In this document: piece after piece, positions 1-55,467 of the stretch | Position numbering within the stretch: the stretch's first letter is position 1 | Layout: each line of letters begins with the position of its first letter | Source of the DNA: Thermoleophilaceae bacterium | Lineage (GTDB): Bacteria > Actinomycetota > Thermoleophilia > Solirubrobacterales > Thermoleophilaceae | Direction: 5' to 3' | Assembly (NCBI GenBank): GCA_016929195.1 | Contig: JAFGJG010000160.1 | Location: 1-55,467 of the forward strand | Length of the DNA: 55,467 bases | Notes under the pieces: generated by a model | Databases searched by the model: none | Told to the model about the DNA's origin: nothing | The model's input: only the letters and a program-made list of their open reading frames with translations | Made by a program: the position numbers and the translations under genes

Positions 1-512
1 ACGAGGCCCGCGGCCGGAAGCATCAGCGTCGCGATCGCGACCGCCGCAGCGCCGGCGGCCAACGCCACGAGCGGCGGCCCGAGCGCGCGCAGGTACAGGT
101 CCTGGAGCCGGTCGACGTCACCGACCAGCCTGCTGAGGAGGTCGGCCCGGCGGGCGCCGCCGAGCCCTCCGGGGACCAGCGGCACGATCGCCCTGAAGAA
201 CCTTCCCCGCAGGTCCGCCAGCGTCCTGAAGGCGAGGTCGTGCGACGCCAGCCGCTCGAGGTAGCGGAGGATGGCCCGCGCCACCGCGAGCCCGCGGACG
301 GCGGCTATCGCCACCCCCAGCGCGAGCACGTCCGGGCGCTGAGACGCGCGGCTGATCAGATAGCCGGACACCGCGAGCAGCGCCGTCGCCGCCACGAGCG
401 CCGCCGTGCCCAGGGCGACCGAGCGGGCGAGCAGCCGCCAGCGCGGGCGCGTCGCCCGCGCGGCCTCCCAGAGCGCCCGCCGGCGGGCGCGCGCGTCGGG
501 GACACCGCTCAT
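1..512 (-). CDS. cydC: CydC, cysteine/glutathione ABC exporter subunit (partial)
   Basis: N-terminal 170 residues of the second half of the CydDC heterodimeric ABC exporter, which moves thiols to the periplasmic side and is needed to assemble cytochrome bd. What is visible is membrane domain: a helix with the segment SGYLISRAS, then ALGVAIAAVRGLAVARAILRY-like helices and the RYLERLASHDLAFR stretch typical of CydC. The nucleotide-binding domain lies beyond the left edge. The start ATG overlaps the stop of cydD (ATGA), so translation is coupled. It is the last visible gene of cydA-cydB-cydD-cydC. Confidence 0.88.
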   Translation of the reverse strand, partial: MSGVPDARARRRALWEAARATRPRWRLLARSVALGTAALVAATALLAVSGYLISRASQRPDVLALGVAIAAVRGLAVARAILRYLERLASHDLAFRTLADLRGRFFRAIVPLVPGGLGGARRADLLSRLVGDVDRLQDLYLRALGPPLVALAAGAAAVAIATLMLPAAGL

Positions 513-2200
513 GCCGTCGCCTCCAGGACCCGGCCGCTCGACAGCTCGACGATGCGGTCCGCACGGGCGGCCAGGGCCGGGCGGTGGGCGATGAGGAGCG
601 CGGTGCGATCGCGAAGGAGGCGCGCGATGGCGGCGTCGACCAGCTCCGCCGTCTCGAGGTCGAGGTTGGCGGTCGGCTCGTCCAGCACCACGAGCGGGGC
701 GTCGCGAAGGAAGGCGCGCGCGAGGGCCAGCCGCTGCTCCTGGCCGGCCGACAGGCGGCGCCCGCCCTCGCCTACGCGGGTGTCGAGTCCGTCGGGCAGC
801 GGCTCGGCGAACTCGGTCACGCCGGCGGCCTCGGCGGCCGCGCACACGTCCCCGGTCGCGGCCTCGGGAGCGCCCATGGCGATGTTCTCGGCGATCGTGC
901 CCGCGAAGATCGTGGGGCGCTGCGGCACCCAGGCGATCCGCTCGTGCCAGTCCGCCGCACGGACGTCGCGCAGGTCCACTCCCCCGCAGGTGACCCGGCC
1001 CGAGGAGGGATCGGCCAGCCGGAGCAGGACGTTCGCCAGCGTGGTCTTGCCGGCGCCGCTCGGCCCGACGAGCGCCACCGTCTCACCCGGGCTGAGCGTC
1101 AGGCACGCGGCGTCGAGCACCGGCCCGCCGGATCCCTCGTAGGCGAAGCCCACGTCATCGAGCACCACGGCATCGCGGCGCGGGTCGGGGGCGGGCGACG
1201 CCCGCTCCGGCTCGGCGACGAGAGCCGGGCGGTCGAGGACGGCGAAGATGCGCTCCGCGGCGGCGAGGCCGTCGGCGCTCGAGTGGAACTGGGCGCCCAG
1301 CTCGCGCAGCGGCGCGTACACCTCCGGCGCGAGGATCAGCACCGTCAGACCCGCCTCGAGACCCAGGGCACCCTCGGCGAGCTGGACGCCGACGGTGGCG
1401 GCGACGAGCGCCACTCCGAGCATCGCGAGCAGCTCCAGCACCAGTGCGGACAGGAACGCGACGCGCAGCGTGGCCATCGTCTCGCGCCGGTAGCGCTCCC
1501 CGCTGTCGGCGAGCGCCCGCTCCTGATGGCCGGCCCGTCCGAACGCCTTCAGCGTCTCGAGCCCGGACACCACGTCGAGGAAGTGGCCGGACAGCGCCGC
1601 GAGCGTGCGCCAGCGCTCGCGCGTCCTGTGCTCGGCCAGGCGGCCGACGAGAACCATGAAGACCGGGATGAGGGGGAACGTCGCGGCGAGGATGGCGGCC
1701 GCGACCCAGTCGCGAGGAAGGATCCAGACGAGGATCACGAGCGGCGTGAGGGCGGCGAGCACGACCTGCGGCAGATAGCGGGCGAAGTAGGACTCGAGCG
1801 CGTCGACCCCGTGCACGGCGGACGTGACGAGCTCGCCGCGGCGCTCGCGCTCCAGGCCGGCCCCGCGGAGGCGGAGAAGGTGCCGGACCAGCGCCGCCCT
1901 GAGCTCGGACATCACCTTCGCGGCGCCCGAGCGGCCGGACGACTCGAAGCCCGCGGCCACGGCCCCGCGCCCGACCGCGACGGCGGCGAGGGCCACCAGC
2001 GCGGGCCCCTGGGCCGACAGGCCCTCCCCTCCGGCGAACACCGCCGCGATGACGTGCGCGAGCAGGGCCGCCTGGGCGACCGTCAGGACGGTCGCGGCCA
2101 CCCCGAGGGCGCCGGTGGCGACGAGATGCGTGCGCGCCGAGCGGCTGAACGAGCGCAGCCTCCGCTGCGCCGCCCGCGGGGAGGGCTCAGCCGCCGCCAC
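509..2200 (-). CDS. cydD: CydD, thiol ABC exporter subunit
   Basis: ABC half-transporter of 563 residues, the usual CydD length, with an N-terminal six-helix membrane domain (about residues 25-310) and a C-terminal ATPase domain (about 345-560). The Walker A GPSGAGKTT, signature LSAGQEQR and Walker B VVLDEPTANLD are intact. It pairs with CydC to export cysteine/glutathione and allow cytochrome bd maturation. Start is GTG, 14 bp inside the end of cydB; no better start follows before the first conserved helix. Part of the cyd operon. Confidence 0.93.
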   Translation of the reverse strand: MAAAEPSPRAAQRRLRSFSRSARTHLVATGALGVAATVLTVAQAALLAHVIAAVFAGGEGLSAQGPALVALAAVAVGRGAVAAGFESSGRSGAAKVMSELRAALVRHLLRLRGAGLERERRGELVTSAVHGVDALESYFARYLPQVVLAALTPLVILVWILPRDWVAAAILAATFPLIPVFMVLVGRLAEHRTRERWRTLAALSGHFLDVVSGLETLKAFGRAGHQERALADSGERYRRETMATLRVAFLSALVLELLAMLGVALVAATVGVQLAEGALGLEAGLTVLILAPEVYAPLRELGAQFHSSADGLAAAERIFAVLDRPALVAEPERASPAPDPRRDAVVLDDVGFAYEGSGGPVLDAACLTLSPGETVALVGPSGAGKTTLANVLLRLADPSSGRVTCGGVDLRDVRAADWHERIAWVPQRPTIFAGTIAENIAMGAPEAATGDVCAAAEAAGVTEFAEPLPDGLDTRVGEGGRRLSAGQEQRLALARAFLRDAPLVVLDEPTANLDLETAELVDAAIARLLRDRTALLIAHRPALAARADRIVELSSGRVLEATA

Positions 2201-3242
2201 TGCGCCGGTCGACGAGATCGAGAGGCGTCCTGACCTCGCCGAAGTCCTCGGGGCCGATGCGGTGCCGGAAGACCCAGTAGCTCCAGCCTTGGTAGAGCAG
2301 GACCACCGGGACGAGCGCGACCGCGACGACTGTCATGACCGACAGCGTGTAGTTCGACGAGGAGGCCGCCGCGAGGCTCAGGTCGAACGCCGAGTCGGTG
2401 CTCGAGACCATCGCGTTCGGGAACAGATCGGTGAAGAGCGTGCAGAAGACGAGGACGATCGCCGCGCACGTCGCGGCGAACGCCCGCCCCGGTCGCCGGC
2501 TCGCGAGGAGGGACGCCGCCGCCAGCGCTGCGGCGGCGGCCGCGGCGCACAGGGCCGAGGCCGTCTCGACCCCGTCCTGATTGACGAGCGTCCAGCCGAG
2601 GAAGGCGATGCAGACGAGCGCGGCGACGGGCATCGTCACCGCGGCGATGCCCTGGGCGCGGGCCCTGATCTCGCCCTTGGTCCGCAGCTCGAGGAAGAGC
2701 GCTCCGTGCGAGAGGAACAGGGTCAGGGTGGCGAGCCCGCCGAGCAGCGCGTACGGGCCGAGCAGGTCGAAGAGCGTGCCTGTGAACTCACCGCTCCGGT
2801 CGATCGGGACCCCATGGACGATGTTCGCCCAGCCGACGCCCCAGAGCAGCGCCGGCAGGAGGCTGCCCACGACGAGCGCCCACTCCCAGCGCGTGCGCCA
2901 GCGCGCGTCGTCGCGCTTGCCCCAGAGCTCGAACGCCATGCCGCGGACGATCAGCCCCGCGAGGATCAGGAAGAGCGCGAGGTAGAAGCCCGAGAACAGC
3001 GTGGCGTACCACTCGGGGAAGGCGGCGAAGGTGGCGCCGCCGGCCACGAGCAGCCAGACCTCGTTGCCGTCCCAGATCGGCCCGATCGAGTGGATCACGG
3101 CCCGGCGCTCGTCATCCGTGCGCGCCACGCGCCGGATGAGCATGCCCACGCCGAAGTCGAACCCCTCGAGCACGAAGTACCCGAGCCAGAGGATCGAGAT
3201 GAGGAGGAACCAGACCGCCTGGAGGGTGCTGACGTCGTCCAT
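2187..3242 (-). CDS. cydB: Cytochrome bd ubiquinol oxidase subunit II
   Basis: Integral membrane protein of 351 residues, subunit II of the bd-type quinol oxidase that reduces oxygen to water with high affinity. The N-terminus (LQAVWFLLISILWLGYFVLEGFDFG) and the segment WDGNEVWLLVAGG are hallmark CydB sequences; about nine hydrophobic helices follow. The open frame extends further upstream, but the ATG chosen overlaps the cydA stop by one base (TGATG) and gives the family N-terminus. It overlaps cydD by 14 bp. Confidence 0.95.
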   Translation of the reverse strand: MDDVSTLQAVWFLLISILWLGYFVLEGFDFGVGMLIRRVARTDDERRAVIHSIGPIWDGNEVWLLVAGGATFAAFPEWYATLFSGFYLALFLILAGLIVRGMAFELWGKRDDARWRTRWEWALVVGSLLPALLWGVGWANIVHGVPIDRSGEFTGTLFDLLGPYALLGGLATLTLFLSHGALFLELRTKGEIRARAQGIAAVTMPVAALVCIAFLGWTLVNQDGVETASALCAAAAAAALAAASLLASRRPGRAFAATCAAIVLVFCTLFTDLFPNAMVSSTDSAFDLSLAAASSSNYTLSVMTVVAVALVPVVLLYQGWSYWVFRHRIGPEDFGEVRTPLDLVDRRSGGG

Positions 3243-4627
3243 CAGTACGTGAGCGCCAGCTCGGATCCGGGAGCCTCGGCCTCGCCCTCGGCGACAGGGC
3301 CCTTGCGCGCGGACTCGAGGAACACGCGGCCCGCGATCACCGCGAGCACGCCGTAGAGGAGGGTGAAGCCGATCAGGGTGATCAGCACCTCTGCGACGCT
3401 CACGCTCGGCGAGTTGGCGACGTCGGTCTTGAGCAGCCCGAACACCACCCAGGGCTGGCGTCCCATCTCGGTGAAGATCCAGCCCGCGGAGTTCGCGAGG
3501 AAGGGGAGCGCGGCCGCGGCCACCATCAGCTTGAGGTAGCGCCGCGACGTCACGAGCTTCCCGCGCCGCCAGAGCCACAGGCCGACGGCGCCGAGCAGGA
3601 GGACGACGAAGCCGACCCCGAGCATCACTCGCCAGGCCCAGTAGGCGATGGCGACGACGGGTGCGTACTCACCGGGCCCGTAGCGCTCCTGGTACTCGCG
3701 GTTGATGTCGTTGATCCCCTCGATCTCGCCCCGGGGGTAGCCCGTGGATATGAAGGAGAGGAGGTTCGGGATCTCGACGTTCCGGTTGAGCCCCTCTGGG
3801 TTCGACTTGAGGTCGCCCGTCGCGAACAGGGACAGGCCGGCGCCCTTCTTCGTCTCGAAGACCGCGTCGGCCGCGGCCATCTTCATGGGCTGCTGCTTTG
3901 CCATCAGGACGCCGTTGAAGTGCCCGACGGCGATCGTGGCGACGGCGGCCACGGTCACGAGCGGAAGCGCCACCTGGAGCGATCCGCCGAACACGGCCGT
4001 CTCGTTGCCGCGGAGCAGGTGCCACGCCGAGATGGCGATGACGATCAGGCCCGCCGTGATGAACGCGGCGAGGATCGTGTGGACGAACGCGTAGACGGCG
4101 GTGTTGTTGAACAGCACCGCCCAGATCGAGGTCAGGCGCGGCTTGCCGCCGCCGAGCTCGTAGCCGACCGGGTGCTGCATCCAGGAGTTCGCGGCGAGGA
4201 TGAACCAGGCCGACAGGGCGGTCGAGCCCGCCACGGCCCAGATCGTGGCCAGGTGGACGCGCGGCGAGAGCCGGCCCCAGCCGAAGATCCAGAGGCCCAG
4301 GAAGGTCGACTCGACGAAGAACGCGGCCAGCCCCTCCATCGCGAGCGGAGCGCCGAAGATGTCCCCGACGAAGCGCGAGTACTCGGACCAGTTCATCCCG
4401 AACTGGAACTCCTGCACGATGCCCGTGACGACCCCGAGCGCGAACGAGATCAGGAGCAGCTTGCCCCAGAAGCGCGTGGCCCGGAGCCAGCGCTCGTCGC
4501 CGCTCCTGTGCCAGCGGGTCTGGAAGTAGGCCGTGAAGACGCTCAGCCCGATCGTCACGGGGACGAACAGGAAGTGGTACACGGTCGTGATTCCAAACTG
4601 CCAGCGGGCCAGCTCGAGCGAGGTCAA
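3242..4627 (-). CDS. cydA: Cytochrome bd ubiquinol oxidase subunit I
   Basis: Subunit I, 461 residues, carrying the haems b558, b595 and d. His18, Glu98, Glu106 and His183 align with the E. coli haem and proton-path residues, and GRQPW near residue 370 is the conserved segment after the Q-loop. The length fits the short Q-loop type found in actinobacteria and firmicutes. The start is TTG, with a strong GGAGGAG ribosome site five bases upstream. First gene of the cyd operon; 137 bp separate it from the upstream minus-strand gene, so it probably has its own promoter. Confidence 0.95.
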   Translation of the reverse strand: MTSLELARWQFGITTVYHFLFVPVTIGLSVFTAYFQTRWHRSGDERWLRATRFWGKLLLISFALGVVTGIVQEFQFGMNWSEYSRFVGDIFGAPLAMEGLAAFFVESTFLGLWIFGWGRLSPRVHLATIWAVAGSTALSAWFILAANSWMQHPVGYELGGGKPRLTSIWAVLFNNTAVYAFVHTILAAFITAGLIVIAISAWHLLRGNETAVFGGSLQVALPLVTVAAVATIAVGHFNGVLMAKQQPMKMAAADAVFETKKGAGLSLFATGDLKSNPEGLNRNVEIPNLLSFISTGYPRGEIEGINDINREYQERYGPGEYAPVVAIAYWAWRVMLGVGFVVLLLGAVGLWLWRRGKLVTSRRYLKLMVAAAALPFLANSAGWIFTEMGRQPWVVFGLLKTDVANSPSVSVAEVLITLIGFTLLYGVLAVIAGRVFLESARKGPVAEGEAEAPGSELALTY

Positions 4628-4764
4628 GGCTCCTCCGAAGTAGGTGCACGGACAAGCTAGGCCCGGTGCTCGTCTCGGCCATTGGGGGAAACCCGCAGGG
4701 ATCCGCGCCCGATCACCGATGTAAGGAATGGCCTTCGGCGGACTGAAGCGAGTCCGCGCTCACC

Positions 4765-5394
4765 TCAGCAGCAGGCGTCGCCCCGCCACGCCTCGCGCCC
4801 CTCGTGGACGGCCAGGCCGGCGATCAGCAGCCCGACCACAGGGTCGAGCCACCAGGCCCCGAAGAGGGTGTTGCCGAGCAGGCCGGCCAGCAGCGCCGCG
4901 GCGAGGTACGCGCACAGCAGGTTCTGCTTGCCCTCGCTGGCGGTGGCCGACGATCCGATCCTCGAGCCGATCCGCTGCTTGGCCCGCCCCAGGTACGGCA
5001 TGACGACCAGGCTCGCCGCGGCGAGGGCGATCCCCACCACCGACGTCTCCGGGTGCGACGCGTTCACGAGCGCGCGGACCGACTCGACCGCCACGTACGG
5101 GGCCAGGATGAAGAACTGGACCGCCACCAGCTTCTGGGCGCGCTCCTCGGCGTGGTGGGAGAGCGTGCGCCGGCCGGTGAAGCGCCAAACGATGACGAGC
5201 GAGGCGAACCCCTCGATCGCGGAGTCGAGGCCGAATCCGATCAGCGCGATGGAACCGGCGACGATTCCCGCCGCCACGGCCACGGCTCCCTCGAGGGCCA
5301 TGTAGCCGAGCGAGGCCCACGACAGCCACCGCGCGCGCCGCGCGAGGCGCAGGTAGTCGGCCGAGCCGTGGGTGACGACCTGCGCCGCTCCCAT
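4765..5394 (-). CDS. CDF-like cation transporter, membrane domain only
   Basis: A 209-residue protein with about six hydrophobic helices. Helix 2 holds GFGLDSAIEG, which matches the cation diffusion facilitator metal-site pattern (L-D-S-x-x-E), and the last helix pair contains WLDPVVGLLIAG. There is no room for the C-terminal cytoplasmic metal-binding domain of classical CDF exporters, so this is the short actinobacterial form. It ends with two cysteines. It starts three bases after the NTF2-like gene and lies downstream of copA, which suggests metal-related work, but the ion is unknown. Confidence 0.75.
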   Translation of the reverse strand: MGAAQVVTHGSADYLRLARRARWLSWASLGYMALEGAVAVAAGIVAGSIALIGFGLDSAIEGFASLVIVWRFTGRRTLSHHAEERAQKLVAVQFFILAPYVAVESVRALVNASHPETSVVGIALAAASLVVMPYLGRAKQRIGSRIGSSATASEGKQNLLCAYLAAALLAGLLGNTLFGAWWLDPVVGLLIAGLAVHEGREAWRGDACC

Positions 5395-5397
5395 CGC

Positions 5398-5739
5398 CTA
5401 CTCGGCCAGCCCGAGCTGCTGGAGCCGGGTCAGGTTGTCCTCAACGACGGCGGTCGCCTCCGCGAGCTTGCCGTCGCGCACCGTGAAGACGTAGATCTCG
5501 TCCACGCCCTCGAAGCGGCGCCCGCTGGGCGGCCGGCCCCGCCACTCCCCCCTATGCGTGCCGGAGCACCGGAAGTGGCCGACCACGCGGTCGCCCTCCG
5601 CGATCACGTCGACCACCTCCATCCGAAAGTCGGGGAACGACTCGGGGAAGGGGCCGATCCAGCGCTCGGCCTCCGCGGCGATGCGCCCGCCGGCGACCTC
5701 GGAGATACGCTCGAGGTCGCGCTCGTTGACAGCGTCCAC
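5398..5739 (-). CDS. SnoaL/NTF2-like protein
   Basis: Small soluble protein of about 113 residues with the NTF2-like cone fold pattern: an N-terminal helix, then GDRVVGHFRCSGTHRGEW and the typical SnoaL signature with FEGVDEIYVFTVRDGKLAEA. The only usable start codon is GTG at 5739. The preceding 18 in-frame codons, back to the copA stop, read like the usual family start (DHNKSLVRGLVD) yet contain no ATG, GTG or TTG. Substrate or function unknown. Lies between copA and the CDF-like gene on the same strand. Confidence 0.7.
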   Translation of the reverse strand: MDAVNERDLERISEVAGGRIAAEAERWIGPFPESFPDFRMEVVDVIAEGDRVVGHFRCSGTHRGEWRGRPPSGRRFEGVDEIYVFTVRDGKLAEATAVVEDNLTRLQQLGLAE

Positions 5740-5790
5740 CAGCCCGCGGACGAGTGACTTGTTGTGGTCGAGGGTCGTGACCGTATGGAA

Positions 5791-8013
5791 TCAGCGTTCG
5801 CCGCGGTCCGCCTGGAAGCGGCGCAGACGCAGGGCGTTCGCGACGACGGACACGCTCGAGAGCGCCATGGCGGCCCCGGCGATCACCGGGTTCAGCAGGC
5901 CCGCCGCGGCCAGCGGGAGCGCCGCGACGTTGTAGCCGAACGCCCACGCGAGGTTCTCCCTGATCGTGCGCAGCGTCGCGCGGCTCAGGCGGATGGCGTC
6001 GCCCGCCGCGCGCAGGTCGCCGGACACGAGGGTCAGGTCGGAGGCCTCGATGGCCACGTCGGTGCCGGTCCCGATCGCGAGCCCGAGGTCCGCCTGCGCA
6101 AGCGCCGGAGCGTCGTTCACGCCGTCGCCGGCCATCGCGACGACGCGGCCCTCGTCCTGAAGCCCGCGGACGACGGCGGCCTTGTCCGCCGGAAGCACCT
6201 CGGCGATCACCTCGTCGATGCCGACCTCGGCGGCGACGGCCCTCGCCGTCGCCTCGTTGTCGCCGGTCAGGAGCACCGGGCGCAGGCCGAGCGCGCGCAG
6301 CGATGCCACGGCCCCGGCGGAGCTCGGCTTCACCGTGTCGGCGACCACGATCACGGCGACGGCCCGGCCGTCCCAGCCCACGGCGACCGCGGTCTGCCCG
6401 CGCGCCTCCGCGCGTGTGCGCGCGTCCTCGAGGGCGGGCGGCAGGTACATCGCCCAGTCGGCGAGCAGCGCGGGGCGGCCGATCACGATGGCGCGCCCGT
6501 CGACCACGCCCTCGACCCCCAGGCCCTCGCGGTTGCCGAACGCCTCCACGGCGGGCAGCGTCCCGGCCTCATCCGCCGCAGCCGCGGCGATCGCCCGCGC
6601 GACCGGGTGCTCCGATGCGTTCTCGAGGGCACCCGCGAGCCGGAGCAGCTCCACGCGGTCGACCCCGTCGGCGAGCACGACCTCGACGAGCGCCATGCGC
6701 CCGGTCGTGACCGTTCCGGTCTTGTCGAGCACGATCGTGTCGGCCCTGCGGGTCGATTCGAGCACCTCGGGCCCCTTGATCAGGAGGCCGAGCTGGGCGC
6801 CGCGCCCGGTCCCGACCAGCAGTGCCGTGGGCGTGGCGAGACCGAGCGCGCAGGGGCAGGCGATGATGAGGACCGCAACCGCGGCGGTGAAGGCGAACGT
6901 CGCGCTCTCGCCGGTACCGAGCCAGAACCCGAGGGTGGCGACCGCGAGCCCGATCACGACCGGGACGAACACGCCCGAGACGCGGTCGGCGAGCCGCTGG
7001 ACCGGCGCCTTGCCGGTCTGCGCCTCCGTGACCAGCCTCCCGATCTGAGCCAGGGCCGTGTCCGCGCCCACGCGCGTGGCGCGTACAACGAGCCGCCCGC
7101 CCGCGTTCACGGTGCCGCCGGCCACCTCGTCTCCGGGCGCGACCTCCACCGGGATCGACTCCCCGGTGAGCATGCTCATGTCGAGGGCGGAGCTGCCCTC
7201 CTCGACGACGCCGTCGGTCGCGACCTTCTCGCCCGGGCGCACGACGAACCTGTCGCCAGCCTGGAGCTGGTCGACGGGGACCCGCCGCTCGCCGCCGCCG
7301 GGATCGAGCACGGCGGCCTCCTTGGCGCCGAGCTCGAGCAGCGCCCTCAGGGCCGCGCCCGCACGGCGCTTCGCGCGCGCCTCGAAGTAGCGGCCGGCGA
7401 GGATGAAGGTGGTCACGACCGAGGCGGTCTCGAGGTAGATCTCGTCGGCCCCGGAGCCCGCCTCCGGGACGAGGTCGAGCGTCATTCGCATGTCGGGCAT
7501 GCCGGCGTCGCCGATGAAGAGTGCGTAGAGCGACCAGAGCCACGCCGACAGGACGCCGACCGAGACGAGCGTGTCCATGGTCGCGGCCCCGTGCTTGAGG
7601 TTCGCCCAGGCGGCCTGGTGGAACGGCCAGGCCCCCCAGACCACCACCGGGGTGGCGAGGTTGAGCGCGAGCCACTGCCAGTTGTCGAACTGGAACGCCG
7701 GCACCATCGAGAGGAGCAGCACGGGCAGCGACAGCACGGCCGACAGGACGAGCCGCCTCCGCAGCGACGCGGTGGGGTCGGCCTCCTCCTCGGCCTCGGC
7801 CGCGGAGGGAAGCACGGCCTGGTAGCCGGCGGCCTCGACGGCCTCGACGAGCCGCTCCGGCGCGACCGTCGCGGCGTCGAACTCGACGCTCGCCCTCTCC
7901 GTCGCGTAGTTCACGGTCGCCGTGACGCCGTCGAGCTCGTTGAGGCTCTTCTCGATCCGGTTGGCGCACGATGCGCACGTCATTCCCGCGATGGGCAGCT
8001 CTGTCGTGCTCAC
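5791..8013 (-). CDS. copA: Copper-translocating P1B-type ATPase CopA
   Basis: Copper exporter of 740 residues. A single N-terminal heavy-metal-associated domain carries GMTCASC (Cys13, Cys16); the membrane site is CPC within IACPCALGLATP; the phosphorylation site is DKTGT and the hinge is GDGVNDAPAL. This is the P1B-1 pattern for Cu(I) export across the plasma membrane. Start is GTG overlapping the stop of the upstream secreted-protein gene (GTGA). Transcribed with that gene from the CsoR-controlled divergent promoter. Confidence 0.95.
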   Translation of the reverse strand: MSTTELPIAGMTCASCANRIEKSLNELDGVTATVNYATERASVEFDAATVAPERLVEAVEAAGYQAVLPSAAEAEEEADPTASLRRRLVLSAVLSLPVLLLSMVPAFQFDNWQWLALNLATPVVVWGAWPFHQAAWANLKHGAATMDTLVSVGVLSAWLWSLYALFIGDAGMPDMRMTLDLVPEAGSGADEIYLETASVVTTFILAGRYFEARAKRRAGAALRALLELGAKEAAVLDPGGGERRVPVDQLQAGDRFVVRPGEKVATDGVVEEGSSALDMSMLTGESIPVEVAPGDEVAGGTVNAGGRLVVRATRVGADTALAQIGRLVTEAQTGKAPVQRLADRVSGVFVPVVIGLAVATLGFWLGTGESATFAFTAAVAVLIIACPCALGLATPTALLVGTGRGAQLGLLIKGPEVLESTRRADTIVLDKTGTVTTGRMALVEVVLADGVDRVELLRLAGALENASEHPVARAIAAAAADEAGTLPAVEAFGNREGLGVEGVVDGRAIVIGRPALLADWAMYLPPALEDARTRAEARGQTAVAVGWDGRAVAVIVVADTVKPSSAGAVASLRALGLRPVLLTGDNEATARAVAAEVGIDEVIAEVLPADKAAVVRGLQDEGRVVAMAGDGVNDAPALAQADLGLAIGTGTDVAIEASDLTLVSGDLRAAGDAIRLSRATLRTIRENLAWAFGYNVAALPLAAAGLLNPVIAGAAMALSSVSVVANALRLRRFQADRGER

Positions 8014-8849
8014 CGGGCGACCTCCTGCGTGAACTCGGCGGTGTGCACCACCCCATCGTGCTTGAACTGGAGGTAGAGGCGGTAGCGGCCCTCGCTCGGG
8101 AACTCGGTCCTGAACGAGACGGGCCCGCCGTGCTCCTCGGGATGCACGTGCAGATAGGCGAGGTCCCCTTCGCGGAGCGCGACCAGGTGGCCGCCCGCGC
8201 CCAGGTAGGGCTCGGTGCGGACCTGGACGCCGTCGCGGCTGACGCTGAAGCGAAGCTCCGCCTCGTCACCGGCGCTAACGCGGCCGGCGTCCAGACGCAC
8301 GCCGTACCCGTCGCCGGTGCTCGCGGCCGCTGACGGCGCCGGCAGCGGCCCGTAGTCCGCCTCGCCGTCCACCGCGAGGTCGGCCGCGAGCGTGCGCGCC
8401 TCCCCGTCGTGGACGAAGTCGGCGAACACGCGGTAGGCGCCCGCGTCGGGGAGGGTCGCCTGCACGCGCCAGACGCCGTCGTCCCCGAGCCTCGGGTGGA
8501 GGTGCTGGAAGCCGCGGCCGTCGCGGCGCACGACGATCACGTGCATGCGCTTCTCGTGCTCGACGTCGAAGTCGCGCACGGGCCGGCCGCCGTCGCCGCG
8601 GATGCTGAAGGCGAGCACCGCAGCGCGGCCGCGCGGCAGCTCGCCCTGGCGCAGCGCCAGCTCCAGGCCGTCGGCCTCCACCGCCAGCCCACGGACCGGG
8701 TCGGGCGCGGAGTGGCTCATGCCGGCCGCGGGCTCTCGATCCGGGCCGATCACGGAGCCGGCCGCGACCGCCGCGCCGAACACCAGCGCGAGCACGGCCG
8801 CGAAGCCGAGGAGCCTGACCGGTGTCTTATACGCCTGGGGGGTATTCAC
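8010..8849 (-). CDS. Secreted or anchored His-rich protein of the copper operon
   Basis: About 279 residues with an N-terminal hydrophobic segment (LLGFAAVLALVFGAAVAAG) acting as signal or anchor. The body holds two similar halves: each has a His-containing turn (HLHP near residue 130; YLHVHPEEH near 240) and a strand ending F-x-H-D-G (FVHDG, FKHDG), so an internal duplication of a beta-sandwich unit is likely. A role in extracytoplasmic copper binding is inferred from the histidines and from its place as first gene of the copA operon. GTG at 8849 is chosen because it follows the promoter; a longer ATG frame would start within the csoR coding region. Confidence 0.7.
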   Translation of the reverse strand: MNTPQAYKTPVRLLGFAAVLALVFGAAVAAGSVIGPDREPAAGMSHSAPDPVRGLAVEADGLELALRQGELPRGRAAVLAFSIRGDGGRPVRDFDVEHEKRMHVIVVRRDGRGFQHLHPRLGDDGVWRVQATLPDAGAYRVFADFVHDGEARTLAADLAVDGEADYGPLPAPSAAASTGDGYGVRLDAGRVSAGDEAELRFSVSRDGVQVRTEPYLGAGGHLVALREGDLAYLHVHPEEHGGPVSFRTEFPSEGRYRLYLQFKHDGVVHTAEFTQEVAR

Positions 8850-8856
8850 GGCGAGC

Positions 8857-8890
8857 GCGACTATAACACCCCCATGGGGTATTCTCCAGT
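8857..8890. promoter_or_regulatory. Divergent copper promoter with CsoR operator
   Basis: The gap between the copA operon and csoR holds the palindrome CCCCATGGGG at 8870-8879, inside GGGGTATTC-type sequence that recurs at 8839-8847, as in known CsoR sites. On the minus strand TGGAGA (8888-8883) and TATAGT (8865-8860) form a promoter with 17-bp spacing, the palindrome lying in the spacer. On the plus strand TATTCT (8880-8885) is a fair -10 eight bases before the csoR ATG, implying a leaderless transcript. Repressor binding would block both directions. Elements are seen; binding is inferred. Confidence 0.6.
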
Positions 8891-8893
8891 CCC

Positions 8894-9190
8894 ATGGCCA
8901 CCACATCGCAGACGCGCGGCTACACCGCGACCAAGGAGCAGCTCCTCACACGCCTCAGGCGCATCGAGGGTCAGGTGCGCGGCATCGAGGGCATGGTCGA
9001 GGACGATCGCTACTGCATCGACGTCATCACCCAGATCTCGGCCGTGCAGGCCGCGCTCGACAAGGTGGCGCTGGGGCTGCTCGACGGGCACGCCCGCCAC
9101 TGCGTCGTCGAGGGGCACGCCGAGGGCTCGCCCGAGGAGCTGACCGACGAGCTGATGGCCGCGGTCGGGCGCCTCATGCGACGCGGCTGA
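8894..9190 (+). CDS. csoR: Copper-sensing repressor CsoR
   Basis: All-helical repressor of 98 residues. Cys41, His66 and Cys70 reproduce the C-H-C Cu(I) site with the same spacing (25 and 4) as Mycobacterium CsoR, and the N-terminal half has the family segment LLTRLRRIEGQVRGIE. Loss of DNA binding on Cu(I) loading would derepress the divergent copA operon and csoR itself. No clear ribosome site precedes the ATG, in line with leaderless expression. Confidence 0.92.
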   Translation: MATTSQTRGYTATKEQLLTRLRRIEGQVRGIEGMVEDDRYCIDVITQISAVQAALDKVALGLLDGHARHCVVEGHAEGSPEELTDELMAAVGRLMRRG

Positions 9191-9197
9191 GCGAGCC

Positions 9198-9248
9198 ATG
9201 GCGCACGCCCACGGGCTGCCCACCTCCGGAAACGCGCTCACCGCGTGA
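9198..9248 (+). other. Possible 16-codon remnant of a DUF4396 N-terminus
   Basis: Short frame starting ATG-GCG-CAC-GCC-CAC (MAHAHGLPTSGNALTA) whose TGA overlaps the GTG start of the next gene. His-rich starts of this kind precede a conserved Cys-containing helix in full-length DUF4396 proteins, and that helix is absent here. It may be a leader peptide, or what is left of the N-terminus after a deletion and frameshift. Evidence is weak. Confidence 0.3.
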
Positions 9249-9547
9249 TCGGCACCGCCCTCGGCTTCTCCGACTGGGGCACGGTGGCGCTGGCCGTGGC
9301 GCTCGCGTTCCTGTTCGGCTATTCGCTGACGAGCCTGTTCTGGGGCGCCCTGTCGTTCGCGCTCGTCGTGGCCGGCGCGGTCGCCTGGCCGGTCAACCGA
9401 TGGCTGATCACGCGGGGACGCGGGCACGCCGTCCTTCACGACAGCGGCCACCATCCCGACGTTCCGATCCGGCTGGTCGTGGTCGTGGTCGTGGCCATGG
9501 CCATCTTCGGGACCACCGTCCTGGTGGTCGACACGGTGTCCGGATGA
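9245..9547 (+). CDS. DUF4396-family membrane protein (short)
   Basis: A 100-residue membrane protein with three hydrophobic helices. The start (IGTALGFSDW) followed by LAFLFGYSLTSL and PVNRWLITRGRGHAVLHD matches the second and later helices of DUF4396 proteins, with a His-containing loop (HDSGHHP). The first conserved helix of the family seems missing. Function is unknown; this family often sits near metal or copper genes, as here after csoR. Start is GTG. Confidence 0.65.
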   Translation: MIGTALGFSDWGTVALAVALAFLFGYSLTSLFWGALSFALVVAGAVAWPVNRWLITRGRGHAVLHDSGHHPDVPIRLVVVVVVAMAIFGTTVLVVDTVSG

Positions 9548-10197
9548 GCCCCGCCGAGCCCCGCTACGTCCCGGCCGCCGGACACCGTGCGTTCACGCGC
9601 CTCTACGACCCGCTGCTCGCGCTCACGATGCGCGAGCGCACCTTCCGCGGGCGCCTCCTCGGCCGGGTCCGGGCCGGCCTCCCACCGCACGGCCGGGTCG
9701 CGGACGTGGGCTGCGGCACCGGCACGTTCGCCATCGCCGTCGCCGCGGCCACGGGCGCGCGCGTGACCGGCGTGGACGGCGACCCCTCGATCCTCTCGAT
9801 CGCCAGGGCGAAGGCGGGCGCCGCGGACGTGGACTGGATCGAGGGCAGGGCCGAGTCGCTCCCGCTGCCGGACGCCGGCACCGACGTCGTGGTGATGTCG
9901 CTCGTGCTCCACCACCTCGTGCCGTCTGCCAAGAGCGCCGCGCTGGCGGAGGCGGCCCGCGTGCTCCGTCCGGGAGGGCGGCTGCACGTGGCGGACTGGG
10001 GGAAGCCGCAGGGGCCGCTCTCGGCCGCGGTCTTCTCCGTGGTGCGATTGGCGGACGGCCGCGAGCAGACTCGCGACCACGCCGAGGGCCGCCTACCGGC
10101 GACGATCGCCGCCGCCGGATTCGATGAGGACGCGCCGCGGCAGCGCCTGGGGACCGCGTTCGGGACGCTCGAGCTGATCTCGGCCGTCAGGCGCTGA
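9544..10197 (+). CDS. Class I SAM-dependent methyltransferase
   Basis: Soluble protein of 217 residues with the Rossmann-type SAM site: motif I VADVGCGTGTF near residue 52, acidic motif GVDGDPS, and VLRPGGRLHVADWGKP typical of methyltransferase domain 11. The last third is divergent and gives no substrate. ATG overlaps the stop of the DUF4396 gene (ATGA), so the two are probably co-transcribed. It converges with the histidine kinase gene, overlapping its 3' end by 11 bp. Confidence 0.82.
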   Translation: MSPAEPRYVPAAGHRAFTRLYDPLLALTMRERTFRGRLLGRVRAGLPPHGRVADVGCGTGTFAIAVAAATGARVTGVDGDPSILSIARAKAGAADVDWIEGRAESLPLPDAGTDVVVMSLVLHHLVPSAKSAALAEAARVLRPGGRLHVADWGKPQGPLSAAVFSVVRLADGREQTRDHAEGRLPATIAAAGFDEDAPRQRLGTAFGTLELISAVRR

Positions 10198-11533
10198 TCG
10201 TCACCTCGGCGCCGCCGCCGTTCACGTTCGCGGCGGTCACGCTGCCGTCGTGAGCGACGGCGATCGCCTCGACGATCGCGAGCCCCAGCCCGGCGCCTTC
10301 CGTCGAGCGCCCCGCGTCGCCGCGCGCGAACCGCTCGAAGACATGGTCGAGCAGCTCGGGCGGAAAGCCGTGCCCGTGGTCGCGCACCGACAGCTCGACG
10401 CCCCCCGCGCCACGGCGGGCGCTGAGCTCGATCGGACCGGCGCCGTGGCGGCGGGCGTTGTCGACGAGGTTGCCGAGCGCCTGCTCGATCCTGAGCTCGT
10501 CCAGCTCCGCCCCCAGGCCCGGCTCCACGCTGATGCGAAGGTCCATCCCGGCGGGCGCGAAGCGGCGCCGGACCCGCTCGAGCAGCTCACCGACGTCGAC
10601 GTCGGCGCGCCGGATCGGGAGCCGCCCCTGGTCCGAGCGGGCGAGGACGAGCAGATCCTCCGCGAGCATGGCGAGCCTGTCCGTCTCCTCGGCCGCCGAG
10701 CGGAGGGCCGTCTCGAGCTCCTCGGCGGTGCGCGCTGAGCGCTGCGCCAGCTCGAGCTCGGTCTTCAGGATCGCGAGGGGCGTGCGCAGCTCGTGGCTCG
10801 CGTCGGCCACGAAGGTGCGCTCGCGTGCGAGCGCAGCCTCGAGGCGGTCGAGCATCTCGTTGAGCGTCTCGCCGAGGCGCCCGACCTCGTCGTCGGCCTC
10901 CGGAACCGGCAGCCGCCGCCCCGGCTCGCGCTCCGAGATCTCGGCGGCGCGCCGGCGCATCGCCTCCACCGGGCGCAGCGCCGCGGTGGCGAGCAGGTAG
11001 CCCGCCCCTGAGGCCAGCAGCAGGGCCACGGGCCCACCGATCCAGAGAAGCGTCGCCGCCCGGCCGAGCTCCTCGTCGCGGTCGTCGAGCGCGGAGCCGA
11101 CCGCCACGACGACCGGGCGGCCGTCGGCCCGAGCCGGGCCGGCGAGAAGCCTGACGGGTGTGTCGACCCCCGGTAGGCGGGCGCGCTCAACGCGGACTTC
11201 CCGGGTCCGGGCCTCCCTCACCACGGCGGCCGGGACGACCGGGCGGTCGATCGCTGTCGAGGCTGAGAGCACGCGGCCGTTCGGGCCGAGCACCTGCGCG
11301 AGCCGCTCGTCACGCTCGACCAGCAGCTCGCGCCCATAGCTCAGGTACGCCGGCCCGCCTTCGCGGACCAGCGCGCTCACGTCCGCCAGCCGGGTCGCGA
11401 GTCCCTCGTCGATCGTCTCGTCGATCGACGCCTCGAGCCGGTCGTAGAGGAGCAGCCCCATCCCGCCCAGGACCGCCGCCATGACCACGGCGAAGGCCAG
11501 CGTCAGCTTCAGCCGGATGGGGACGCGCCTCAC
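10187..11533 (-). CDS. Membrane sensor histidine kinase
   Basis: Kinase of 448 residues: helix 1 near 10-28, a periplasmic region to about 155, helix 2 near 160-180, a HAMP linker, HisKA domain with DASHELRTPLAIL (phospho-His), and a C-terminal ATPase domain with GNLVDNARRHG (N box), DHGHGFP and GAGLGLAIV (G boxes). The probable partner is the OmpR-type regulator encoded divergently at 12017, with a PepSY protein gene between. Start is GTG. Confidence 0.9.
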   Translation of the reverse strand: MRRVPIRLKLTLAFAVVMAAVLGGMGLLLYDRLEASIDETIDEGLATRLADVSALVREGGPAYLSYGRELLVERDERLAQVLGPNGRVLSASTAIDRPVVPAAVVREARTREVRVERARLPGVDTPVRLLAGPARADGRPVVVAVGSALDDRDEELGRAATLLWIGGPVALLLASGAGYLLATAALRPVEAMRRRAAEISEREPGRRLPVPEADDEVGRLGETLNEMLDRLEAALARERTFVADASHELRTPLAILKTELELAQRSARTAEELETALRSAAEETDRLAMLAEDLLVLARSDQGRLPIRRADVDVGELLERVRRRFAPAGMDLRISVEPGLGAELDELRIEQALGNLVDNARRHGAGPIELSARRGAGGVELSVRDHGHGFPPELLDHVFERFARGDAGRSTEGAGLGLAIVEAIAVAHDGSVTAANVNGGGAEVTISA

Positions 11534-11559
11534 GGCGCCAGCCTACGTCCGGCGACCGC

Positions 11560-11886
11560 TCAGTCCTCCCGGTCCGAGTCGATCGCCACGAGCCCGAAGC
11601 TCTCGTCCAGGCGTACGTCCACCTGCGAGCCGTCCGGCTTCCGCACCTCGACCTCGTAGGCCGCGCCTCTCTCACCGTCGCGCTCCATCGCGTTGACGCG
11701 GCCTCCTCCGGTGGCCCTCAGCGCGGCCACGCGGGCCCGCTGCTCGACCTTGGCGCTCAGCCCGCCCTCGTCGTCGCCCTGGTCGGAGTCGTCACCGCCG
11801 CCGGCGGCGCCGGCGATCGCCGCGCCTCCGAGCGCGAGAGCGGCCAGCGCCGCCACTCCCGCGACGACCTTTCTGAGCCTGTCCAT
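11560..11886 (-). CDS. Secreted PepSY-like protein
   Basis: A 108-residue exported protein: signal-like segment (about residues 5-27), an acidic linker (DDSDQGDDEGG), then one PepSY-type unit with AAYEVEVRKPDGSQVDVRLDE followed by GLVAIDSD. PepSY proteins often act in the cell envelope next to sensor kinases or proteases. Good ribosome site (AGGAGGA). It is the first gene of a minus-strand unit with the kinase (26-bp gap), so it may be a ligand or modulator of the sensor; that role is inference. Confidence 0.72.
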   Translation of the reverse strand: MDRLRKVVAGVAALAALALGGAAIAGAAGGGDDSDQGDDEGGLSAKVEQRARVAALRATGGGRVNAMERDGERGAAYEVEVRKPDGSQVDVRLDESFGLVAIDSDRED

Positions 11887-11954
11887 TCGTGTGTCCTCCT
11901 GAGTCGCTTGCCTGGACCGCAGGCTACGTCCGCCCCGTGAGACTCCCGTGAGCC

Positions 11955-11995
11955 GATGAGACGGCGATGAGTGCCGACCTCATCCGCCGCTCATC
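11955..11995. promoter_or_regulatory. Symmetric tandem-repeat operator, probable OmpR-type site
   Basis: In the 130-bp gap between the PepSY gene and the response regulator: GATGAG at 11955, GATGAG at 11966, then CTCATC at 11979 and CTCATC at 11990. Each half is a direct repeat with 11-bp period, the spacing of winged-helix OmpR-type dimers, and the halves are inverted copies. It probably controls both divergent units and would be bound by the regulator encoded at 12017. Confidence 0.6.
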
Positions 11996-12016
11996 ACCGC
12001 GTGACAGGCTCCCCGC

Positions 12017-12706
12017 ATGCGCGTGCTTGTGGTGGAGGACGCCGTGAAGATGGCGAGCCTGATCCGGCGCGGGCTGCGCGAGGAGGGGTTCGCCGCGGAC
12101 GTGGCGATCAGGGGTGAGGACGCGCTCTGGATGGCGGGAGCCACCGACTACGACGCGATCGTCCTCGACGTGATGCTTCCGGGGATCGACGGCTTCGAGA
12201 CCTGCCGCCGGCTCCGGGAGGACGGCGTCGGCGCCCCTGTCCTGATGCTCACGGCGCGCGACGCCGTCGAGGACCGGGTCGCCGGCCTCGACATCGGGGC
12301 GGATGACTACCTGACGAAGCCGTTCTCGTTCGCCGAGCTCCTGGCGCGGCTGCGCGCGCTCGGGCGCCGCGGGAACCCCGAGCACCCGACGGTCCTGCGC
12401 GCCGGAGGCCTGTGGCTCGATCCCGCGGCGCGCCGCGCCGGGCGCGGTCACACCGAGGTCGGCCTCTCCGCCAAGGAGTTCGCGCTGCTCGAGACCTTCA
12501 TGCGCAACCCCGGCCGCGTGCTCGACCGGCTGCACCTGCTCGAGCACGCCTGGGACTACGAGTACGAGAACCGGTCGAACGTCATCGACGTGTACGTGCG
12601 CTACCTGCGCGAGAAGGTGGACCGGCCGTTCCGCGTGGAGAGCATCGAGACGGTCAGGGGCGCCGGCTACCGGCTCCGGGCCGACGGCGGCGACGCGGAG
12701 GCCTAG
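12017..12706 (+). CDS. OmpR/PhoB-family response regulator
   Basis: Regulator of 229 residues. Receiver domain 1-118 with acidic pair Glu7-Asp8, phospho-acceptor Asp51 and Lys101 (TKPF); winged-helix DNA-binding domain about 130-222 with GLSAKEFALLE, SNVIDVYVRYLREKV and VRGAGYRL. Likely partner of the kinase at 10187-11533. The upstream gap has no clear ribosome site but a striking four-part repeat (11955-11995), fitting autoregulation. Confidence 0.93.
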   Translation: MRVLVVEDAVKMASLIRRGLREEGFAADVAIRGEDALWMAGATDYDAIVLDVMLPGIDGFETCRRLREDGVGAPVLMLTARDAVEDRVAGLDIGADDYLTKPFSFAELLARLRALGRRGNPEHPTVLRAGGLWLDPAARRAGRGHTEVGLSAKEFALLETFMRNPGRVLDRLHLLEHAWDYEYENRSNVIDVYVRYLREKVDRPFRVESIETVRGAGYRLRADGGDAEA

Positions 12707-12722
12707 CCCCTCCGCGCGAGCA

Positions 12723-13364
12723 TCAGGCCGGCCGCGCCCGCCCGAGGATGTGCGGGATCTGGGGCTCGAAGCGCTGTGCGGCGAAACCGAATCGCTCCAT
12801 CTCCTCCACGTCGAAGCCGGCCTGCATGATCGCCTCGGTGGTGTCGCGCGCGGGGTGGCAGCCTCCGGCGATCGCGGGCCACACGCCGCTGCGGTCGATC
12901 GCCTGGATCAGGATCCGCTTCGGCTGGCAGCGAGGGACGACGTGCTCGTAGAAGCGGAGCTCGCCGTCCGGCTTCAGCACCCGCCGCAGCTCGGCGAGCG
13001 CACGTCCTTGATCGGGCACGGAGCAGAGGACGAGGCTGGCGACAGCCGCGTCGACGCTCGCGTCCTCGAGCGGCAGCTCGTCGGCGACGCCCGCCAGAAC
13101 GCGGACCGGGACGCGTGCGCTCCGAGCGGCGGCCGTGGCGTGCTCGCGCAGCGTGGGCTCGGGCTCGACGGCAACGACTTCGCTCACATCGGGCGGGTAG
13201 TGCGGGAAGTTCAGTCCGTGTCCGGCGCCCACCTCGACGACGCGTCCGCGGAGCCCCGCCAGGAGACGCCGCCGGTGCTCGGTCGCCCCGCGCTCCTCGG
13301 CGCCGGCGGCGCCTCTGACGTACATCCGCGCGAAGCGCGGCCGGGCGATGTCCCCGCTCGTCAC
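12723..13364 (-). CDS. SAM-dependent methyltransferase
   Basis: Protein of 213 residues with motif I VVEVGAGHGLNFPHYP near residue 42, acidic VEPEP, and VLKPDGELRFYEHV, the pattern of class I methyltransferases related to the UbiE/methyltransferase-11 group. Substrate not deducible. GTG start overlaps the stop of the tetR gene (GTGA), which rules out the much longer open frame upstream. Co-transcribed with and possibly controlled by that TetR protein. Confidence 0.82.
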   Translation of the reverse strand: MTSGDIARPRFARMYVRGAAGAEERGATEHRRRLLAGLRGRVVEVGAGHGLNFPHYPPDVSEVVAVEPEPTLREHATAAARSARVPVRVLAGVADELPLEDASVDAAVASLVLCSVPDQGRALAELRRVLKPDGELRFYEHVVPRCQPKRILIQAIDRSGVWPAIAGGCHPARDTTEAIMQAGFDVEEMERFGFAAQRFEPQIPHILGRARPA

Positions 13365-14029
13365 GTCTGTACTCCGGCGCGTTCGAGGCCTCCCGCCCGC
13401 GCGATCACGCCGTCGACCATCAGGCCGACGGCATCCGCGAACAGCTCCGGCGACACCGAGCGCGGCCCGTGGAGCAAGTGGTGCGCCCAGAGGCCGACCC
13501 CCATTGCATCGATCACGATCGCCAGCTCCTTCGGGGACATGCCGAGCGCGCTCTCGTCGACGAGCCGCGCACGCTCGGCCACAACCTCGTCCAGCGTCGC
13601 GCGCATGTCGTTCGTACGCCGCGCGAACGCGCGCCGGAAGGCGGCATCGCGCGCAGCGTGCGCGAGGAACTCGAGGTAGAGCGCGCGCCATTCCGGATCA
13701 CCGATCATCGCGTCCAGCGCCTCTCTGGCCGCGAGCTGCGCCTGCTCGGTGGTGCTGGCGATGTCATCGCCGCCGGTGTCGAAGACCTCACGGATGTCGC
13801 GCGCCCGCTCGGCGCAGCGGCGGTCGAGCAGCTCGAGGAAGAGCTCCTCCTTGGAGGCGAAGTTGTAATAGACGGCGCCGCGACTGAACCCGGCCTCCTC
13901 CGCCACCGCGTCAAGGCTGGTCCCGTGGAACCCGGTGCGAGCGAAGACGCGCGACGCGGCGGCGAGCACCTGCTCCCTCGTCTCCAGCCTGCGCTCGGCC
14001 TGCGTTCTGCGCTTCCTCTTGCTTTTCAT
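13361..14029 (-). CDS. TetR/AcrR-family regulator
   Basis: One-component repressor, 222 residues. A very basic N-terminus (MKSKRKRRTQAERR) leads into the HTH: TGFHGTSLDAVAEEAGFSRGAVYYNFASKEEL, about residues 30-60, a textbook TetR helix-turn-helix. The C-terminal ligand domain is unassigned. ATG at 14029 is chosen because a -10-like TATAAA lies just upstream and the HTH begins at normal distance; the longer frame would run into the divergent cyclase gene. Operon with the methyltransferase. Confidence 0.88.
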   Translation of the reverse strand: MKSKRKRRTQAERRLETREQVLAAASRVFARTGFHGTSLDAVAEEAGFSRGAVYYNFASKEELFLELLDRRCAERARDIREVFDTGGDDIASTTEQAQLAAREALDAMIGDPEWRALYLEFLAHAARDAAFRRAFARRTNDMRATLDEVVAERARLVDESALGMSPKELAIVIDAMGVGLWAHHLLHGPRSVSPELFADAVGLMVDGVIARAGGLERAGVQT

Positions 14030-14060
14030 ACGTGCATGTAGTTTTATACGTTGGCGTATG
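14027..14060. promoter_or_regulatory. Probable TetR operator between tetR and cyclase genes
   Basis: The 28-bp gap between the divergent starts is AT-rich against its surroundings and holds the inverted repeat ATACG (14046-14050) TTGG CGTAT (14055-14059), with another ATACG copy at 14028-14032. It overlaps a minus-strand -10-like TATAAA (14048-14043) and the cyclase start codon. Its location suits autoregulation and control of the cyclase by the adjacent TetR protein. Confidence 0.5.
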
Positions 14061-14606
14061 TTTATGCAAGCCTGGAGGACCGTGAGGGGAGAGATACGCG
14101 CGCAGCGGGCCTGTCGCCGCCGCTCCACCCCCACCTTCGTCTTCGCGGATCTCGTCGGGTACACGGCACACACCTCGGAGCGGGGGGACGCCGCCGCGGC
14201 CGACCTCGCGCGGCAGTTCAGGCGCATGATGTGCGCGCTGAGCCGCGATCACGGCGCCCGTCAGGTCAAGTCGATGGGCGACGGCGTGATGATCTGGTCG
14301 GCCGACGCCGCGACGGCGGTCTCGCTGGCCGCCGACGCGCTCAGGCGGGTCGGCGCCAGTCCCGACCTCCTTCCGGTCCGGATCGGCGTTCACACCGGTC
14401 CGGCGGTCCGCCGGGGAAGCGACTTCTACGGCACCGCGGTCAACACGGCCGCCCGCCTGGCCGACGCGGCGCAGCCGAACGAGGCGCTCGTGAGCGAGGC
14501 GACCTGGGCGATGGCGCGCTGCGAGTTCACGAAACCGGTCGACCGGCCGCGCGAGCTCCTGCTCCGAGGGCTCCAGCGGCCGGTGGCCGCCTGGCGACTG
14601 GCGTGA
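14058..14606 (+). CDS. Class III adenylate/guanylate cyclase, catalytic domain
   Basis: Soluble 182-residue protein made of one class III cyclase domain. FADLVGYT has the first metal Asp, MGDGVMI the second, and AVNTAARLAD holds the transition-state Asn and Arg; GVHTGPAVRRGSDFYG is the usual core. The residues that select ATP over GTP cannot be assigned safely. No sensory domain is attached, so activity would depend on dimer formation or partner proteins. ATG 14058 or the in-frame ATG 14064 may be used. The SnoaL-like gene follows with a GTGA overlap. Confidence 0.82.
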   Translation: MFMQAWRTVRGEIRAQRACRRRSTPTFVFADLVGYTAHTSERGDAAAADLARQFRRMMCALSRDHGARQVKSMGDGVMIWSADAATAVSLAADALRRVGASPDLLPVRIGVHTGPAVRRGSDFYGTAVNTAARLADAAQPNEALVSEATWAMARCEFTKPVDRPRELLLRGLQRPVAAWRLA

Positions 14607-15025
14607 GCGCCGCCGACGCCGAGACTGCCCGGACCGCGCTCGAGCGGGTCTGCGCGCGCGCCGACATGGAGCTCGCACGCGACTGCTATTCGGCCGGCTT
14701 CGTCGATCACGTCAACGCCGCCGAGCTGCACGGGCACGACGGAATCCGAGAGTCGACAGCCCTCTACCGCGCCCTCTTCGACGACCTCGAGATCCGGGTG
14801 GTCGACCAGGTGCACGAGGGCGACCGCGTGGTGAGCCGCTGGATCATGACCGGGTCGAATCGCGGCCGTCGCGCCGAGCTGTCCGGCATCACGATCAGCC
14901 GGATGGAGGGCGGCCGGATCGCCGAGGACTGGAGCGCGCTCGACAGCCTCGAGCTCCTGCGCCAGCTGGGTCTAGTCCGGTCGCTGTTGGCCGCACCGCT
15001 GCTGCTGCGCGCTTCCCGCCTCTAG
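14603..15025 (+). CDS. SnoaL-like (NTF2-fold) protein
   Basis: A 140-residue protein with SnoaL-like pattern: YSAGFVDHVNAAELHGHDGIRE at the N-terminal helix turn, IRVVDQVHEGDRVVSRWIMTGSNRG and a C-terminal IAEDWSALDSLELLRQLG. Polyketide-cyclase and isomerase members share this fold; no specific substrate can be named. GTG start overlaps the cyclase stop, so the pair is co-translated. The 3' end overlaps the convergent arsC by 4 bp. Confidence 0.78.
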   Translation: MSAADAETARTALERVCARADMELARDCYSAGFVDHVNAAELHGHDGIRESTALYRALFDDLEIRVVDQVHEGDRVVSRWIMTGSNRGRRAELSGITISRMEGGRIAEDWSALDSLELLRQLGLVRSLLAAPLLLRASRL

Positions 15026-15417
15026 GTGGCTCCGAGCTCCTCCACGAGCGCCGCGACGCGCCGGGCGATCTCGTCGCGGGTGGCGCGCACCTCTTCGAGC
15101 GGACGGCCCTTCGGGTCCGGCAGGTCCCAGTCGAGGTAGCGCTTCCCGGGTATGTAGGGGCACTCGTCGCCGCAGCCCATGGTCACCACGACGTCGGCGC
15201 GCTCCGCCAGCTCGCGGGTCAGCTTCTTCGGGACCTGCCCGCTCAGGTCGAGGCCGAGCTCGGACATGACCTCCACGACCTCCGGGTGGAGCCGCTCGCC
15301 GGGCGTCGTGCCGGCCGACTCCGCCTCGTGCCGCCCTTCCGCGGCGCGCTCGAACAGGGCGCGGCTCATCTGCGAGCGGCCGGCGTTGTGGAGGCAGACG
15401 AAGAGGACCCGGGCCAT
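15022..15417 (-). CDS. arsC: Arsenate reductase, LMW-phosphatase type
   Basis: Protein of 131 residues that reduces arsenate to arsenite. The P-loop VCLHNAGRSQMS holds the catalytic Cys8 in C-x5-R, followed by the second conserved cysteine region TMGCGDECPYIPG and the DWDLPDPKG segment of thioredoxin- or mycothiol-coupled ArsC enzymes. Fourth and last gene of the minus-strand ars operon, starting directly after the stop of the R2lox-like gene. A second ArsC is encoded at the head of the same operon. Confidence 0.9.
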   Translation of the reverse strand: MARVLFVCLHNAGRSQMSRALFERAAEGRHEAESAGTTPGERLHPEVVEVMSELGLDLSGQVPKKLTRELAERADVVVTMGCGDECPYIPGKRYLDWDLPDPKGRPLEEVRATRDEIARRVAALVEELGAT

Positions 15418-16242
15418 TCAGAGCTCGACGCCGATGATCTTGAGGCGGCGCGTCAGACCGCCCAGCGCGAACTCGCGGATCTCCTCCGCGCTCGCGCCCA
15501 GCGCGTCCCAGTCGGTGCCGTCGCGGTCGGGCGGGGTCAGCGCGTCGGCGACCGCGGGCAGCAGCGCGCCCAGCGTCGAGCGCACGTCGCCGGCCAGCTC
15601 CGGCTCGTCGCCGACGGCCTCGCGCAGGAACCAGACGCCGTAGCCGATATGGCGCTGCTCGTCGTGGTGGATCCGCGTGTACCCCTCGACGAAGCCGGGG
15701 AGCTGCCCGCTGCTCTCGAGGTAGCGGGTGATGAAGTTGAACGCGGTCAGGCCGAGCGTGCCCTCGATGACCAGGTGGTAGGTCGTGACGAAGGCAACCT
15801 TCGCGCGTCTGTTCGAGGGCTCGGCCGTCAGGCGCTCGTGGGCCTTAACGAGCTGCTCGTCGAAGATCGTGGCGAAGGCGGGCGACAGCTGCTGGCGGGC
15901 GCGCGCGACGTGCTCCGCGACGGTCGCCGGGTCGGCCACCACCTCGTCCTGGTAGCGCGCGTAGAACTGCATGTGCCGCGCCTCGTCGACCTGCTGCGTG
16001 GCGAGGAACGTCGCCTCCTCCTCGGTCCCGTAGGCGCCCACGAGCCCCGAGAACTTCGTCGTGATCCGCTCCTCGGCGACCATGAGCGAGGCGAGCGCCC
16101 AGTGGACGAGCGAGCGGTCCTCTCCGCCCATGACCTGCCACTGCTCGGCGTCCGGCGCGAGGTCGATCCGGAACGGGCTCCATTGCTCATCCTCCCAGTG
16201 GCGGTAGAGCGTCTGGGGGTCGTGGAGATGTATCTCGGTCAT
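15418..16242 (-). CDS. R2-like ligand-binding oxidase (R2lox-type), in ars operon
   Basis: A 274-residue ferritin-fold protein of the ribonucleotide reductase R2 superfamily. Di-metal ligands are visible: Glu57 (VAEERI), Glu87 and His90 (DEARH), Glu160 (LVIEG), Glu195 and His198 (DEQRH). Tyr155 lies five residues before Glu160 and Ile60 three after Glu57, exactly where R2lox proteins have the Tyr-Val ether cross-link pair; no R1 subunit gene is near. It therefore looks like R2lox, a Mn/Fe oxidase of unknown substrate, rather than a nucleotide reductase. It lies between the aquaporin and arsC genes with 9 and 0 bp gaps. Confidence 0.75.
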   Translation of the reverse strand: MTEIHLHDPQTLYRHWEDEQWSPFRIDLAPDAEQWQVMGGEDRSLVHWALASLMVAEERITTKFSGLVGAYGTEEEATFLATQQVDEARHMQFYARYQDEVVADPATVAEHVARARQQLSPAFATIFDEQLVKAHERLTAEPSNRRAKVAFVTTYHLVIEGTLGLTAFNFITRYLESSGQLPGFVEGYTRIHHDEQRHIGYGVWFLREAVGDEPELAGDVRSTLGALLPAVADALTPPDRDGTDWDALGASAEEIREFALGGLTRRLKIIGVEL

Positions 16243-16251
16243 GCGCCGACC

Positions 16252-16923
16252 CTACGTGCTCTGCTCGCCGCGGACGACCTGGTAGGCGAACGCGCCGGCC
16301 ACGGCGCCGATGGCCGGCCCGAGGAGATAGATCCATGTGTCGGTCCACTCCCCCGCGGCCACGGCCGGGCCCAGCGAGCGCGCGGGGTTCATGCTCGCGC
16401 CGGTCACCGGCCCGCCGAAGAGCGCGTCGAGCCCCACGGTTCCGCCGATGGCGATCGCCGCCGCCGCGCCGACCGCACGGGTGTCGGTCGCCACGGCCAT
16501 GATCACGAACATCAGGAAGGCCGTGAGCAGGATCTCGTAGACGAGCGCGCTGCCCGCGCCGACCGTCGGGACGGTCGCGCCGAGCGCGGCCGGCTTGCTC
16601 GTCCACACCGCCAGCAGCACGAGCGCGCCGGCGACCGCTCCGGCAACCTGGGCGGCGACGTACGCCAGCGCGTCGCGAGGCGGGAAGTGGCGCGTGACCG
16701 TGAACGCGAGCGTCACGGCGGGGTTGATGTGCGCTCCGGACAGGTGGCCGGTGGCGTAGACCATGACCATGACGATCAGCCCGAAGACGAGCGCGATCCC
16801 GACCGTGCCGAGGGCGCTCCCGTAGCGGTCGTCGGTGACGATCGCGCCGCAGCCGGCGAAGACGAGCGCGAACGCCGCGAGACCCTCGGCGGCGGCCCTG
16901 CGTCCGAGGCCGGGGCGGGTCAC
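16252..16923 (-). CDS. aqpS: Aquaglyceroporin (MIP family), probable arsenite channel
   Basis: Channel of 223 residues with six helices and two NPA half-helices: HINPAVT near residue 65 and SMNPARS near residue 175. In ars operons of this layout the channel (AqpS) lets arsenite formed by ArsC leave the cell down its gradient. There is no ArsB or Acr3 pump in view, which supports that role. GTG start overlaps the arsC stop (GTGA). Substrate assignment is from context. Confidence 0.85.
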   Translation of the reverse strand: MTRPGLGRRAAAEGLAAFALVFAGCGAIVTDDRYGSALGTVGIALVFGLIVMVMVYATGHLSGAHINPAVTLAFTVTRHFPPRDALAYVAAQVAGAVAGALVLLAVWTSKPAALGATVPTVGAGSALVYEILLTAFLMFVIMAVATDTRAVGAAAAIAIGGTVGLDALFGGPVTGASMNPARSLGPAVAAGEWTDTWIYLLGPAIGAVAGAFAYQVVRGEQST

Positions 16924-17543
16924 GCGCCCGGCGGGGCGAGCGCGTCACAGGTCTCCCTGCGCAGGCACTCGCGGGTGCGGCTGTGGGCCACCGTCATCAC
17001 GAAGGACCGCACCGGTGCGTCGGCGTAGCCGTCGAGGATCGCGTCGGCGCAGCGCCGGATCTCCTCCGGGGTGCGGAGCCCCTCGAATTCCCGGACCAGA
17101 TCGGGCAGCAGTCGCGTGAGCCGCATCTGGTGGGCGGTGCGGTCGGAGCGGATCTGCTCCAGCCGGCCATCGATCAGGCCTCTCACGAGGCCCTCGATCT
17201 CGTCCCGGATCTCGCGCACCACCTCGATCGGCTCGTGAGCGGGATCGCGGACGTCCCAGTCCTCCACCCGCGTCGGAACGTAGGGACACGCGTCCCCGCA
17301 GCCCATCGTCACCGCCCAATCGGCGTGGAGCTGCATCTCGACGGTCAGCCGCTTCGGGCGGCGGGCGGAGAGATCGACGTCGAGCTCGCGCATCACCTCG
17401 ATGACGTTGGGCCAGACGTGGTCCGCGGGTGCCGATCCGGCCGACTCGGCCCGCACGTCCTCCGGTGCATGGCGCTCGAAGAGCGCCTGGGCCATCTGCG
17501 AGCGCCCGGCGTTGTGGTTGCAGACGAAAAGGACGTATCTCAT
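16920..17543 (-). CDS. arsC: Arsenate reductase with C-terminal three-helix domain
   Basis: A 207-residue protein: LMW-phosphatase-type ArsC in the first 130 residues (VCNHNAGRSQMA, catalytic Cys8; TMGCGDACPYVP; DWDVRDPAHEP), then about 75 extra residues (TPEEIRRCADAILDGYADA onward) resembling the three-helix dimerization domain attached to actinobacterial ArsC-like proteins, normally at the other end. First gene of the minus-strand ars operon, divergent from arsR across the promoter region. Confidence 0.85.
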   Translation of the reverse strand: MRYVLFVCNHNAGRSQMAQALFERHAPEDVRAESAGSAPADHVWPNVIEVMRELDVDLSARRPKRLTVEMQLHADWAVTMGCGDACPYVPTRVEDWDVRDPAHEPIEVVREIRDEIEGLVRGLIDGRLEQIRSDRTAHQMRLTRLLPDLVREFEGLRTPEEIRRCADAILDGYADAPVRSFVMTVAHSRTRECLRRETCDALAPPGA

Positions 17544-17561
17544 GCGATCGCACTCTAAGCG

Positions 17562-17590
17562 TTGACATTCATCGATTCAATCGATATATG
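17562..17590 (+). promoter_or_regulatory. arsR promoter with ArsR operator
   Basis: TTGACA (17562-17567) and TATATG (17585-17590) with a 17-bp spacer, a near-consensus housekeeping promoter. The spacer contains ATCGAT TCA ATCGAT (17571-17585), an inverted repeat suited to an ArsR dimer. The -10 ends seven bases before the arsR ATG, so the transcript is probably leaderless. The site is also 20-40 bp upstream of the divergent arsC start. Confidence 0.7.
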
Positions 17591-17597
17591 TAGATAG

Positions 17598-17951
17598 ATG
17601 CCTGTCGATCTGGAGCTCGCGCCGAAGCAGAAGCGGCCCGCCGGCGATCCCTGCTGCGAACCGGTCGCCTACCCGGATGTCGAGCGCGAGCAGGCCACGC
17701 GCCTGGCCAACGTGGCGAAGGCGATCGGCGACCCGGTCCGGCTTCAGCTCGTGGACGTCCTGCGCAAGCACGCCGGGAAGGTCTGCGTCTGCGAGCTCGT
17801 GCCGCTCTTCGACATCTCGCAGCCCACGCTCTCGCACCATCTGAAGAAGCTCCGCGAGGCGGGCATCGTCGATTCGGAGCGGCGCGGGCTGTGGGCGTAC
17901 TACTACGTGAACCCCGAAGCCCTGGAGGATCTCTCGCGATGGCTCAGCTGA
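17598..17951 (+). CDS. arsR: Arsenic-responsive ArsR-family repressor
   Basis: Winged-helix repressor of 117 residues. Cys63 and Cys65 in VCVCEL at the recognition-helix end match the classical arsenite-sensing site, and there is an extra Cys19-Cys20 pair in the N-terminal arm. HTH segment: DISQPTLSHHLKKLREAGIV. Arsenite binding should release it from the palindrome at 17571-17585 and open both divergent operons. Overlaps arsM by 13 bp. Confidence 0.92.
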   Translation: MPVDLELAPKQKRPAGDPCCEPVAYPDVEREQATRLANVAKAIGDPVRLQLVDVLRKHAGKVCVCELVPLFDISQPTLSHHLKKLREAGIVDSERRGLWAYYYVNPEALEDLSRWLS

Positions 17952-18721
17952 CCGACACCGACATCCGCGAACGGGTGCGCGAGCGCTACGCGAGCGCCGC
18001 CGCCGGAGCCGCCGACGCCATCGGCTGCGGCTGCGGCCCGGCCACGGCCTTCACCGACCCCGACATGTCCCCCACCGACCGCGAGGGGAGGGTCGTCTTC
18101 GGCAGCGCGCTCTACGAGTCCGAGGCCGATGGCGCCCCGAGGGCCGCCGTCGAGGCATCGCTCGGATGCGGAGTGCCCACAGCCGTCGCGGATCTCCACG
18201 AGGGCGAGACCGTGCTCGACCTCGGGTCCGGGGCGGGCGCCGACGTCCTCATCTCGGCGCGCCGTGTGGGCCCCGCCGGCAGGGCGATCGGCCTCGACAT
18301 GACCGACGAGATGCTCGAGCTCGCCCGGGCGAACGCCGCCGATGCGGGCGTCGAGAACGCCGAGTTCCTGAAGGGGTACATCGAGGAGCTGCCGCTCGAG
18401 GACGACAGCGTCGACGTGGTCATCTCGAACTGCGTCATCAACCTCTCCGCGGACAAGCCCCGCGTGCTCCGGGAGGCCGCGCGCGTGCTCCGCCCCGGCG
18501 GCCGGTTCTCCGTCTCGGACGTGATCGCCGATCCCGGCATGGACGCGGCCACGCGCGCCGACATGGAGCAGTGGACGGGGTGCATCGCGGGGGCGCTCAC
18601 CCGCGCCGAGTTCGAGCGCGCGCTCGAGGAGGCGGGGCTCGTGGACGTCGAGATCCGCGAGACCCACCGGGTGCACGAGCACGCGTCGTCCGCGATCGTG
18701 CGGGCGCGGAAGCCCTCCTAG
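17939..18721 (+). CDS. arsM: Arsenite S-adenosylmethionine methyltransferase ArsM
   Basis: A 260-residue methyltransferase converting arsenite to methylated, partly volatile arsenicals. SAM motif VLDLGSGAGADV around residues 92-103. Cysteines Cys77 (ASLGCG), Cys165 (ISNCVINL) and Cys215 (QWTGCIAGA) match the three arsenic-binding cysteines of characterised ArsM, and the Cys30/Cys32 pair (GCGCGP) fits the family N-terminus. ATG 17939 lies within the arsR end, indicating coupled translation. Confidence 0.93.
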   Translation: MAQLTDTDIRERVRERYASAAAGAADAIGCGCGPATAFTDPDMSPTDREGRVVFGSALYESEADGAPRAAVEASLGCGVPTAVADLHEGETVLDLGSGAGADVLISARRVGPAGRAIGLDMTDEMLELARANAADAGVENAEFLKGYIEELPLEDDSVDVVISNCVINLSADKPRVLREAARVLRPGGRFSVSDVIADPGMDAATRADMEQWTGCIAGALTRAEFERALEEAGLVDVEIRETHRVHEHASSAIVRARKPS

Positions 18722-18734
18722 GACGCCCGCGGGC

Positions 18735-19865
18735 ATGGCCTACCGGTCGCTGCTGGCGCTGGGAGCGCTTGACGCGGCCGGGTACAGCCTGATCGTCCCG
18801 GTGATCCCAGAGATCGCGGGCGCCACCGGCGCGGGGCCGGCGACGATCGGGCTCCTCGTGGCGACCTTCCCCGCCGGGATGATCGCCGGCTTCTGGCTCG
18901 CGGGGCGCGCGGTGACGCGCCATGGGGTGCGCCCCGTCATGCTGGCCGCGCTGTCGCTGATCGCCCTCGGCTCGCTGGGCTTCGTCGTCGCGGAGTCGCT
19001 TCCCGTGTACTTCGCCGCCCGGCTCGTGATGGGGCTCGGCTCGGCCGGCCTCTGGCTGGGGGTCACATTCGACACGCTGGCGCGCTGGCCGGGCCAGGAG
19101 TACGAGTGCATGAGCCGCGTCCTGGCCGCCTACTCGATCGGAGGGCTCGCCGGCCCGGCGCTCGGGGCGGTCGGCGGGGTGGCGCTGCCGTTCACGCTGT
19201 ACCTGGCGCTGGTGCTCGTCGCCTTCGCGCTGGTCCTCGCGCTGGAGCGCCCGGCGGGTGCCGCGACGTTCGCGCCCGACCGGGCCGCGCTCCGCTCGCG
19301 CGGCTTCCGGGTGGCCGCGTTCGCGGCGATGTTCGCCTACCTCGTCCTCGGCCTGATGGAGGGCGCGCTGCCGCTGCACCTCGCCGAGCACCTCTCCCAG
19401 GCCGAGATCGGAGCGCTCTACGTCGGTCTCGCCCTGATCGTCGCCGCCGGGGCCGCGGCAGCCGGGTCGCGACGGCCGCGCTCGATGGTCCGCGCGTCCG
19501 TCGTGCTGGCCGTGACGGGCATAGCCGTGGCGGGTGCCGTGTCGAGCGTCCCGCTGTGGATCCCGGCGCTCGGGCTGGCGGCGCTCGGGGTCGGCGTCGG
19601 CGCAACCGGCGCGCTGGGCCTGCTCGTGGAGGCGGTCGACGTGGGGCGGATCGTGACCGCGATGGTCGTCTTCTCGCAGGCCGGGATAGCCGGCTACCTC
19701 CTCGGCCCGCTCACCGGCGGCGCGGCCGCCGAGACGCTCGGCTACGCCGCCCTGGCGCTCGTTCCGGCCGCGTTCGGCGGCGCGGTGCTCGCGGCGATGA
19801 CCGCCGGCCCGACCCCGATCCAGGCGAGCACGAGCGGCCAGGTCCGGCCCGCGCGCAGGTCGTAG
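18735..19865 (+). CDS. MFS transporter, ars operon
   Basis: Membrane protein of 376 residues with about eleven or twelve hydrophobic helices and the MFS loop 2-3 pattern (GRAVTRHGVRPVML). Located 13 bp after arsM, so possibly an exporter of arsenite or methylated arsenicals (compare ArsJ, ArsK or ArsP roles), although none of those families is recognised here. The last 124 bp overlap the end of a convergent membrane-protein gene. Confidence 0.78.
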   Translation: MAYRSLLALGALDAAGYSLIVPVIPEIAGATGAGPATIGLLVATFPAGMIAGFWLAGRAVTRHGVRPVMLAALSLIALGSLGFVVAESLPVYFAARLVMGLGSAGLWLGVTFDTLARWPGQEYECMSRVLAAYSIGGLAGPALGAVGGVALPFTLYLALVLVAFALVLALERPAGAATFAPDRAALRSRGFRVAAFAAMFAYLVLGLMEGALPLHLAEHLSQAEIGALYVGLALIVAAGAAAAGSRRPRSMVRASVVLAVTGIAVAGAVSSVPLWIPALGLAALGVGVGATGALGLLVEAVDVGRIVTAMVVFSQAGIAGYLLGPLTGGAAAETLGYAALALVPAAFGGAVLAAMTAGPTPIQASTSGQVRPARRS

Positions 19866-20179
19866 TCCTCCAGAAGCTCCGCCCACGACTGCTTCGCCAC
19901 GAGCCGGCCGAAGCCGAACTCGAAGCCGACCGTCATCGCCGTCCAGGCGGCGCCCACGCCGAGCGCCTCGCGCGTGTCGCGCAGCGGCCAGCGCCGCTGA
20001 AGCCCCGCGAACAGGAGGCCGAAGGCTGCGGCCGCCGTCACGCCCGAGACCTGGTGCGCCGTGCGCTCGCCGACGCGCCTGCCGTACGTCGCCTCGCGCG
20101 CGACGCCGTTCGCGACCCCGATGGCCGCGCCGCCGAGCCAGGCGGCGAGCCACGGGCGGACCGGGCTCGGTGAAGGCAT
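19742..20179 (-). CDS. Conserved membrane protein, unknown function
   Basis: About 145 residues with four hydrophobic segments: WLAAWLGGAAIGVANGVARE, GVTAAAAFGLLFAGL, AAWTAMTVGFEFGFGRL and LVLAWIGVGPAVIAA, plus the charged loop SWAELLEDYDLRAGR before the last helix. The helix-boundary Arg-Glu and Gln residues look selected for. No function known. Its 3' 124 bp are antisense to the MFS gene end; both reading frames look real because each ends in coherent membrane sequence. ATG 20179 chosen over the slightly longer frame. Confidence 0.62.
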   Translation of the reverse strand: MPSPSPVRPWLAAWLGGAAIGVANGVAREATYGRRVGERTAHQVSGVTAAAAFGLLFAGLQRRWPLRDTREALGVGAAWTAMTVGFEFGFGRLVAKQSWAELLEDYDLRAGRTWPLVLAWIGVGPAVIAASTAPPNAAGTSARAA

Positions 20180-20208
20180 TCGGACCCCAACGTTAAATAG
20201 ATCGTTCG

Positions 20209-20415
20209 ATGGCGCCTGCAAGCTGGAGCGACCGCGACCTGCTCGTGGACCTGGACTGCCCGGAGTGCGGCGCGACGATCCCAGCCACCGTCGGCGACGT
20301 GCGGACCAGCGGCACGCTCGACTGCCACTGCGGTCAGCGGATCAGGATCGACGGCAGCGAGCTCGCGGCCGAGCTGACGCGCCTCGAGAGCTCGGTCGAC
20401 AGGTTCGAGCGCTAG
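20209..20415 (+). CDS. Small zinc-ribbon protein
   Basis: A 68-residue soluble protein with CPEC near residue 18 and CHC near residue 40, enough for a treble-cysteine zinc ribbon, followed by a short charged helix. TTAAAT at 20193-20198 is a fair -10, ten bases before the ATG, so expression may be nearly leaderless. Function unknown; small zinc ribbons of this kind occur widely in actinobacteria. Confidence 0.6.
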   Translation: MAPASWSDRDLLVDLDCPECGATIPATVGDVRTSGTLDCHCGQRIRIDGSELAAELTRLESSVDRFER

Positions 20416-20416
20416 C

Positions 20417-20827
20417 TCACTCGCAGTTCGAGCTCGTGGCGTCGGCGAAGTCGTCCACCGAGTTCACCACCTGCGCCACGTCGCCGGCCACACGAGCGCC
20501 CTGCGCCGCGCTCGGCGAGTCGGCGAGCGCGCGTGCCGAGGTCTCGAGCGCGGCGACCGAGTCGCTGATCGCGCCCGTCTCGTCCGGGAAGTCGGCCTTC
20601 GCCGAGTCGACGGTGGACCGGGCCGAGGTCTCGACCTTCTGAAGCGCGTCCGTGACCGCCGACTTGCCGCCCTCGACGACGTCGACCTGGCTGAGATCTC
20701 CCACCGACTGCTGGAGGTCGTCGAGGTCCGAGCAGTAGCCGGGCTGGTCGTCGCCGCCGCAGCCGGCACCGAGGAGGGCCATGCCCACGAGGGCAACCGG
20801 CAACAGGCGCGCTGGGCGGAACGGCAT
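20417..20827 (-). CDS. Lipoprotein, helical
   Basis: 136 residues with a lipoprotein signal peptide (LLPVALVGMALLGAGC, lipobox LGAGC at about Cys24). The mature part is Ser/Asp/Val-rich and predicted as amphipathic helices (KVETSARSTVDSAKADF, SDSVAALETSARALADS) with two cysteines that could pair. Anchored outside the membrane. Family and role not recognised. ATG 20827 is chosen because it begins the signal peptide; the frame extends upstream. Confidence 0.65.
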   Translation of the reverse strand: MPFRPARLLPVALVGMALLGAGCGGDDQPGYCSDLDDLQQSVGDLSQVDVVEGGKSAVTDALQKVETSARSTVDSAKADFPDETGAISDSVAALETSARALADSPSAAQGARVAGDVAQVVNSVDDFADATSSNCE

Positions 20828-20843
20828 GACGCTCACGCTCGCA

Positions 20844-22865
20844 TCAGGCGGGCCGGCTCTGCAAGGGCGCCGGCACGTCCGCCTCGAGCGGGCGCGCACC
20901 ATCGTTGCAGCTGCGCCGCCACGCGCGCAGCAGCCTGTGGACCGCCTCCGCGCCGACCGGCGACCCGTGCGGCTCCTCGAAGTGCGCGGGGTAGAAGAGG
21001 AACGGCTGCGTCTGGTATCCGCCCATCCCGCCGTGGAACGAGATCAGCTCCTCGAACGCGCAGCCCTCCTCCGAGACCGGGTCGTAGAAGCTGTTGACCA
21101 TGATGTCCGCCACGTGCGGGAACCCGTCGGTGCGGAGCAGGTGGCGGGCGGCGTTCGGCGAGAAGCCCGTCAGCGGATCGACCCCGGTCACCTCTCCGTC
21201 GGAGAGTCGATGCGTGCCCTCCGCGCCGATCGCCAGGGCCCCGTCGGCGGCCGAGCGCACCAGCAGGAACCCCACGTGCGGATGGCTCCTGAGCGCCGCG
21301 ATCAGCTCGGGATGGCGCTCGTCGATCTGCTCCAGCGTGAGCCGGTGCGGGCTCGACATGAGGTAGACGAGCCCGAGGTTCCCGGAGCCGAGCACGATCG
21401 CCTCGCTCTTCGGCGCCTCCGCCGGGTCGCGGGCGCCGCTCCGGCCGCGCCCGGTCGCCTCGTCCATCGCCCGGGCCATGCCGGTGGCGTTCTCGTCGCC
21501 GGCCGCCACCGAGCCCGCCTCGCCACGCGAGAGCGACCGCTCGACCAGATCGTCCAGGCCGTAGCCGTTGCGCTGCTTGAAGGTGGCGCCCTGGGTCTGG
21601 CCGTGGTCCGACAGCACCACGATCTCGTAGGGGCGCGGGGCGAACCGGCGGGCGCGCTCGAGCAGGCCGAAGCGCTGGTCGAGCTTCCGCAGCGCTTCGA
21701 GCGTGTCGTGCCGCTCGAGGCCGGAGTGGTGCGCCACCTCGTCGTAGCTCGCGAACGTCGCGTAGATCGCGGGCACGCCGCGGAACATGTCCTGGAGGAC
21801 CGAGAAGACCACGAGGTCGCGCACGAACACGCACATGCCGCCGCGAAGCAGCGGATACGTGCCGCCGCGGTGCCCGCGGGGGTGGACGTCCCGGCGCCGC
21901 TGGCGGGCGGCCGCGATCAGCTCGAGCGTGACCTCCCAGAGGAACAGCACGAAGGTGCGCGTGACGTTGTTGCCGTTTGCGAGAAAGGCGCGGTAGCCGG
22001 GGTTCGACCGCTTCTCGTCGGCGACGCGGCTGACGGTGAGGATCGCGGCGTCGGCCCCGCCCGACAGGAGGTTGCCGCGGCTGGTCCCGCCGGCGGTCAG
22101 CAGGCCGTCGCCCGTGGTGCGCCTGCGCTCGATCTCCGCGCAGTCGTCCGGGCTGGAGCAGCTGATCACGCGCCCGCTCTCCTTGTCGACCCAGCGGAAC
22201 GCGGGGATGTCCTCGTTGTCGCCCAGGAGGATCCCGGCCTGGCTTGCCCCGGTCTGCGAGGAGAGGTCGGTCTCCCACTCGAGCAGCCGGTGGCTCCCGT
22301 CGGCGAGCCACCGCGCCATGTTGGGGACGTTCCCGTCGCGGATGGCGCGGCGCAGGACCGGCAGGGCGAGCCCGTCGATCTCGAGGAAGAGGATTCCCGG
22401 CGCGTCACCGCTCTCCGGCCTGCCGGTCCGCCGCGCGACGCGCCGGGCCACGCGCAGCGTGTACCCCTCGTCGTCGTCGATGCCGGCGAGCGCGGCCATG
22501 GCGGTGCCCACGGCGGCGGCGATCAGCGACACCGCGAACGCGTCGGCGAAGCCGTCCACGTGCAGCTCCTCGGGTGCGATGTCGGCCGCGATCAGCAGGA
22601 TCGCCGCGTCGAGGGCGAGCACCAGCAGGAAGCCGGCGGCCACCATGAACGGCAGGCGCAGCGCCGCTATCAGCGGCGGGAGGAGGGCGTTGAGGACGCC
22701 CACGATCGCCGCGACCAGGATCGCGCCGCCGGCGCCCCGCACCTCCGCGCCCGGGACGATCCCCGCGGCGACGAGGATCGCGAGGCCGGAGACGATCCAG
22801 GCCGCCAGCAGCCGGACCGGGCGGAGCCGCAGCCGTTCCGGGCTCCAGGCGGGGATCGGCTCCAC
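20844..22865 (-). CDS. Phage-holin-IV-like membrane domain fused to alkaline phosphatase superfamily domain
   Basis: A 673-residue protein. Residues 15-130 form four helices like the holin superfamily IV/PspC-type small membrane proteins (AGIVPGAEVRGAGGAILVAAIVGVLNALL). From about 165 on is a type I phosphodiesterase/nucleotide-pyrophosphatase domain: FLEIDGLA (metal Asp), SSQTGASQAG (Thr nucleophile region), ASYDEVAHHSG (Asp, His) and VLSDHGQTQG (Asp, His). The catalytic domain should face outside. Substrate unknown. GTG start. Probably in an operon with the HdeD-like gene 13 bp upstream. Confidence 0.75.
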   Translation of the reverse strand: MEPIPAWSPERLRLRPVRLLAAWIVSGLAILVAAGIVPGAEVRGAGGAILVAAIVGVLNALLPPLIAALRLPFMVAAGFLLVLALDAAILLIAADIAPEELHVDGFADAFAVSLIAAAVGTAMAALAGIDDDEGYTLRVARRVARRTGRPESGDAPGILFLEIDGLALPVLRRAIRDGNVPNMARWLADGSHRLLEWETDLSSQTGASQAGILLGDNEDIPAFRWVDKESGRVISCSSPDDCAEIERRRTTGDGLLTAGGTSRGNLLSGGADAAILTVSRVADEKRSNPGYRAFLANGNNVTRTFVLFLWEVTLELIAAARQRRRDVHPRGHRGGTYPLLRGGMCVFVRDLVVFSVLQDMFRGVPAIYATFASYDEVAHHSGLERHDTLEALRKLDQRFGLLERARRFAPRPYEIVVLSDHGQTQGATFKQRNGYGLDDLVERSLSRGEAGSVAAGDENATGMARAMDEATGRGRSGARDPAEAPKSEAIVLGSGNLGLVYLMSSPHRLTLEQIDERHPELIAALRSHPHVGFLLVRSAADGALAIGAEGTHRLSDGEVTGVDPLTGFSPNAARHLLRTDGFPHVADIMVNSFYDPVSEEGCAFEELISFHGGMGGYQTQPFLFYPAHFEEPHGSPVGAEAVHRLLRAWRRSCNDGARPLEADVPAPLQSRPA

Positions 22866-22878
22866 GCCCGACCGCGAC

Positions 22879-23481
22879 TCAGAGCGCGTCGCGGAGACCC
22901 CGCACCTGGAAGGCGCGGACGATGTCGGTCACGCCCTGGAGCATCGCCCAGATCCCTGCGAAGACGAGCAGCGTGTAGGCCTTGTCGAGGAAGAACTGGC
23001 CGCCGGTCCAGAAGGCGAGCACGATCATCATCAGGCCGGCGATCAGGCCCAGCCACCAGATCTGGTTGACCTCGCGCTCGAGAAACGCCCGGATCGTCCA
23101 CCAGACGCCGATCATGAGAAAGAGGAAGCCGAGGATGTCGGCCAGCCCGGCGAAGGTGTCCTCCGGGTTCGCGAAGCAGACGATGCCGGCGGCGATGAAC
23201 AGCAGCCCGAAGATCGCCCACAGCCAGCGCATCGAGTCGGCGATGGCCGCCAGCGCCAGCTGCTGGATGCCCGCCGAGACGAACATGATCCCGACGATGA
23301 TCCCGATCGTCTTGACCGAGGCCTGATCGAACTGGAGGATCACGAGCGCGGCGATGATCCAGAAGATCCCGACGATGAGCCACAGCCACCAGAAGCCGGC
23401 GACTCCCCGCGCCACCTCGCGCGCGGCCTGAAGGTCGTCCGAGGTGCCGGGAAGGCCGGGGCTCGCAGCTGTTCCGCTCAT
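22879..23481 (-). CDS. HdeD/DUF308-family membrane protein
   Basis: 200 residues, six hydrophobic helices arranged as three related pairs; segments such as WLWLIVGIFWIIAALVILQF, GIIVGIMFVSAGIQQL and WAIFGLLFIAAGIVCFANP are typical of DUF308. E. coli HdeD is linked to acid resistance, and actinobacterial relatives are widespread without assigned role. ATG start follows a clean signal-free N-terminus. Upstream of and co-oriented with the holin-phosphatase gene. Confidence 0.82.
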   Translation of the reverse strand: MSGTAASPGLPGTSDDLQAAREVARGVAGFWWLWLIVGIFWIIAALVILQFDQASVKTIGIIVGIMFVSAGIQQLALAAIADSMRWLWAIFGLLFIAAGIVCFANPEDTFAGLADILGFLFLMIGVWWTIRAFLEREVNQIWWLGLIAGLMMIVLAFWTGGQFFLDKAYTLLVFAGIWAMLQGVTDIVRAFQVRGLRDAL

Positions 23482-23551
23482 GGTCCCGACTGTGCTTCAG
23501 ACGGGCGGGCGAGGCAAACCGGCGCGCCACCGTCTGCGGGTGTGGCGTGCA

Positions 23552-24226
23552 TCACCTGCCGTCGGCCTCGCTCAGGTAGATGAGGGCGGCCGTCACCCGC
23601 CGGCTCACGTCCTCGGCGTAGGTGAGCCCGAGCTTGAGGAAGATCGCGTTGATGTGCTTCTCCACCGCGCGCTTCGTCAGCACCAGCTCGTCCGCGATCG
23701 CCTGGTTGCTGTGACCGCGCGCCACGAACGACAGGATCTCGAGCTCGCGCGGCGTGAGCTCGGCGAGCGGTGAGCGCTCGGCCCGCACCTGTGCCTCGAT
23801 GAGCGCCTCAACCACCCGTGCGTCGATCACCGAGTCGCCCTGCGCCACCGCCTCGATCGCGGCGACCAGCTGGCCGCGGTGCTGGATTCGCTCCTTGAGC
23901 AGGTAGGCGCGGCCCTCGGAGCCGCCGTCGAGCAGAGCCAGGCCGTAGCGCGGCTCGGCGTACTGACTGAGAACGACGACGCCGATCTCAGGGTGCGTCT
24001 CGCGAAGGCGTGCGGCCACCTGCAGCCCCTCGTCGGCTCCCGTCGGGGGCATGCGGATGTCCGTGACGACGACGTCGGGCCGCTCCTCGTCCACGGCCTT
24101 GAGGAGGGCGTCGCGGTCGGCGACCGATCCCACGACGTCGAGCTGCTGCGCTCCGGCCAGCACGTGCTCGAGCGCCTCGCGGACCAGGTAGCTGTCGTCC
24201 GCGAGCACGACTCGGATGGCGGTCAT
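23552..24226 (-). CDS. NarL/LuxR-type response regulator
   Basis: 224 residues: receiver domain 1-125 with Asp10-Asp11, phospho-acceptor Asp56 (VVTDIRMP) and Lys in LLKERI; then a LuxR HTH, LTPRELEILSFVARGHSNQAIADELVLTKRAVEKHINAIFLKLG. The partner is probably the HisKA_3-type kinase at 24893-26740 in the same orientation, separated by a plus-strand receiver gene. The ATG at 24226 gives the standard receiver start; the frame runs 12 codons further upstream. Confidence 0.9.
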   Translation of the reverse strand: MTAIRVVLADDSYLVREALEHVLAGAQQLDVVGSVADRDALLKAVDEERPDVVVTDIRMPPTGADEGLQVAARLRETHPEIGVVVLSQYAEPRYGLALLDGGSEGRAYLLKERIQHRGQLVAAIEAVAQGDSVIDARVVEALIEAQVRAERSPLAELTPRELEILSFVARGHSNQAIADELVLTKRAVEKHINAIFLKLGLTYAEDVSRRVTAALIYLSEADGR

Positions 24227-24339
24227 GCCGGGAGTATCCGCCGCCGGGAGACGGGGCGTCAACCGCTCGGGAAGGTTCGTGCCTGCACGCCTCCCGTGTA
24301 GTGGGAGTCCCCTTGCGAGTGCTCCGGCATGGGGTCACG

Positions 24340-24474
24340 GTGGAGAGCCCCCGATCTAAGGAAGTCGCGTTGACCAACCTGATCGCCCTGGGCGGCAAGG
24401 TGCTCCACACGTTCCTCTCCGACGACGCCGAGGCGCGCCTTCAGGAGGCGCTCGACGTGCACGCGGCCGCCTAG
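24340..24474 (+). CDS. Possible 44-residue protein
   Basis: Small open frame starting GTG (or TTG 24370 for a 34-residue form), with a helical, slightly acidic sequence (LTNLIALGGKVLHTFL, DDAEARLQEALDVHAAA) and ending 17 bp before the receiver gene. Codon third positions are GC-rich, as in coding sequence here. There is no recognised family; the regular amphipathic pattern and tight spacing are the only support. Confidence 0.35.
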   Translation: MESPRSKEVALTNLIALGGKVLHTFLSDDAEARLQEALDVHAAA

Positions 24475-24491
24475 CCGCCGGGGGCGCCGGC

Positions 24492-24896
24492 ATGGCGACC
24501 AGCAGCTCCGTGACGACGAGACAGGTTCGGGTGCTGGTCGTCGACGACCAGGCCGTGTTCCTCCGCGTGGCCCGCTCCCTGATCGCTGCCACGCCCGGGT
24601 TCGAGCAGGTCGGCGAGGCGGCCTCGGGGCCGGAGGCCCTGAGACTGACGGCCGACCTGCGGCCAGACCTCGTCCTCGTCGATGTGCGGATGCCCGGAAT
24701 GGACGGCCTCGAGACCGCCCGGCGGCTCGCCGACATCGACCCCGGCGCGGTGATCGTGCTCGTCTCGGTCGATCCCGTGCCCGAGCTGCCCGTGTCGGTG
24801 TCGTCCGCGCGCGCCGCCACGCACGTCCGAAAGCAGGATCTGAACAGACGCGCCCTCCAGGACCTCTGGAGGGCGCACGGGACCGCCGCGGGCTAG
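24492..24896 (+). CDS. Single-domain response regulator (receiver only)
   Basis: 134 residues, all receiver fold: Asp18/Asp19, phospho-acceptor Asp64 in VLVDVRMPGMDG, and a Lys near residue 118 (HVRKQDL). No output domain is attached; the region after beta-4 is degenerate (SVDPVPELPVSVSS). It could be a phosphate sink or protein-interaction switch for the kinase encoded convergently, whose 3' end it overlaps by 4 bp. A reduced regulator that lost its HTH is the alternative. Confidence 0.8.
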   Translation: MATSSSVTTRQVRVLVVDDQAVFLRVARSLIAATPGFEQVGEAASGPEALRLTADLRPDLVLVDVRMPGMDGLETARRLADIDPGAVIVLVSVDPVPELPVSVSSARAATHVRKQDLNRRALQDLWRAHGTAAG

Positions 24897-26740
24897 ACGC
24901 CCACCGCCGACGGGCCCACTGAGGGCACCCGCCCGCGCACGGCGGTGCCCACGCCCGGCGTGGAGGTGATCTCAAACTCGCCGCCCACCGCCTCCAGGCG
25001 GTCGGTCATGTTCGTGATCCCGACGCCGGGAAGGATCGCGCCGTCGGCCGCGCCCGCGCCGTCGTCGCGGATGCTGAACCGGAGCTCGTCGCCCGAGGCG
25101 TCGAGGCGCACCCACACCGTGTGCGCCCCGCGGGCGTGCTTCATCGAGTTCTGGAGCGCCTCGAGGATGCAGAAGTAGACCGCGCCCTCGACCTCGGGGG
25201 GGTAGCGCCCGACGTCGTGGGTCTCGATCCGCACGGGCGTCGCGCATCGCCTGGCCGCCGACTCGAGCGCCTCGGGCAGGCCGCGATCGGCGAGGAGCGG
25301 CGGGTAGACGCCGTGCGCCAGCGAGCGCAGCTCGTCGAGCGCCTGGTCGAGCTGGCCCTCCAGCTCCCTGAGCCGCTCGATGCCCTGCTCGGGGTCCTGT
25401 CTGACGATGTCCTCGGCCAGCTCCAGCTCGATCCGCAGAGCGACGAGCCGCTGCTGCGCGCTGTCGTGAAGGTCGCGCTCGATCCGGCGGCGCTCGCGCT
25501 CGGCACTGGCCGCGATCCGCCCGCGCGAGCGGCGCACCTCGAGCATCGCGGTCTCCGCCTCGGAGGCGAGCCGCTGGTTGTCGAGGACCACGCCGGCCAT
25601 CGCGGCCGCCGCGGCCACCACACGCGGATCCGCCTCGAGGGCCGGGTCGTGGATCACGGCCGCCACGGCCGCGCCATCCCGCTCCACGAGCGTGACGGCG
25701 GAGCCGTCGCCCCGGCCGGCGAGGAACATCGGGCCGCCGGCGGGATCGCTCCATGCTCCTCCCCGGCCGCGGGAGGGCAGGGCGATCTCGACGCCCGGGT
25801 CGCGGAAGGCGGTCGCGAAGGCCTTGCGGACGCCGTCGGCGTCGGGCGCTCGCCGGAGCAGCTCGGCGAAGTGCTCGAGCGCGTCGCCGGCGAAGAGGCG
25901 CCAGCGCACGAAGCCCAGCAGGAACGCCAGCGCGAGAACGGGTACGCCGAGCGCGATCGCCCATGCCACCGCCGAGGTGGCCCAGGCGTCCGGATGTGCG
26001 TCCCTGACGATGAACCCGCCGACGGTGAGGGCCAGCCGCGCGGCCCCGACGGCCAGGACCGGCACCAGCATGCGCCGGGCGATGACGGTCGACTCGCCGA
26101 CGCGGCGCCAGAGGCGGACCACCACCGCGGTCATGACCGCCACCGCGGCGAGGGTGCCGAGCGGGACGATGAATGAGTCGACGATCGCGGGCTGGCGGTC
26201 GAGGACGAACAGGGCGTTCTGCGGGCAGTCCCGGACGCAGCTCGTGTACGGGCTCGGTATCGGGAACGCCTCCGCGATCAGCAGCCTCGGCATGAACAGC
26301 AGGACGACCACACCGGCCATCGCCCCGGCCAGGACGCGGTCGACCCGCGTGGCCAGGCGGCCCGTGGGGAACGCCAGGAGCATGTACACGACGAGCACCT
26401 CGAGCCACCATCCGGCCACCCGTCCCAGCGTGTAGAGGCCGTCCTCTCCGCTCTCGCTGAGCGTCGAGAGCAGACACACGCCGCCCACAGCCACGAGCAG
26501 CGGGCCGAAGCGCTCGTTCGCCGTGCGGAGCCAGACGCCGAGGCCGACCGCCATCGGGATGCCGACGATCGCCGCGCGCGCCGCCACGACGAGAGCAGGC
26601 TCGCCGTCGGCGTCCCCCGAGGCGACGATCAGGGCAGCAGCCGCGGTCGCGACCACGACGAGCGCAACACAGGAGGCTGCTCCTGGATGTCGACCTTCCT
26701 GGTCCGAGGCGAGTCCGCGGACCTGCACCGCCAGGTCCAT
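24893..26740 (-). CDS. Membrane histidine kinase, NarX/DesK-like (HisKA_3)
   Basis: 615 residues. About eight hydrophobic helices in residues 20-290, a GAF-like linker region (about 300-400), a coiled segment, then HisKA_3 with RRRIERDLHDSAQQRL (phospho-His near 425), followed by an ATPase domain with LQNSMKHA and RDDGAGAADG. An extracytoplasmic loop has two cysteines (SCVRDCPQN). Likely partner is the NarL-type regulator at 23552-24226. Confidence 0.88.
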   Translation of the reverse strand: MDLAVQVRGLASDQEGRHPGAASCVALVVVATAAAALIVASGDADGEPALVVAARAAIVGIPMAVGLGVWLRTANERFGPLLVAVGGVCLLSTLSESGEDGLYTLGRVAGWWLEVLVVYMLLAFPTGRLATRVDRVLAGAMAGVVVLLFMPRLLIAEAFPIPSPYTSCVRDCPQNALFVLDRQPAIVDSFIVPLGTLAAVAVMTAVVVRLWRRVGESTVIARRMLVPVLAVGAARLALTVGGFIVRDAHPDAWATSAVAWAIALGVPVLALAFLLGFVRWRLFAGDALEHFAELLRRAPDADGVRKAFATAFRDPGVEIALPSRGRGGAWSDPAGGPMFLAGRGDGSAVTLVERDGAAVAAVIHDPALEADPRVVAAAAAMAGVVLDNQRLASEAETAMLEVRRSRGRIAASAERERRRIERDLHDSAQQRLVALRIELELAEDIVRQDPEQGIERLRELEGQLDQALDELRSLAHGVYPPLLADRGLPEALESAARRCATPVRIETHDVGRYPPEVEGAVYFCILEALQNSMKHARGAHTVWVRLDASGDELRFSIRDDGAGAADGAILPGVGITNMTDRLEAVGGEFEITSTPGVGTAVRGRVPSVGPSAVGV

Positions 26741-26749
26741 GCGAGCAGA

Positions 26750-28441
26750 CTAACGCTTCGCGGGTAACCCATCTGGGTGAATTGCGCGCCCGGGGATGTC
26801 CCGGGTGAACCACAGCGCCAGCAGCGCGAAGATCCCCACGGCGCCCAGCGCCCGCTTGAGGCCCTGGAGCTGAGCATCGCCGTAGTGGTCCGCGACCGCG
26901 CTCGCGTCGCCGGGGGGAAGGCCCGCCTCCCGCGCCGCCGCCTCGACCTGATCCACCGGCACCACGGGGATCCCCTGATCCGCGGCCTGGCCGACCAGCT
27001 CGCGCGCCCGCGGCGACAGGTCCGGGTTCTCCTCCACCTGGGAGACGAATCCGCTCGTGAGCGCAGCGATCAGCACGGCGCCGATGAGGGCGGTGCCGAG
27101 CGAGGCGCCGAGGTTCTGGGCGGTGCCCTGGAGACCGCCGGCCTCGTTGGTCTGGCCCGGGTCGACCGAGGACATGATCACGTTGCCGAGCTGGGACAGG
27201 AGCAGCCCGGCGCCGATGCCGAAGACGCTGAGCGCGATCGCGAACTCCGCCTCGTCGAGCTCCACGTCGATCGTGCCGAGCAGCAGCACCGAGGAGGCGA
27301 CGAGGGCGAGCAGGCCCGCCTGGGCCACCCGCTTCGGCGCGGCGCCCGCGGCGAGCCTGGGCCCGAGCATGGCGGCGGCGAACATCGTCACGGACATCGG
27401 GAACAGGCGCTTGCCCGTCTCGAAGGCGTCCAGCCCGAGCACGGTCTGGAGGTAGACCGGCAGCACGAAGAACGTGCCGAGGAGGATCAGCTGCTGCATC
27501 ATCAGCGTCGTGAGCCCGGCTCGGAGCGGCCGGATCCGGAGCAGGCTGCGGTCGAGCAGCGGGTCGCGGCCCTGGCGCTCCCGGCGCTCCTCCCAGAGTA
27601 CGAAGAGCCCCAGGCAGCCGAGCCCGGCGAGGATGAGGAAGGGGACGACCGAGAACCCGAACGGCGTGATCTCCTCGCCTCCGATGGTCAGGGCGCCGCG
27701 CGGCTCGATCAGACCCCAGGTGCTGCTCTTCAGGATCCCGAACACGACCAGGCCCAGCCCCGCGGCCGAGAGCGCGGCGCCCACCACGTCGAGCTGCGGC
27801 TTCCGCGCCGCCCGCGGGGGATCGGCCAGCCGGCGGCGGAGCAGCAGGATGCCCGCCACGACGACGGTCTCGCTGGCGAACACGTAGCGCCAGCTGAGCT
27901 CCGCGGTGACCCAGCCGCCGATCAGCGGCCCGACCGCCACGGCCGCACCCGCCACCCCGCCGATGATCCCGAAGGCGAGCGCCCGCTGGGCGCCGCTGTA
28001 GGTGGCCGCGACCATCGAGACGATCGCCGGGATCACCAGCACCGCGCCGAGGCCCTCGATCAGCGACCAGCCGATCAGCAGCACGGTGAGGTTCGGGCTG
28101 AGTGCCGTGGTGAACGACCCGAGCCCGTAGATGGCCAGCCCGACCGCGAAGGTGCGCTGGCGCCCGTAGATGTCGCCGAGCTTCGCCCCGGCGAGCATCA
28201 GCGCCGCCATCACGAGCGTGTACGCCGTGATTGCGAGCTGGACTCCCTGGATCGTCGTGTCGAGGTCCGCGACGATCTGGGAGATCGACACGTTCATGAC
28301 GCTGCTGTCGAGCACCATCACGAACTGGGCGGAGCCCAGGATCACGATCGGGAGCCCGAGCGTCGGGCGACCGGACTCGGAGGCTGTTGTGTCGGCCGCG
28401 CTCAACCCGAGGCCCATCGTCAACGGGTACCGGTGCGGCAT
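26750..28441 (-). CDS. MFS multidrug exporter, DHA2 (14-TM) family
   Basis: About 563 residues with fourteen hydrophobic helices. Early part shows the DHA2 signature: LDSSVMNVSISQIVADL (motif D1 area), GAKLGDIYGRQRTF (motif A) and GIIGGVAGAAVAVGPLIGGWV (motif C), typical of EmrB/QacA-type proton antiporters. Substrate unknown. The start is uncertain: GTG 28459, ATG 28441 and ATG 28417 are all in frame. Divergent from the potassium channel gene. Confidence 0.85.
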   Translation of the reverse strand: MPHRYPLTMGLGLSAADTTASESGRPTLGLPIVILGSAQFVMVLDSSVMNVSISQIVADLDTTIQGVQLAITAYTLVMAALMLAGAKLGDIYGRQRTFAVGLAIYGLGSFTTALSPNLTVLLIGWSLIEGLGAVLVIPAIVSMVAATYSGAQRALAFGIIGGVAGAAVAVGPLIGGWVTAELSWRYVFASETVVVAGILLLRRRLADPPRAARKPQLDVVGAALSAAGLGLVVFGILKSSTWGLIEPRGALTIGGEEITPFGFSVVPFLILAGLGCLGLFVLWEERRERQGRDPLLDRSLLRIRPLRAGLTTLMMQQLILLGTFFVLPVYLQTVLGLDAFETGKRLFPMSVTMFAAAMLGPRLAAGAAPKRVAQAGLLALVASSVLLLGTIDVELDEAEFAIALSVFGIGAGLLLSQLGNVIMSSVDPGQTNEAGGLQGTAQNLGASLGTALIGAVLIAALTSGFVSQVEENPDLSPRARELVGQAADQGIPVVPVDQVEAAAREAGLPPGDASAVADHYGDAQLQGLKRALGAVGIFALLALWFTRDIPGRAIHPDGLPAKR

Positions 28442-28514
28442 CAATGGTGCCCGCACCACGCCGCCGCCCGTGGCGGCTCTCTCCGTCCGGCGCCGGGTGG
28501 AGGCTGCGGGGCCG

Positions 28515-29168
28515 ATGCTGTCGACCGGCTCACGTCGGCGCTACGGGCTGCTCCTCCTTGCGACGCTGGCCTCGCTCGCGGTCCAGGGCATCGTGGAGCC
28601 GAGCGGAGCCCAGCAGGTGGTGGTCGCGGCGCTGGCGGGGGCCAGTCTGCTGCTCGCCTTCAACGCCGCCCAGTTCGGCCCCCGCTGGCTTCTGCCGGCG
28701 GCGGCCCTCTCCGGCGCGGGGATCGCGCTCGCCGTCGTTCAGGCGACCACCGGCGAGGTCGGCGAGGGCGTCGCGCGCGGCATGAACGCCATCCTGCTCG
28801 CCGTCGGGCCGCCGGCGGTGGCGGTCGGCGTCGTGCGGAGCCTGCGCACGGGGACCGTCAAGGTCGAGGCGGTCATGGGCGTGCTCTCGCTCTACATGCT
28901 CCTCGGCATGATGTTCGGCTTCGGCTACGGGGTGATCGACCAGTACGGCAACCAGCCGTTCTTCGCGGACGGCGAGCAAGCGACGGTCTCCCAGTGCCTC
29001 TACTTCAGCTTCACGACGCTGACGACGGTCGGCTACGGGGATCTGGTCGCCGAGACGAACCTCGGACATACGCTCGCGGTCTTCGAGGCGCTGCTCGGCC
29101 AGATCTACCTGGTGACGATCGTGTCCCTGATCGTCGGGAACCTAGGTAGGAGCCGCAGGGCGAGCTGA
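28515..29168 (+). CDS. Two-TM potassium channel-like protein
   Basis: 217 residues with several hydrophobic segments in the first 110 residues, then a pore module: helix (VMGVLSLYMLLGMMFGFGYGV), pore loop with TTVGYGDLV selectivity filter near residue 175, and a final helix (LAVFEALLGQIYLVTIVSLIVGNLG). The GYGD filter marks potassium selectivity. No RCK domain is attached. Overlaps the convergent AI-2E-type gene by 27 bp. Confidence 0.86.
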   Translation: MLSTGSRRRYGLLLLATLASLAVQGIVEPSGAQQVVVAALAGASLLLAFNAAQFGPRWLLPAAALSGAGIALAVVQATTGEVGEGVARGMNAILLAVGPPAVAVGVVRSLRTGTVKVEAVMGVLSLYMLLGMMFGFGYGVIDQYGNQPFFADGEQATVSQCLYFSFTTLTTVGYGDLVAETNLGHTLAVFEALLGQIYLVTIVSLIVGNLGRSRRAS

Positions 29169-30212
29169 CAGGTCCGCGGCGATGCGGGTGGCCGCCGAGG
29201 TCAGCGGCGCCGCGAGGATCAGCCCGGCGGCCCCGAACAGCGCCCCGCCGGCGATCGTCACGACGAGCACCGCCAGCGGGTGGATGCCCAGCGCGGCCCC
29301 CATCGCGAACGGCTGCACCATCTGCTGGAGGATCCCGTTCGCGAGCAACTGGAGGACGATCATCCCGAGGGCCGCATCGGTCCCGGCTCCGCCGAGAGCG
29401 ATCAGCACCGAGAAGGCGCCGGCGGTCCAGGCGCCGAGGTAGGGGATGTAGGCGCCGAGGAACGTGACGATCGCGATCGTGCCCGCCACCGGGACGCCGA
29501 GCAGCAGCGCGCCGCCGCCCACGACCAGAGCGTTGAACGCCGCGACGATCGTGACGCCGAGGAAGTACCCGCGGAGCGACTCGAGGACACGCCCCGTCAT
29601 CGCGTGAGCCATGTCGCGCGACACGCGCATGTGGCCCTCGGCCCAGGCGCGTATCCGCGGCCCGTCGGAGAGCAGGAAGAAGAGGCTGAGCGCGGTGAGC
29701 GCCAGGAAGAACACGAGTCCGGACAGCTCCTTCAGGCCACCCAGCAGGCCCTGGAGGAGGGCCGGGACGATGCTGCTCGCCGACGAGGACGCGTCGTCCT
29801 TCGCGGAGTCGGCCGTGCTCTGGTCGACGCCGAGGTCCGTGAGCCAGCCGGCCAGCGTGTCCTTTGCCGAGGCCAGCTGGTGCCTGAGCTCGTCGAACTC
29901 GCCCGTGACGCCCGCCACGACGATGTACACGACGCCGGCGCCCACGAGGACCAGCCCGAGGAAGAGCACGAGCGCGGCGATGGCGCGCGGCAGGCCGCGC
30001 CGCTGCAGCCATGCGACGACGGGCGCCGCCACGGCCGCGACCACTCCGGCCGCGACCACCGGCATGACGATCGTCTGGGTGAGCGCGAGGAACCAGACGA
30101 CGGCCACCACGAACAGCGTGACCCCGACGAGCAGCCACGCCGTGGCGCCGAGGTCGCGCAGCCAGCGCGGCGCCGTGAACAGGTCCGAGAAGTCTTCGAC
30201 GCGCCGGTTCAC
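29142..30212 (-). CDS. AI-2E family transporter
   Basis: 356 residues. Two or three helices at the N-terminus, a loop of about 60 residues with a Ser/Asp-rich patch, then four or more helices with the family core (GVPVAGTIAIVTFLGAYIPYLGAW and AAGLILAAPL). Members export autoinducer-2 or act as sodium/proton antiporters; which applies here is unknown. GTG start overlaps the CYTH gene stop (GTGA), hence an operon with it. Confidence 0.82.
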   Translation of the reverse strand: MNRRVEDFSDLFTAPRWLRDLGATAWLLVGVTLFVVAVVWFLALTQTIVMPVVAAGVVAAVAAPVVAWLQRRGLPRAIAALVLFLGLVLVGAGVVYIVVAGVTGEFDELRHQLASAKDTLAGWLTDLGVDQSTADSAKDDASSSASSIVPALLQGLLGGLKELSGLVFFLALTALSLFFLLSDGPRIRAWAEGHMRVSRDMAHAMTGRVLESLRGYFLGVTIVAAFNALVVGGGALLLGVPVAGTIAIVTFLGAYIPYLGAWTAGAFSVLIALGGAGTDAALGMIVLQLLANGILQQMVQPFAMGAALGIHPLAVLVVTIAGGALFGAAGLILAAPLTSAATRIAADLSARPAAPT

Positions 30213-30952
30213 CCGTGGAGGCTCGCGGCGAAGAACTCCAGCGCCTTGGCGGTCTTCGCCTGCTGCTCCCCCTCGAGGTCCACGCCGCGCTCGTGGAGGA
30301 ATGCCCGCGCCTCGGCCGCCACCTGGAACGCCTCCCCCGGCGCGCACTTCGTGGACAGCTCGAGCACCCGCGACCCGTCCGGGTACAGCCAGAGCTCCGC
30401 GACCATTCGCCGGCCCAGCCCCTCGGGATCGAACTTGCCCTTGAGCACGATGATCGGCCCCAACACCGCCACCTCGCCGAGGTTCAGCTCCTCGGGCATG
30501 TGGTGCGACATGAGCCTCCGTTGCTCCTTCGAGAAGAGCGTCTCGAGCGCGCGCTTCCCGAGCACGACCTGGCGCACGTCGGAGTTGTCGATCCTCTCCC
30601 TCAGGCTCGCGGAGCAGGTGAAGCCGCCGGGCATCGCGTCCACCTCGACCTTGAAGCCCTGGTTCCGGCGCAGCGCCTTGCCGAACGACGCCGGGACCGC
30701 CGGGCGGAGCTTCACGATCACGTCGCCGGGCCTGCGCTGGATCCGCCGCGCCCGCAGGACGAGCCCGGCGTCGCTGAGCGCGAGGTCGGGAGTGTCGAAG
30801 AAGAAGAGCTGCCGGATCTGCGCGTCCAGCACGTCGAAGCCGAGCGAGCGCGCGACCCCGTAGTGCTCCGACTCCGGCACGGTGACCTTCAGCTCGACGC
30901 TGTCGGACTGGCCGGTGAGCTCGAGGAACTCGACCAGCTGCTCATCCGGCAT
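30209..30952 (-). CDS. CYTH-like domain protein
   Basis: 247 residues. VELKVTVPE near residue 19 is the CYTH E-x-K strand; LSDAGLVLRARRI, DVIVKLRP and VLELSTKC supply the charged inward-facing strands expected of the triphosphate tunnel fold. Such enzymes hydrolyse triphosphates such as thiamine triphosphate or inorganic triphosphate, but the divergence here leaves the activity open. ATG start; co-transcribed with the AI-2E-type transporter. Confidence 0.68.
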   Translation of the reverse strand: MPDEQLVEFLELTGQSDSVELKVTVPESEHYGVARSLGFDVLDAQIRQLFFFDTPDLALSDAGLVLRARRIQRRPGDVIVKLRPAVPASFGKALRRNQGFKVEVDAMPGGFTCSASLRERIDNSDVRQVVLGKRALETLFSKEQRRLMSHHMPEELNLGEVAVLGPIIVLKGKFDPEGLGRRMVAELWLYPDGSRVLELSTKCAPGEAFQVAAEARAFLHERGVDLEGEQQAKTAKALEFFAASLHG

Positions 30953-31087
30953 TCGCGTGATGGTCGCGGCGGCCACCTGTCGGGCCAGCCTTCCAGCACC
31001 GTGAGAACGGGCCAAGGGTGTCGGCATCCGAACGTTGGTGGTGCTCGCGGGGTGGCGCGTGACACGGGCCTCTGTGAGCATTGGCCC

Positions 31088-31630
31088 GTGCTGCGTGCAG
31101 GACTGTCCCTGGCCACGCGGGCGGGCGGCGCCGTAGGCAGGCGTCTCGAGGACGCCGGCCTGTGGGCCATCGACGCCGCGCTCTCGTCGCGGCTCGCCAG
31201 GGAGGCCGTGGACCGCACGCTGGAGAGCCCGCTCGCCGAGCGCGCCGTCGGGCGTGCTCTCGAGGGACCGCTCGTGGACGCCGTCGCCCGGGACGTCGCG
31301 CGCTACGCCGTGGTCGAGCGCCTGATGGACAGGCTGATCGAGGAGAGCGTCCTCGAGCACGCCGTGGACCGCGTCCTGACGGGTCCCGAGCTCGTGCGCA
31401 TCGCGGACGCGGTCCTCGAGCAGGTGCTCGACAGCGATGAGCTGTGGGCGCTCGTGGAGGAGGTCGCTCAGAGCCCGGCGGTCACGGAGGCGATCTCCCG
31501 CCAGGGCGTCAGCTTCGCCGATCAGGTGGCCGTCGGGGTGCGAGCGCGATCGCACAACGCCGACGCCTGGCTCGAGCGCGCGGCGCGCCGGGCGCTGCGC
31601 CGGCCGCCGAGCGAGCGGGCCAGCCCGTGA
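31088..31630 (+). CDS. Hypothetical protein, helical, upstream of RDD protein
   Basis: 180 residues, no recognised family. It contains short repeated helical modules with the same rhythm (LAREAVDRTLESP, LAERAVGRALEGP, VDAVARDVARYAVVERLMDRL, LEHAVDRVLTGPELVRIADAVLEQVL), suggesting a degenerate repeat that forms an amphipathic, possibly membrane-peripheral helix array. C-terminus is Arg-rich. GTG start; it overlaps the RDD gene (GTGA), so a joint role at the membrane is likely. Confidence 0.62.
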   Translation: MLRAGLSLATRAGGAVGRRLEDAGLWAIDAALSSRLAREAVDRTLESPLAERAVGRALEGPLVDAVARDVARYAVVERLMDRLIEESVLEHAVDRVLTGPELVRIADAVLEQVLDSDELWALVEEVAQSPAVTEAISRQGVSFADQVAVGVRARSHNADAWLERAARRALRRPPSERASP

Positions 31631-32169
31631 GCCTGGCCGCCGAGCGGCCGGCCTCGGTGCGCGTGCAGGAGCGGGCGGAGACCGTCCAGGAGGACGTCCG
31701 CTACGAGGGGCTCGTCACCCGCGCCATCGCCTTCGCGATCGACGCCGCCGTCATCGACATCGTCGCGATCGCCGTCGCCGGAGCGGTGGCGCTCGCCGTG
31801 TCCGTGCTGTCCATCCCGGATGTCGTGGACACCGTCCTGCTCGCCATCGGGGGCGCGCTGTTCGTGGTCTGGTCCTGCGGCTACTTCGTCACGTTCTGGT
31901 CCACGACCGGGCAGACGCCGGGGGCGCGTGTCATGCGCCTGCGCGTGGTCCGTGCGGGCGGCGGCCGGCTGAGCGCCGGGCGCGCGCTGCTGCGCGTCGT
32001 CTACCTGACGCTCGCGGCGATCCCGCTGCTGCTCGGGTTCGCCCCGGTGCTCGTGGACGAGCGGCGCCGCGGGCTGCACGACATGCTGGCGGGAACCGTG
32101 GTGGTGGAGGTGCCCGAGGTCACACCCGCGGCCCGCCGCGGCGAGCCTCCTGGCGTGCCTCCATCGTGA
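31627..32169 (+). CDS. RDD-family membrane protein
   Basis: 180 residues. An RDD domain from about 25 to 165: AFAIDAAVIDIVAIAVAGAV (first helix with Asp), a second helix near 75-95, TTGQTPGARVMRLRVVR, and LVDERRRGLHDMLAGTVVV, the family signature. RDD proteins are thought to be small transporters or membrane accessories. GTG start. Its end overlaps the convergent PLDc_N gene by 50 bp. Confidence 0.85.
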   Translation: MSLAAERPASVRVQERAETVQEDVRYEGLVTRAIAFAIDAAVIDIVAIAVAGAVALAVSVLSIPDVVDTVLLAIGGALFVVWSCGYFVTFWSTTGQTPGARVMRLRVVRAGGGRLSAGRALLRVVYLTLAAIPLLLGFAPVLVDERRRGLHDMLAGTVVVEVPEVTPAARRGEPPGVPPS

Positions 32170-32380
32170 GCCGGAGCTCCTCCTCGGACGGCTTCCGCAG
32201 GAGGAAGTAGCCGATCGTCCCGATCACGGGGAGCAGCACGACGATGAGCGCCCAGGCCGCCTTCGTCTGGCGCGGGAGCGGCCGCCGGAAGATGTCGTAG
32301 AGGCCGATCCCCCAGATGATGAGGAGCGGCAGCAGGATGAATATCCATGTGAAAGCGGTCGCGGCCGGCGTGGTGGTCAT
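32120..32380 (-). CDS. PLDc_N-domain membrane protein
   Basis: 86 residues with two hydrophobic helices: FTWIFILLPLLIIWGIGLYDIFRR and AAWALIVVLLPVIGTIGYFLLRKP. This helix pair is the N-terminal domain often attached to cardiolipin synthases, here alone, as in many actinobacteria. The tail is charged. Its ATG overlaps the stop of the SHOCT membrane protein gene upstream (ATGA). Confidence 0.8.
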   Translation of the reverse strand: MTTTPAATAFTWIFILLPLLIIWGIGLYDIFRRPLPRQTKAAWALIVVLLPVIGTIGYFLLRKPSEEELRLTMEARQEARRGGPRV

Positions 32381-33729
32381 GAGGTCTCCTCCGCGGCCGG
32401 CGCGGCCGGCGCGGCCGGCGCGACCGGCGCCACGCCGAGTAGCTGCGCCTTCTCGCGCTCGAACTCCGGCGTGTCGAGCACGCCGCTGTCACGAAGCCGT
32501 CCGAGGCGTTCGAGCTGTTCGTAGCGGTCCTCCTCGGCTCCGCCGCCGCCACGGCGGAAGGCCTGCCCCAGCTTCGCCGCCCGCTCGCGCATGCGCGCTG
32601 CAGACTCTGCGCGGCTGGCGTCGGGGAACTCGCGCGCAGCCTGCCGCCGCAGCACCTCGACGCCGAGCGCCAGCAGGGCGATGAGGATCAGCGTCGGGAT
32701 GGCCCGGCGCAGCGCCGGGGTCGGCCCCCAGGCCACCAGCAGCAGGACGATCACCGCGAGCGCGCCGTAGGCGAGACGCGGCTCGCGGATGTACGGGGCG
32801 AGAGTGCGGCGCGTAGCGACGGCCGGGCGGGTCGGACCCGCGAGCCACGCGGCGAGGATCAGCACGACCCCGTACGCGATCGCCGCCGAGGCGGCCTCCA
32901 CGTGCAGCGACGTGCCGATCGACCAGGCCGCCTCCGCGGCCGGTTTGACGGAGGCCGTCTTGGCGAGCGCTCCGACCACGGCGTCTCCGGCCAGGCCGCG
33001 TGCGATCAGGGCCGTGGCGCCGGCGAAGACGAGGCCCCAGCCGGACGCGCGCAGCGCCTCGCGGCGCCAGCCCCGGGCGAGGTAGACGGCCAGCGCCATC
33101 AGGCCGAGGGCAAGGACGACCAGCACGATCGCGGCCGTCTTCAGAGCCTGGACGCCGTCCTGTGCCAGCTCGAGCTGGTCCGACTCGAGGATCGTGATCT
33201 CCGCCGCGTCGGCCGGGAGCTTCTCGGAGGCGCGGCCGCCGACTCCGATGCTGTCGGCGGTCTGCCCGAGCAGCGACTTGAGGTCGAGGGTGACGTTGCC
33301 CCCCTCGGTCGAGAGGTTGTCGCCGCCGCCTTCGAGCACCTGGAGGAGCCGCCTGTGGGCGCGCCTGTTCGCCTCCTCCCAGAGCGCCTGCGGCCGCGGC
33401 CGCTCGAGGAGCCCGTCCACGCCTCGGATGGCGAGGTCCTTCAGCCCGCCGGCGACGGGGCCGGCGATCGACTGCGCGCGGGGGAAGGCGTCGGCGATGC
33501 GGTCCTCGACGTCGACGTTCGCGTAGAGCTGATCGACCAGGAAGATCGACACCTGGCCGCGGATGTCGTCGTTCTCGAGAAGCTCGCTGCTCGTGTCCGT
33601 CCAGTTGTCGGTGTCGAGCAGCTGGCGGTTGGCCCAGAGCGCGAAGATCGCTAGAAACGCCAGCAGCGAGCCGACGCCGATCAGGAAGAGCGGCAGTCGC
33701 CTCCGGCGTGTGGCGGGCCCGGAAGCCAT
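32377..33729 (-). CDS. Conserved membrane protein with C-terminal SHOCT domain
   Basis: 450 residues. One helix near 13-32 with an extracytoplasmic region of about 160 residues (LLDTDNWTDTSSELLENDDIRGQV), then four to six helices between 195 and 345, and finally a SHOCT motif (YEQLERLGRLRDSGVLDTPEFEREKAQLL) before an Ala/Pro-rich tail. SHOCT modules mediate oligomer or partner contacts. The family is common in actinobacteria without known function. A shared promoter-like motif lies 34 bp before the start. Confidence 0.75.
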   Translation of the reverse strand: MASGPATRRRRLPLFLIGVGSLLAFLAIFALWANRQLLDTDNWTDTSSELLENDDIRGQVSIFLVDQLYANVDVEDRIADAFPRAQSIAGPVAGGLKDLAIRGVDGLLERPRPQALWEEANRRAHRRLLQVLEGGGDNLSTEGGNVTLDLKSLLGQTADSIGVGGRASEKLPADAAEITILESDQLELAQDGVQALKTAAIVLVVLALGLMALAVYLARGWRREALRASGWGLVFAGATALIARGLAGDAVVGALAKTASVKPAAEAAWSIGTSLHVEAASAAIAYGVVLILAAWLAGPTRPAVATRRTLAPYIREPRLAYGALAVIVLLLVAWGPTPALRRAIPTLILIALLALGVEVLRRQAAREFPDASRAESAARMRERAAKLGQAFRRGGGGAEEDRYEQLERLGRLRDSGVLDTPEFEREKAQLLGVAPVAPAAPAAPAAEETS

Positions 33730-33762
33730 CCGTGCGTAGCCAACTGACGCGGCCCCTCAGCC

Positions 33763-33783
33763 GCAATGACGCAGGCCGGTGTG
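33763..33783 (-). promoter_or_regulatory. Duplicated promoter-like motif, copy 1
   Basis: A 21-bp element 34 bp upstream of the SHOCT membrane-protein ATG; 18 of 21 bases match copy 2, which lies the same distance before the next gene upstream. Read on the minus strand it is CACACCGGC then TCATTGC. Confidence 0.4.
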
Positions 33784-33804
33784 TCCGCCACGTGCCTGCA
33801 CGCC

Positions 33805-34299
33805 TCAGCCGGTCTCGATCGAGTCGGGCGCCACCGTGCCCGCGTCGTCCGCCCAGGTGAAGGTGAGAGTGGCGTTCCGGCCGCCCGCCGTCACGGCGTC
33901 GCACTCGACCGTCTGGCCCGCGATGACGGTGATGCTGTCGGCGCAGCTGACGTCGGCGCTCACGCCGGTCGCGGCGAGCCGGCCCTCGAGGTAGGACTCG
34001 ACCGAGTCGCCCGCGATCCGCATGGAGCCGGGCTTGACCTCGTAGGCGAACTCGTCCCCGTCCTCCTCGGTGACGACGACAGTCGCGTCGCCCCCTCCCT
34101 CCAGCCGGACGTCGCACTCGAAGCGCTGCCCGTCCTCGTGCTCGACGCCGTCGGGGCACGACACCGAGGCCACCTTCGCGGTCGCCGAGGAGAGCTGCCG
34201 CTCGATCTCCTGCTCGACCTCGGTTGCGTCGATCTCGCTTTCGCCGCAACCCGCCGCGAGCGCTGCGAGCAGCGTCAGCAGAAGGGCTGGTCTGAGCAC
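33805..34299 (-). CDS. Lipoprotein with two DUF4333-like domains
   Basis: 164 residues. Lipoprotein signal LLLTLLAALAAGC (Cys at about 19). Two repeats follow, each an amphipathic helix then strands with a Cys pair: VEQEIERQL to VSCPDGVEHEDGQRFECDV, and VESYLEGRLAATGV to VSCADSITVIAGQTVECDA. The C-P-D-x(5-10)-G-x(3)-C pattern is DUF4333. Cell-envelope location; function unknown. GTG start chosen because it begins the signal peptide. Confidence 0.72.
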   Translation of the reverse strand: MLRPALLLTLLAALAAGCGESEIDATEVEQEIERQLSSATAKVASVSCPDGVEHEDGQRFECDVRLEGGGDATVVVTEEDGDEFAYEVKPGSMRIAGDSVESYLEGRLAATGVSADVSCADSITVIAGQTVECDAVTAGGRNATLTFTWADDAGTVAPDSIETG

Positions 34300-34332
34300 C
34301 CGCTCCAAGCGTTGCGCCGCCGCCTGGTCACG

Positions 34333-34353
34333 GCAATGAGGCGCGCCGGTGTG
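34333..34353 (-). promoter_or_regulatory. Duplicated promoter-like motif, copy 2
   Basis: Partner of the element at 33763-33783: same strand, 18 of 21 bases identical, and again exactly 34 bp before a start codon (the DUF4333 lipoprotein GTG). Identical placement argues for a promoter or activator site. Confidence 0.4.
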
Positions 34354-34433
34354 CTTCCGGGGCGCTCGCACCACCGGCGGAGGCGGGCCGGCGCCATGGC
34401 AGCCCGCGCGGGAGAGGCGCAAGCTTCGGCTCG

Positions 34434-35963
34434 ATGGGTGTGGACCTCTTCGGCCCGAGCGGCGCGAGCGAGCTTCGCCGCGCGCTGCGGGAGGCGTCCC
34501 AGGTCGTGCCGCTCGGCTGGTCGGGGGGCGGCCGCCGCTTCAGCTTCCAGGCGCCGCTCACCGTCGTCCTGCCCGCCGGCGGGTACGTCCTGCTGAGCCC
34601 CGGCGACGACAGGCGCTACCTGGGGCAGATCCTCGACCGGGCGATCCTCGAGCGCGCCGGCGCGAGCTGGACCCTCGACGTCGACTCTCCGGAGGTGAAG
34701 CAGGCGCAGGTCGAGGTCCCGATCCGGCTGCTCGAGGGATCTGGAGAGCTGCTCGCACGGGTGGAGAAGGACGGGCTCACCGCGGTCGGGGCGGACGAGT
34801 CGTTCCGGGAGGCCGACCTCGAGCCGGCGCCGGAGACGGTCGTCGAGCGCTATCTCGACGGGCTTCACTCGGGCAGCCGGCAGCTCGACATCGGGCGCGC
34901 GCTGGACGCCGCGGGCCGGGCGCGCCTGCGGGCGGACGGGTTCGCGCGCCACACGTTCCTCTGCGGGCAGTCGGGTGCCGGCAAGACGTTCGCCCTCGGT
35001 GTGATCCTCGAGCGCCTCCTGCTCGAGACGGACCTGCCGCTCGTGATCCTCGACCCCAACGGAGACTTCACCGGCCTGGGCTCGGCCCGCGCCCGGGAGG
35101 AGGTCGCCGTGCCCGCCGCGGGACTGCTGGAGCGCTACCGCTCCGCGGCCGCCGCGGTGCGCGTCTTCTCGCGCGCCCACGAGCCTCTGCGCCTGCGCTT
35201 CGCCGACCTGGCGCCGGAGATGCGCGCGGCGGTCGTGGGCCTCGACCCGCTCGCCGACCGTGAGGAGTACGGCGCCTTCCTTCGCCTCGCCGAGGGCCGC
35301 GACTCGCTCGCCGCGGTCCGCGACGCCGCGATCGCCGACCTGTCCGCCGAGGGCCGCCTGATCGCCCTCCGCATCGGGAACCTGGGCGTCGCCGACTGGG
35401 CGCTGTGGGCGCAGCCGGGCGAGGCCTCGGTGCTCGAGGTGGCGGGCCAGGCGCCCGCCACCGTCGTCGACCTGTCGAGCCTCGACACGCCCGCCGAGCA
35501 GGCGCTGGCGGCGGGCGCGGTCCTCGGGACGCTGTGGGAGCGGCGCGCGGACCGCCGGCCGCTGCTCGTGGTGATCGACGAGGCGCACAACGTGTGCCCG
35601 GCCAGGCCCGCCTCGGCCCTGCAGGGCGTGGGCCGCGACCACGTGGTCAGAATCGCCGGCGAGGGCCGGAAGTACGGGCTGCACCTTCTCCTCGTGACGC
35701 AGCGGCCGGAGAAGCTCGAGCCGAACGCCCTCACCCAGTGCGACAACCTCGTGCTCATGCGGCTAAACGGAGCCGCCGACGTGGCCGGCATAGCCTCGGC
35801 CTTCTCGTTCGTGCCGCCGTCGCTGCTGGCGGAGGCACCGTCTTTCGGCAAGGGCGAGGCGCTGCTCGCCGGCGGGATCGCCGGGAGGCCGTCGCGAGCC
35901 GCGTTCGAGGGCCGCCTTTCCCCCGAGGGGGGCGGCGACGTGCCCACCACCTGGGCGCGCTAG
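34434..35963 (+). CDS. HerA/VirB4-like ATPase (DUF87)
   Basis: 509 residues. An N-terminal domain of about 170 residues (beta-rich, HAS-barrel-like position), then a RecA-type motor: Walker A GQSGAGKT at 178-185, an ILDPNGDF strand, Walker B LLVVIDEAHN near residue 380, and LLLVTQRPEKLEPNALTQCDN, the typical HerA sensor region. HerA hexamers translocate DNA, usually with the nuclease NurA; no NurA or other nuclease gene is nearby. Ends on a shared CTAG with the convergent MBL-fold gene. Confidence 0.82.
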   Translation: MGVDLFGPSGASELRRALREASQVVPLGWSGGGRRFSFQAPLTVVLPAGGYVLLSPGDDRRYLGQILDRAILERAGASWTLDVDSPEVKQAQVEVPIRLLEGSGELLARVEKDGLTAVGADESFREADLEPAPETVVERYLDGLHSGSRQLDIGRALDAAGRARLRADGFARHTFLCGQSGAGKTFALGVILERLLLETDLPLVILDPNGDFTGLGSARAREEVAVPAAGLLERYRSAAAAVRVFSRAHEPLRLRFADLAPEMRAAVVGLDPLADREEYGAFLRLAEGRDSLAAVRDAAIADLSAEGRLIALRIGNLGVADWALWAQPGEASVLEVAGQAPATVVDLSSLDTPAEQALAAGAVLGTLWERRADRRPLLVVIDEAHNVCPARPASALQGVGRDHVVRIAGEGRKYGLHLLLVTQRPEKLEPNALTQCDNLVLMRLNGAADVAGIASAFSFVPPSLLAEAPSFGKGEALLAGGIAGRPSRAAFEGRLSPEGGGDVPTTWAR

Positions 35964-36709
35964 CTCACGCCCGGGGCGGCGATCTCCGTGGCCTCACCCG
36001 GGGCGAGGATCCGGACGTCGACGTGCGGGGCGCGGCGCTCCATCTCGGTCCTGAACGCTCTCGCCGGGCGGCCCGGATCGCCCACCCAGGGAGCGCGCGG
36101 TGACGCTAGCGTGCCCCAGTGGATGGGGATCGCCACGCGCGGCTCGAGCAGGGCGGCCGCCTCGGCGGCCCGCCCGGGGTCCATGTGCCCGCGGCCGACC
36201 CGCGGCCCCCAGCCCCAGATCGGGAGCAGCGCCACGTCGACCCCGGCCCATGCGCGCATGCCCTCGAACACGTCGGTGTCGCCCGCGAAGAACGCGCTTC
36301 TCTCGCCCTCCACGAGGTAGGCGAGAGTCTCACGCGCGCGAGAGAACGGGTGACGACGCCCGTTGTGGTCGAGCAGCGCCGGGGTGACGCTCACCGAGCC
36401 GATCTCGACGCGCTCGCCCGGCGCGGGCTCGATGACCTCCCGCAGCCCCGCCCGTTCCAGCAGCCGCCGGCAGCCCTGCGGGGCGAGGACCGGGCACGGC
36501 GCCAGCTCGCGCAGCGACCGCGGGTCCAGGTGGTCGAGGTGGGCGTGCGAGATGAGCACCGCGTCGGGCCGGCGCAGATCGGCGAGCCGCGGCGCGGCGG
36601 CGATCCGGCGCAGGTGGGCGACCCGGGGGAGCAGCACCGGATCGGTGAGGAGGCGCGTCCCGCCGTCCTCGATCTGCGCGGTCGAGTGACCAACCCATGT
36701 GATCCGCAT
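35960..36709 (-). CDS. Metallo-beta-lactamase-fold hydrolase (UlaG/YtnP-like)
   Basis: 249 residues with MRITWVGHSTAQIEDGG at the start, the metal motif SHAHLDHLD, FFAGDTDVF and a late IPIHWGTL, the arrangement of L-ascorbate-6-phosphate lactonase-like and NAPE-PLD-like proteins. Substrate unknown. ATG 36709 is chosen as the family start, cutting off a long upstream extension. A second such protein is encoded at 47625-48416. Confidence 0.82.
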   Translation of the reverse strand: MRITWVGHSTAQIEDGGTRLLTDPVLLPRVAHLRRIAAAPRLADLRRPDAVLISHAHLDHLDPRSLRELAPCPVLAPQGCRRLLERAGLREVIEPAPGERVEIGSVSVTPALLDHNGRRHPFSRARETLAYLVEGERSAFFAGDTDVFEGMRAWAGVDVALLPIWGWGPRVGRGHMDPGRAAEAAALLEPRVAIPIHWGTLASPRAPWVGDPGRPARAFRTEMERRAPHVDVRILAPGEATEIAAPGVS

Positions 36710-36812
36710 CGGGGCAATGGTGCACGCACAACCGGAGGTGTGGGGGCGGCACCGTTGCAGACCCCCTCGTGCGCGTGGGACTCTCGCGGCGACCGAAAGG
36801 AGTGACTCCTGC

Positions 36813-37235
36813 ATGACCGGCTCTGAGAACTTCCCACCCCCGCAGCGCGACCGTGACGTGTCCGGCTGGGCCTTCGGCGGCATCGCCTTCGCCGGGACGA
36901 TCCTGATCATGATCGGTGCGTTCCAGGTGATCGCAGGCCTGGTCGCGATCTTCGACGACAACTTCTACGTCGTCCGCGCCAACTACACGTTCGAGCTCGA
37001 CACCAGCGCGTGGGGCTGGATCCATCTCGTGATCGGCCTCGCCCTGCTCTTCACGGGGTTCGGCCTGTTCAACCGCTCCGCCTGGGCCGGCGTCACCGCC
37101 ATCGCCCTCGCCACGCTGAGCGCCGTCGCCAACTTCTTCTTCATCCCGTACTACCCGTTCTGGTCGCTGCTCGTGATCGCCCTCGACGTGTGGGTCATCT
37201 GGGCGCTGACGCGGCCGGGCGCCATCAGGACCTAG
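36813..37235 (+). CDS. Four-TM membrane protein (DUF7144-like)
   Basis: 140 residues with four hydrophobic helices and a short soluble N-terminus (PPPQRDRDVSGWAFGG). Helices: IAFAGTILIMIGAFQVIAGLVAIF, GWIHLVIGLALLFTGFGLF, GVTAIALATLSAVANFFFIPYYPFW and LLVIALDVWVIWAL. Conserved among actinobacteria without known role. AAAGGAG ribosome site before ATG. Heads a plus-strand run with the DUF6325 and SHOCT genes. Confidence 0.78.
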   Translation: MTGSENFPPPQRDRDVSGWAFGGIAFAGTILIMIGAFQVIAGLVAIFDDNFYVVRANYTFELDTSAWGWIHLVIGLALLFTGFGLFNRSAWAGVTAIALATLSAVANFFFIPYYPFWSLLVIALDVWVIWALTRPGAIRT

Positions 37236-37257
37236 CCGCCCACAACGAAGGAGCCTC

Positions 37258-37695
37258 ATGGAAGCGCATGCCGATGAGCTGGGCCCCGTCGACATCGTCG
37301 TAATCGCGTACCCCGCCGATGCGCCCATGACCGGCGAGGCAATCCCTCTCATCCTGAACCTCGTGGACCAGGGCATCATCCGGATACTCGACGTCCTCTT
37401 CGTCACCGAGAACGAGGACGGGACGTACTCGGGGTTCGAGGCGCAGGACCTCGACTCCAAGGGCGTGGGCGATCTCACGGTCTTCGAGGGAGCGTCGTCC
37501 GGCCTGCTCGGCGAGGATGACGTCAGGACGACCGGCGAGGCACTCGAGCCCGGCACGTCCGCCGTTCTGCTCGTCTACGAGAACCGGTGGGCGGCGCCGG
37601 TGGTCTCCGCGATACGCCGCAACGGCGGCGTGGTCGTGGACAACCAGCGCATCTCCGCCCAGGACCTCATGACCGCCGTCGACGCAACGGCCTGA
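37258..37695 (+). CDS. DUF6325-family protein
   Basis: 145-residue soluble protein with ELGPVDIVVIAYP at the start, then IIRILDVLFVTENEDGTYSGFEAQDL and LEPGTSAVLLVYENRWAAPVVSAIRRNGG, the features of DUF6325 (DUF1269-like). Often encoded beside SHOCT proteins and stress genes. Ribosome site AAGGAG seven bases before ATG. Function unknown. Confidence 0.78.
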   Translation: MEAHADELGPVDIVVIAYPADAPMTGEAIPLILNLVDQGIIRILDVLFVTENEDGTYSGFEAQDLDSKGVGDLTVFEGASSGLLGEDDVRTTGEALEPGTSAVLLVYENRWAAPVVSAIRRNGGVVVDNQRISAQDLMTAVDATA

Positions 37696-37710
37696 CCGAA
37701 AGGAGCTCCG

Positions 37711-37998
37711 ATGCCTGGATTGCTCAGAGGCATGGCACGGACGGCGGTGGTCGCCGGAACCGCGACCGCCGTCTCGAACAGGGTGAGCCGGCGCCAGGCC
37801 GAGCGCTGGACCGGCCAGGATCCCTACCAGCAACAGGGCTACGCCGAGCCGCCGCCCCCACCTCCGCCGGCAGCCCCGGCCCCGGGCGGTGGCGACGACC
37901 GTGTCGAGCAGCTCAAGGAGCTCGCGGCGCTGAAGCAGCAGGGCGTGCTGACGGAGGAGGAGTTCGCGGCCGAGAAGGCGCGCGTCCTCGCAGGCTAG
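37711..37998 (+). CDS. SHOCT-domain protein
   Basis: 95 residues: a short basic N-terminal segment with one hydrophobic patch (TAVVAGTATAVSNRV), a Pro-rich linker (PPPPPPPAAPAP), and a C-terminal SHOCT motif (QLKELAALKQQGVLTEEEFAAEKARVL). Typical neighbour of DUF6325 genes. Ribosome site AAAGGAG before ATG. Presumed membrane-associated oligomerisation factor. Confidence 0.82.
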   Translation: MPGLLRGMARTAVVAGTATAVSNRVSRRQAERWTGQDPYQQQGYAEPPPPPPPAAPAPGGGDDRVEQLKELAALKQQGVLTEEEFAAEKARVLAG

Positions 37999-38016
37999 CC
38001 GGGGTAGAACCCTCCG

Positions 38017-38895
38017 GTGCGCTGGAACCGGAGAGGCGGCCGCAGCTCCGACGTGGTCGACGCCCGCGGCGGCGGGCTGCGTCCCGGAGTGGCGGTCCCA
38101 GGCGGGATCGGCCTCGCCGGCGTCATCGTCTATCTGCTGATCCAGGTCCTGTCGGGGGGCGGCGGATCGGCCCCGGCCTTCGGCGTGGACGACCCGTTCA
38201 GCCAAGGGGTCCAGCCGCCGGGCGGCACGCGCGGCATCCCGGCCGGCGAGGACCCCGAGCGCGACCTGAAGAACTTCAGCACCTACGTCTTCAGCCGCAC
38301 GCTGAACACGTGGGCGCCCATCTTCGCGGCGTCGGGCGAGCCGTTCGCCCGCGCGAAGGTCGTTCTCTACCGCGGCGCCGTCTCCACCGGCTGCGGCGGC
38401 GCCTCCTCGGCGGTGGGGCCCTTCTACTGCCCGGCCGACCAGCGCGTCTACCTCGACCTCGGCTTCTACGGGGACATGGAGCGCCAGCTCGGCGCGCCGG
38501 GTGATTTCGCGTGGGCGTACGTGATCGCTCACGAGGTCGGCCACCACGTCCAGCAGCAGCTCGGGACCGGTGACCAGGTCCGGCGGCTTCAGCAGGAGCG
38601 CCCCGGCGAGGCGAACGACCTGTCCGTCCGGATCGAGCTCCAGGCCGACTGCTACGCCGGGGTCTGGGCCCACAGCGTGTACGCGGCCGGCGATCTCGAG
38701 GACGGCGACGTGCGCGAGGCGACGACCGCCGCCGCGGCGGTGGGCGACGACCGGCTCCAGCGCCGGGCGACGGGCCGCGTGAACCCCGATTCCTTCACGC
38801 ACGGGAGCTCGGAGCAGCGAACCGAGTGGTTCAACCGCGGCCGCGCGGAGGGGGACCCAGCGGACTGCGACACGTTCTCGCCGGACGCGGTCTAG
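38017..38895 (+). CDS. Neutral zinc metallopeptidase (YpfJ/KPN_02809 family)
   Basis: 292 residues. N-terminal soluble stretch, one helix (VAVPGGIGLAGVIVYLLIQVL), then a peptidase domain with the zinc motif HEVGHHVQ near residue 171 and the downstream Glu ligand region (RIELQADCYAGVWAH). A conserved Cys pair (CGGASSAVGPFYC) precedes it. The catalytic part should be outside the membrane. GTG start, 19 bp after the SHOCT gene. A small hairpin (GGCCG-4-CGGCC, 38896-38909) follows the stop. Confidence 0.88.
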   Translation: MRWNRRGGRSSDVVDARGGGLRPGVAVPGGIGLAGVIVYLLIQVLSGGGGSAPAFGVDDPFSQGVQPPGGTRGIPAGEDPERDLKNFSTYVFSRTLNTWAPIFAASGEPFARAKVVLYRGAVSTGCGGASSAVGPFYCPADQRVYLDLGFYGDMERQLGAPGDFAWAYVIAHEVGHHVQQQLGTGDQVRRLQQERPGEANDLSVRIELQADCYAGVWAHSVYAAGDLEDGDVREATTAAAAVGDDRLQRRATGRVNPDSFTHGSSEQRTEWFNRGRAEGDPADCDTFSPDAV

Positions 38896-39075
38896 GGCCG
38901 GTTTCGGCCGCTCCAGAGCGCCGAATCACCCTAAAGAGGGAGGCTTCTCACCCCTTGCGGCGATGAGTTGGAGGTCCGCGGCGTCGAGAGAGGGCACAGC
39001 ACCCATCCCCGACGGCCGACGAATTTGGGCTCGCAACGTCGAGATCCGGTCGATCGTCGACAACAAGGAGGTTCT
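38896..39075 (+). promoter_or_regulatory. Upstream region of the sorting-signal protein gene
   Basis: Non-coding stretch of 180 bp. It begins with a short hairpin (38896-38909), then AATCACCC at 38924 and GGGAGGC at 38938, a pair that recurs before the receiver-kinase gene (42510 and 42532). A good ribosome site, AAGGAGG, is at 39065-39071. No promoter hexamers stand out. Confidence 0.35.
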
Positions 39076-39804
39076 GTGTCCCGCAACCGAGCATCAACCC
39101 GCCTCGCGGCCGTCGCAGCCGTTGCGTCGATGCTTCTCGGCCCCGTGGCGGCGAATGCTGCCGCGTGGGACCGCCCCGACTGCAACGACCAGGGCGGCGG
39201 GGACCGCCACGGCTGGAAGCCCGAGAAGCCCAGCCACTGGAGTCCCCCGGAGAAGCCGCATCACTGGAGCCCGCCGGAGAAGCCGTCCAAGCCCTCGTGG
39301 CCGAAGCCGGCTCCCGCGGCGCCGAAGCCGGTGCCCCCGGCCCCGGTGCCGGCGGCACCCGTCGCACCGCCCGCGCCCGTGGCGCCACCGGTGACGCCGG
39401 TGACGCCGCCCGCGAAGCCGACTCCGGCGCCGAAGCCGGCCGCGCCGACCACGCCCGCGAAGCCGGCTCCGCCGGTCACGCAGCCGACGGCGCCGCCGGT
39501 GGCACTAGGAGTTCCCGATCAGCCCGTCCCAGAGACGGTCGCGCCCGAGACTCCGCCCGACAAGGGTGGCGTCCTGGGCAAGGTCAGGACCCGCAAGGAG
39601 AGCCCGAAGGGGAAGACCACGACGAGGGACGAAGGAGGAGTACAGCCCGCGGTGCTGTTCAAGACCGCGGACTCCGGCCCGACGGCTACGCAGAACACCG
39701 CGCAGCTCGCCGAGACCGGCTTCGACGTCCGGATCCTGGCGATCCTCGGAATGCTGGCCATTGCAGGGTCCGGCCTTCTGTTCTGGCGCACACGCGCCAG
39801 CTGA
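39076..39804 (+). CDS. Pro-rich surface protein with LAETG sorting signal
   Basis: 242 residues. Signal peptide 1-27 (ends VAANA), then W-S-P-P-E-K-P-type repeats (HWSPPEKPHHWSPPEKP), a long Pro/Ala/Val stalk (residues 60-150), and at the end LAETG (211-215), a hydrophobic helix and RTRAS. This is the class E sortase type of signal (LAxTG). Probably linked to peptidoglycan by the sortase encoded next. GTG start with strong AAGGAGG. Confidence 0.85.
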   Translation: MSRNRASTRLAAVAAVASMLLGPVAANAAAWDRPDCNDQGGGDRHGWKPEKPSHWSPPEKPHHWSPPEKPSKPSWPKPAPAAPKPVPPAPVPAAPVAPPAPVAPPVTPVTPPAKPTPAPKPAAPTTPAKPAPPVTQPTAPPVALGVPDQPVPETVAPETPPDKGGVLGKVRTRKESPKGKTTTRDEGGVQPAVLFKTADSGPTATQNTAQLAETGFDVRILAILGMLAIAGSGLLFWRTRAS

Positions 39805-39805
39805 G

Positions 39806-39861
39806 GAGGCGCCGGCAAGGCGCGGGGGAGGCACGGCCCCCGCGCCATTGCCGGCCGCCTC
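39806..39861 (+). terminator. Long GC-rich hairpin between substrate and sortase genes
   Basis: Two arms of about 23 bp (GAGGCG..CGGCAA..GGCGCGGGGG and complement) with two single-base bulges and an eight-base loop (AGGCACGG). Strong enough to act as a terminator or RNA-stability barrier; there is no T-tract. It lies immediately before the sortase ATG. Confidence 0.6.
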
Positions 39862-39868
39862 ACGGCGG

Positions 39869-40549
39869 ATGAGACGCACGGCCGCCGCGCTGCTGTTCGT
39901 GCTCGGCGTCCTCGCGGTCACCGAGTCCGCGATCACCTTCGCCTGGCAGGAGCCGCTGACCGCGGTCCTCGCCGGCCGCAGGCAGGCCGAGCTGGAGAGA
40001 CAGCTCGAGGCGCGGGTCGCGGCCCCGGTCCCGTCACGCCGCAGTCCCGCCGAGCTGGCCGCCCGGCTCGAGCGCTCCACCGAGGCCGGCGACGCGCTCG
40101 GCCGTATCGCCGTTCCGCGTCTCGGCCTCAGCTACGTCTTCGTGGAGGGATCGGGGTCGGGCAGCCTCGCCGAGGGTCCCGGCCACTACGAGTCCACGCC
40201 GCTTCCCGGCGAGCACGGCACGGTCGGCATCGCCGGCCACCGGACCACCCACCTCGCGCCCTTCCGGAGGCTCGACGAGCTTCACCGGGGCGACGCGATC
40301 GTGCTCGCCATGCCGTACGGCCGCTTCACGTACCGGGTCACCGGGACCGAGATCGTCCGCCCGTCCAGCGTGTCGGTGCTCCGGCGCCGCGCCCGTGACG
40401 GCCTCGTGCTGACCACCTGCCATCCGCTGTTCAGCGCGGCCGAGCGCCTGGTCGTCTTCGCGCGCGAGCATCGTCAGCAGCCCCGCTTCGACCGCAGGCC
40501 GAAGAGCGCCACGACGGTCATGCCGCGCCCGCCGTACGGCGAGCCGTAG
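39869..40549 (+). CDS. srtE: Class E-type sortase
   Basis: 226 residues: N-terminal anchor helix (LLFVLGVLAVTESAITFAW), then sortase domain with catalytic His in GIAGHRTTHLAPF (about residue 128), Cys in LVLTTCHPL (about 190) and Arg in SAAERLVVFA (about 202). The neighbouring LAETG substrate supports class E specificity. No ribosome site precedes ATG 39869, since the hairpin ends eight bases before it; a slightly later GTG is possible. Its end overlaps the convergent CAP gene by 76 bp. Confidence 0.87.
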   Translation: MRRTAAALLFVLGVLAVTESAITFAWQEPLTAVLAGRRQAELERQLEARVAAPVPSRRSPAELAARLERSTEAGDALGRIAVPRLGLSYVFVEGSGSGSLAEGPGHYESTPLPGEHGTVGIAGHRTTHLAPFRRLDELHRGDAIVLAMPYGRFTYRVTGTEIVRPSSVSVLRRRARDGLVLTTCHPLFSAAERLVVFAREHRQQPRFDRRPKSATTVMPRPPYGEP

Positions 40550-41019
40550 GAGACGCCGAGCGCGAAGTCCCGCCAGCCGCCATGCAGGATCGTGGCGCGG
40601 TGGACCGCGCTCGCCATCCAGGTCTTGATCAACCGGCGCGGCGAGGAGATGCCGGCCGAGAAGAAGAGATTCTCGCCCGCCGTCCAGCAGCCGGCGCCGG
40701 GCCGGTAGCCGGTGGCGGCGATCCGGTCCATGTGGTCCCTGTGGTCGGGCGAGTGGTGGTCGAAGAAGTGCCGCCTCACCATCGTGCGCGAGTACCTGGC
40801 GGCCACGCGTGCGAGCGTGCCGTTCCAGCGCATCCGGCTGAGCCCGTGCGCGCGCCGCTCGGAGTTGTGAAGGCAGAGCATCTCCTTCTGGAGCCGAGCG
40901 GCGCTCGCGGTCGCGGCACCCGCGCCGGGGCATCCCGGCGACGCCTGCGCGGCCCCCGGCACGAGGAGGGCGAGCGCAAGCGCCGGAACTGCCAGGTGAT
41001 GGAATCGGACCGTTCCCAT
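40474..41019 (-). CDS. Secreted CAP (SCP/PR1)-domain protein
   Basis: 181 residues. Signal peptide (LAVPALALALLVPGAAQA), then a CAP domain: LHNSERRAHGLSRMRWN (helix 1), HFFDHHSP (cavity His), CWTAGENLFFS (Glu) and AVHRATILHGGWRDFALGVSYG (second His). Cysteine pairs fit an exported protein. Role in the wall or in sterol/lipid binding is unknown. ATG 41019 chosen as start of the signal peptide. Confidence 0.82.
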   Translation of the reverse strand: MGTVRFHHLAVPALALALLVPGAAQASPGCPGAGAATASAARLQKEMLCLHNSERRAHGLSRMRWNGTLARVAARYSRTMVRRHFFDHHSPDHRDHMDRIAATGYRPGAGCWTAGENLFFSAGISSPRRLIKTWMASAVHRATILHGGWRDFALGVSYGSPYGGRGMTVVALFGLRSKRGC

Positions 41020-41293
41020 GGCGAATGGGTCGGCGCGCGGACGCGTTCGGCGCATCCGCCGGCCGACCGGCGGCGGGGCGGATGTCCGCCTCCCCCAGTC
41101 GTAGGAGCCGAGCCCCTCTCGCAGCTCCCGTTCAGGTGGGCGTACCCCGCCTGGAAAATTCGAAAACCCTTGGGTTTTTCAATGCAGGGGAGATCGCCTC
41201 GGGAAGTTCCATGAAGCCTGACGAGCGCCGATCCGCCGAAAGTGGTTGCATTGGGTTTCACTCTTCTGCCATGCGGTAAGAGTGACCCTCTCC
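41020..41293. other. Intergenic region between CAP and GWY-PD genes
   Basis: 274 bp with lower GC in its centre. AAAACC-CTTG-GGTTTT-like palindrome near 41163-41178, and a hairpin at 41253-41288. It separates two divergent starts. No riboswitch family could be assigned. Confidence 0.4.
41253..41288 (+). promoter_or_regulatory. Hairpin just upstream of the 86-aa protein start
   Basis: GGGT-TT-CACTCTT (41253-41265) pairs with AAGAGTG-ACCC (41278-41288) around a 12-base loop, leaving a two-base bulge. It ends five bases before ATG 41294 and there is no other ribosome site, so it may control translation. Confidence 0.5.
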
Positions 41294-41554
41294 ATGGCAC
41301 CGTCAGGAGAACCGCTGGGCTCCTCACTGGGCGACGAGACCCTCGTCACGGAGGCCGTCGCGATGACGGCGCCCGTGGCCGGCAGCCTCCGGCTGAGCCT
41401 GTCCGACGGCGGTGAGCGCGAGCTCGACGTGCCCGGCCATCTCTGCCACCTGATCCGTCCGGGACTGAGCCTGGTTCTTTACCATGACCGTGGTGGTGAG
41501 TTGCTGGGCTGGTATGTCCCCGACCGCGGAATCGGACTCGACCTGCGGCCCTAG
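41294..41554 (+). CDS. Stand-alone GWY-PD domain protein
   Basis: 86 residues. The last 60 (LRLSLSDGGERELDVP to YHDRGGELLGWYVPDRGIGLDLR) align with residues 200-265 of the membrane-bound LuxR regulator at 44336-45142 (VMSLTDGRELELPL to VYFDQHGREVGWYMPDEELGVDLR). Pattern: S-L-x-D-G, then Y-x-D-x-x-G-x(3)-G-W-Y-x-P-D-x(2)-x-G-x-D-L-R. A compact beta-rich unit is expected. No known family recognised. ATG 41294 gives the shortest plausible protein; no upstream start fits better. Confidence 0.7.
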   Translation: MAPSGEPLGSSLGDETLVTEAVAMTAPVAGSLRLSLSDGGERELDVPGHLCHLIRPGLSLVLYHDRGGELLGWYVPDRGIGLDLRP

Positions 41555-41560
41555 CGCTCC

Positions 41561-42499
41561 GTGAGCGCTGACAGAGTCGTCTGCTCGTCCTGCGGCTCCG
41601 TCTGGATGTCGGGCTCGGCCGTCCGGCTGCTCGACCGCTCCGAGCGCTGCCTCCGCTGCGGCGGCGAGCTCAGGCTCGCGCGCGGAGCCCGGGCGCCGGA
41701 CGACGCGGTGGTGGGCATCGCCGGCGCGTCCGGCCCGGTGGGGCGGGCGGTGGCCTCGCGGCTCGAGGGACTCGGAGTGCCGCGCCGGCTGGTCGTGGCG
41801 GATGCGCTGCCCGCCGACCAGAGCTCGCTGTCGCGGGCGCTCGAAGGAGTCAAGGCCCTGGTGCTCGTGGACTTCCCACAGGTGAGCGCCATCGACGCCG
41901 CCAGGGCGGCCGGCGTCGAGCGGCTGGTCTATGTGTCCGAGCTCGGAGCGGACGCCGACGCCACGCACACCGCCGCGCGCCGGCACTTCGAGGCCGAGGA
42001 GCGCGCGCGGACGACGGGGATGCCGGCCACGATCCTGCGGCCGAGCCTCCACCTCGACCTGCTGCCGACGCTCTGCTCACCGGACGGCGTGCTCCGGAGC
42101 GCCGCCGCCGACGGGCGGGTGGCGAGCGTCTCGCGCGGAGACCTCGCCGACGTGGCGGTGGCCGCGCTCACGCGCGACGGGCACGTCGGGCGCACCTACG
42201 ACGTCACCGGGCCCGACTCTCAGACGATGGAGGACATAGCGCGGCACCTCTCCGTGGCGAGCGGCCGGCGCGTGTCCTACGTGCGCGAGACCGTGGACGA
42301 GGCGCGCGAGTCGCGGATCGCCACGGGCGCGGCCGTGTGGGAGGCCGAGGACTGGTCGAGCTGCTTCGGCGCGATCGCGGCCGGCGAGATGGACGTGGTG
42401 AGCGACACCGTCACCACGATCACCGGCCACGAGCCCGAGACGCTGGCCGATTTCCTCGGAAGGCACCCGGAGAGCCTCCGGCACCTCGCTCCCGCCTGA
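41561..42499 (+). CDS. NmrA/SDR-like NAD(P)-binding protein with N-terminal zinc ribbon
   Basis: 312 residues. Zinc-ribbon cysteines Cys8, Cys11, Cys30 and Cys33 (CSSCG, CLRCG) in the first 40 residues, then a Rossmann fold with GIAGASGPVG near 52-61, RLVYVSELGADAD and AAGVER, as in NmrA-like atypical SDR proteins, which often sense redox state rather than catalyse. GTG start six bases after the previous stop, so one operon. The fusion suggests regulatory use. Confidence 0.75.
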   Translation: MSADRVVCSSCGSVWMSGSAVRLLDRSERCLRCGGELRLARGARAPDDAVVGIAGASGPVGRAVASRLEGLGVPRRLVVADALPADQSSLSRALEGVKALVLVDFPQVSAIDAARAAGVERLVYVSELGADADATHTAARRHFEAEERARTTGMPATILRPSLHLDLLPTLCSPDGVLRSAAADGRVASVSRGDLADVAVAALTRDGHVGRTYDVTGPDSQTMEDIARHLSVASGRRVSYVRETVDEARESRIATGAAVWEAEDWSSCFGAIAAGEMDVVSDTVTTITGHEPETLADFLGRHPESLRHLAPA

Positions 42500-42565
42500 A
42501 CAGGAGCGGAATCACCCGAAGGGACTATCAAGGGAGGCGCCCGATCGGACGATGTCCTCGAGCTG

Positions 42566-43693
42566 ATGAGCTCCATCCTGGTCCTGGACGACCGGCGCGC
42601 GGACCGAGAGCTGCTCGCAATCCTCCTGCGGCGGGCCGGATACGACGTCAGCCTGGCGCCGACGGGCGAGACGGCGCTCGCCGCGGCCCGCTCGGATCCG
42701 CCGGACCTGGTGATCACGGACATCCTCATGCCGGTGATGAACGGCTACGAGTTCGTGCGCAGGCTGCGGGCCCACCCGGAGACGGGCTCGGTGCCCGTCG
42801 TCTTCTACACGGCCAACTACCTCGAGCGAGAGGTGAAGCGGCTGGCGGCGGCATGCGGGGTCTCCCACTTCATCGCGAAGCCCTCGGACGTCGACACGAT
42901 CCTCGCGACCATCGGCGAGGTCATCGGCGCTCCCCGGAGCGTGCTCAGGCCACTGCCCGGCGGAGAGTTCGACCGGGAGCAGCTGCGCCTGCTGAACGAC
43001 AAGCTCGTCGAGAAGGTGGCGGAGCTCGAGGCGCTGGGCGCGGAGCGCCGCAAGCTGGTCGGCCAGCTGATCAACGCCCACGAGCAGGAGCGCAAGCGCA
43101 TCGCCGAGGACCTCCACGACGACTCGGTGCAGGCTGTGGTCGCGCTCCGCATGCGCCTCGAGACGCTCGCCGCCCGGGTCGGCGACCCCGGGCTCGCGCG
43201 CGAGCTCGCCGGGCTGGAGGAGCATGCGGCCGCGGCGGTCGACCGGCTCCGGGGCCTGCTGTTCGAGATCCAGCCGGTGGAGCTCGACACGAGCGGCGTG
43301 GCGGTGGCGCTGCGGACGTCGCTAGAGCGGGCGAGCGCGGAGGACGGGCTGGACTTCGAGCTGGTGGACCGGACGTCGCGTCCGCACGGCCAGGCCGTGC
43401 GCTCCCTCCTCTACCGGGTCGGCCGCGAGGCGCTCGCGAACGTTCGCAACCATGCCGGGGCGTCCAGGGTCGAGGTCCGGCTGGAGGACGACGGTGAGGG
43501 GTTCGCTCTCGAGGTGCGCGACGACGGGCGCGGCTTCGACCCCGAGCAGGGCCTGCGCGTGCGGCCCGGGCACCTCGGTCTGCCCGCGATGCGCGAGCGC
43601 GTGGAGATCACCGGCGGCCGGCTCGAGCTGGAGAGCCGGCCGGGGAGCGGCACCGCCCTCCGGGTGTGGCTCCCCGACGTGGAGGCGCCATGA
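42566..43693 (+). CDS. Cytosolic receiver-histidine kinase (REC-HisKA_3-ATPase)
   Basis: 375 residues, no membrane helices. Receiver domain first (Asp8-Asp9, Asp52 in VITDILMP, Lys105), a coiled coil near 140-170, then HisKA_3 with RKRIAEDLHDDSVQAV (phospho-His184) and an ATPase domain (VGREALANVRNHA, VRDDGRGFDPEQG). The receiver in front probably controls kinase activity. ATGA overlap with the next gene, its likely partner regulator. Confidence 0.9.
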   Translation: MSSILVLDDRRADRELLAILLRRAGYDVSLAPTGETALAAARSDPPDLVITDILMPVMNGYEFVRRLRAHPETGSVPVVFYTANYLEREVKRLAAACGVSHFIAKPSDVDTILATIGEVIGAPRSVLRPLPGGEFDREQLRLLNDKLVEKVAELEALGAERRKLVGQLINAHEQERKRIAEDLHDDSVQAVVALRMRLETLAARVGDPGLARELAGLEEHAAAAVDRLRGLLFEIQPVELDTSGVAVALRTSLERASAEDGLDFELVDRTSRPHGQAVRSLLYRVGREALANVRNHAGASRVEVRLEDDGEGFALEVRDDGRGFDPEQGLRVRPGHLGLPAMRERVEITGGRLELESRPGSGTALRVWLPDVEAP

Positions 43694-44328
43694 GCGGGCG
43701 CACGCGCGTGCTGATCGCCGAGGATCACCCGATGTTCCGCGGCGCTCTCGAGGAGGCGGTGCGGAGCCGCCCGGACCTCGAGCTCGTGGGCACCGCCGCG
43801 GATGGCCGCGGCGCGATCGAGGAGATCCGGCGCCTCGAGCCTGAGGTGGCGCTCGTGGACATGCGGATGCCGGAGCTCGACGGGTCGCAGGTCCTGAACG
43901 CCGTGGTCCGCGACGGCCTGGCCACGCGCGTGGTCTTCCTCTCGACGCACACGGAGAGCGCGATGGTCTTCGACCTCCTCGCGAGCGGCGCGTCCGGATA
44001 CCTGGACAAGACCTCTTCCGCCGACGAGGTGTGCAACGCGATCGCGGCTGCGGCGCGCGGCGGGACCGTGCTCTCGGGCAGCATCGAGGGCGAGGTGCTC
44101 CAGCAGATCAGGCTGCGCGGGACCGGCGGCGAGACGCATCTGACCGCCCGCGAGCACGAGGTGCTCCGACTGGTGGCCGAGGGGCTCTCCGCGCCGGAGA
44201 TCGGGAGGCGCCTCTTCATCGAGGCGTCCACCGTCAAGACCCACCTCCAGAACATCTACGAGAAGCTGGGCGTGTCGGACCGCGCCGCCGCGGTGGCGGA
44301 GGGCATGCGCCGCGGCCTGCTCGAGTGA
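43690..44328 (+). CDS. NarL/LuxR-type response regulator
   Basis: 212 residues. Receiver with Glu11-Asp12, phospho-acceptor Asp57 (ALVDMRMP) and Lys near 108 (YLDKTSS); C-terminal HTH LTAREHEVLRLVAEGLSAPEIGRRLFIEASTVKTHLQNIYEKLGV. Translationally coupled to the receiver-kinase upstream and most likely phosphorylated by it. Converges with the membrane LuxR gene, 7 bp apart. Confidence 0.93.
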   Translation: MSGRTRVLIAEDHPMFRGALEEAVRSRPDLELVGTAADGRGAIEEIRRLEPEVALVDMRMPELDGSQVLNAVVRDGLATRVVFLSTHTESAMVFDLLASGASGYLDKTSSADEVCNAIAAAARGGTVLSGSIEGEVLQQIRLRGTGGETHLTAREHEVLRLVAEGLSAPEIGRRLFIEASTVKTHLQNIYEKLGVSDRAAAVAEGMRRGLLE

Positions 44329-44335
44329 CGGGGCC

Positions 44336-45142
44336 TCAGTGGGCCCAGTGCCGGAGGTCCACGCCGAGCTCCTCGTCCGGCATGTACCAGCCGACCTCCC
44401 GGCCGTGCTGATCGAAGTAGACGATCGCCTGGGAGCCCACGCGCACCCGGTCGCGCAGCTGATCGACGAGCGGCAGCTCGAGCTCGCGGCCGTCGGTCAG
44501 GCTCATCACGAGCAGGTCCTTGCCGCCGATCGAGGACACCGTGGCGGCGACCGCCGTCGAGGCGCTGACGGCCTGGCTCTCCACCGGATGCGGCGCGCCG
44601 TAGAGCTCGATGTAGCGGAAGGCGGCCTCGGTGCGGTTGGCCGCAGGCAGCTTCCTGAGGATCTGGCCCACGTGCGTCTTGACCGTGTTCTGGGAGATCA
44701 CGAAGCGGGACGCGATCTCCGCGTTCTTCGCACCTGTCGCGATCATCTCGAGGATCTCGAGCTCGCGGCGAGAGAGGGGCTCGGGCCGGCGCGAGACCTC
44801 CGGGCGCGCCGTGATCAGCCGCAGCAGCGGCAGCGGATCCCCCTCGGCGGCCGCTCGCTGCACCACTCGCGCCTGCACGCCCGCCGCGACCGCGCCGCTG
44901 AACACGGCCACGCGCGCGGCGTAGCCCAGCGCCCCCAGCTCGATCTGACCGGTGAGCCCGAGCGCCACGACGATCGCCACCGAGATGCCGGCCGCGACGG
45001 CGCCGGCGCCGGCGCCCAGATCCTTCGCCACGAGCCAGATCGGGAACGCCAGCAGGTAGCAGGCGTCCTTCGGATCGGCTAGGGCGAGCAGCAGGACGAC
45101 CGCGCCGCTCCCCACCACGAGCGCGACGTCCATCAGGCTCAT
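44336..45142 (-). CDS. Membrane-anchored LuxR regulator with C-terminal GWY-PD domain
   Basis: 268 residues in three parts. Residues 5-100: three or four hydrophobic helices (LVVGSGAVVLLLALA, AGAVAAGISVAIVVALGLTG, VAVFSGAVAAGVQ). Residues 120-165: LuxR HTH (LSRRELEILEMIATGAKNAEIASRFVISQNTVKTHVGQIL). Residues 200-268: the same domain as the 86-aa protein at 41294. No receiver domain, so it should respond to membrane or ligand signals directly. ATG start; divergent from the dioxygenase gene. Confidence 0.8.
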   Translation of the reverse strand: MSLMDVALVVGSGAVVLLLALADPKDACYLLAFPIWLVAKDLGAGAGAVAAGISVAIVVALGLTGQIELGALGYAARVAVFSGAVAAGVQARVVQRAAAEGDPLPLLRLITARPEVSRRPEPLSRRELEILEMIATGAKNAEIASRFVISQNTVKTHVGQILRKLPAANRTEAAFRYIELYGAPHPVESQAVSASTAVAATVSSIGGKDLLVMSLTDGRELELPLVDQLRDRVRVGSQAIVYFDQHGREVGWYMPDEELGVDLRHWAH

Positions 45143-45429
45143 CGGGCGGTCCGCGGGTGGGAGCCGTGCTATGCGAGCGGGCAGTTGTGGCCCCCTAGAT
45201 CGTCCCTGTCAACCACGGAGGCCCGATGTGGGAACCGCGCTGCCGGGGCCAGCACGGCGGTTCTCAGTTGTCGTGGCCATGGGTGCGAGTCCCGGCGGAT
45301 CGCTCAAGCGTTGCAGCGCATTCGGCCGGACCTGGCATGGAGTTCTACAAGACCGATCGGTCTCCTCTCCCAGGAGACCCTCAGTTGGCGCCCAGCCACA
45401 ACCCAACCCCGACCGGGAGCCTGACCGCC
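45143..45429 (+). other. Divergent regulatory region with overlapping palindromes
   Basis: 287 bp with no convincing gene. Features: the perfect 14-bp palindrome AGACCGATCGGTCT at 45350-45363, and an 8-bp-stem hairpin GGTCTCCT-CTCCC-AGGAGACC at 45359-45379 that shares bases with it. No clean -35/-10 pair was found. Confidence 0.5.
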
Positions 45430-46224
45430 ATGAACGCGACCGAAGAGCACGATCTGGGGCTGTCCCACGACCTCCCGCGGCTGATCAGCCGGCGCCGCGC
45501 GCTCGGGCTCGTCGCGGGCGGGGTGAGCGCGGTGGCCGTCGCGGCCTGCGGGTCGTCCGGCGGTGCGGGCGGCGCCGCGAGCACCGCCGCCGGGACGTCC
45601 GTGGGCGAGATCCCGGAGGAGACCGCAGGCCCGTTCCCGGGCGACGGCTCGAACGGCCCGAACGCCCTCACAAGGAGCGGGGTCGTGCGCCGGGACATCA
45701 CGAAGAGCTTCGGTGACGCGTCGGGCGCGGCCGGCGGGGTGCCGGCCGCGATCGAGATGACCCTCCTCGACGTCGGCGCCGGCGGCACGCCGCTGGCCGG
45801 CGCGGCGGTCTACGTGTGGCACTGCGACCGCGATGGCCGCTACTCGATGTACGACCAGGAGATCGCCTCGGAGAACTACCTCCGCGGCGTCCAGGAGAGC
45901 GGCCGCGACGGGAAGGTCGTCTTCGAGAGCATCTTCCCGGCCGCCTACTCGGGGCGCTGGCCGCACATCCACTTCGAGGTCTACGAGAGCCTCGACGCCG
46001 CCACCTCGGCCGGCTCCAAGCTCCACACGTCGCAGATCGCGCTGCCCCAGGACGCCTGCGAGGCCGTCTATGCGACGGCCGGATATGAGGCGAGCGTGGC
46101 GACGCTGGCGCAGACCTCGCTGGACACCGACATGGTCTTCGGCGACGGCTACAGGAGCCAGCTCGCATCGTGGTCGGGCTCCCCGGACGGTCGCATCGAG
46201 CTGAAGCGGAGCATCGGCGTCTAA
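45430..46224 (+). CDS. Tat-exported intradiol dioxygenase-like lipoprotein
   Basis: 264 residues. Twin-arginine signal SRRRALGLVAGGVSAV with lipobox VAAC, then an intradiol ring-cleavage core: ETAGPFPGDGSN, VYVWHCDRDGRYSMYD (first Tyr ligand) and FPAAYSGRWPHIHFEVY (Tyr and two His). These four ligands bind Fe(III) in catechol dioxygenases; extracytoplasmic members are protocatechuate-dioxygenase-like with unclear substrates. ATG 45430 is chosen because the frame upstream has no signal sequence. Confidence 0.85.
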   Translation: MNATEEHDLGLSHDLPRLISRRRALGLVAGGVSAVAVAACGSSGGAGGAASTAAGTSVGEIPEETAGPFPGDGSNGPNALTRSGVVRRDITKSFGDASGAAGGVPAAIEMTLLDVGAGGTPLAGAAVYVWHCDRDGRYSMYDQEIASENYLRGVQESGRDGKVVFESIFPAAYSGRWPHIHFEVYESLDAATSAGSKLHTSQIALPQDACEAVYATAGYEASVATLAQTSLDTDMVFGDGYRSQLASWSGSPDGRIELKRSIGV

Positions 46225-47615
46225 AGGGGGCGGCGGAACCGGTCGAAGCCAGGTGCATCCGCCTTCTGCTCCGCACGTCGATCGCCGTTGCCTGCCTCGC
46301 GCTCCCCGCGAGCGCAGCCGCCGCCGCGGGCGGTCCCTATGCGGCCCACTCGCTGGTCTACGCGTACGCGATGCCACATCAGCAGAAGGAACGCGTCTTC
46401 GCCGAGGCCAAGGCCATGGGAGCGAGCAGCATCCGCCTCGACATCGAGCTGCACGCGGTCTTCAGGCGCTACGACCGCTGGGACCTGCGCGACTGGAGCG
46501 GGATCGACGACGTGGTTGCGCTGTCACGCCGGTACGGCATCCCGATCACCGCCGTCCTGACCGGCGTGCCGAACTTCCTCTCGGCCTGCCAGGACCGCAG
46601 TGAGCGCTGTCCGCCGTCGAGCTACCACGCGTACGGCAACTACGTCGGCGAGGTCGCCGAGCGTACGCGGGGCGCGATCTCGGTGTTCGAGGTGCTCAAT
46701 GAGCCCGACACGCACGCGGCCTTCCGCGGCACGCCGGAGGAGTACGCGCGCATGCTGTCCGCCGCCCATGACGCGATAAGGGAACGCTCGCCGGGCAGCC
46801 GCGTGCTGAACGGCGGGGTGTCCGGGACCGGCGCGCGCGACTGGCTCGCGCGTGTGTTCGCCACGCCGGGCGCGGCGGCCGCGTCGGGGTTCGACGTCGC
46901 CAACGTCCACATGCGCGGCAGCGTGGCGAGCCTTCCCCGCATGGTCGCCTTCTGGAAGGACTTCTTCCGCCGGTACCGCCCCGCGGGCGTCCCCCTCTGG
47001 ATCACCGAGCACGGCTACCCGGCCGACACGGCCTACCAGAACGACCCGGCCTACCGCGGCGGCGAGGCCGCCCAGGCGGCGTACCTCCGCGACTCGCTGC
47101 CGACGCTCGTGCGCGCGGGGGCGGCGCGGATCTTCGTCAGCACGCGCGACACGTGGCCCGGCGAGTTCGGGACCGACAGCCCCTATTTCAGCGAGGGCGT
47201 GGCGAGGGTCTCCCTGGCCGCGCCCTACTCCGTACGGCGCCGGCCCGCGGCCGGCGTCGTCAGCTTTCTCGCGGGCCAGTGGCCGCGCCTCCCTCACACC
47301 GTCCCGATGGAGACGCGGCTGGCCGCCGCGCGCGACGAGCACACGCTTGCGTGCTTCCAGGCTTCTGCGGAGCGCGACCGGCTGGCGCGCGCCCTGACCT
47401 CGAAGCGGCGGTCGATCGCACGGCTGCGCAGCGCCACCCGCCGCGTCGCCAAGCGGCACCTGCGCCGCAGGGCGCTCGCGCTGAAGGCGCGCACCAGGCA
47501 GGGCCTGCGCGAGCTGGCCACGATGAAGCGGCGCCGGGCGGCCGCCGACGCGCGCGCCGGCGGGCGCTGCGGCCTGGCGCGCATCCACCAGGCGCGCATC
47601 GACACCGGTTCCTGA
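46170..47615 (+). CDS. Secreted glycoside hydrolase, GH-A clan
   Basis: Up to 481 residues. Signal-like helix near 35-52 (LLLRTSIAVACLALPASA), then a TIM-barrel catalytic domain with the acid/base in SVFEVLNEPDTHAAF (about 155) and the nucleophile in PLWITEHGYP (about 275), as in GH39/GH5-like enzymes. The last 110 residues are Arg/Ala-rich helical (KRRSIARLRSATRR), possibly wall-binding. Start is uncertain: GTG 46170 lies inside the previous gene and no other ATG/GTG/TTG exists before the signal helix. Confidence 0.78.
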   Translation: MVGLPGRSHRAEAEHRRLKGAAEPVEARCIRLLLRTSIAVACLALPASAAAAAGGPYAAHSLVYAYAMPHQQKERVFAEAKAMGASSIRLDIELHAVFRRYDRWDLRDWSGIDDVVALSRRYGIPITAVLTGVPNFLSACQDRSERCPPSSYHAYGNYVGEVAERTRGAISVFEVLNEPDTHAAFRGTPEEYARMLSAAHDAIRERSPGSRVLNGGVSGTGARDWLARVFATPGAAAASGFDVANVHMRGSVASLPRMVAFWKDFFRRYRPAGVPLWITEHGYPADTAYQNDPAYRGGEAAQAAYLRDSLPTLVRAGAARIFVSTRDTWPGEFGTDSPYFSEGVARVSLAAPYSVRRRPAAGVVSFLAGQWPRLPHTVPMETRLAAARDEHTLACFQASAERDRLARALTSKRRSIARLRSATRRVAKRHLRRRALALKARTRQGLRELATMKRRRAAADARAGGRCGLARIHQARIDTGS

Positions 47616-47624
47616 GCGCGGGGC

Positions 47625-48416
47625 TCAGCCGGCGATCTCGACCGGCTCGCCGACGGGCAGCCAGCGGAACCGCGAGGCCACGTCCGGCGGCGCCGCGGCC
47701 AGCTCCCGCTCGATCGACTCGCGGCCCTCGCGGAAGTGCTTCCAGCCCTCGTAGTGGATCGGGATGGCTGTGCGCGGCTCGATCAGCCCGCACAGCTCCA
47801 CGGCGTCGCGCGCGGTCATGGTGTATCGGAGCGGGCCGGTGACCGGGAACCGGACGCCGCCCATGTGGATCAGCGCGACGTCCACCGCCAGCCGGTCGGC
47901 CACCTCGCGGACGCCGTCGTAGAGGACGGTGTCGCCGGACACCCAGACGGCTCCGTGCCGCTGTCCCTCCCAGGCGAGCGCGAAGCCGATCACGTCGCCG
48001 ACGATCGGCCGGCTCAGCGGCGGCCCGTGCCGGCACGGCGTGGCGGTCACTTCGATCGGCGTGCGACCGGGCGCCTCGAGCCTGGTCGTCCCCCACGGCT
48101 CGAGGCCGCGCGTCTCGCCGCCCAGGCGCCCGGCGCCGGCGGCGGTGGTCACGACCACGCCCGCCGACGGGAGCACCGCGCGGCCGGCCTCGTCGAGGTT
48201 GTCGTCGTGGTGGTCGTGGGACAGAAGCACGGCATCGATCGGGTCGAGGTCGGCGGCGGAGACCGCCGGCCCGGCCAGCTTGCGCGACGACGTGCCCCAG
48301 CCGAACGCGTACCGCCGTCCCGGCGCGTCGAACGTGGGGTCCGTGAGCAGCCGCCAGCCGGCGGCCTCGATCAGGACCGTCGGCCCGCCGACGTGGGTGA
48401 TCCGAACGCCGCTCAA
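47625..48416 (-). CDS. Metallo-beta-lactamase-fold hydrolase (UlaG-like)
   Basis: 263 residues with VRITHVGGPTVLIEAAGWRLLTDP, metal motif SHDHHDDNLD, VWVSGDTVLYD and IPIHYEGWKHF. Close relative in plan of the protein at 35960-36709. Substrate unknown. The start is TTG overlapping the stop of the alpha/beta hydrolase gene (TTGA), so the two are co-translated; no ATG or GTG fits. Confidence 0.82.
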   Translation of the reverse strand: MSGVRITHVGGPTVLIEAAGWRLLTDPTFDAPGRRYAFGWGTSSRKLAGPAVSAADLDPIDAVLLSHDHHDDNLDEAGRAVLPSAGVVVTTAAGAGRLGGETRGLEPWGTTRLEAPGRTPIEVTATPCRHGPPLSRPIVGDVIGFALAWEGQRHGAVWVSGDTVLYDGVREVADRLAVDVALIHMGGVRFPVTGPLRYTMTARDAVELCGLIEPRTAIPIHYEGWKHFREGRESIERELAAAPPDVASRFRWLPVGEPVEIAG

Positions 48417-49198
48417 CTGTGCGCGACGGCCCAGTCGAGCGCGTGGTCCGCGACCTCCTGCCAGCCGGGCGCCGACGGCAGCAGGTGCGGGCCTGGGAAC
48501 TCCTTGACCTCCGTGACGGTGTCCGACTTGTAGTGCTTCGCGTTCGACTGCTGGATCTTCGGCGGCATCAGGTTGTCGTCGGACCCGGAGATGAACAGCA
48601 GCGGCGCACGAGCGTCGTTCTTGTAGTCCACCCAGGTCTCCTGGTGCCCCGGCTGCAGGTTCGCGAGAACGCTGTCCCAGAAGATCCGTCCCGAGGCGGG
48701 CACGTGGTAGCGCTCGTAGAGCCGCCGGGACTCCTCCTCGCTGAAGGTGTTCGTGAACGCGTAGTGCCACTGGTCGTGCGTGAAGCCGACGGCCCTGTGG
48801 CGATTGGCCGGGTTCTTCAGCACGGGCAGGGTCGCCTTCAGCTGGGCCGGCGGGACCGCGCGGACACCCTCGGTCGGCGCCGAGTTGACCGCCACGCCGG
48901 CAGCGCCGCGGCCGTGATCGAGGAGGATCTGCGTGAACGCGCCCCCGGCGGAGTGGCCGATGATGATCGGAGGCGAGTCGAGCGCGTCGATCACGCCCTC
49001 GAGCTTCTCGATGATCGCGGGAACCGTCAGCTCCTCGATCGGCGTGGGGTCGGCGTTGAGCGCCTCCACCTCCACCTCGAAGCCCGGATACGCGGGCGCG
49101 AGGACGCGATACCCACGTCCCTCGTAGTGCTCCTTCCAGTCCTCCCAGCTCCGGGGCGTCACCCAGAAGCCGTGGACCAGGACGATCGTGTCCGCCAT
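48413..49198 (-). CDS. Alpha/beta hydrolase
   Basis: 261 residues with TIVLVHGFWVTPRSWEDWKEHY (oxyanion region), nucleophile elbow GHSAGGAFT (Ser near 97), acid in ISGSDDNLMPP and His in EFPGPHLLPS. Similar to esterase and haloperoxidase-like hydrolases of actinobacteria. ATG 49198 begins the core strand. Divergent from marR, which probably controls it and the downstream MBL-fold gene. Confidence 0.86.
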   Translation of the reverse strand: MADTIVLVHGFWVTPRSWEDWKEHYEGRGYRVLAPAYPGFEVEVEALNADPTPIEELTVPAIIEKLEGVIDALDSPPIIIGHSAGGAFTQILLDHGRGAAGVAVNSAPTEGVRAVPPAQLKATLPVLKNPANRHRAVGFTHDQWHYAFTNTFSEEESRRLYERYHVPASGRIFWDSVLANLQPGHQETWVDYKNDARAPLLFISGSDDNLMPPKIQQSNAKHYKSDTVTEVKEFPGPHLLPSAPGWQEVADHALDWAVAHS

Positions 49199-49281
49199 GA
49201 GTCTCCTTGCGAGGGGGGCCGGGGGCGGGACCATATATCTTTCGCCCGGCCAATCATTTGTGGCGGTTAGAGTCCGTCGGG

Positions 49282-49734
49282 ATGATCGAGTCGGAGCGGC
49301 CTCCGGAGGCGCTCGCGCAGTACACCGGCTTCCTCCTCAACTGGGTCGCGCGGCGCTCGCGCGACCAGTTCGCCAAGGCGCTGGAGGAGGAGGTCGGGCT
49401 TCATCCGCGCGAGTTCGGCGTGCTGACCGTCGTGCAGCGCGACCCGGGCATTACCCAGCAGGCGGTCGGCGAGGCCGCCGGGGTCGACCCGAGCACGATG
49501 GTCGCCACGCTCGACGCGCTCGAGCGGCGCGGGCTCGCCGAGCGCCGCCCGCACGCGAGCGACCGGCGCAAGCGGGCGGTGCACCTGACCGCGGAGGGCG
49601 AGGACGCCACGCGCAGGGCGCAGAGGATCGGAAAGCGTGTCGGCGAGCAGGCCTTCGGCGTGCTCACCGCGGACGAGCGGCGCCGGCTGAATGACCTGCT
49701 GCGCAAGCTCGCGGGCCTGGATCCGGCCCCCTAG
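49282..49734 (+). CDS. MarR-family regulator
   Basis: 150 residues. Winged-helix core: HPREFGVLTVVQRDPGITQQAVGEAAGVDPSTMVATLDALERRGLAERRPHASDRRKRAVHLTAEG, with the DRR wing. Such proteins repress divergent genes and release on small ligands or oxidants. TAGAGT at 49268-49273 is a fair -10 eight bases before the ATG, so the mRNA may be leaderless. Divergent from the alpha/beta hydrolase. Confidence 0.9.
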   Translation: MIESERPPEALAQYTGFLLNWVARRSRDQFAKALEEEVGLHPREFGVLTVVQRDPGITQQAVGEAAGVDPSTMVATLDALERRGLAERRPHASDRRKRAVHLTAEGEDATRRAQRIGKRVGEQAFGVLTADERRRLNDLLRKLAGLDPAP

Positions 49735-49838
49735 CTGAAGCCTCGGCTCGCGAAGGGTGAACCGAACTTGCGCGCCGTGAGTGGGACCCCCCGGGTCAGG
49801 TAATCACCCGGTCAGGCCTCCCTGAGGGGCCGTGAGCC
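49735..49838 (+). promoter_or_regulatory. Intergenic region before secreted protein
   Basis: 104 bp with a third AATCACCC (49802-49809), followed by a TCAGG-CCTC-CCTGA-like inverted repeat near 49812-49825. No promoter hexamers assigned. Confidence 0.3.
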
Positions 49839-50576
49839 ATGGTCCGCAACTGCCGCAACATCCTGGGGACCGGGGCGCTGTCCGCGCTCCTCCTCCTGCT
49901 TCTCCCCGGCGCCGCGAGCGCTGCGCCCGCCGGGCTGCTCGACGGCGTCGTGCAGACCACGACGACCACCGTGGCGCAGGTCCAGCGGACCGTCGCGACG
50001 ACCGTCGAGACGACGCGGCAGAACGTCCGGCAGGCCGTGGATCCGGTTCGCAGCGCACCGGCCCCGCAGGTGGTTCCGAACCTCCCAGCCGAGGTCGCCA
50101 AGCCGGCCGTCGAGACGGTGAGGACCGTGGCCCCGGAGGTGCCCGTGGGCAGGGTGCGGGAGGCCGCCCCGGCCGCGCCCGCGAGCCCCGCTCGGCCGGC
50201 CCCCGGCGAGACCCTCCGGAACACCGCCGTGCGGGTGTCCGAGACCCGGCACCCGGCGGCGTCCGGCACCGCGCCGGCCACGAAGCTTCCTCACGCTCCG
50301 GCCGCCGCCGAGCGTTCCGCCGCGCGGGCCGTGAGCCCCGCGGCCGAGAGCGCGCGGCCCGGCGGCGAGCCGTCCACAGGCGCCCGTCCCGACGGCCCGA
50401 GCTTCGCTGCCGCCGCCGGCGGCAGCGCGGCGTCCGGCGCGTTCTCGGTGGGCGCCATGGCGATCCTCATGGGCTCGCTCTTCCTCGCGGCATCCGCGCT
50501 CCGTACGCGGCTGCCGCGCATCGGCGAGGTCGGGCGGCCACTGCCGCTCGTCTTCGCGATCGAACGCCCCGGCTAG
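49839..50576 (+). CDS. Hypothetical secreted, anchored protein
   Basis: 245 residues. Signal peptide ending AASAAPAG (about residue 29), then Thr/Val-rich amphipathic helix repeats (VVQTTTTTVAQVQRTVATTVETTRQNVRQAV), a long Ala/Pro/Arg low-complexity stretch, and a C-terminal helix (FSVGAMAILMGSLFLAASAL) followed by basic residues. No sorting motif, no known family. Probably an envelope protein like the repeat protein next to it. Confidence 0.6.
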   Translation: MVRNCRNILGTGALSALLLLLLPGAASAAPAGLLDGVVQTTTTTVAQVQRTVATTVETTRQNVRQAVDPVRSAPAPQVVPNLPAEVAKPAVETVRTVAPEVPVGRVREAAPAAPASPARPAPGETLRNTAVRVSETRHPAASGTAPATKLPHAPAAAERSAARAVSPAAESARPGGEPSTGARPDGPSFAAAAGGSAASGAFSVGAMAILMGSLFLAASALRTRLPRIGEVGRPLPLVFAIERPG

Positions 50577-50597
50577 CCCTCCCGGGCTTGTCCTGAC

Positions 50598-50616
50598 GCC
50601 GGGCCCTGCGCCCGGC
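50598..50616 (+). terminator. Small GC hairpin between secreted-protein genes
   Basis: GCCGGGC, five-base loop CCTGC, GCCCGGC. It follows the secreted-protein stop by about 20 bp and precedes the repeat-protein gene; no T-tract, so termination is only possible. Confidence 0.4.
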
Positions 50617-50649
50617 ACGACGTTCGTACTCGATAGCGAGGAAGTTCAG

Positions 50650-51897
50650 ATGATCCGCAGTGCTTCGGTGCTCGGGGCAGTGATCGCGCTCTCGCTGGCG
50701 GCAACGCCGGCATGGGCGAGTGACCCGAGCGCCAAACAGACGACCCGGCACTCCGCCGCGGCCGGCCAGATCGGCACGGTCGACGTGAGGGCGCCGGTAC
50801 GAGTGGCAAGCGACGGCCAGAGCCCGGCGGGCCCGGGCGTGACGACGGGCGGCCAGAGCACCGGCCGGTCCGCCGGCACGCTCCAGGCGGGATCCGTGAG
50901 GGCCGGCGCTCCGGTGAGGGTGCTGAGCGACGGCGACGACCGCGCCGCGGCCGGCCGCCGGCCCACCGGCAGCCAGTCGAGCAGCCGCTCGCTCGGAGCC
51001 GCACAGGCCGGCTCGGGATCGGTCCACGCACCGGTCCGCGTCCTGAGCGACGGCGAGAACGGGGGAACGAGTCATGCGGCAGCCGCGGGCGGGGGCCAGA
51101 CGGCCACCGGCTCCGGGGCGGTCGCGCAGATCGGCTCGCCCGGGGCGGACGCCCCGGTGCGGGTGCTCAGCGACGGCGGCGACGCCGGCGCTGAAGCGGG
51201 AGGCGGGTCCCAGTCCTTCCAGGGCTCCACGGGAGGAGCCCAGCTGGGCTCAGGGACCTTGAACGCGCCCGTGCGCGTGGCGAGTGACGGCGGCGGAGGC
51301 TCGCCGTCGGCAGGGCCGGCACCAGGCGGACAGACAGCCGCCGGGTCGGAAGGCGCCACGCAGGTCGGATCCGTCGGGGCGGAGGCTCCGGTCACCGTGT
51401 TGAGCGATGACGGCGAGTCTCCGGACACGACCGGCGGTGACGACGGCGCGGCGGTCGTGGACGAGGTGCTCGATGACGGGATGGGTGTCCTGGGCGAGCT
51501 CCTCGACAGGGGTATCCGAGAGGCAGCGGCAGCCCTCGGACCCACGACCGACGGGACCGTGATCGCGCCTGTGGCAGATGGCGTGGTCCGGCTCCTGGAG
51601 GCGGGTGCGGCGGCGGTCCGGGACACGGTCTCGGACGCCGCCGGCTCGCCCTCATCCGGCGGTGACGCCGGGACGCCCGCCGGCGCGGGCGAGACGGGGG
51701 ACGCGGTGCTCGACGGCGACGACGGCGGGGGCGAGCTGCCCTCCGGCGCCGGCGTCGTCCCGGCCGCCCTGGTCGACGTGGCGGGCACGCTCCCGCTCAC
51801 GGGCCTGCTGACCTGGCTGCTGCTCGCGGCCGGTGCGTGGCTGCTCGTGGCCGGGTTCGCGCTGCTGCTGTTCGTCGGGCGGCGCGCCGTGCACTGA
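50650..51897 (+). CDS. Chaplin-like repeat surface protein with LPLTG sorting signal
   Basis: 415 residues. Signal peptide 1-24 (ends PAWAS). Six repeats of about 40 residues follow (residues 35-265), each with Q-x-G-S, then APVRV-(L/A)-SDG; the last reads APVTVLSDD. An acidic helix region (VVDEVLDDGMGVLGELLDRG) and Gly/Asp linker lead to LPLTG (381-385), a hydrophobic helix and GRRAVH. The repeat resembles the V-P-V-x-V-C-G-N core of chaplins, a weak link. Likely wall-anchored by a sortase such as the one at 39869. Confidence 0.78.
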   Translation: MIRSASVLGAVIALSLAATPAWASDPSAKQTTRHSAAAGQIGTVDVRAPVRVASDGQSPAGPGVTTGGQSTGRSAGTLQAGSVRAGAPVRVLSDGDDRAAAGRRPTGSQSSSRSLGAAQAGSGSVHAPVRVLSDGENGGTSHAAAAGGGQTATGSGAVAQIGSPGADAPVRVLSDGGDAGAEAGGGSQSFQGSTGGAQLGSGTLNAPVRVASDGGGGSPSAGPAPGGQTAAGSEGATQVGSVGAEAPVTVLSDDGESPDTTGGDDGAAVVDEVLDDGMGVLGELLDRGIREAAAALGPTTDGTVIAPVADGVVRLLEAGAAAVRDTVSDAAGSPSSGGDAGTPAGAGETGDAVLDGDDGGGELPSGAGVVPAALVDVAGTLPLTGLLTWLLLAAGAWLLVAGFALLLFVGRRAVH

Positions 51898-51917
51898 GGC
51901 AGTGGACAACGCGGTGA

Positions 51918-51947
51918 GAGCGGGTTCGGCGCGAGCCGAACCCGCTC
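51918..51947. terminator. Perfect 13-bp-stem hairpin
   Basis: GAGCGGGTTCGGC, loop GCGA, GCCGAACCCGCTC, twenty bases after the repeat-protein stop. Suits termination of that gene, although no T-tract follows. Confidence 0.65.
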
Positions 51948-51952
51948 CGCCG

Positions 51953-51983
51953 TTGGTAATCCGCCGCGATCCGTGCTTAGGAT
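51953..51983 (+). promoter_or_regulatory. Possible leaderless promoter
   Basis: TTGGTA (51953-51958) and TAGGAT (51978-51983) with a 19-bp spacer; the -10 ends six bases before the GTG of the secreted protein at 51990, the distance expected for leaderless mRNA. The -35 is poor. Confidence 0.4.
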
Positions 51984-51989
51984 GGGCAC

Positions 51990-52784
51990 GTGAGGGGAAT
52001 CGCCGCCTCCTCGGCAGTGCTGTTCGCCGCGCTTGCCTTCGCCGCCCCCGCCGGGGCGGCCGGCCCCGGCGAGCTCGAGTTCAGCGCGCGGTTCGACGCC
52101 GGCGCCGGCCCGTACGCAGCAGGCTCGACGCCCTTCGTCACCGTCCGCGGCGCCGGCGGCAAGGTCGTGGCGCAGCGTCGCGTGGGCGCGGGCGGCACGG
52201 TCATCTCTTTGCCGCGCGGCACCTACCGCGTGACCGCCTACTGGCGACCGTGCGAGGGCGGCTGCGACCCGGACGACCTGCCGCTCGACCACTGCGCAAG
52301 GCGGGTGTCGATCCACACCGCGGGGCGCGGGGCGTCGGAGCGCGTGGTCGCCGCCGCGGTCTTCAGGGGCGGAGAGGCGTGCCGGATGAGCGTGAACTCG
52401 GACTGGCCGCCGCCGGTGGTCGTCCGCGCCGGCCGTAGGACACTGAACGCGAACCGCGGCCCCTACTGCCGCCCGTCACCCGAGACGTGCACCCCGCTCC
52501 CGTCGCAGCCCAGCACGAAGCGGCGGTTGCCCGTGCGAGCGGGCACCGTCGTCAACATCGACTTCGGCGTGCCCACCCGCCGCCTGCTCCTCGACGGGAT
52601 CTGCGGCAGCGGCCGGCTCCGCTACTCGGACGCCGGGCGCCGCTGGTCGTTCACCGTCCCGCGCGCGACCACCTCGAGCATGCGGACCTGCCACGACATC
52701 AAGCTCACCGTCACCTACGCCGGACCGGGCGTCCGGCGCGGCGTGCGGGCGGTGTTCGGGTTCGACCTGCGCCGGGCCGGCTAG
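51990..52784 (+). CDS. Hypothetical secreted cysteine-containing protein
   Basis: 264 residues. Signal peptide (SSAVLFAALAFAAPAGAA) then an exported domain with FDAGAGPYAAGSTPFVTVRGAGG and LPRGTYRVTAYWRPCEGGCDP (Cys pair), more cysteines (CRMSVN, YCRPSPETC, DGICGSGR, RTCHDIK), so several disulfides are likely. Beta-rich, family not recognised. GTG start; the gene end nearly touches the convergent ferritin-like gene (4-bp overlap). Confidence 0.62.
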   Translation: MRGIAASSAVLFAALAFAAPAGAAGPGELEFSARFDAGAGPYAAGSTPFVTVRGAGGKVVAQRRVGAGGTVISLPRGTYRVTAYWRPCEGGCDPDDLPLDHCARRVSIHTAGRGASERVVAAAVFRGGEACRMSVNSDWPPPVVVRAGRRTLNANRGPYCRPSPETCTPLPSQPSTKRRLPVRAGTVVNIDFGVPTRRLLLDGICGSGRLRYSDAGRRWSFTVPRATTSSMRTCHDIKLTVTYAGPGVRRGVRAVFGFDLRRAG

Positions 52785-53293
52785 GCCAGCCCCTCCGCCT
52801 TGTACTCGCGCAGGAAGCCCTCGAACAGGCGGCGGTGCCCCTCCTCGTCGCGGAGGATCGAGATCACCATGTCCTGCGTGACCGGATCCTTGCCCTCGGT
52901 CCACTCGATGATGTGGTTGTAGTGCTCGATCGCGCCTGACTCGGCCTCGATCACGCCCTTGATGACGTGGACGATGTCGGTCTGCTCGTCGGGCGGCTGC
53001 AGGTAGGTCTGCTCGGCCTGGAAGTCGGACGAGCCCGGGACCACGCCGTAGAGCTCCTTGATCCGCGTGCCGAACTGGCGCGCGTGCCCCAGCTCCTCCT
53101 GAATGTCCTCCTCGAGCGACTCGATGATCTCCTGGGCCCGGACGCCGTCCGGGTTGATCGAGTTCGCGATGTAGCTCATCACGGTCTCCATCTCCATCCA
53201 GTAGGCCTTCGTCAGCAGCGCGATCAGCTCCTCGCGCTCGGCCCGCATCTCCTCGCTCAGGATGCCCTGCCGGGGTGTCGTGTCAGTAGCCAT
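52781..53293 (-). CDS. Ferritin-like di-iron protein
   Basis: 170 residues, four-helix bundle pattern with metal residues on each helix: AYWMEMETVMSY, EDIQEELGHARQF, EAESGAIEHYNHII and LRDEEGHRRLFEGF, giving the E, ExxH, E, ExxH arrangement of bacterioferritin/rubrerythrin-type proteins. May store iron or remove peroxide. ATG start. Divergent from the EcsC-like gene with 38 bp between. Confidence 0.83.
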   Translation of the reverse strand: MATDTTPRQGILSEEMRAEREELIALLTKAYWMEMETVMSYIANSINPDGVRAQEIIESLEEDIQEELGHARQFGTRIKELYGVVPGSSDFQAEQTYLQPPDEQTDIVHVIKGVIEAESGAIEHYNHIIEWTEGKDPVTQDMVISILRDEEGHRRLFEGFLREYKAEGLA

Positions 53294-53331
53294 GTTTCCC
53301 TTCTACCTCCTGGGGAAGGTCGCAAAACTGC

Positions 53332-53979
53332 GTGTCCGCTTCAGTGTCGCAACTAGATCATCTCGACCGCCCGCCACAGTCCCTCTGGGACCGGATACTG
53401 GCGGAGCCCGACCGCGCGCCCGAGTACATCGCGCTCGCCGCGGCCGAGCGCTTCGGCCCGGCCGCGGCCGAATGGGCGCGCGCCGAGGGCGCGGGCCGGA
53501 AGCCCGAGAAGCTCGCGAAGACGGCGGTGAGGAAGCACGTCCGCCTCGCGCGGCTCGAGGGCGCGGCCCTCGGCGCGGGCGGGATCATCACCGCCGCGCC
53601 CGACCTCGTCTCGCTCGTGTGGATCCAGAGCCGGATGGTCTTCTACGTCGCCGCGGCGCTCGGCCACGACCCGCGCGACCCGATGCGCCCGGCCGAGCTG
53701 CTCGTGCTGTACGACCTCTACGAGAGCCGCGACGACGCGCGGGCCGCGCTCGACGGCGTCGGCAAGCGGCTCGCTCAGGCCGCCGCGGAGAAGGCGCTGC
53801 GCGGCTCCGACCGGACCGCCCTCCACCTGCGCCTGGCGAAGTACCTGGCCAAGCGGCTCTCGCGTCACTACGCGGGGCGCCTCATCCCGCTGATCGGAGC
53901 GCCGATCGCAGCAGTGCAGAACGGCGGCGCGACGAAGGCGCTGGGCCGGACGGCGCTCGACTACTACGCGCGCCCGTAG
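53332..53979 (+). CDS. EcsC-like protein
   Basis: 215 residues. Core AALGAGGIITAAPDLVSLVWIQSRMVFYVAAALGHDP fits EcsC (ABC-transporter-associated) proteins: Gly/Ala-rich helix, PDL turn and IQ-x-x-x-V. Later LIPLIGAPIAAVQNGGATKALGRTALDYYA is another family feature. Role unknown, membrane-associated. GTG start. Overlaps the convergent SDR gene by 16 bp. Confidence 0.75.
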   Translation: MSASVSQLDHLDRPPQSLWDRILAEPDRAPEYIALAAAERFGPAAAEWARAEGAGRKPEKLAKTAVRKHVRLARLEGAALGAGGIITAAPDLVSLVWIQSRMVFYVAAALGHDPRDPMRPAELLVLYDLYESRDDARAALDGVGKRLAQAAAEKALRGSDRTALHLRLAKYLAKRLSRHYAGRLIPLIGAPIAAVQNGGATKALGRTALDYYARP

Positions 53980-54641
53980 ACGGGCACGGCCGCGCCGGTG
54001 ATCGTCTTCGAGTCCTCCGAGAGGAGGAAGCGCACGACCTTGGCGATGTCTGCCGGATCGACCCACCTCGACGTGTCGGCGTCCGGCTGCGCCGAGCGGT
54101 TGGCGGGCGTGTCGATCACGCTGGGCAGGATCGCGTTGGCACGGATGCCGTCCTGCCTGTACTCGGCGTCCAGCGCCTGGACGAACGCGAGCAGCGCCGC
54201 CTTGCCCGTCACGTAGCCGGCCGCGCCCGAGAACGGTCGCAGCGCCGCCCGCGCGGACACGCCGACGTACGCGCCGCCGCCGCGCTCGAGGAGGCGCGGG
54301 ATCGCGGCACGGGCGAGCAGGAACGCCGGCGTGACGTTCAGGTCGATCATGCGGTGGAAGGCCTCCGGCTCGGTCTCGTGGACGCGCGGGCCCTGGCTGT
54401 ATCCGCCGACGAGGTTGACCACCGCCTCGAGGTCGTCCACGGCCGCCACGGCCTCGTCGGCGCCGGCCGGGTCGGTGAGGTCCGCGCGGACCAGCGTCAC
54501 CGCGTCGCCGAGGTCGGACTCGAGGCGCTCCCGCTCCCTGTCGACGATCCAGGTCACCGCGCACGAGTGCCCGGCGCCGATCAGCTCGCGCACGACGGCG
54601 GTGCCGAGCGCGCCCGTGCCGCCGGCCACCAGAACGGTCAT
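53964..54641 (-). CDS. Short-chain dehydrogenase/reductase
   Basis: 225 residues: cofactor motif VAGGTGALGTAVV (TGxxxGxG-type), VVNLVGGYSQG (NxxG region), catalytic Ser in GVSARAALRP and YVTGK (Tyr-x3-Lys), and an ILPSVIDTPANR motif. A classical SDR with NAD(P) cofactor; substrate unknown. Divergent from the YhaM-like gene. Confidence 0.88.
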   Translation of the reverse strand: MTVLVAGGTGALGTAVVRELIGAGHSCAVTWIVDRERERLESDLGDAVTLVRADLTDPAGADEAVAAVDDLEAVVNLVGGYSQGPRVHETEPEAFHRMIDLNVTPAFLLARAAIPRLLERGGGAYVGVSARAALRPFSGAAGYVTGKAALLAFVQALDAEYRQDGIRANAILPSVIDTPANRSAQPDADTSRWVDPADIAKVVRFLLSEDSKTITGAAVPVYGRA

Positions 54642-54721
54642 GTCAGGTCGGCGTCGACGGGGGCGACTCCACGGCGAAGGAGGCTATCCCGTCCGGGACC
54701 GGTTCTACCTTGGCCATTCCG

Positions 54722-55467
54722 ATGGAGCAGACCACGATGACGACAAATCGCTGCTATGTGCGGGATTTCGTCGACGGCCAGGACGTCGACCAGGTCTTCG
54801 TGGTCCGCGGCCGCTCGGTCCGCCAGAAGCGGAACGGCGAGCCCTTTCTGAAGCTCCAGCTCGGCGATCTCAGCGGCTCGGTCGAGGGAGTCATGTGGGA
54901 CGGCGTAGGCGACGCCGAGGCGCACTGCCCCTCCGGCGCCGTCGTGCGCATCGCCGGCCGCTTCAGCATCGATCAGCGCTACGGGGCGGGGATCACCATC
55001 CGCGCGCTGCGGGCCGCTGCCGAGGGCGAGTACGACATCGTCGACCTCACCGAGGCGCCCCCGATCCCGTACGCGCAGATGGCCGCCGACCTCGACGAGC
55101 TGGTCGGCACGGTCCAGCAGCCCCACCTGCGCGAGCTGCTCGAGCGGCTGCTCGACCCGCGGACGGAGGTCGGCGAGCGCTGGCACGCCGCGCCGGCCGC
55201 GAAGTACTACCACCAGGCCTACCGCCACGGCCTGCTCGAGCACTGCCTCGGCGTCGCCCAGGCCGTGAGCGCGATCTCCGCGACCTTCCCCGGCATCGAC
55301 CGCGACGTGGCCGTGACCGGGGCGCTGCTGCACGACATCGGCAAGATCGAGGCCTACGAGCAGACCGGCGGGGCCATCGACCTGTCCGACGCCGGCAAGC
55401 TGCAGGGCGAGATCCCGCTGGGCTACTACCGCGTGCGCAGCCAGATGGAGGCCATCGAGGGCTTCCC
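54722..55467 (+). CDS. YhaM-like OB-HD 3'-5' exoribonuclease (partial)
   Basis: 248 residues before the window ends. N-terminal OB fold (FLKLQLGDLSGSVEGVMWDG, then GAVVRIAGRFSIDQRYG), followed by an HD-type domain with RHGLLEHCLGVAQAV (first His) and GALLHDIGKIEAYE (HD pair). This is the domain order of YhaM/CBF1 nucleases. ATG 54722; an internal ATG at 54737 is also possible. The gene continues past the right edge. Confidence 0.82.
   Translation, partial: MEQTTMTTNRCYVRDFVDGQDVDQVFVVRGRSVRQKRNGEPFLKLQLGDLSGSVEGVMWDGVGDAEAHCPSGAVVRIAGRFSIDQRYGAGITIRALRAAAEGEYDIVDLTEAPPIPYAQMAADLDELVGTVQQPHLRELLERLLDPRTEVGERWHAAPAAKYYHQAYRHGLLEHCLGVAQAVSAISATFPGIDRDVAVTGALLHDIGKIEAYEQTGGAIDLSDAGKLQGEIPLGYYRVRSQMEAIEGF

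What the first reader, a model, noticed from the sequence alone, without database searches (positions are those of the whole stretch)
15418..16242. R2lox-type oxidase embedded in an arsenic-resistance operon
The gene is inserted between the aquaglyceroporin and arsC genes, with 9 and 0 bp gaps, so it is part of the ars operon. All six metal ligands are present, and Tyr155 and Ile60 sit where R2lox proteins carry the Tyr-Val cross-link pair (here an Ile in place of Val). No R1 subunit gene is near. The operon has no arsenite pump. This raises the idea that the oxidase acts on an arsenical or a thiol or lipid damaged by arsenic, or repairs redox stress; that step is inference.
Basis: partly seen in the sequence, partly recalled or inferred. 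Interest (0 to 1): 0.72.

Follow-up and report, generated by a model that had tools for sequence, protein, structure and literature searches.

The report
Arsenic-linked clade of R2lox-like oxidases
A group of soil bacteria has moved a metal-and-oxygen enzyme of unknown job (an R2lox-like oxidase) into its arsenic-resistance operons and reshaped its active site there, which points to an arsenic-related job for a protein type whose physiological role has been an open question.

Summary
The gene (minus strand, 15418-16242, 274 aa) is an R2lox-like di-metal oxidase inside a four-gene operon arsC-aqp-R2lox-arsC, divergent from arsR-arsM. All six ligands, the Tyr155/position-60 pair and the R2lox fold are confirmed (AF2 pLDDT 95; R2lox structures Z 30-33). 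In Solirubrobacterales, 25 of 30 homologues at >=52% identity lie within 5 kb of ars genes, against 0 of 88 more distant homologues. On the tree the linked genes fall in one fully supported clade. All 28 clade members in the alignment carry Ile60, Ala56 and Gly164 where the other 87 homologues carry Val, Gly and Ala, residues reported as conserved in R2lox. So arsenic operons captured and remodelled an R2lox. The substrate is not shown. My best guess is an ArsR-controlled, O2-dependent oxidase of trivalent (probably methylated) arsenicals, an ArsH-like job in an order where ArsH was not found (0 of 201 genomes). ArsM has no hit in half of the R2lox-bearing genomes, so the cell's own methylation product cannot be the only substrate. 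No paper found in the library links R2lox and arsenic.

The parts
15418..16242 (-). R2lox-like di-metal-carboxylate oxidase (274 aa); ligands E57, E87, H90, E160, E195, H198; Y155/I60 at the cross-link site; A56 and G164 second shell
15022..15417 (-). ArsC-type arsenate reductase (LMWP family), last gene of the operon
   Evidence: TIGR02689 E 4e-22, below cut-off; PF01451 8e-25
16252..16923 (-). MIP channel (aquaglyceroporin, AqpS-like by context)
   Evidence: TIGR00861 over cut-off
16920..17543 (-). second ArsC-like LMWP reductase with C-terminal three-helix domain; first gene of the operon
   Evidence: PF01451; NF046112
17544..17597 (.). divergent promoter/operator region; TTGACA element 17 nt before TATATG towards arsR, and ATCGATTCAATCGAT palindrome; similar element upstream of arsR in 17 of 21 loci
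   Evidence: read by eye; the consensus scan reported no site
17598..17951 (+). ArsR/SmtB repressor
17939..18721 (+). ArsM arsenite methyltransferase
   Evidence: NF008823 286 bits, over cut-off
18735..19865 (+). MFS transporter of unassigned substrate, downstream of arsM
   Evidence: MFS_1; no NCBIfam model over cut-off

Best explanation
Shown by comparison: an R2lox-type di-metal oxidase became a dedicated, ArsR-linked component of arsenic-resistance operons in Solirubrobacterales, and its active site changed at positions that are constant in its relatives. Inferred: in the presence of arsenic, ArsR releases the operon, the protein loads Mn/Fe or Fe/Fe, and the reduced cluster activates O2 to oxidise a toxic trivalent arsenical in the remodelled pocket to the much less toxic pentavalent form. 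Methylarsenite or dimethylarsenite, made by the cell's own ArsM or arriving from neighbours, is the likeliest substrate. The arsenical would supply electrons itself, which fits the absence of any conserved ferredoxin, rubredoxin or reductase gene. It would thus do the job that the flavoprotein ArsH does elsewhere.
For: Linkage 25/30 vs 0/88, Fisher p 5e-21 with tree dependence not removed; one clade with SH-aLRT 100, 6 label changes against a shuffled mean of 21. The upstream neighbour varies but is nearly always an ars gene, in 11 loci with a 4-bp overlap: arsM 13 loci, arsR 7, arsI 1, arsN1a 1, aqp 1. Clade-wide I60, A56 and G164 against V, G and A in all other homologues, plus L53, M54 and Y94 against mostly F, F and F. 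Ile at this site still cross-links in GkR2lox, so O2 chemistry should survive (PMC6060897). Sister clade C has TetR (15/23) and rubredoxin (5/23) neighbours, ars clade 0/30 for both. ArsH not detected in 201 genomes of the order, ArsI in only 6.
Against: 13 of 27 R2lox-bearing genomes in the order sample have no ArsM hit, and ArsM presence is not enriched (14/27 vs 74/174), so the substrate need not be self-made methylarsenite. Two loci carry ArsI beside it, so it is not simply a substitute for ArsI. Five clade members have no ars gene in reach (two of them near a contig end). No clade-wide cysteines or other obvious arsenic ligands; most members have no Cys. ArsH is said to be missing from Gram-positives generally (PMC6205960), so its absence here is weak support. 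No biochemical evidence.
Confidence: 0.4

Rival explanations
1. The oxidase acts not on arsenic but on something arsenic damages or demands: it hydroxylates a fatty acid, lipid or thiol (for example membrane remodelling or thiol repair), and is simply co-regulated with arsenic resistance.
For: Known R2lox proteins bind a long-chain fatty acid (PMC6399176) and one was reported to degrade alkanes in crude extract (PMC10867098). The gene occurs with very different ars partners and without ArsM in half the genomes, as a general stress function would.
Against: [quoted passage not shown] No conserved lipid or thiol gene and no electron-transfer gene travels with it.
Confidence: 0.25
2. It cleaves or hydroxylates an organoarsenical at carbon (demethylation or breakdown of arsinothricin-like compounds), rather than oxidising arsenic itself.
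For: Directly follows ArsM in 13 loci, ArsI in one and ArsN1a (arsinothricin resistance) in one, with ArsN1b nearby in another. R2lox chemistry attacks a C-H bond (Val C-beta; PMC6060897).
Against: ArsI already demethylates where it co-occurs (L044, L112); a monooxygenase would need electrons and no donor gene is linked; half the genomes lack an ArsM hit.
Confidence: 0.15
3. It oxidises inorganic arsenite to arsenate, as a cytoplasmic arsenite oxidase.
For: Three islands pair it with the arsenate-exporting GAPDH/ArsJ pair without an arsC within 5 kb (L040, L043, L160). It occurs without ArsM.
Against: Most islands, including this one, encode one or two arsenate reductases beside it, which would make a futile cycle.
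Confidence: 0.1
4. The gene is a passenger in ars islands or serves as an O2/ROS or metal buffer, with no substrate.
For: Five of 30 members are not ars-linked; the clade is confined to one order in the samples searched.
Against: Partners are reshuffled around it while it stays coupled, often by 4-bp overlaps; ligands and Y155 are invariant; no other non-ars gene recurs to this extent.
Confidence: 0.1

Closest known systems
R2-like ligand-binding oxidase (R2lox; GkR2loxI, Rv0233, SeR2lox, SaR2loxII)
   Same: Fold (Z 30-33, rmsd about 2 A), four Glu and two His ligands with Glu first, Tyr at the cross-link site, no R1 partner beside it
   Different: Val72 is Ile, Gly68 is Ala, Ala171 is Gly, plus L53/M54/Y94; 22-27% identity; all NCBIfam R2lox models match below cut-off; sits in ars operons
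ArsH organoarsenical oxidase
   Same: Proposed role: oxidation of trivalent arsenicals inside ars operons
   Different: ArsH is an NADPH flavoprotein of unrelated fold; not detected in 201 genomes of this order
ArsI C-As lyase
   Same: Oxygen-using metalloenzyme of organoarsenical breakdown in ars operons; adjacent to R2lox in L044 and one gene apart in L112
   Different: VOC-fold mononuclear iron enzyme; unrelated sequence
Ribonucleotide reductase R2 (class I)
   Same: Same ferritin-like fold and ligand geometry
   Different: Lower structural score (Z up to 27), no R1 gene nearby, small residue (Gly164) where R2 has Phe
AqpS-ArsC arsenic operon of Sinorhizobium meliloti
   Same: Aquaglyceroporin and arsenate reductase together, without ArsB/ACR3 beside them
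   Different: No R2lox described there (from the literature description, PMC6205960)

Membership tests
R2lox | Ferritin-like R2lox fold | tested here: met
   AF2 pLDDT 95.4; the 27 best structural matches are all R2lox, Z 29.8-32.8, then RNR R2 at 27 and below
R2lox | Four Glu and two His metal ligands, Glu as first ligand | tested here: met
   E57, E87, H90, E160, E195, H198 invariant in 115 sequences
R2lox | Cross-link tyrosine (Y162) | tested here: met
   Y155 aligns with Y162 and is invariant
R2lox | Cross-link valine (V72), described as completely conserved in the group | tested here: not met
   I60 in 28/28 of the ars clade, Val in all others; V72I GkR2lox can still cross-link (PMC6060897)
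R2lox | Gly68 (highly conserved) before the first ligand and Ala171 in the ligand tunnel | tested here: not met
   A56 and G164 in 28/28 (PMC6399176, PMC7239806)
R2lox | Curated NCBIfam R2lox model cut-offs | tested here: not met
   Best NF006200, 122.8 bits against 194
R2lox | Mn/Fe cofactor, ether cross-link and bound fatty acid in the protein | not testable with these tools
   Needs purified protein
Ribonucleotide reductase R2 | R1 partner gene linked | tested here: not met
   PF02867 hits are on contigs C161, C45 and C18, the window is C186
ars operon component | Recurrent linkage to ars genes across genomes | tested here: met
   25/30 loci within 5 kb vs 0/88 for other clades
ars operon component | Arsenic-responsive expression under ArsR | tested here: inconclusive
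   Shared divergent 54-bp promoter region with a recurring element upstream of arsR in 17 of 21 loci; binding and induction untested
ArsH | Sequence of the ArsH flavoprotein family | tested here: not met
   The protein's only Pfam and NCBIfam matches are R2/R2lox-type models and AurF

The most novel reading that the evidence does not exclude
A di-metal-carboxylate (R2lox-type) oxidase has evolved into an arsenic detoxification enzyme: an O2-dependent oxidase of trivalent, probably methylated, arsenicals with an Ile-type cross-link site. It would be a new enzyme class in ars operons and an R2lox lineage with a physiological role outside hydrocarbon or natural-product chemistry.
Probability: 0.45. 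Interest if true: 0.85.

Novelty: new variant of a known kind. Interest (0 to 1): 0.72.

Why it matters
[quoted passage not shown] Here one clade comes with a strong genetic clue to its biology and with natural changes at the very residues (G68, V72, A171) that biophysicists have mutated. That makes function and active-site tuning testable together. If it oxidises arsenicals, it adds an unrelated protein fold to the arsenic-resistance toolkit of a soil lineage in which ArsH was not found.

Tried and rejected
First own-genome search used the wrong strand and was repeated. A guanylate-cyclase query was out of frame and its hits are ignored. A first crude gene caller was replaced by a codon-trained one; both are home-made. 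RNR R2 rejected as the identity (fold ranking, no R1 nearby). 'The product of the cell's own ArsM is the obligatory substrate' rejected: 13 of 27 genomes have no ArsM hit. 'No pump' as a functional clue rejected: related islands have ACR3 or ArsJ. Low cysteine content (19/26 with none vs 9/34 outside) noted but not used, as it is phylogenetically confounded. The sigma-70 scan found nothing, although a TTGACA-17-TATATG arrangement is visible. Paper searches for R2lox with arsenic, or with arsenate reductase, gave no paper linking them.

Full report
What is there. The ORF lies on the minus strand at 15418-16242 and gives 274 aa. It follows a MIP channel gene by 9 bp and abuts arsC with no gap; the MIP gene overlaps a second arsC by 4 bp. 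The four genes arsC2-aqp-R2lox-arsC1 therefore form one operon by layout, 54 bp away from a divergent arsR-arsM-MFS set. The genome is a 3.46 Mb assembly, 97.6% complete; named relatives are Solirubrobacterales/Thermoleophilia MAGs.

Identity. Pfam gives Ribonuc_red_sm (1.1e-15). Five NCBIfam R2lox models match, all below their cut-offs (best 122.8 of 194 bits). The closest solved sequences are R2lox proteins (7qbp, 4e-21). An AlphaFold2 model from 55 homologues has mean pLDDT 95.4. In the structural comparison the 27 best entries are all R2lox (Z 29.8-32.8, rmsd 1.8-2.7 A); RNR R2 proteins follow from Z 27. E57, E87, H90, E160, E195 and H198 align with the R2lox ligands, Y155 with Y162 and I60 with V72.

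Linkage. In a sample of 201 genomes of the order, homologues fall into bands by identity. I fetched 60 neighbourhoods, plus named loci from a scan of 84,980 species genomes, and tested for ars genes within 5 kb by tblastn. At 52% identity or more, 25 of 30 loci are linked; below that 0 of 88 (Fisher p 5e-21, which ignores relatedness). On a tree of 115 sequences the linked genes all fall in one clade of 28 (SH-aLRT 100, stem 0.69), with 6 label changes against 21 in shuffles. The tree was the quick kind, and the order inside the clade is partly unresolved. Of the five unlinked members, two (L057, L063) sit near a contig end.

What travels with it. In the 25 linked loci the gene immediately upstream on the same strand is arsM (13), arsR (7), arsI (L044), arsN1a (L112), aqp (this window) or a calcineurin-like phosphoesterase (L051); in L055 only arsC follows. 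Eleven of these junctions are 4-bp overlaps. ArsI/CadI, ArsN1a, ArsJ, its GAPDH and ACR3 were confirmed above NCBIfam cut-offs on representatives. So the partner changes while the R2lox stays inside arsenic islands.

Active site. In all 28 clade members in the alignment, position 60 is Ile, 56 is Ala and 164 is Gly. In the other 83 Thermoleophilia-type homologues and the four outgroup rows these are Val, Gly and Ala. Papers describe V72 as completely conserved and A171 as conserved in R2lox, and G68 as highly conserved (PMC6060897; PMC6399176; PMC7239806). G68 substitution changes metal selectivity, A171 lines the fatty-acid tunnel, and V72I still allows the ether cross-link though it is more light-sensitive. 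L53, M54 and Y94 are also clade-specific. The protein is thus R2lox by descent and fold but fails the residue definition of the group.

Regulation. Upstream of arsR, 17 of 21 loci share an element like ATTGACA...AATCGATATATGTA; the other four (a different ArsR subtype) mostly show inverted repeats such as ACACAACC-GGAT-GGTTGTGT. This was read by eye; the consensus scan found no site.

Function. The sister clade C has a TetR neighbour (15/23) and a rubredoxin neighbour (5/23); the ars clade has neither (0/30). A change of regulator and the lack of an electron-carrier neighbour fit a substrate that is itself a reductant, such as a trivalent arsenical. ArsH was not found in 201 genomes of the order and ArsI in 6. 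Against a simple 'ArsM product' model, 13 of 27 R2lox genomes have no ArsM hit, and ArsM is not enriched (14/27 vs 74/174; some MAGs are incomplete). I therefore rank oxidation of a trivalent arsenical, possibly one arriving from outside, first, and a repair or lipid role second. The substrate step is inference throughout.

Range. A phylum-wide sample of 396 genomes gave matches below E 1e-60 only within the order, and all loci at 52% or more in the 84,980-species scan are Solirubrobacterales/Thermoleophilia MAGs or MAGs named only as Actinobacteria or bacterium. The scan used two short peptide patterns, one containing the clade's own Ala-Glu-Glu-Arg-Ile motif, so more divergent ars-linked R2lox elsewhere could have been missed. 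Metagenome contigs were not searched.

Noticed in passing
window 18735-19865 (+): MFS transporter directly after arsM; matches no curated arsenic transporter model (not ArsJ); could be an organoarsenical exporter.
   Followed up: partly
window 16920-17543 (-): ArsC-like protein with a C-terminal three-helix domain (NF046112, MSMEG_6209 N-terminal type); ArsC2-like genes of similar length recur in other islands.
   Followed up: no
window 6001-9190: Heavy-metal P-type ATPase (HMA domain) and divergent CsoR-type repressor (PF02583) close by, with a CopR-like response regulator and histidine kinase at 10187-12706: a wider metal-resistance region.
   Followed up: partly
L064-L083, L127-L129 (sister clade C): The nearest non-arsenic R2lox clade is next to a TetR gene in 15/23 loci and a rubredoxin in 5/23, suggesting a rubredoxin-fed oxygenase.
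   Followed up: partly
L178:5950-6915 (Streptomyces plasmid NZ_CP107797.1): A distant R2-like protein annotated as RNR beta sits in an NRPS/halogenase gene cluster, probably a biosynthetic oxygenase.
   Followed up: no
G000 contigs C71, C21, C114 (L006-L008): The same genome holds three more R2lox-like paralogues (33-37% identical), none ars-linked.
   Followed up: partly
L042:5231-5956 (-) and L051:1523-2239 (+): A calcineurin-like phosphoesterase recurs in two ars islands.
   Followed up: no
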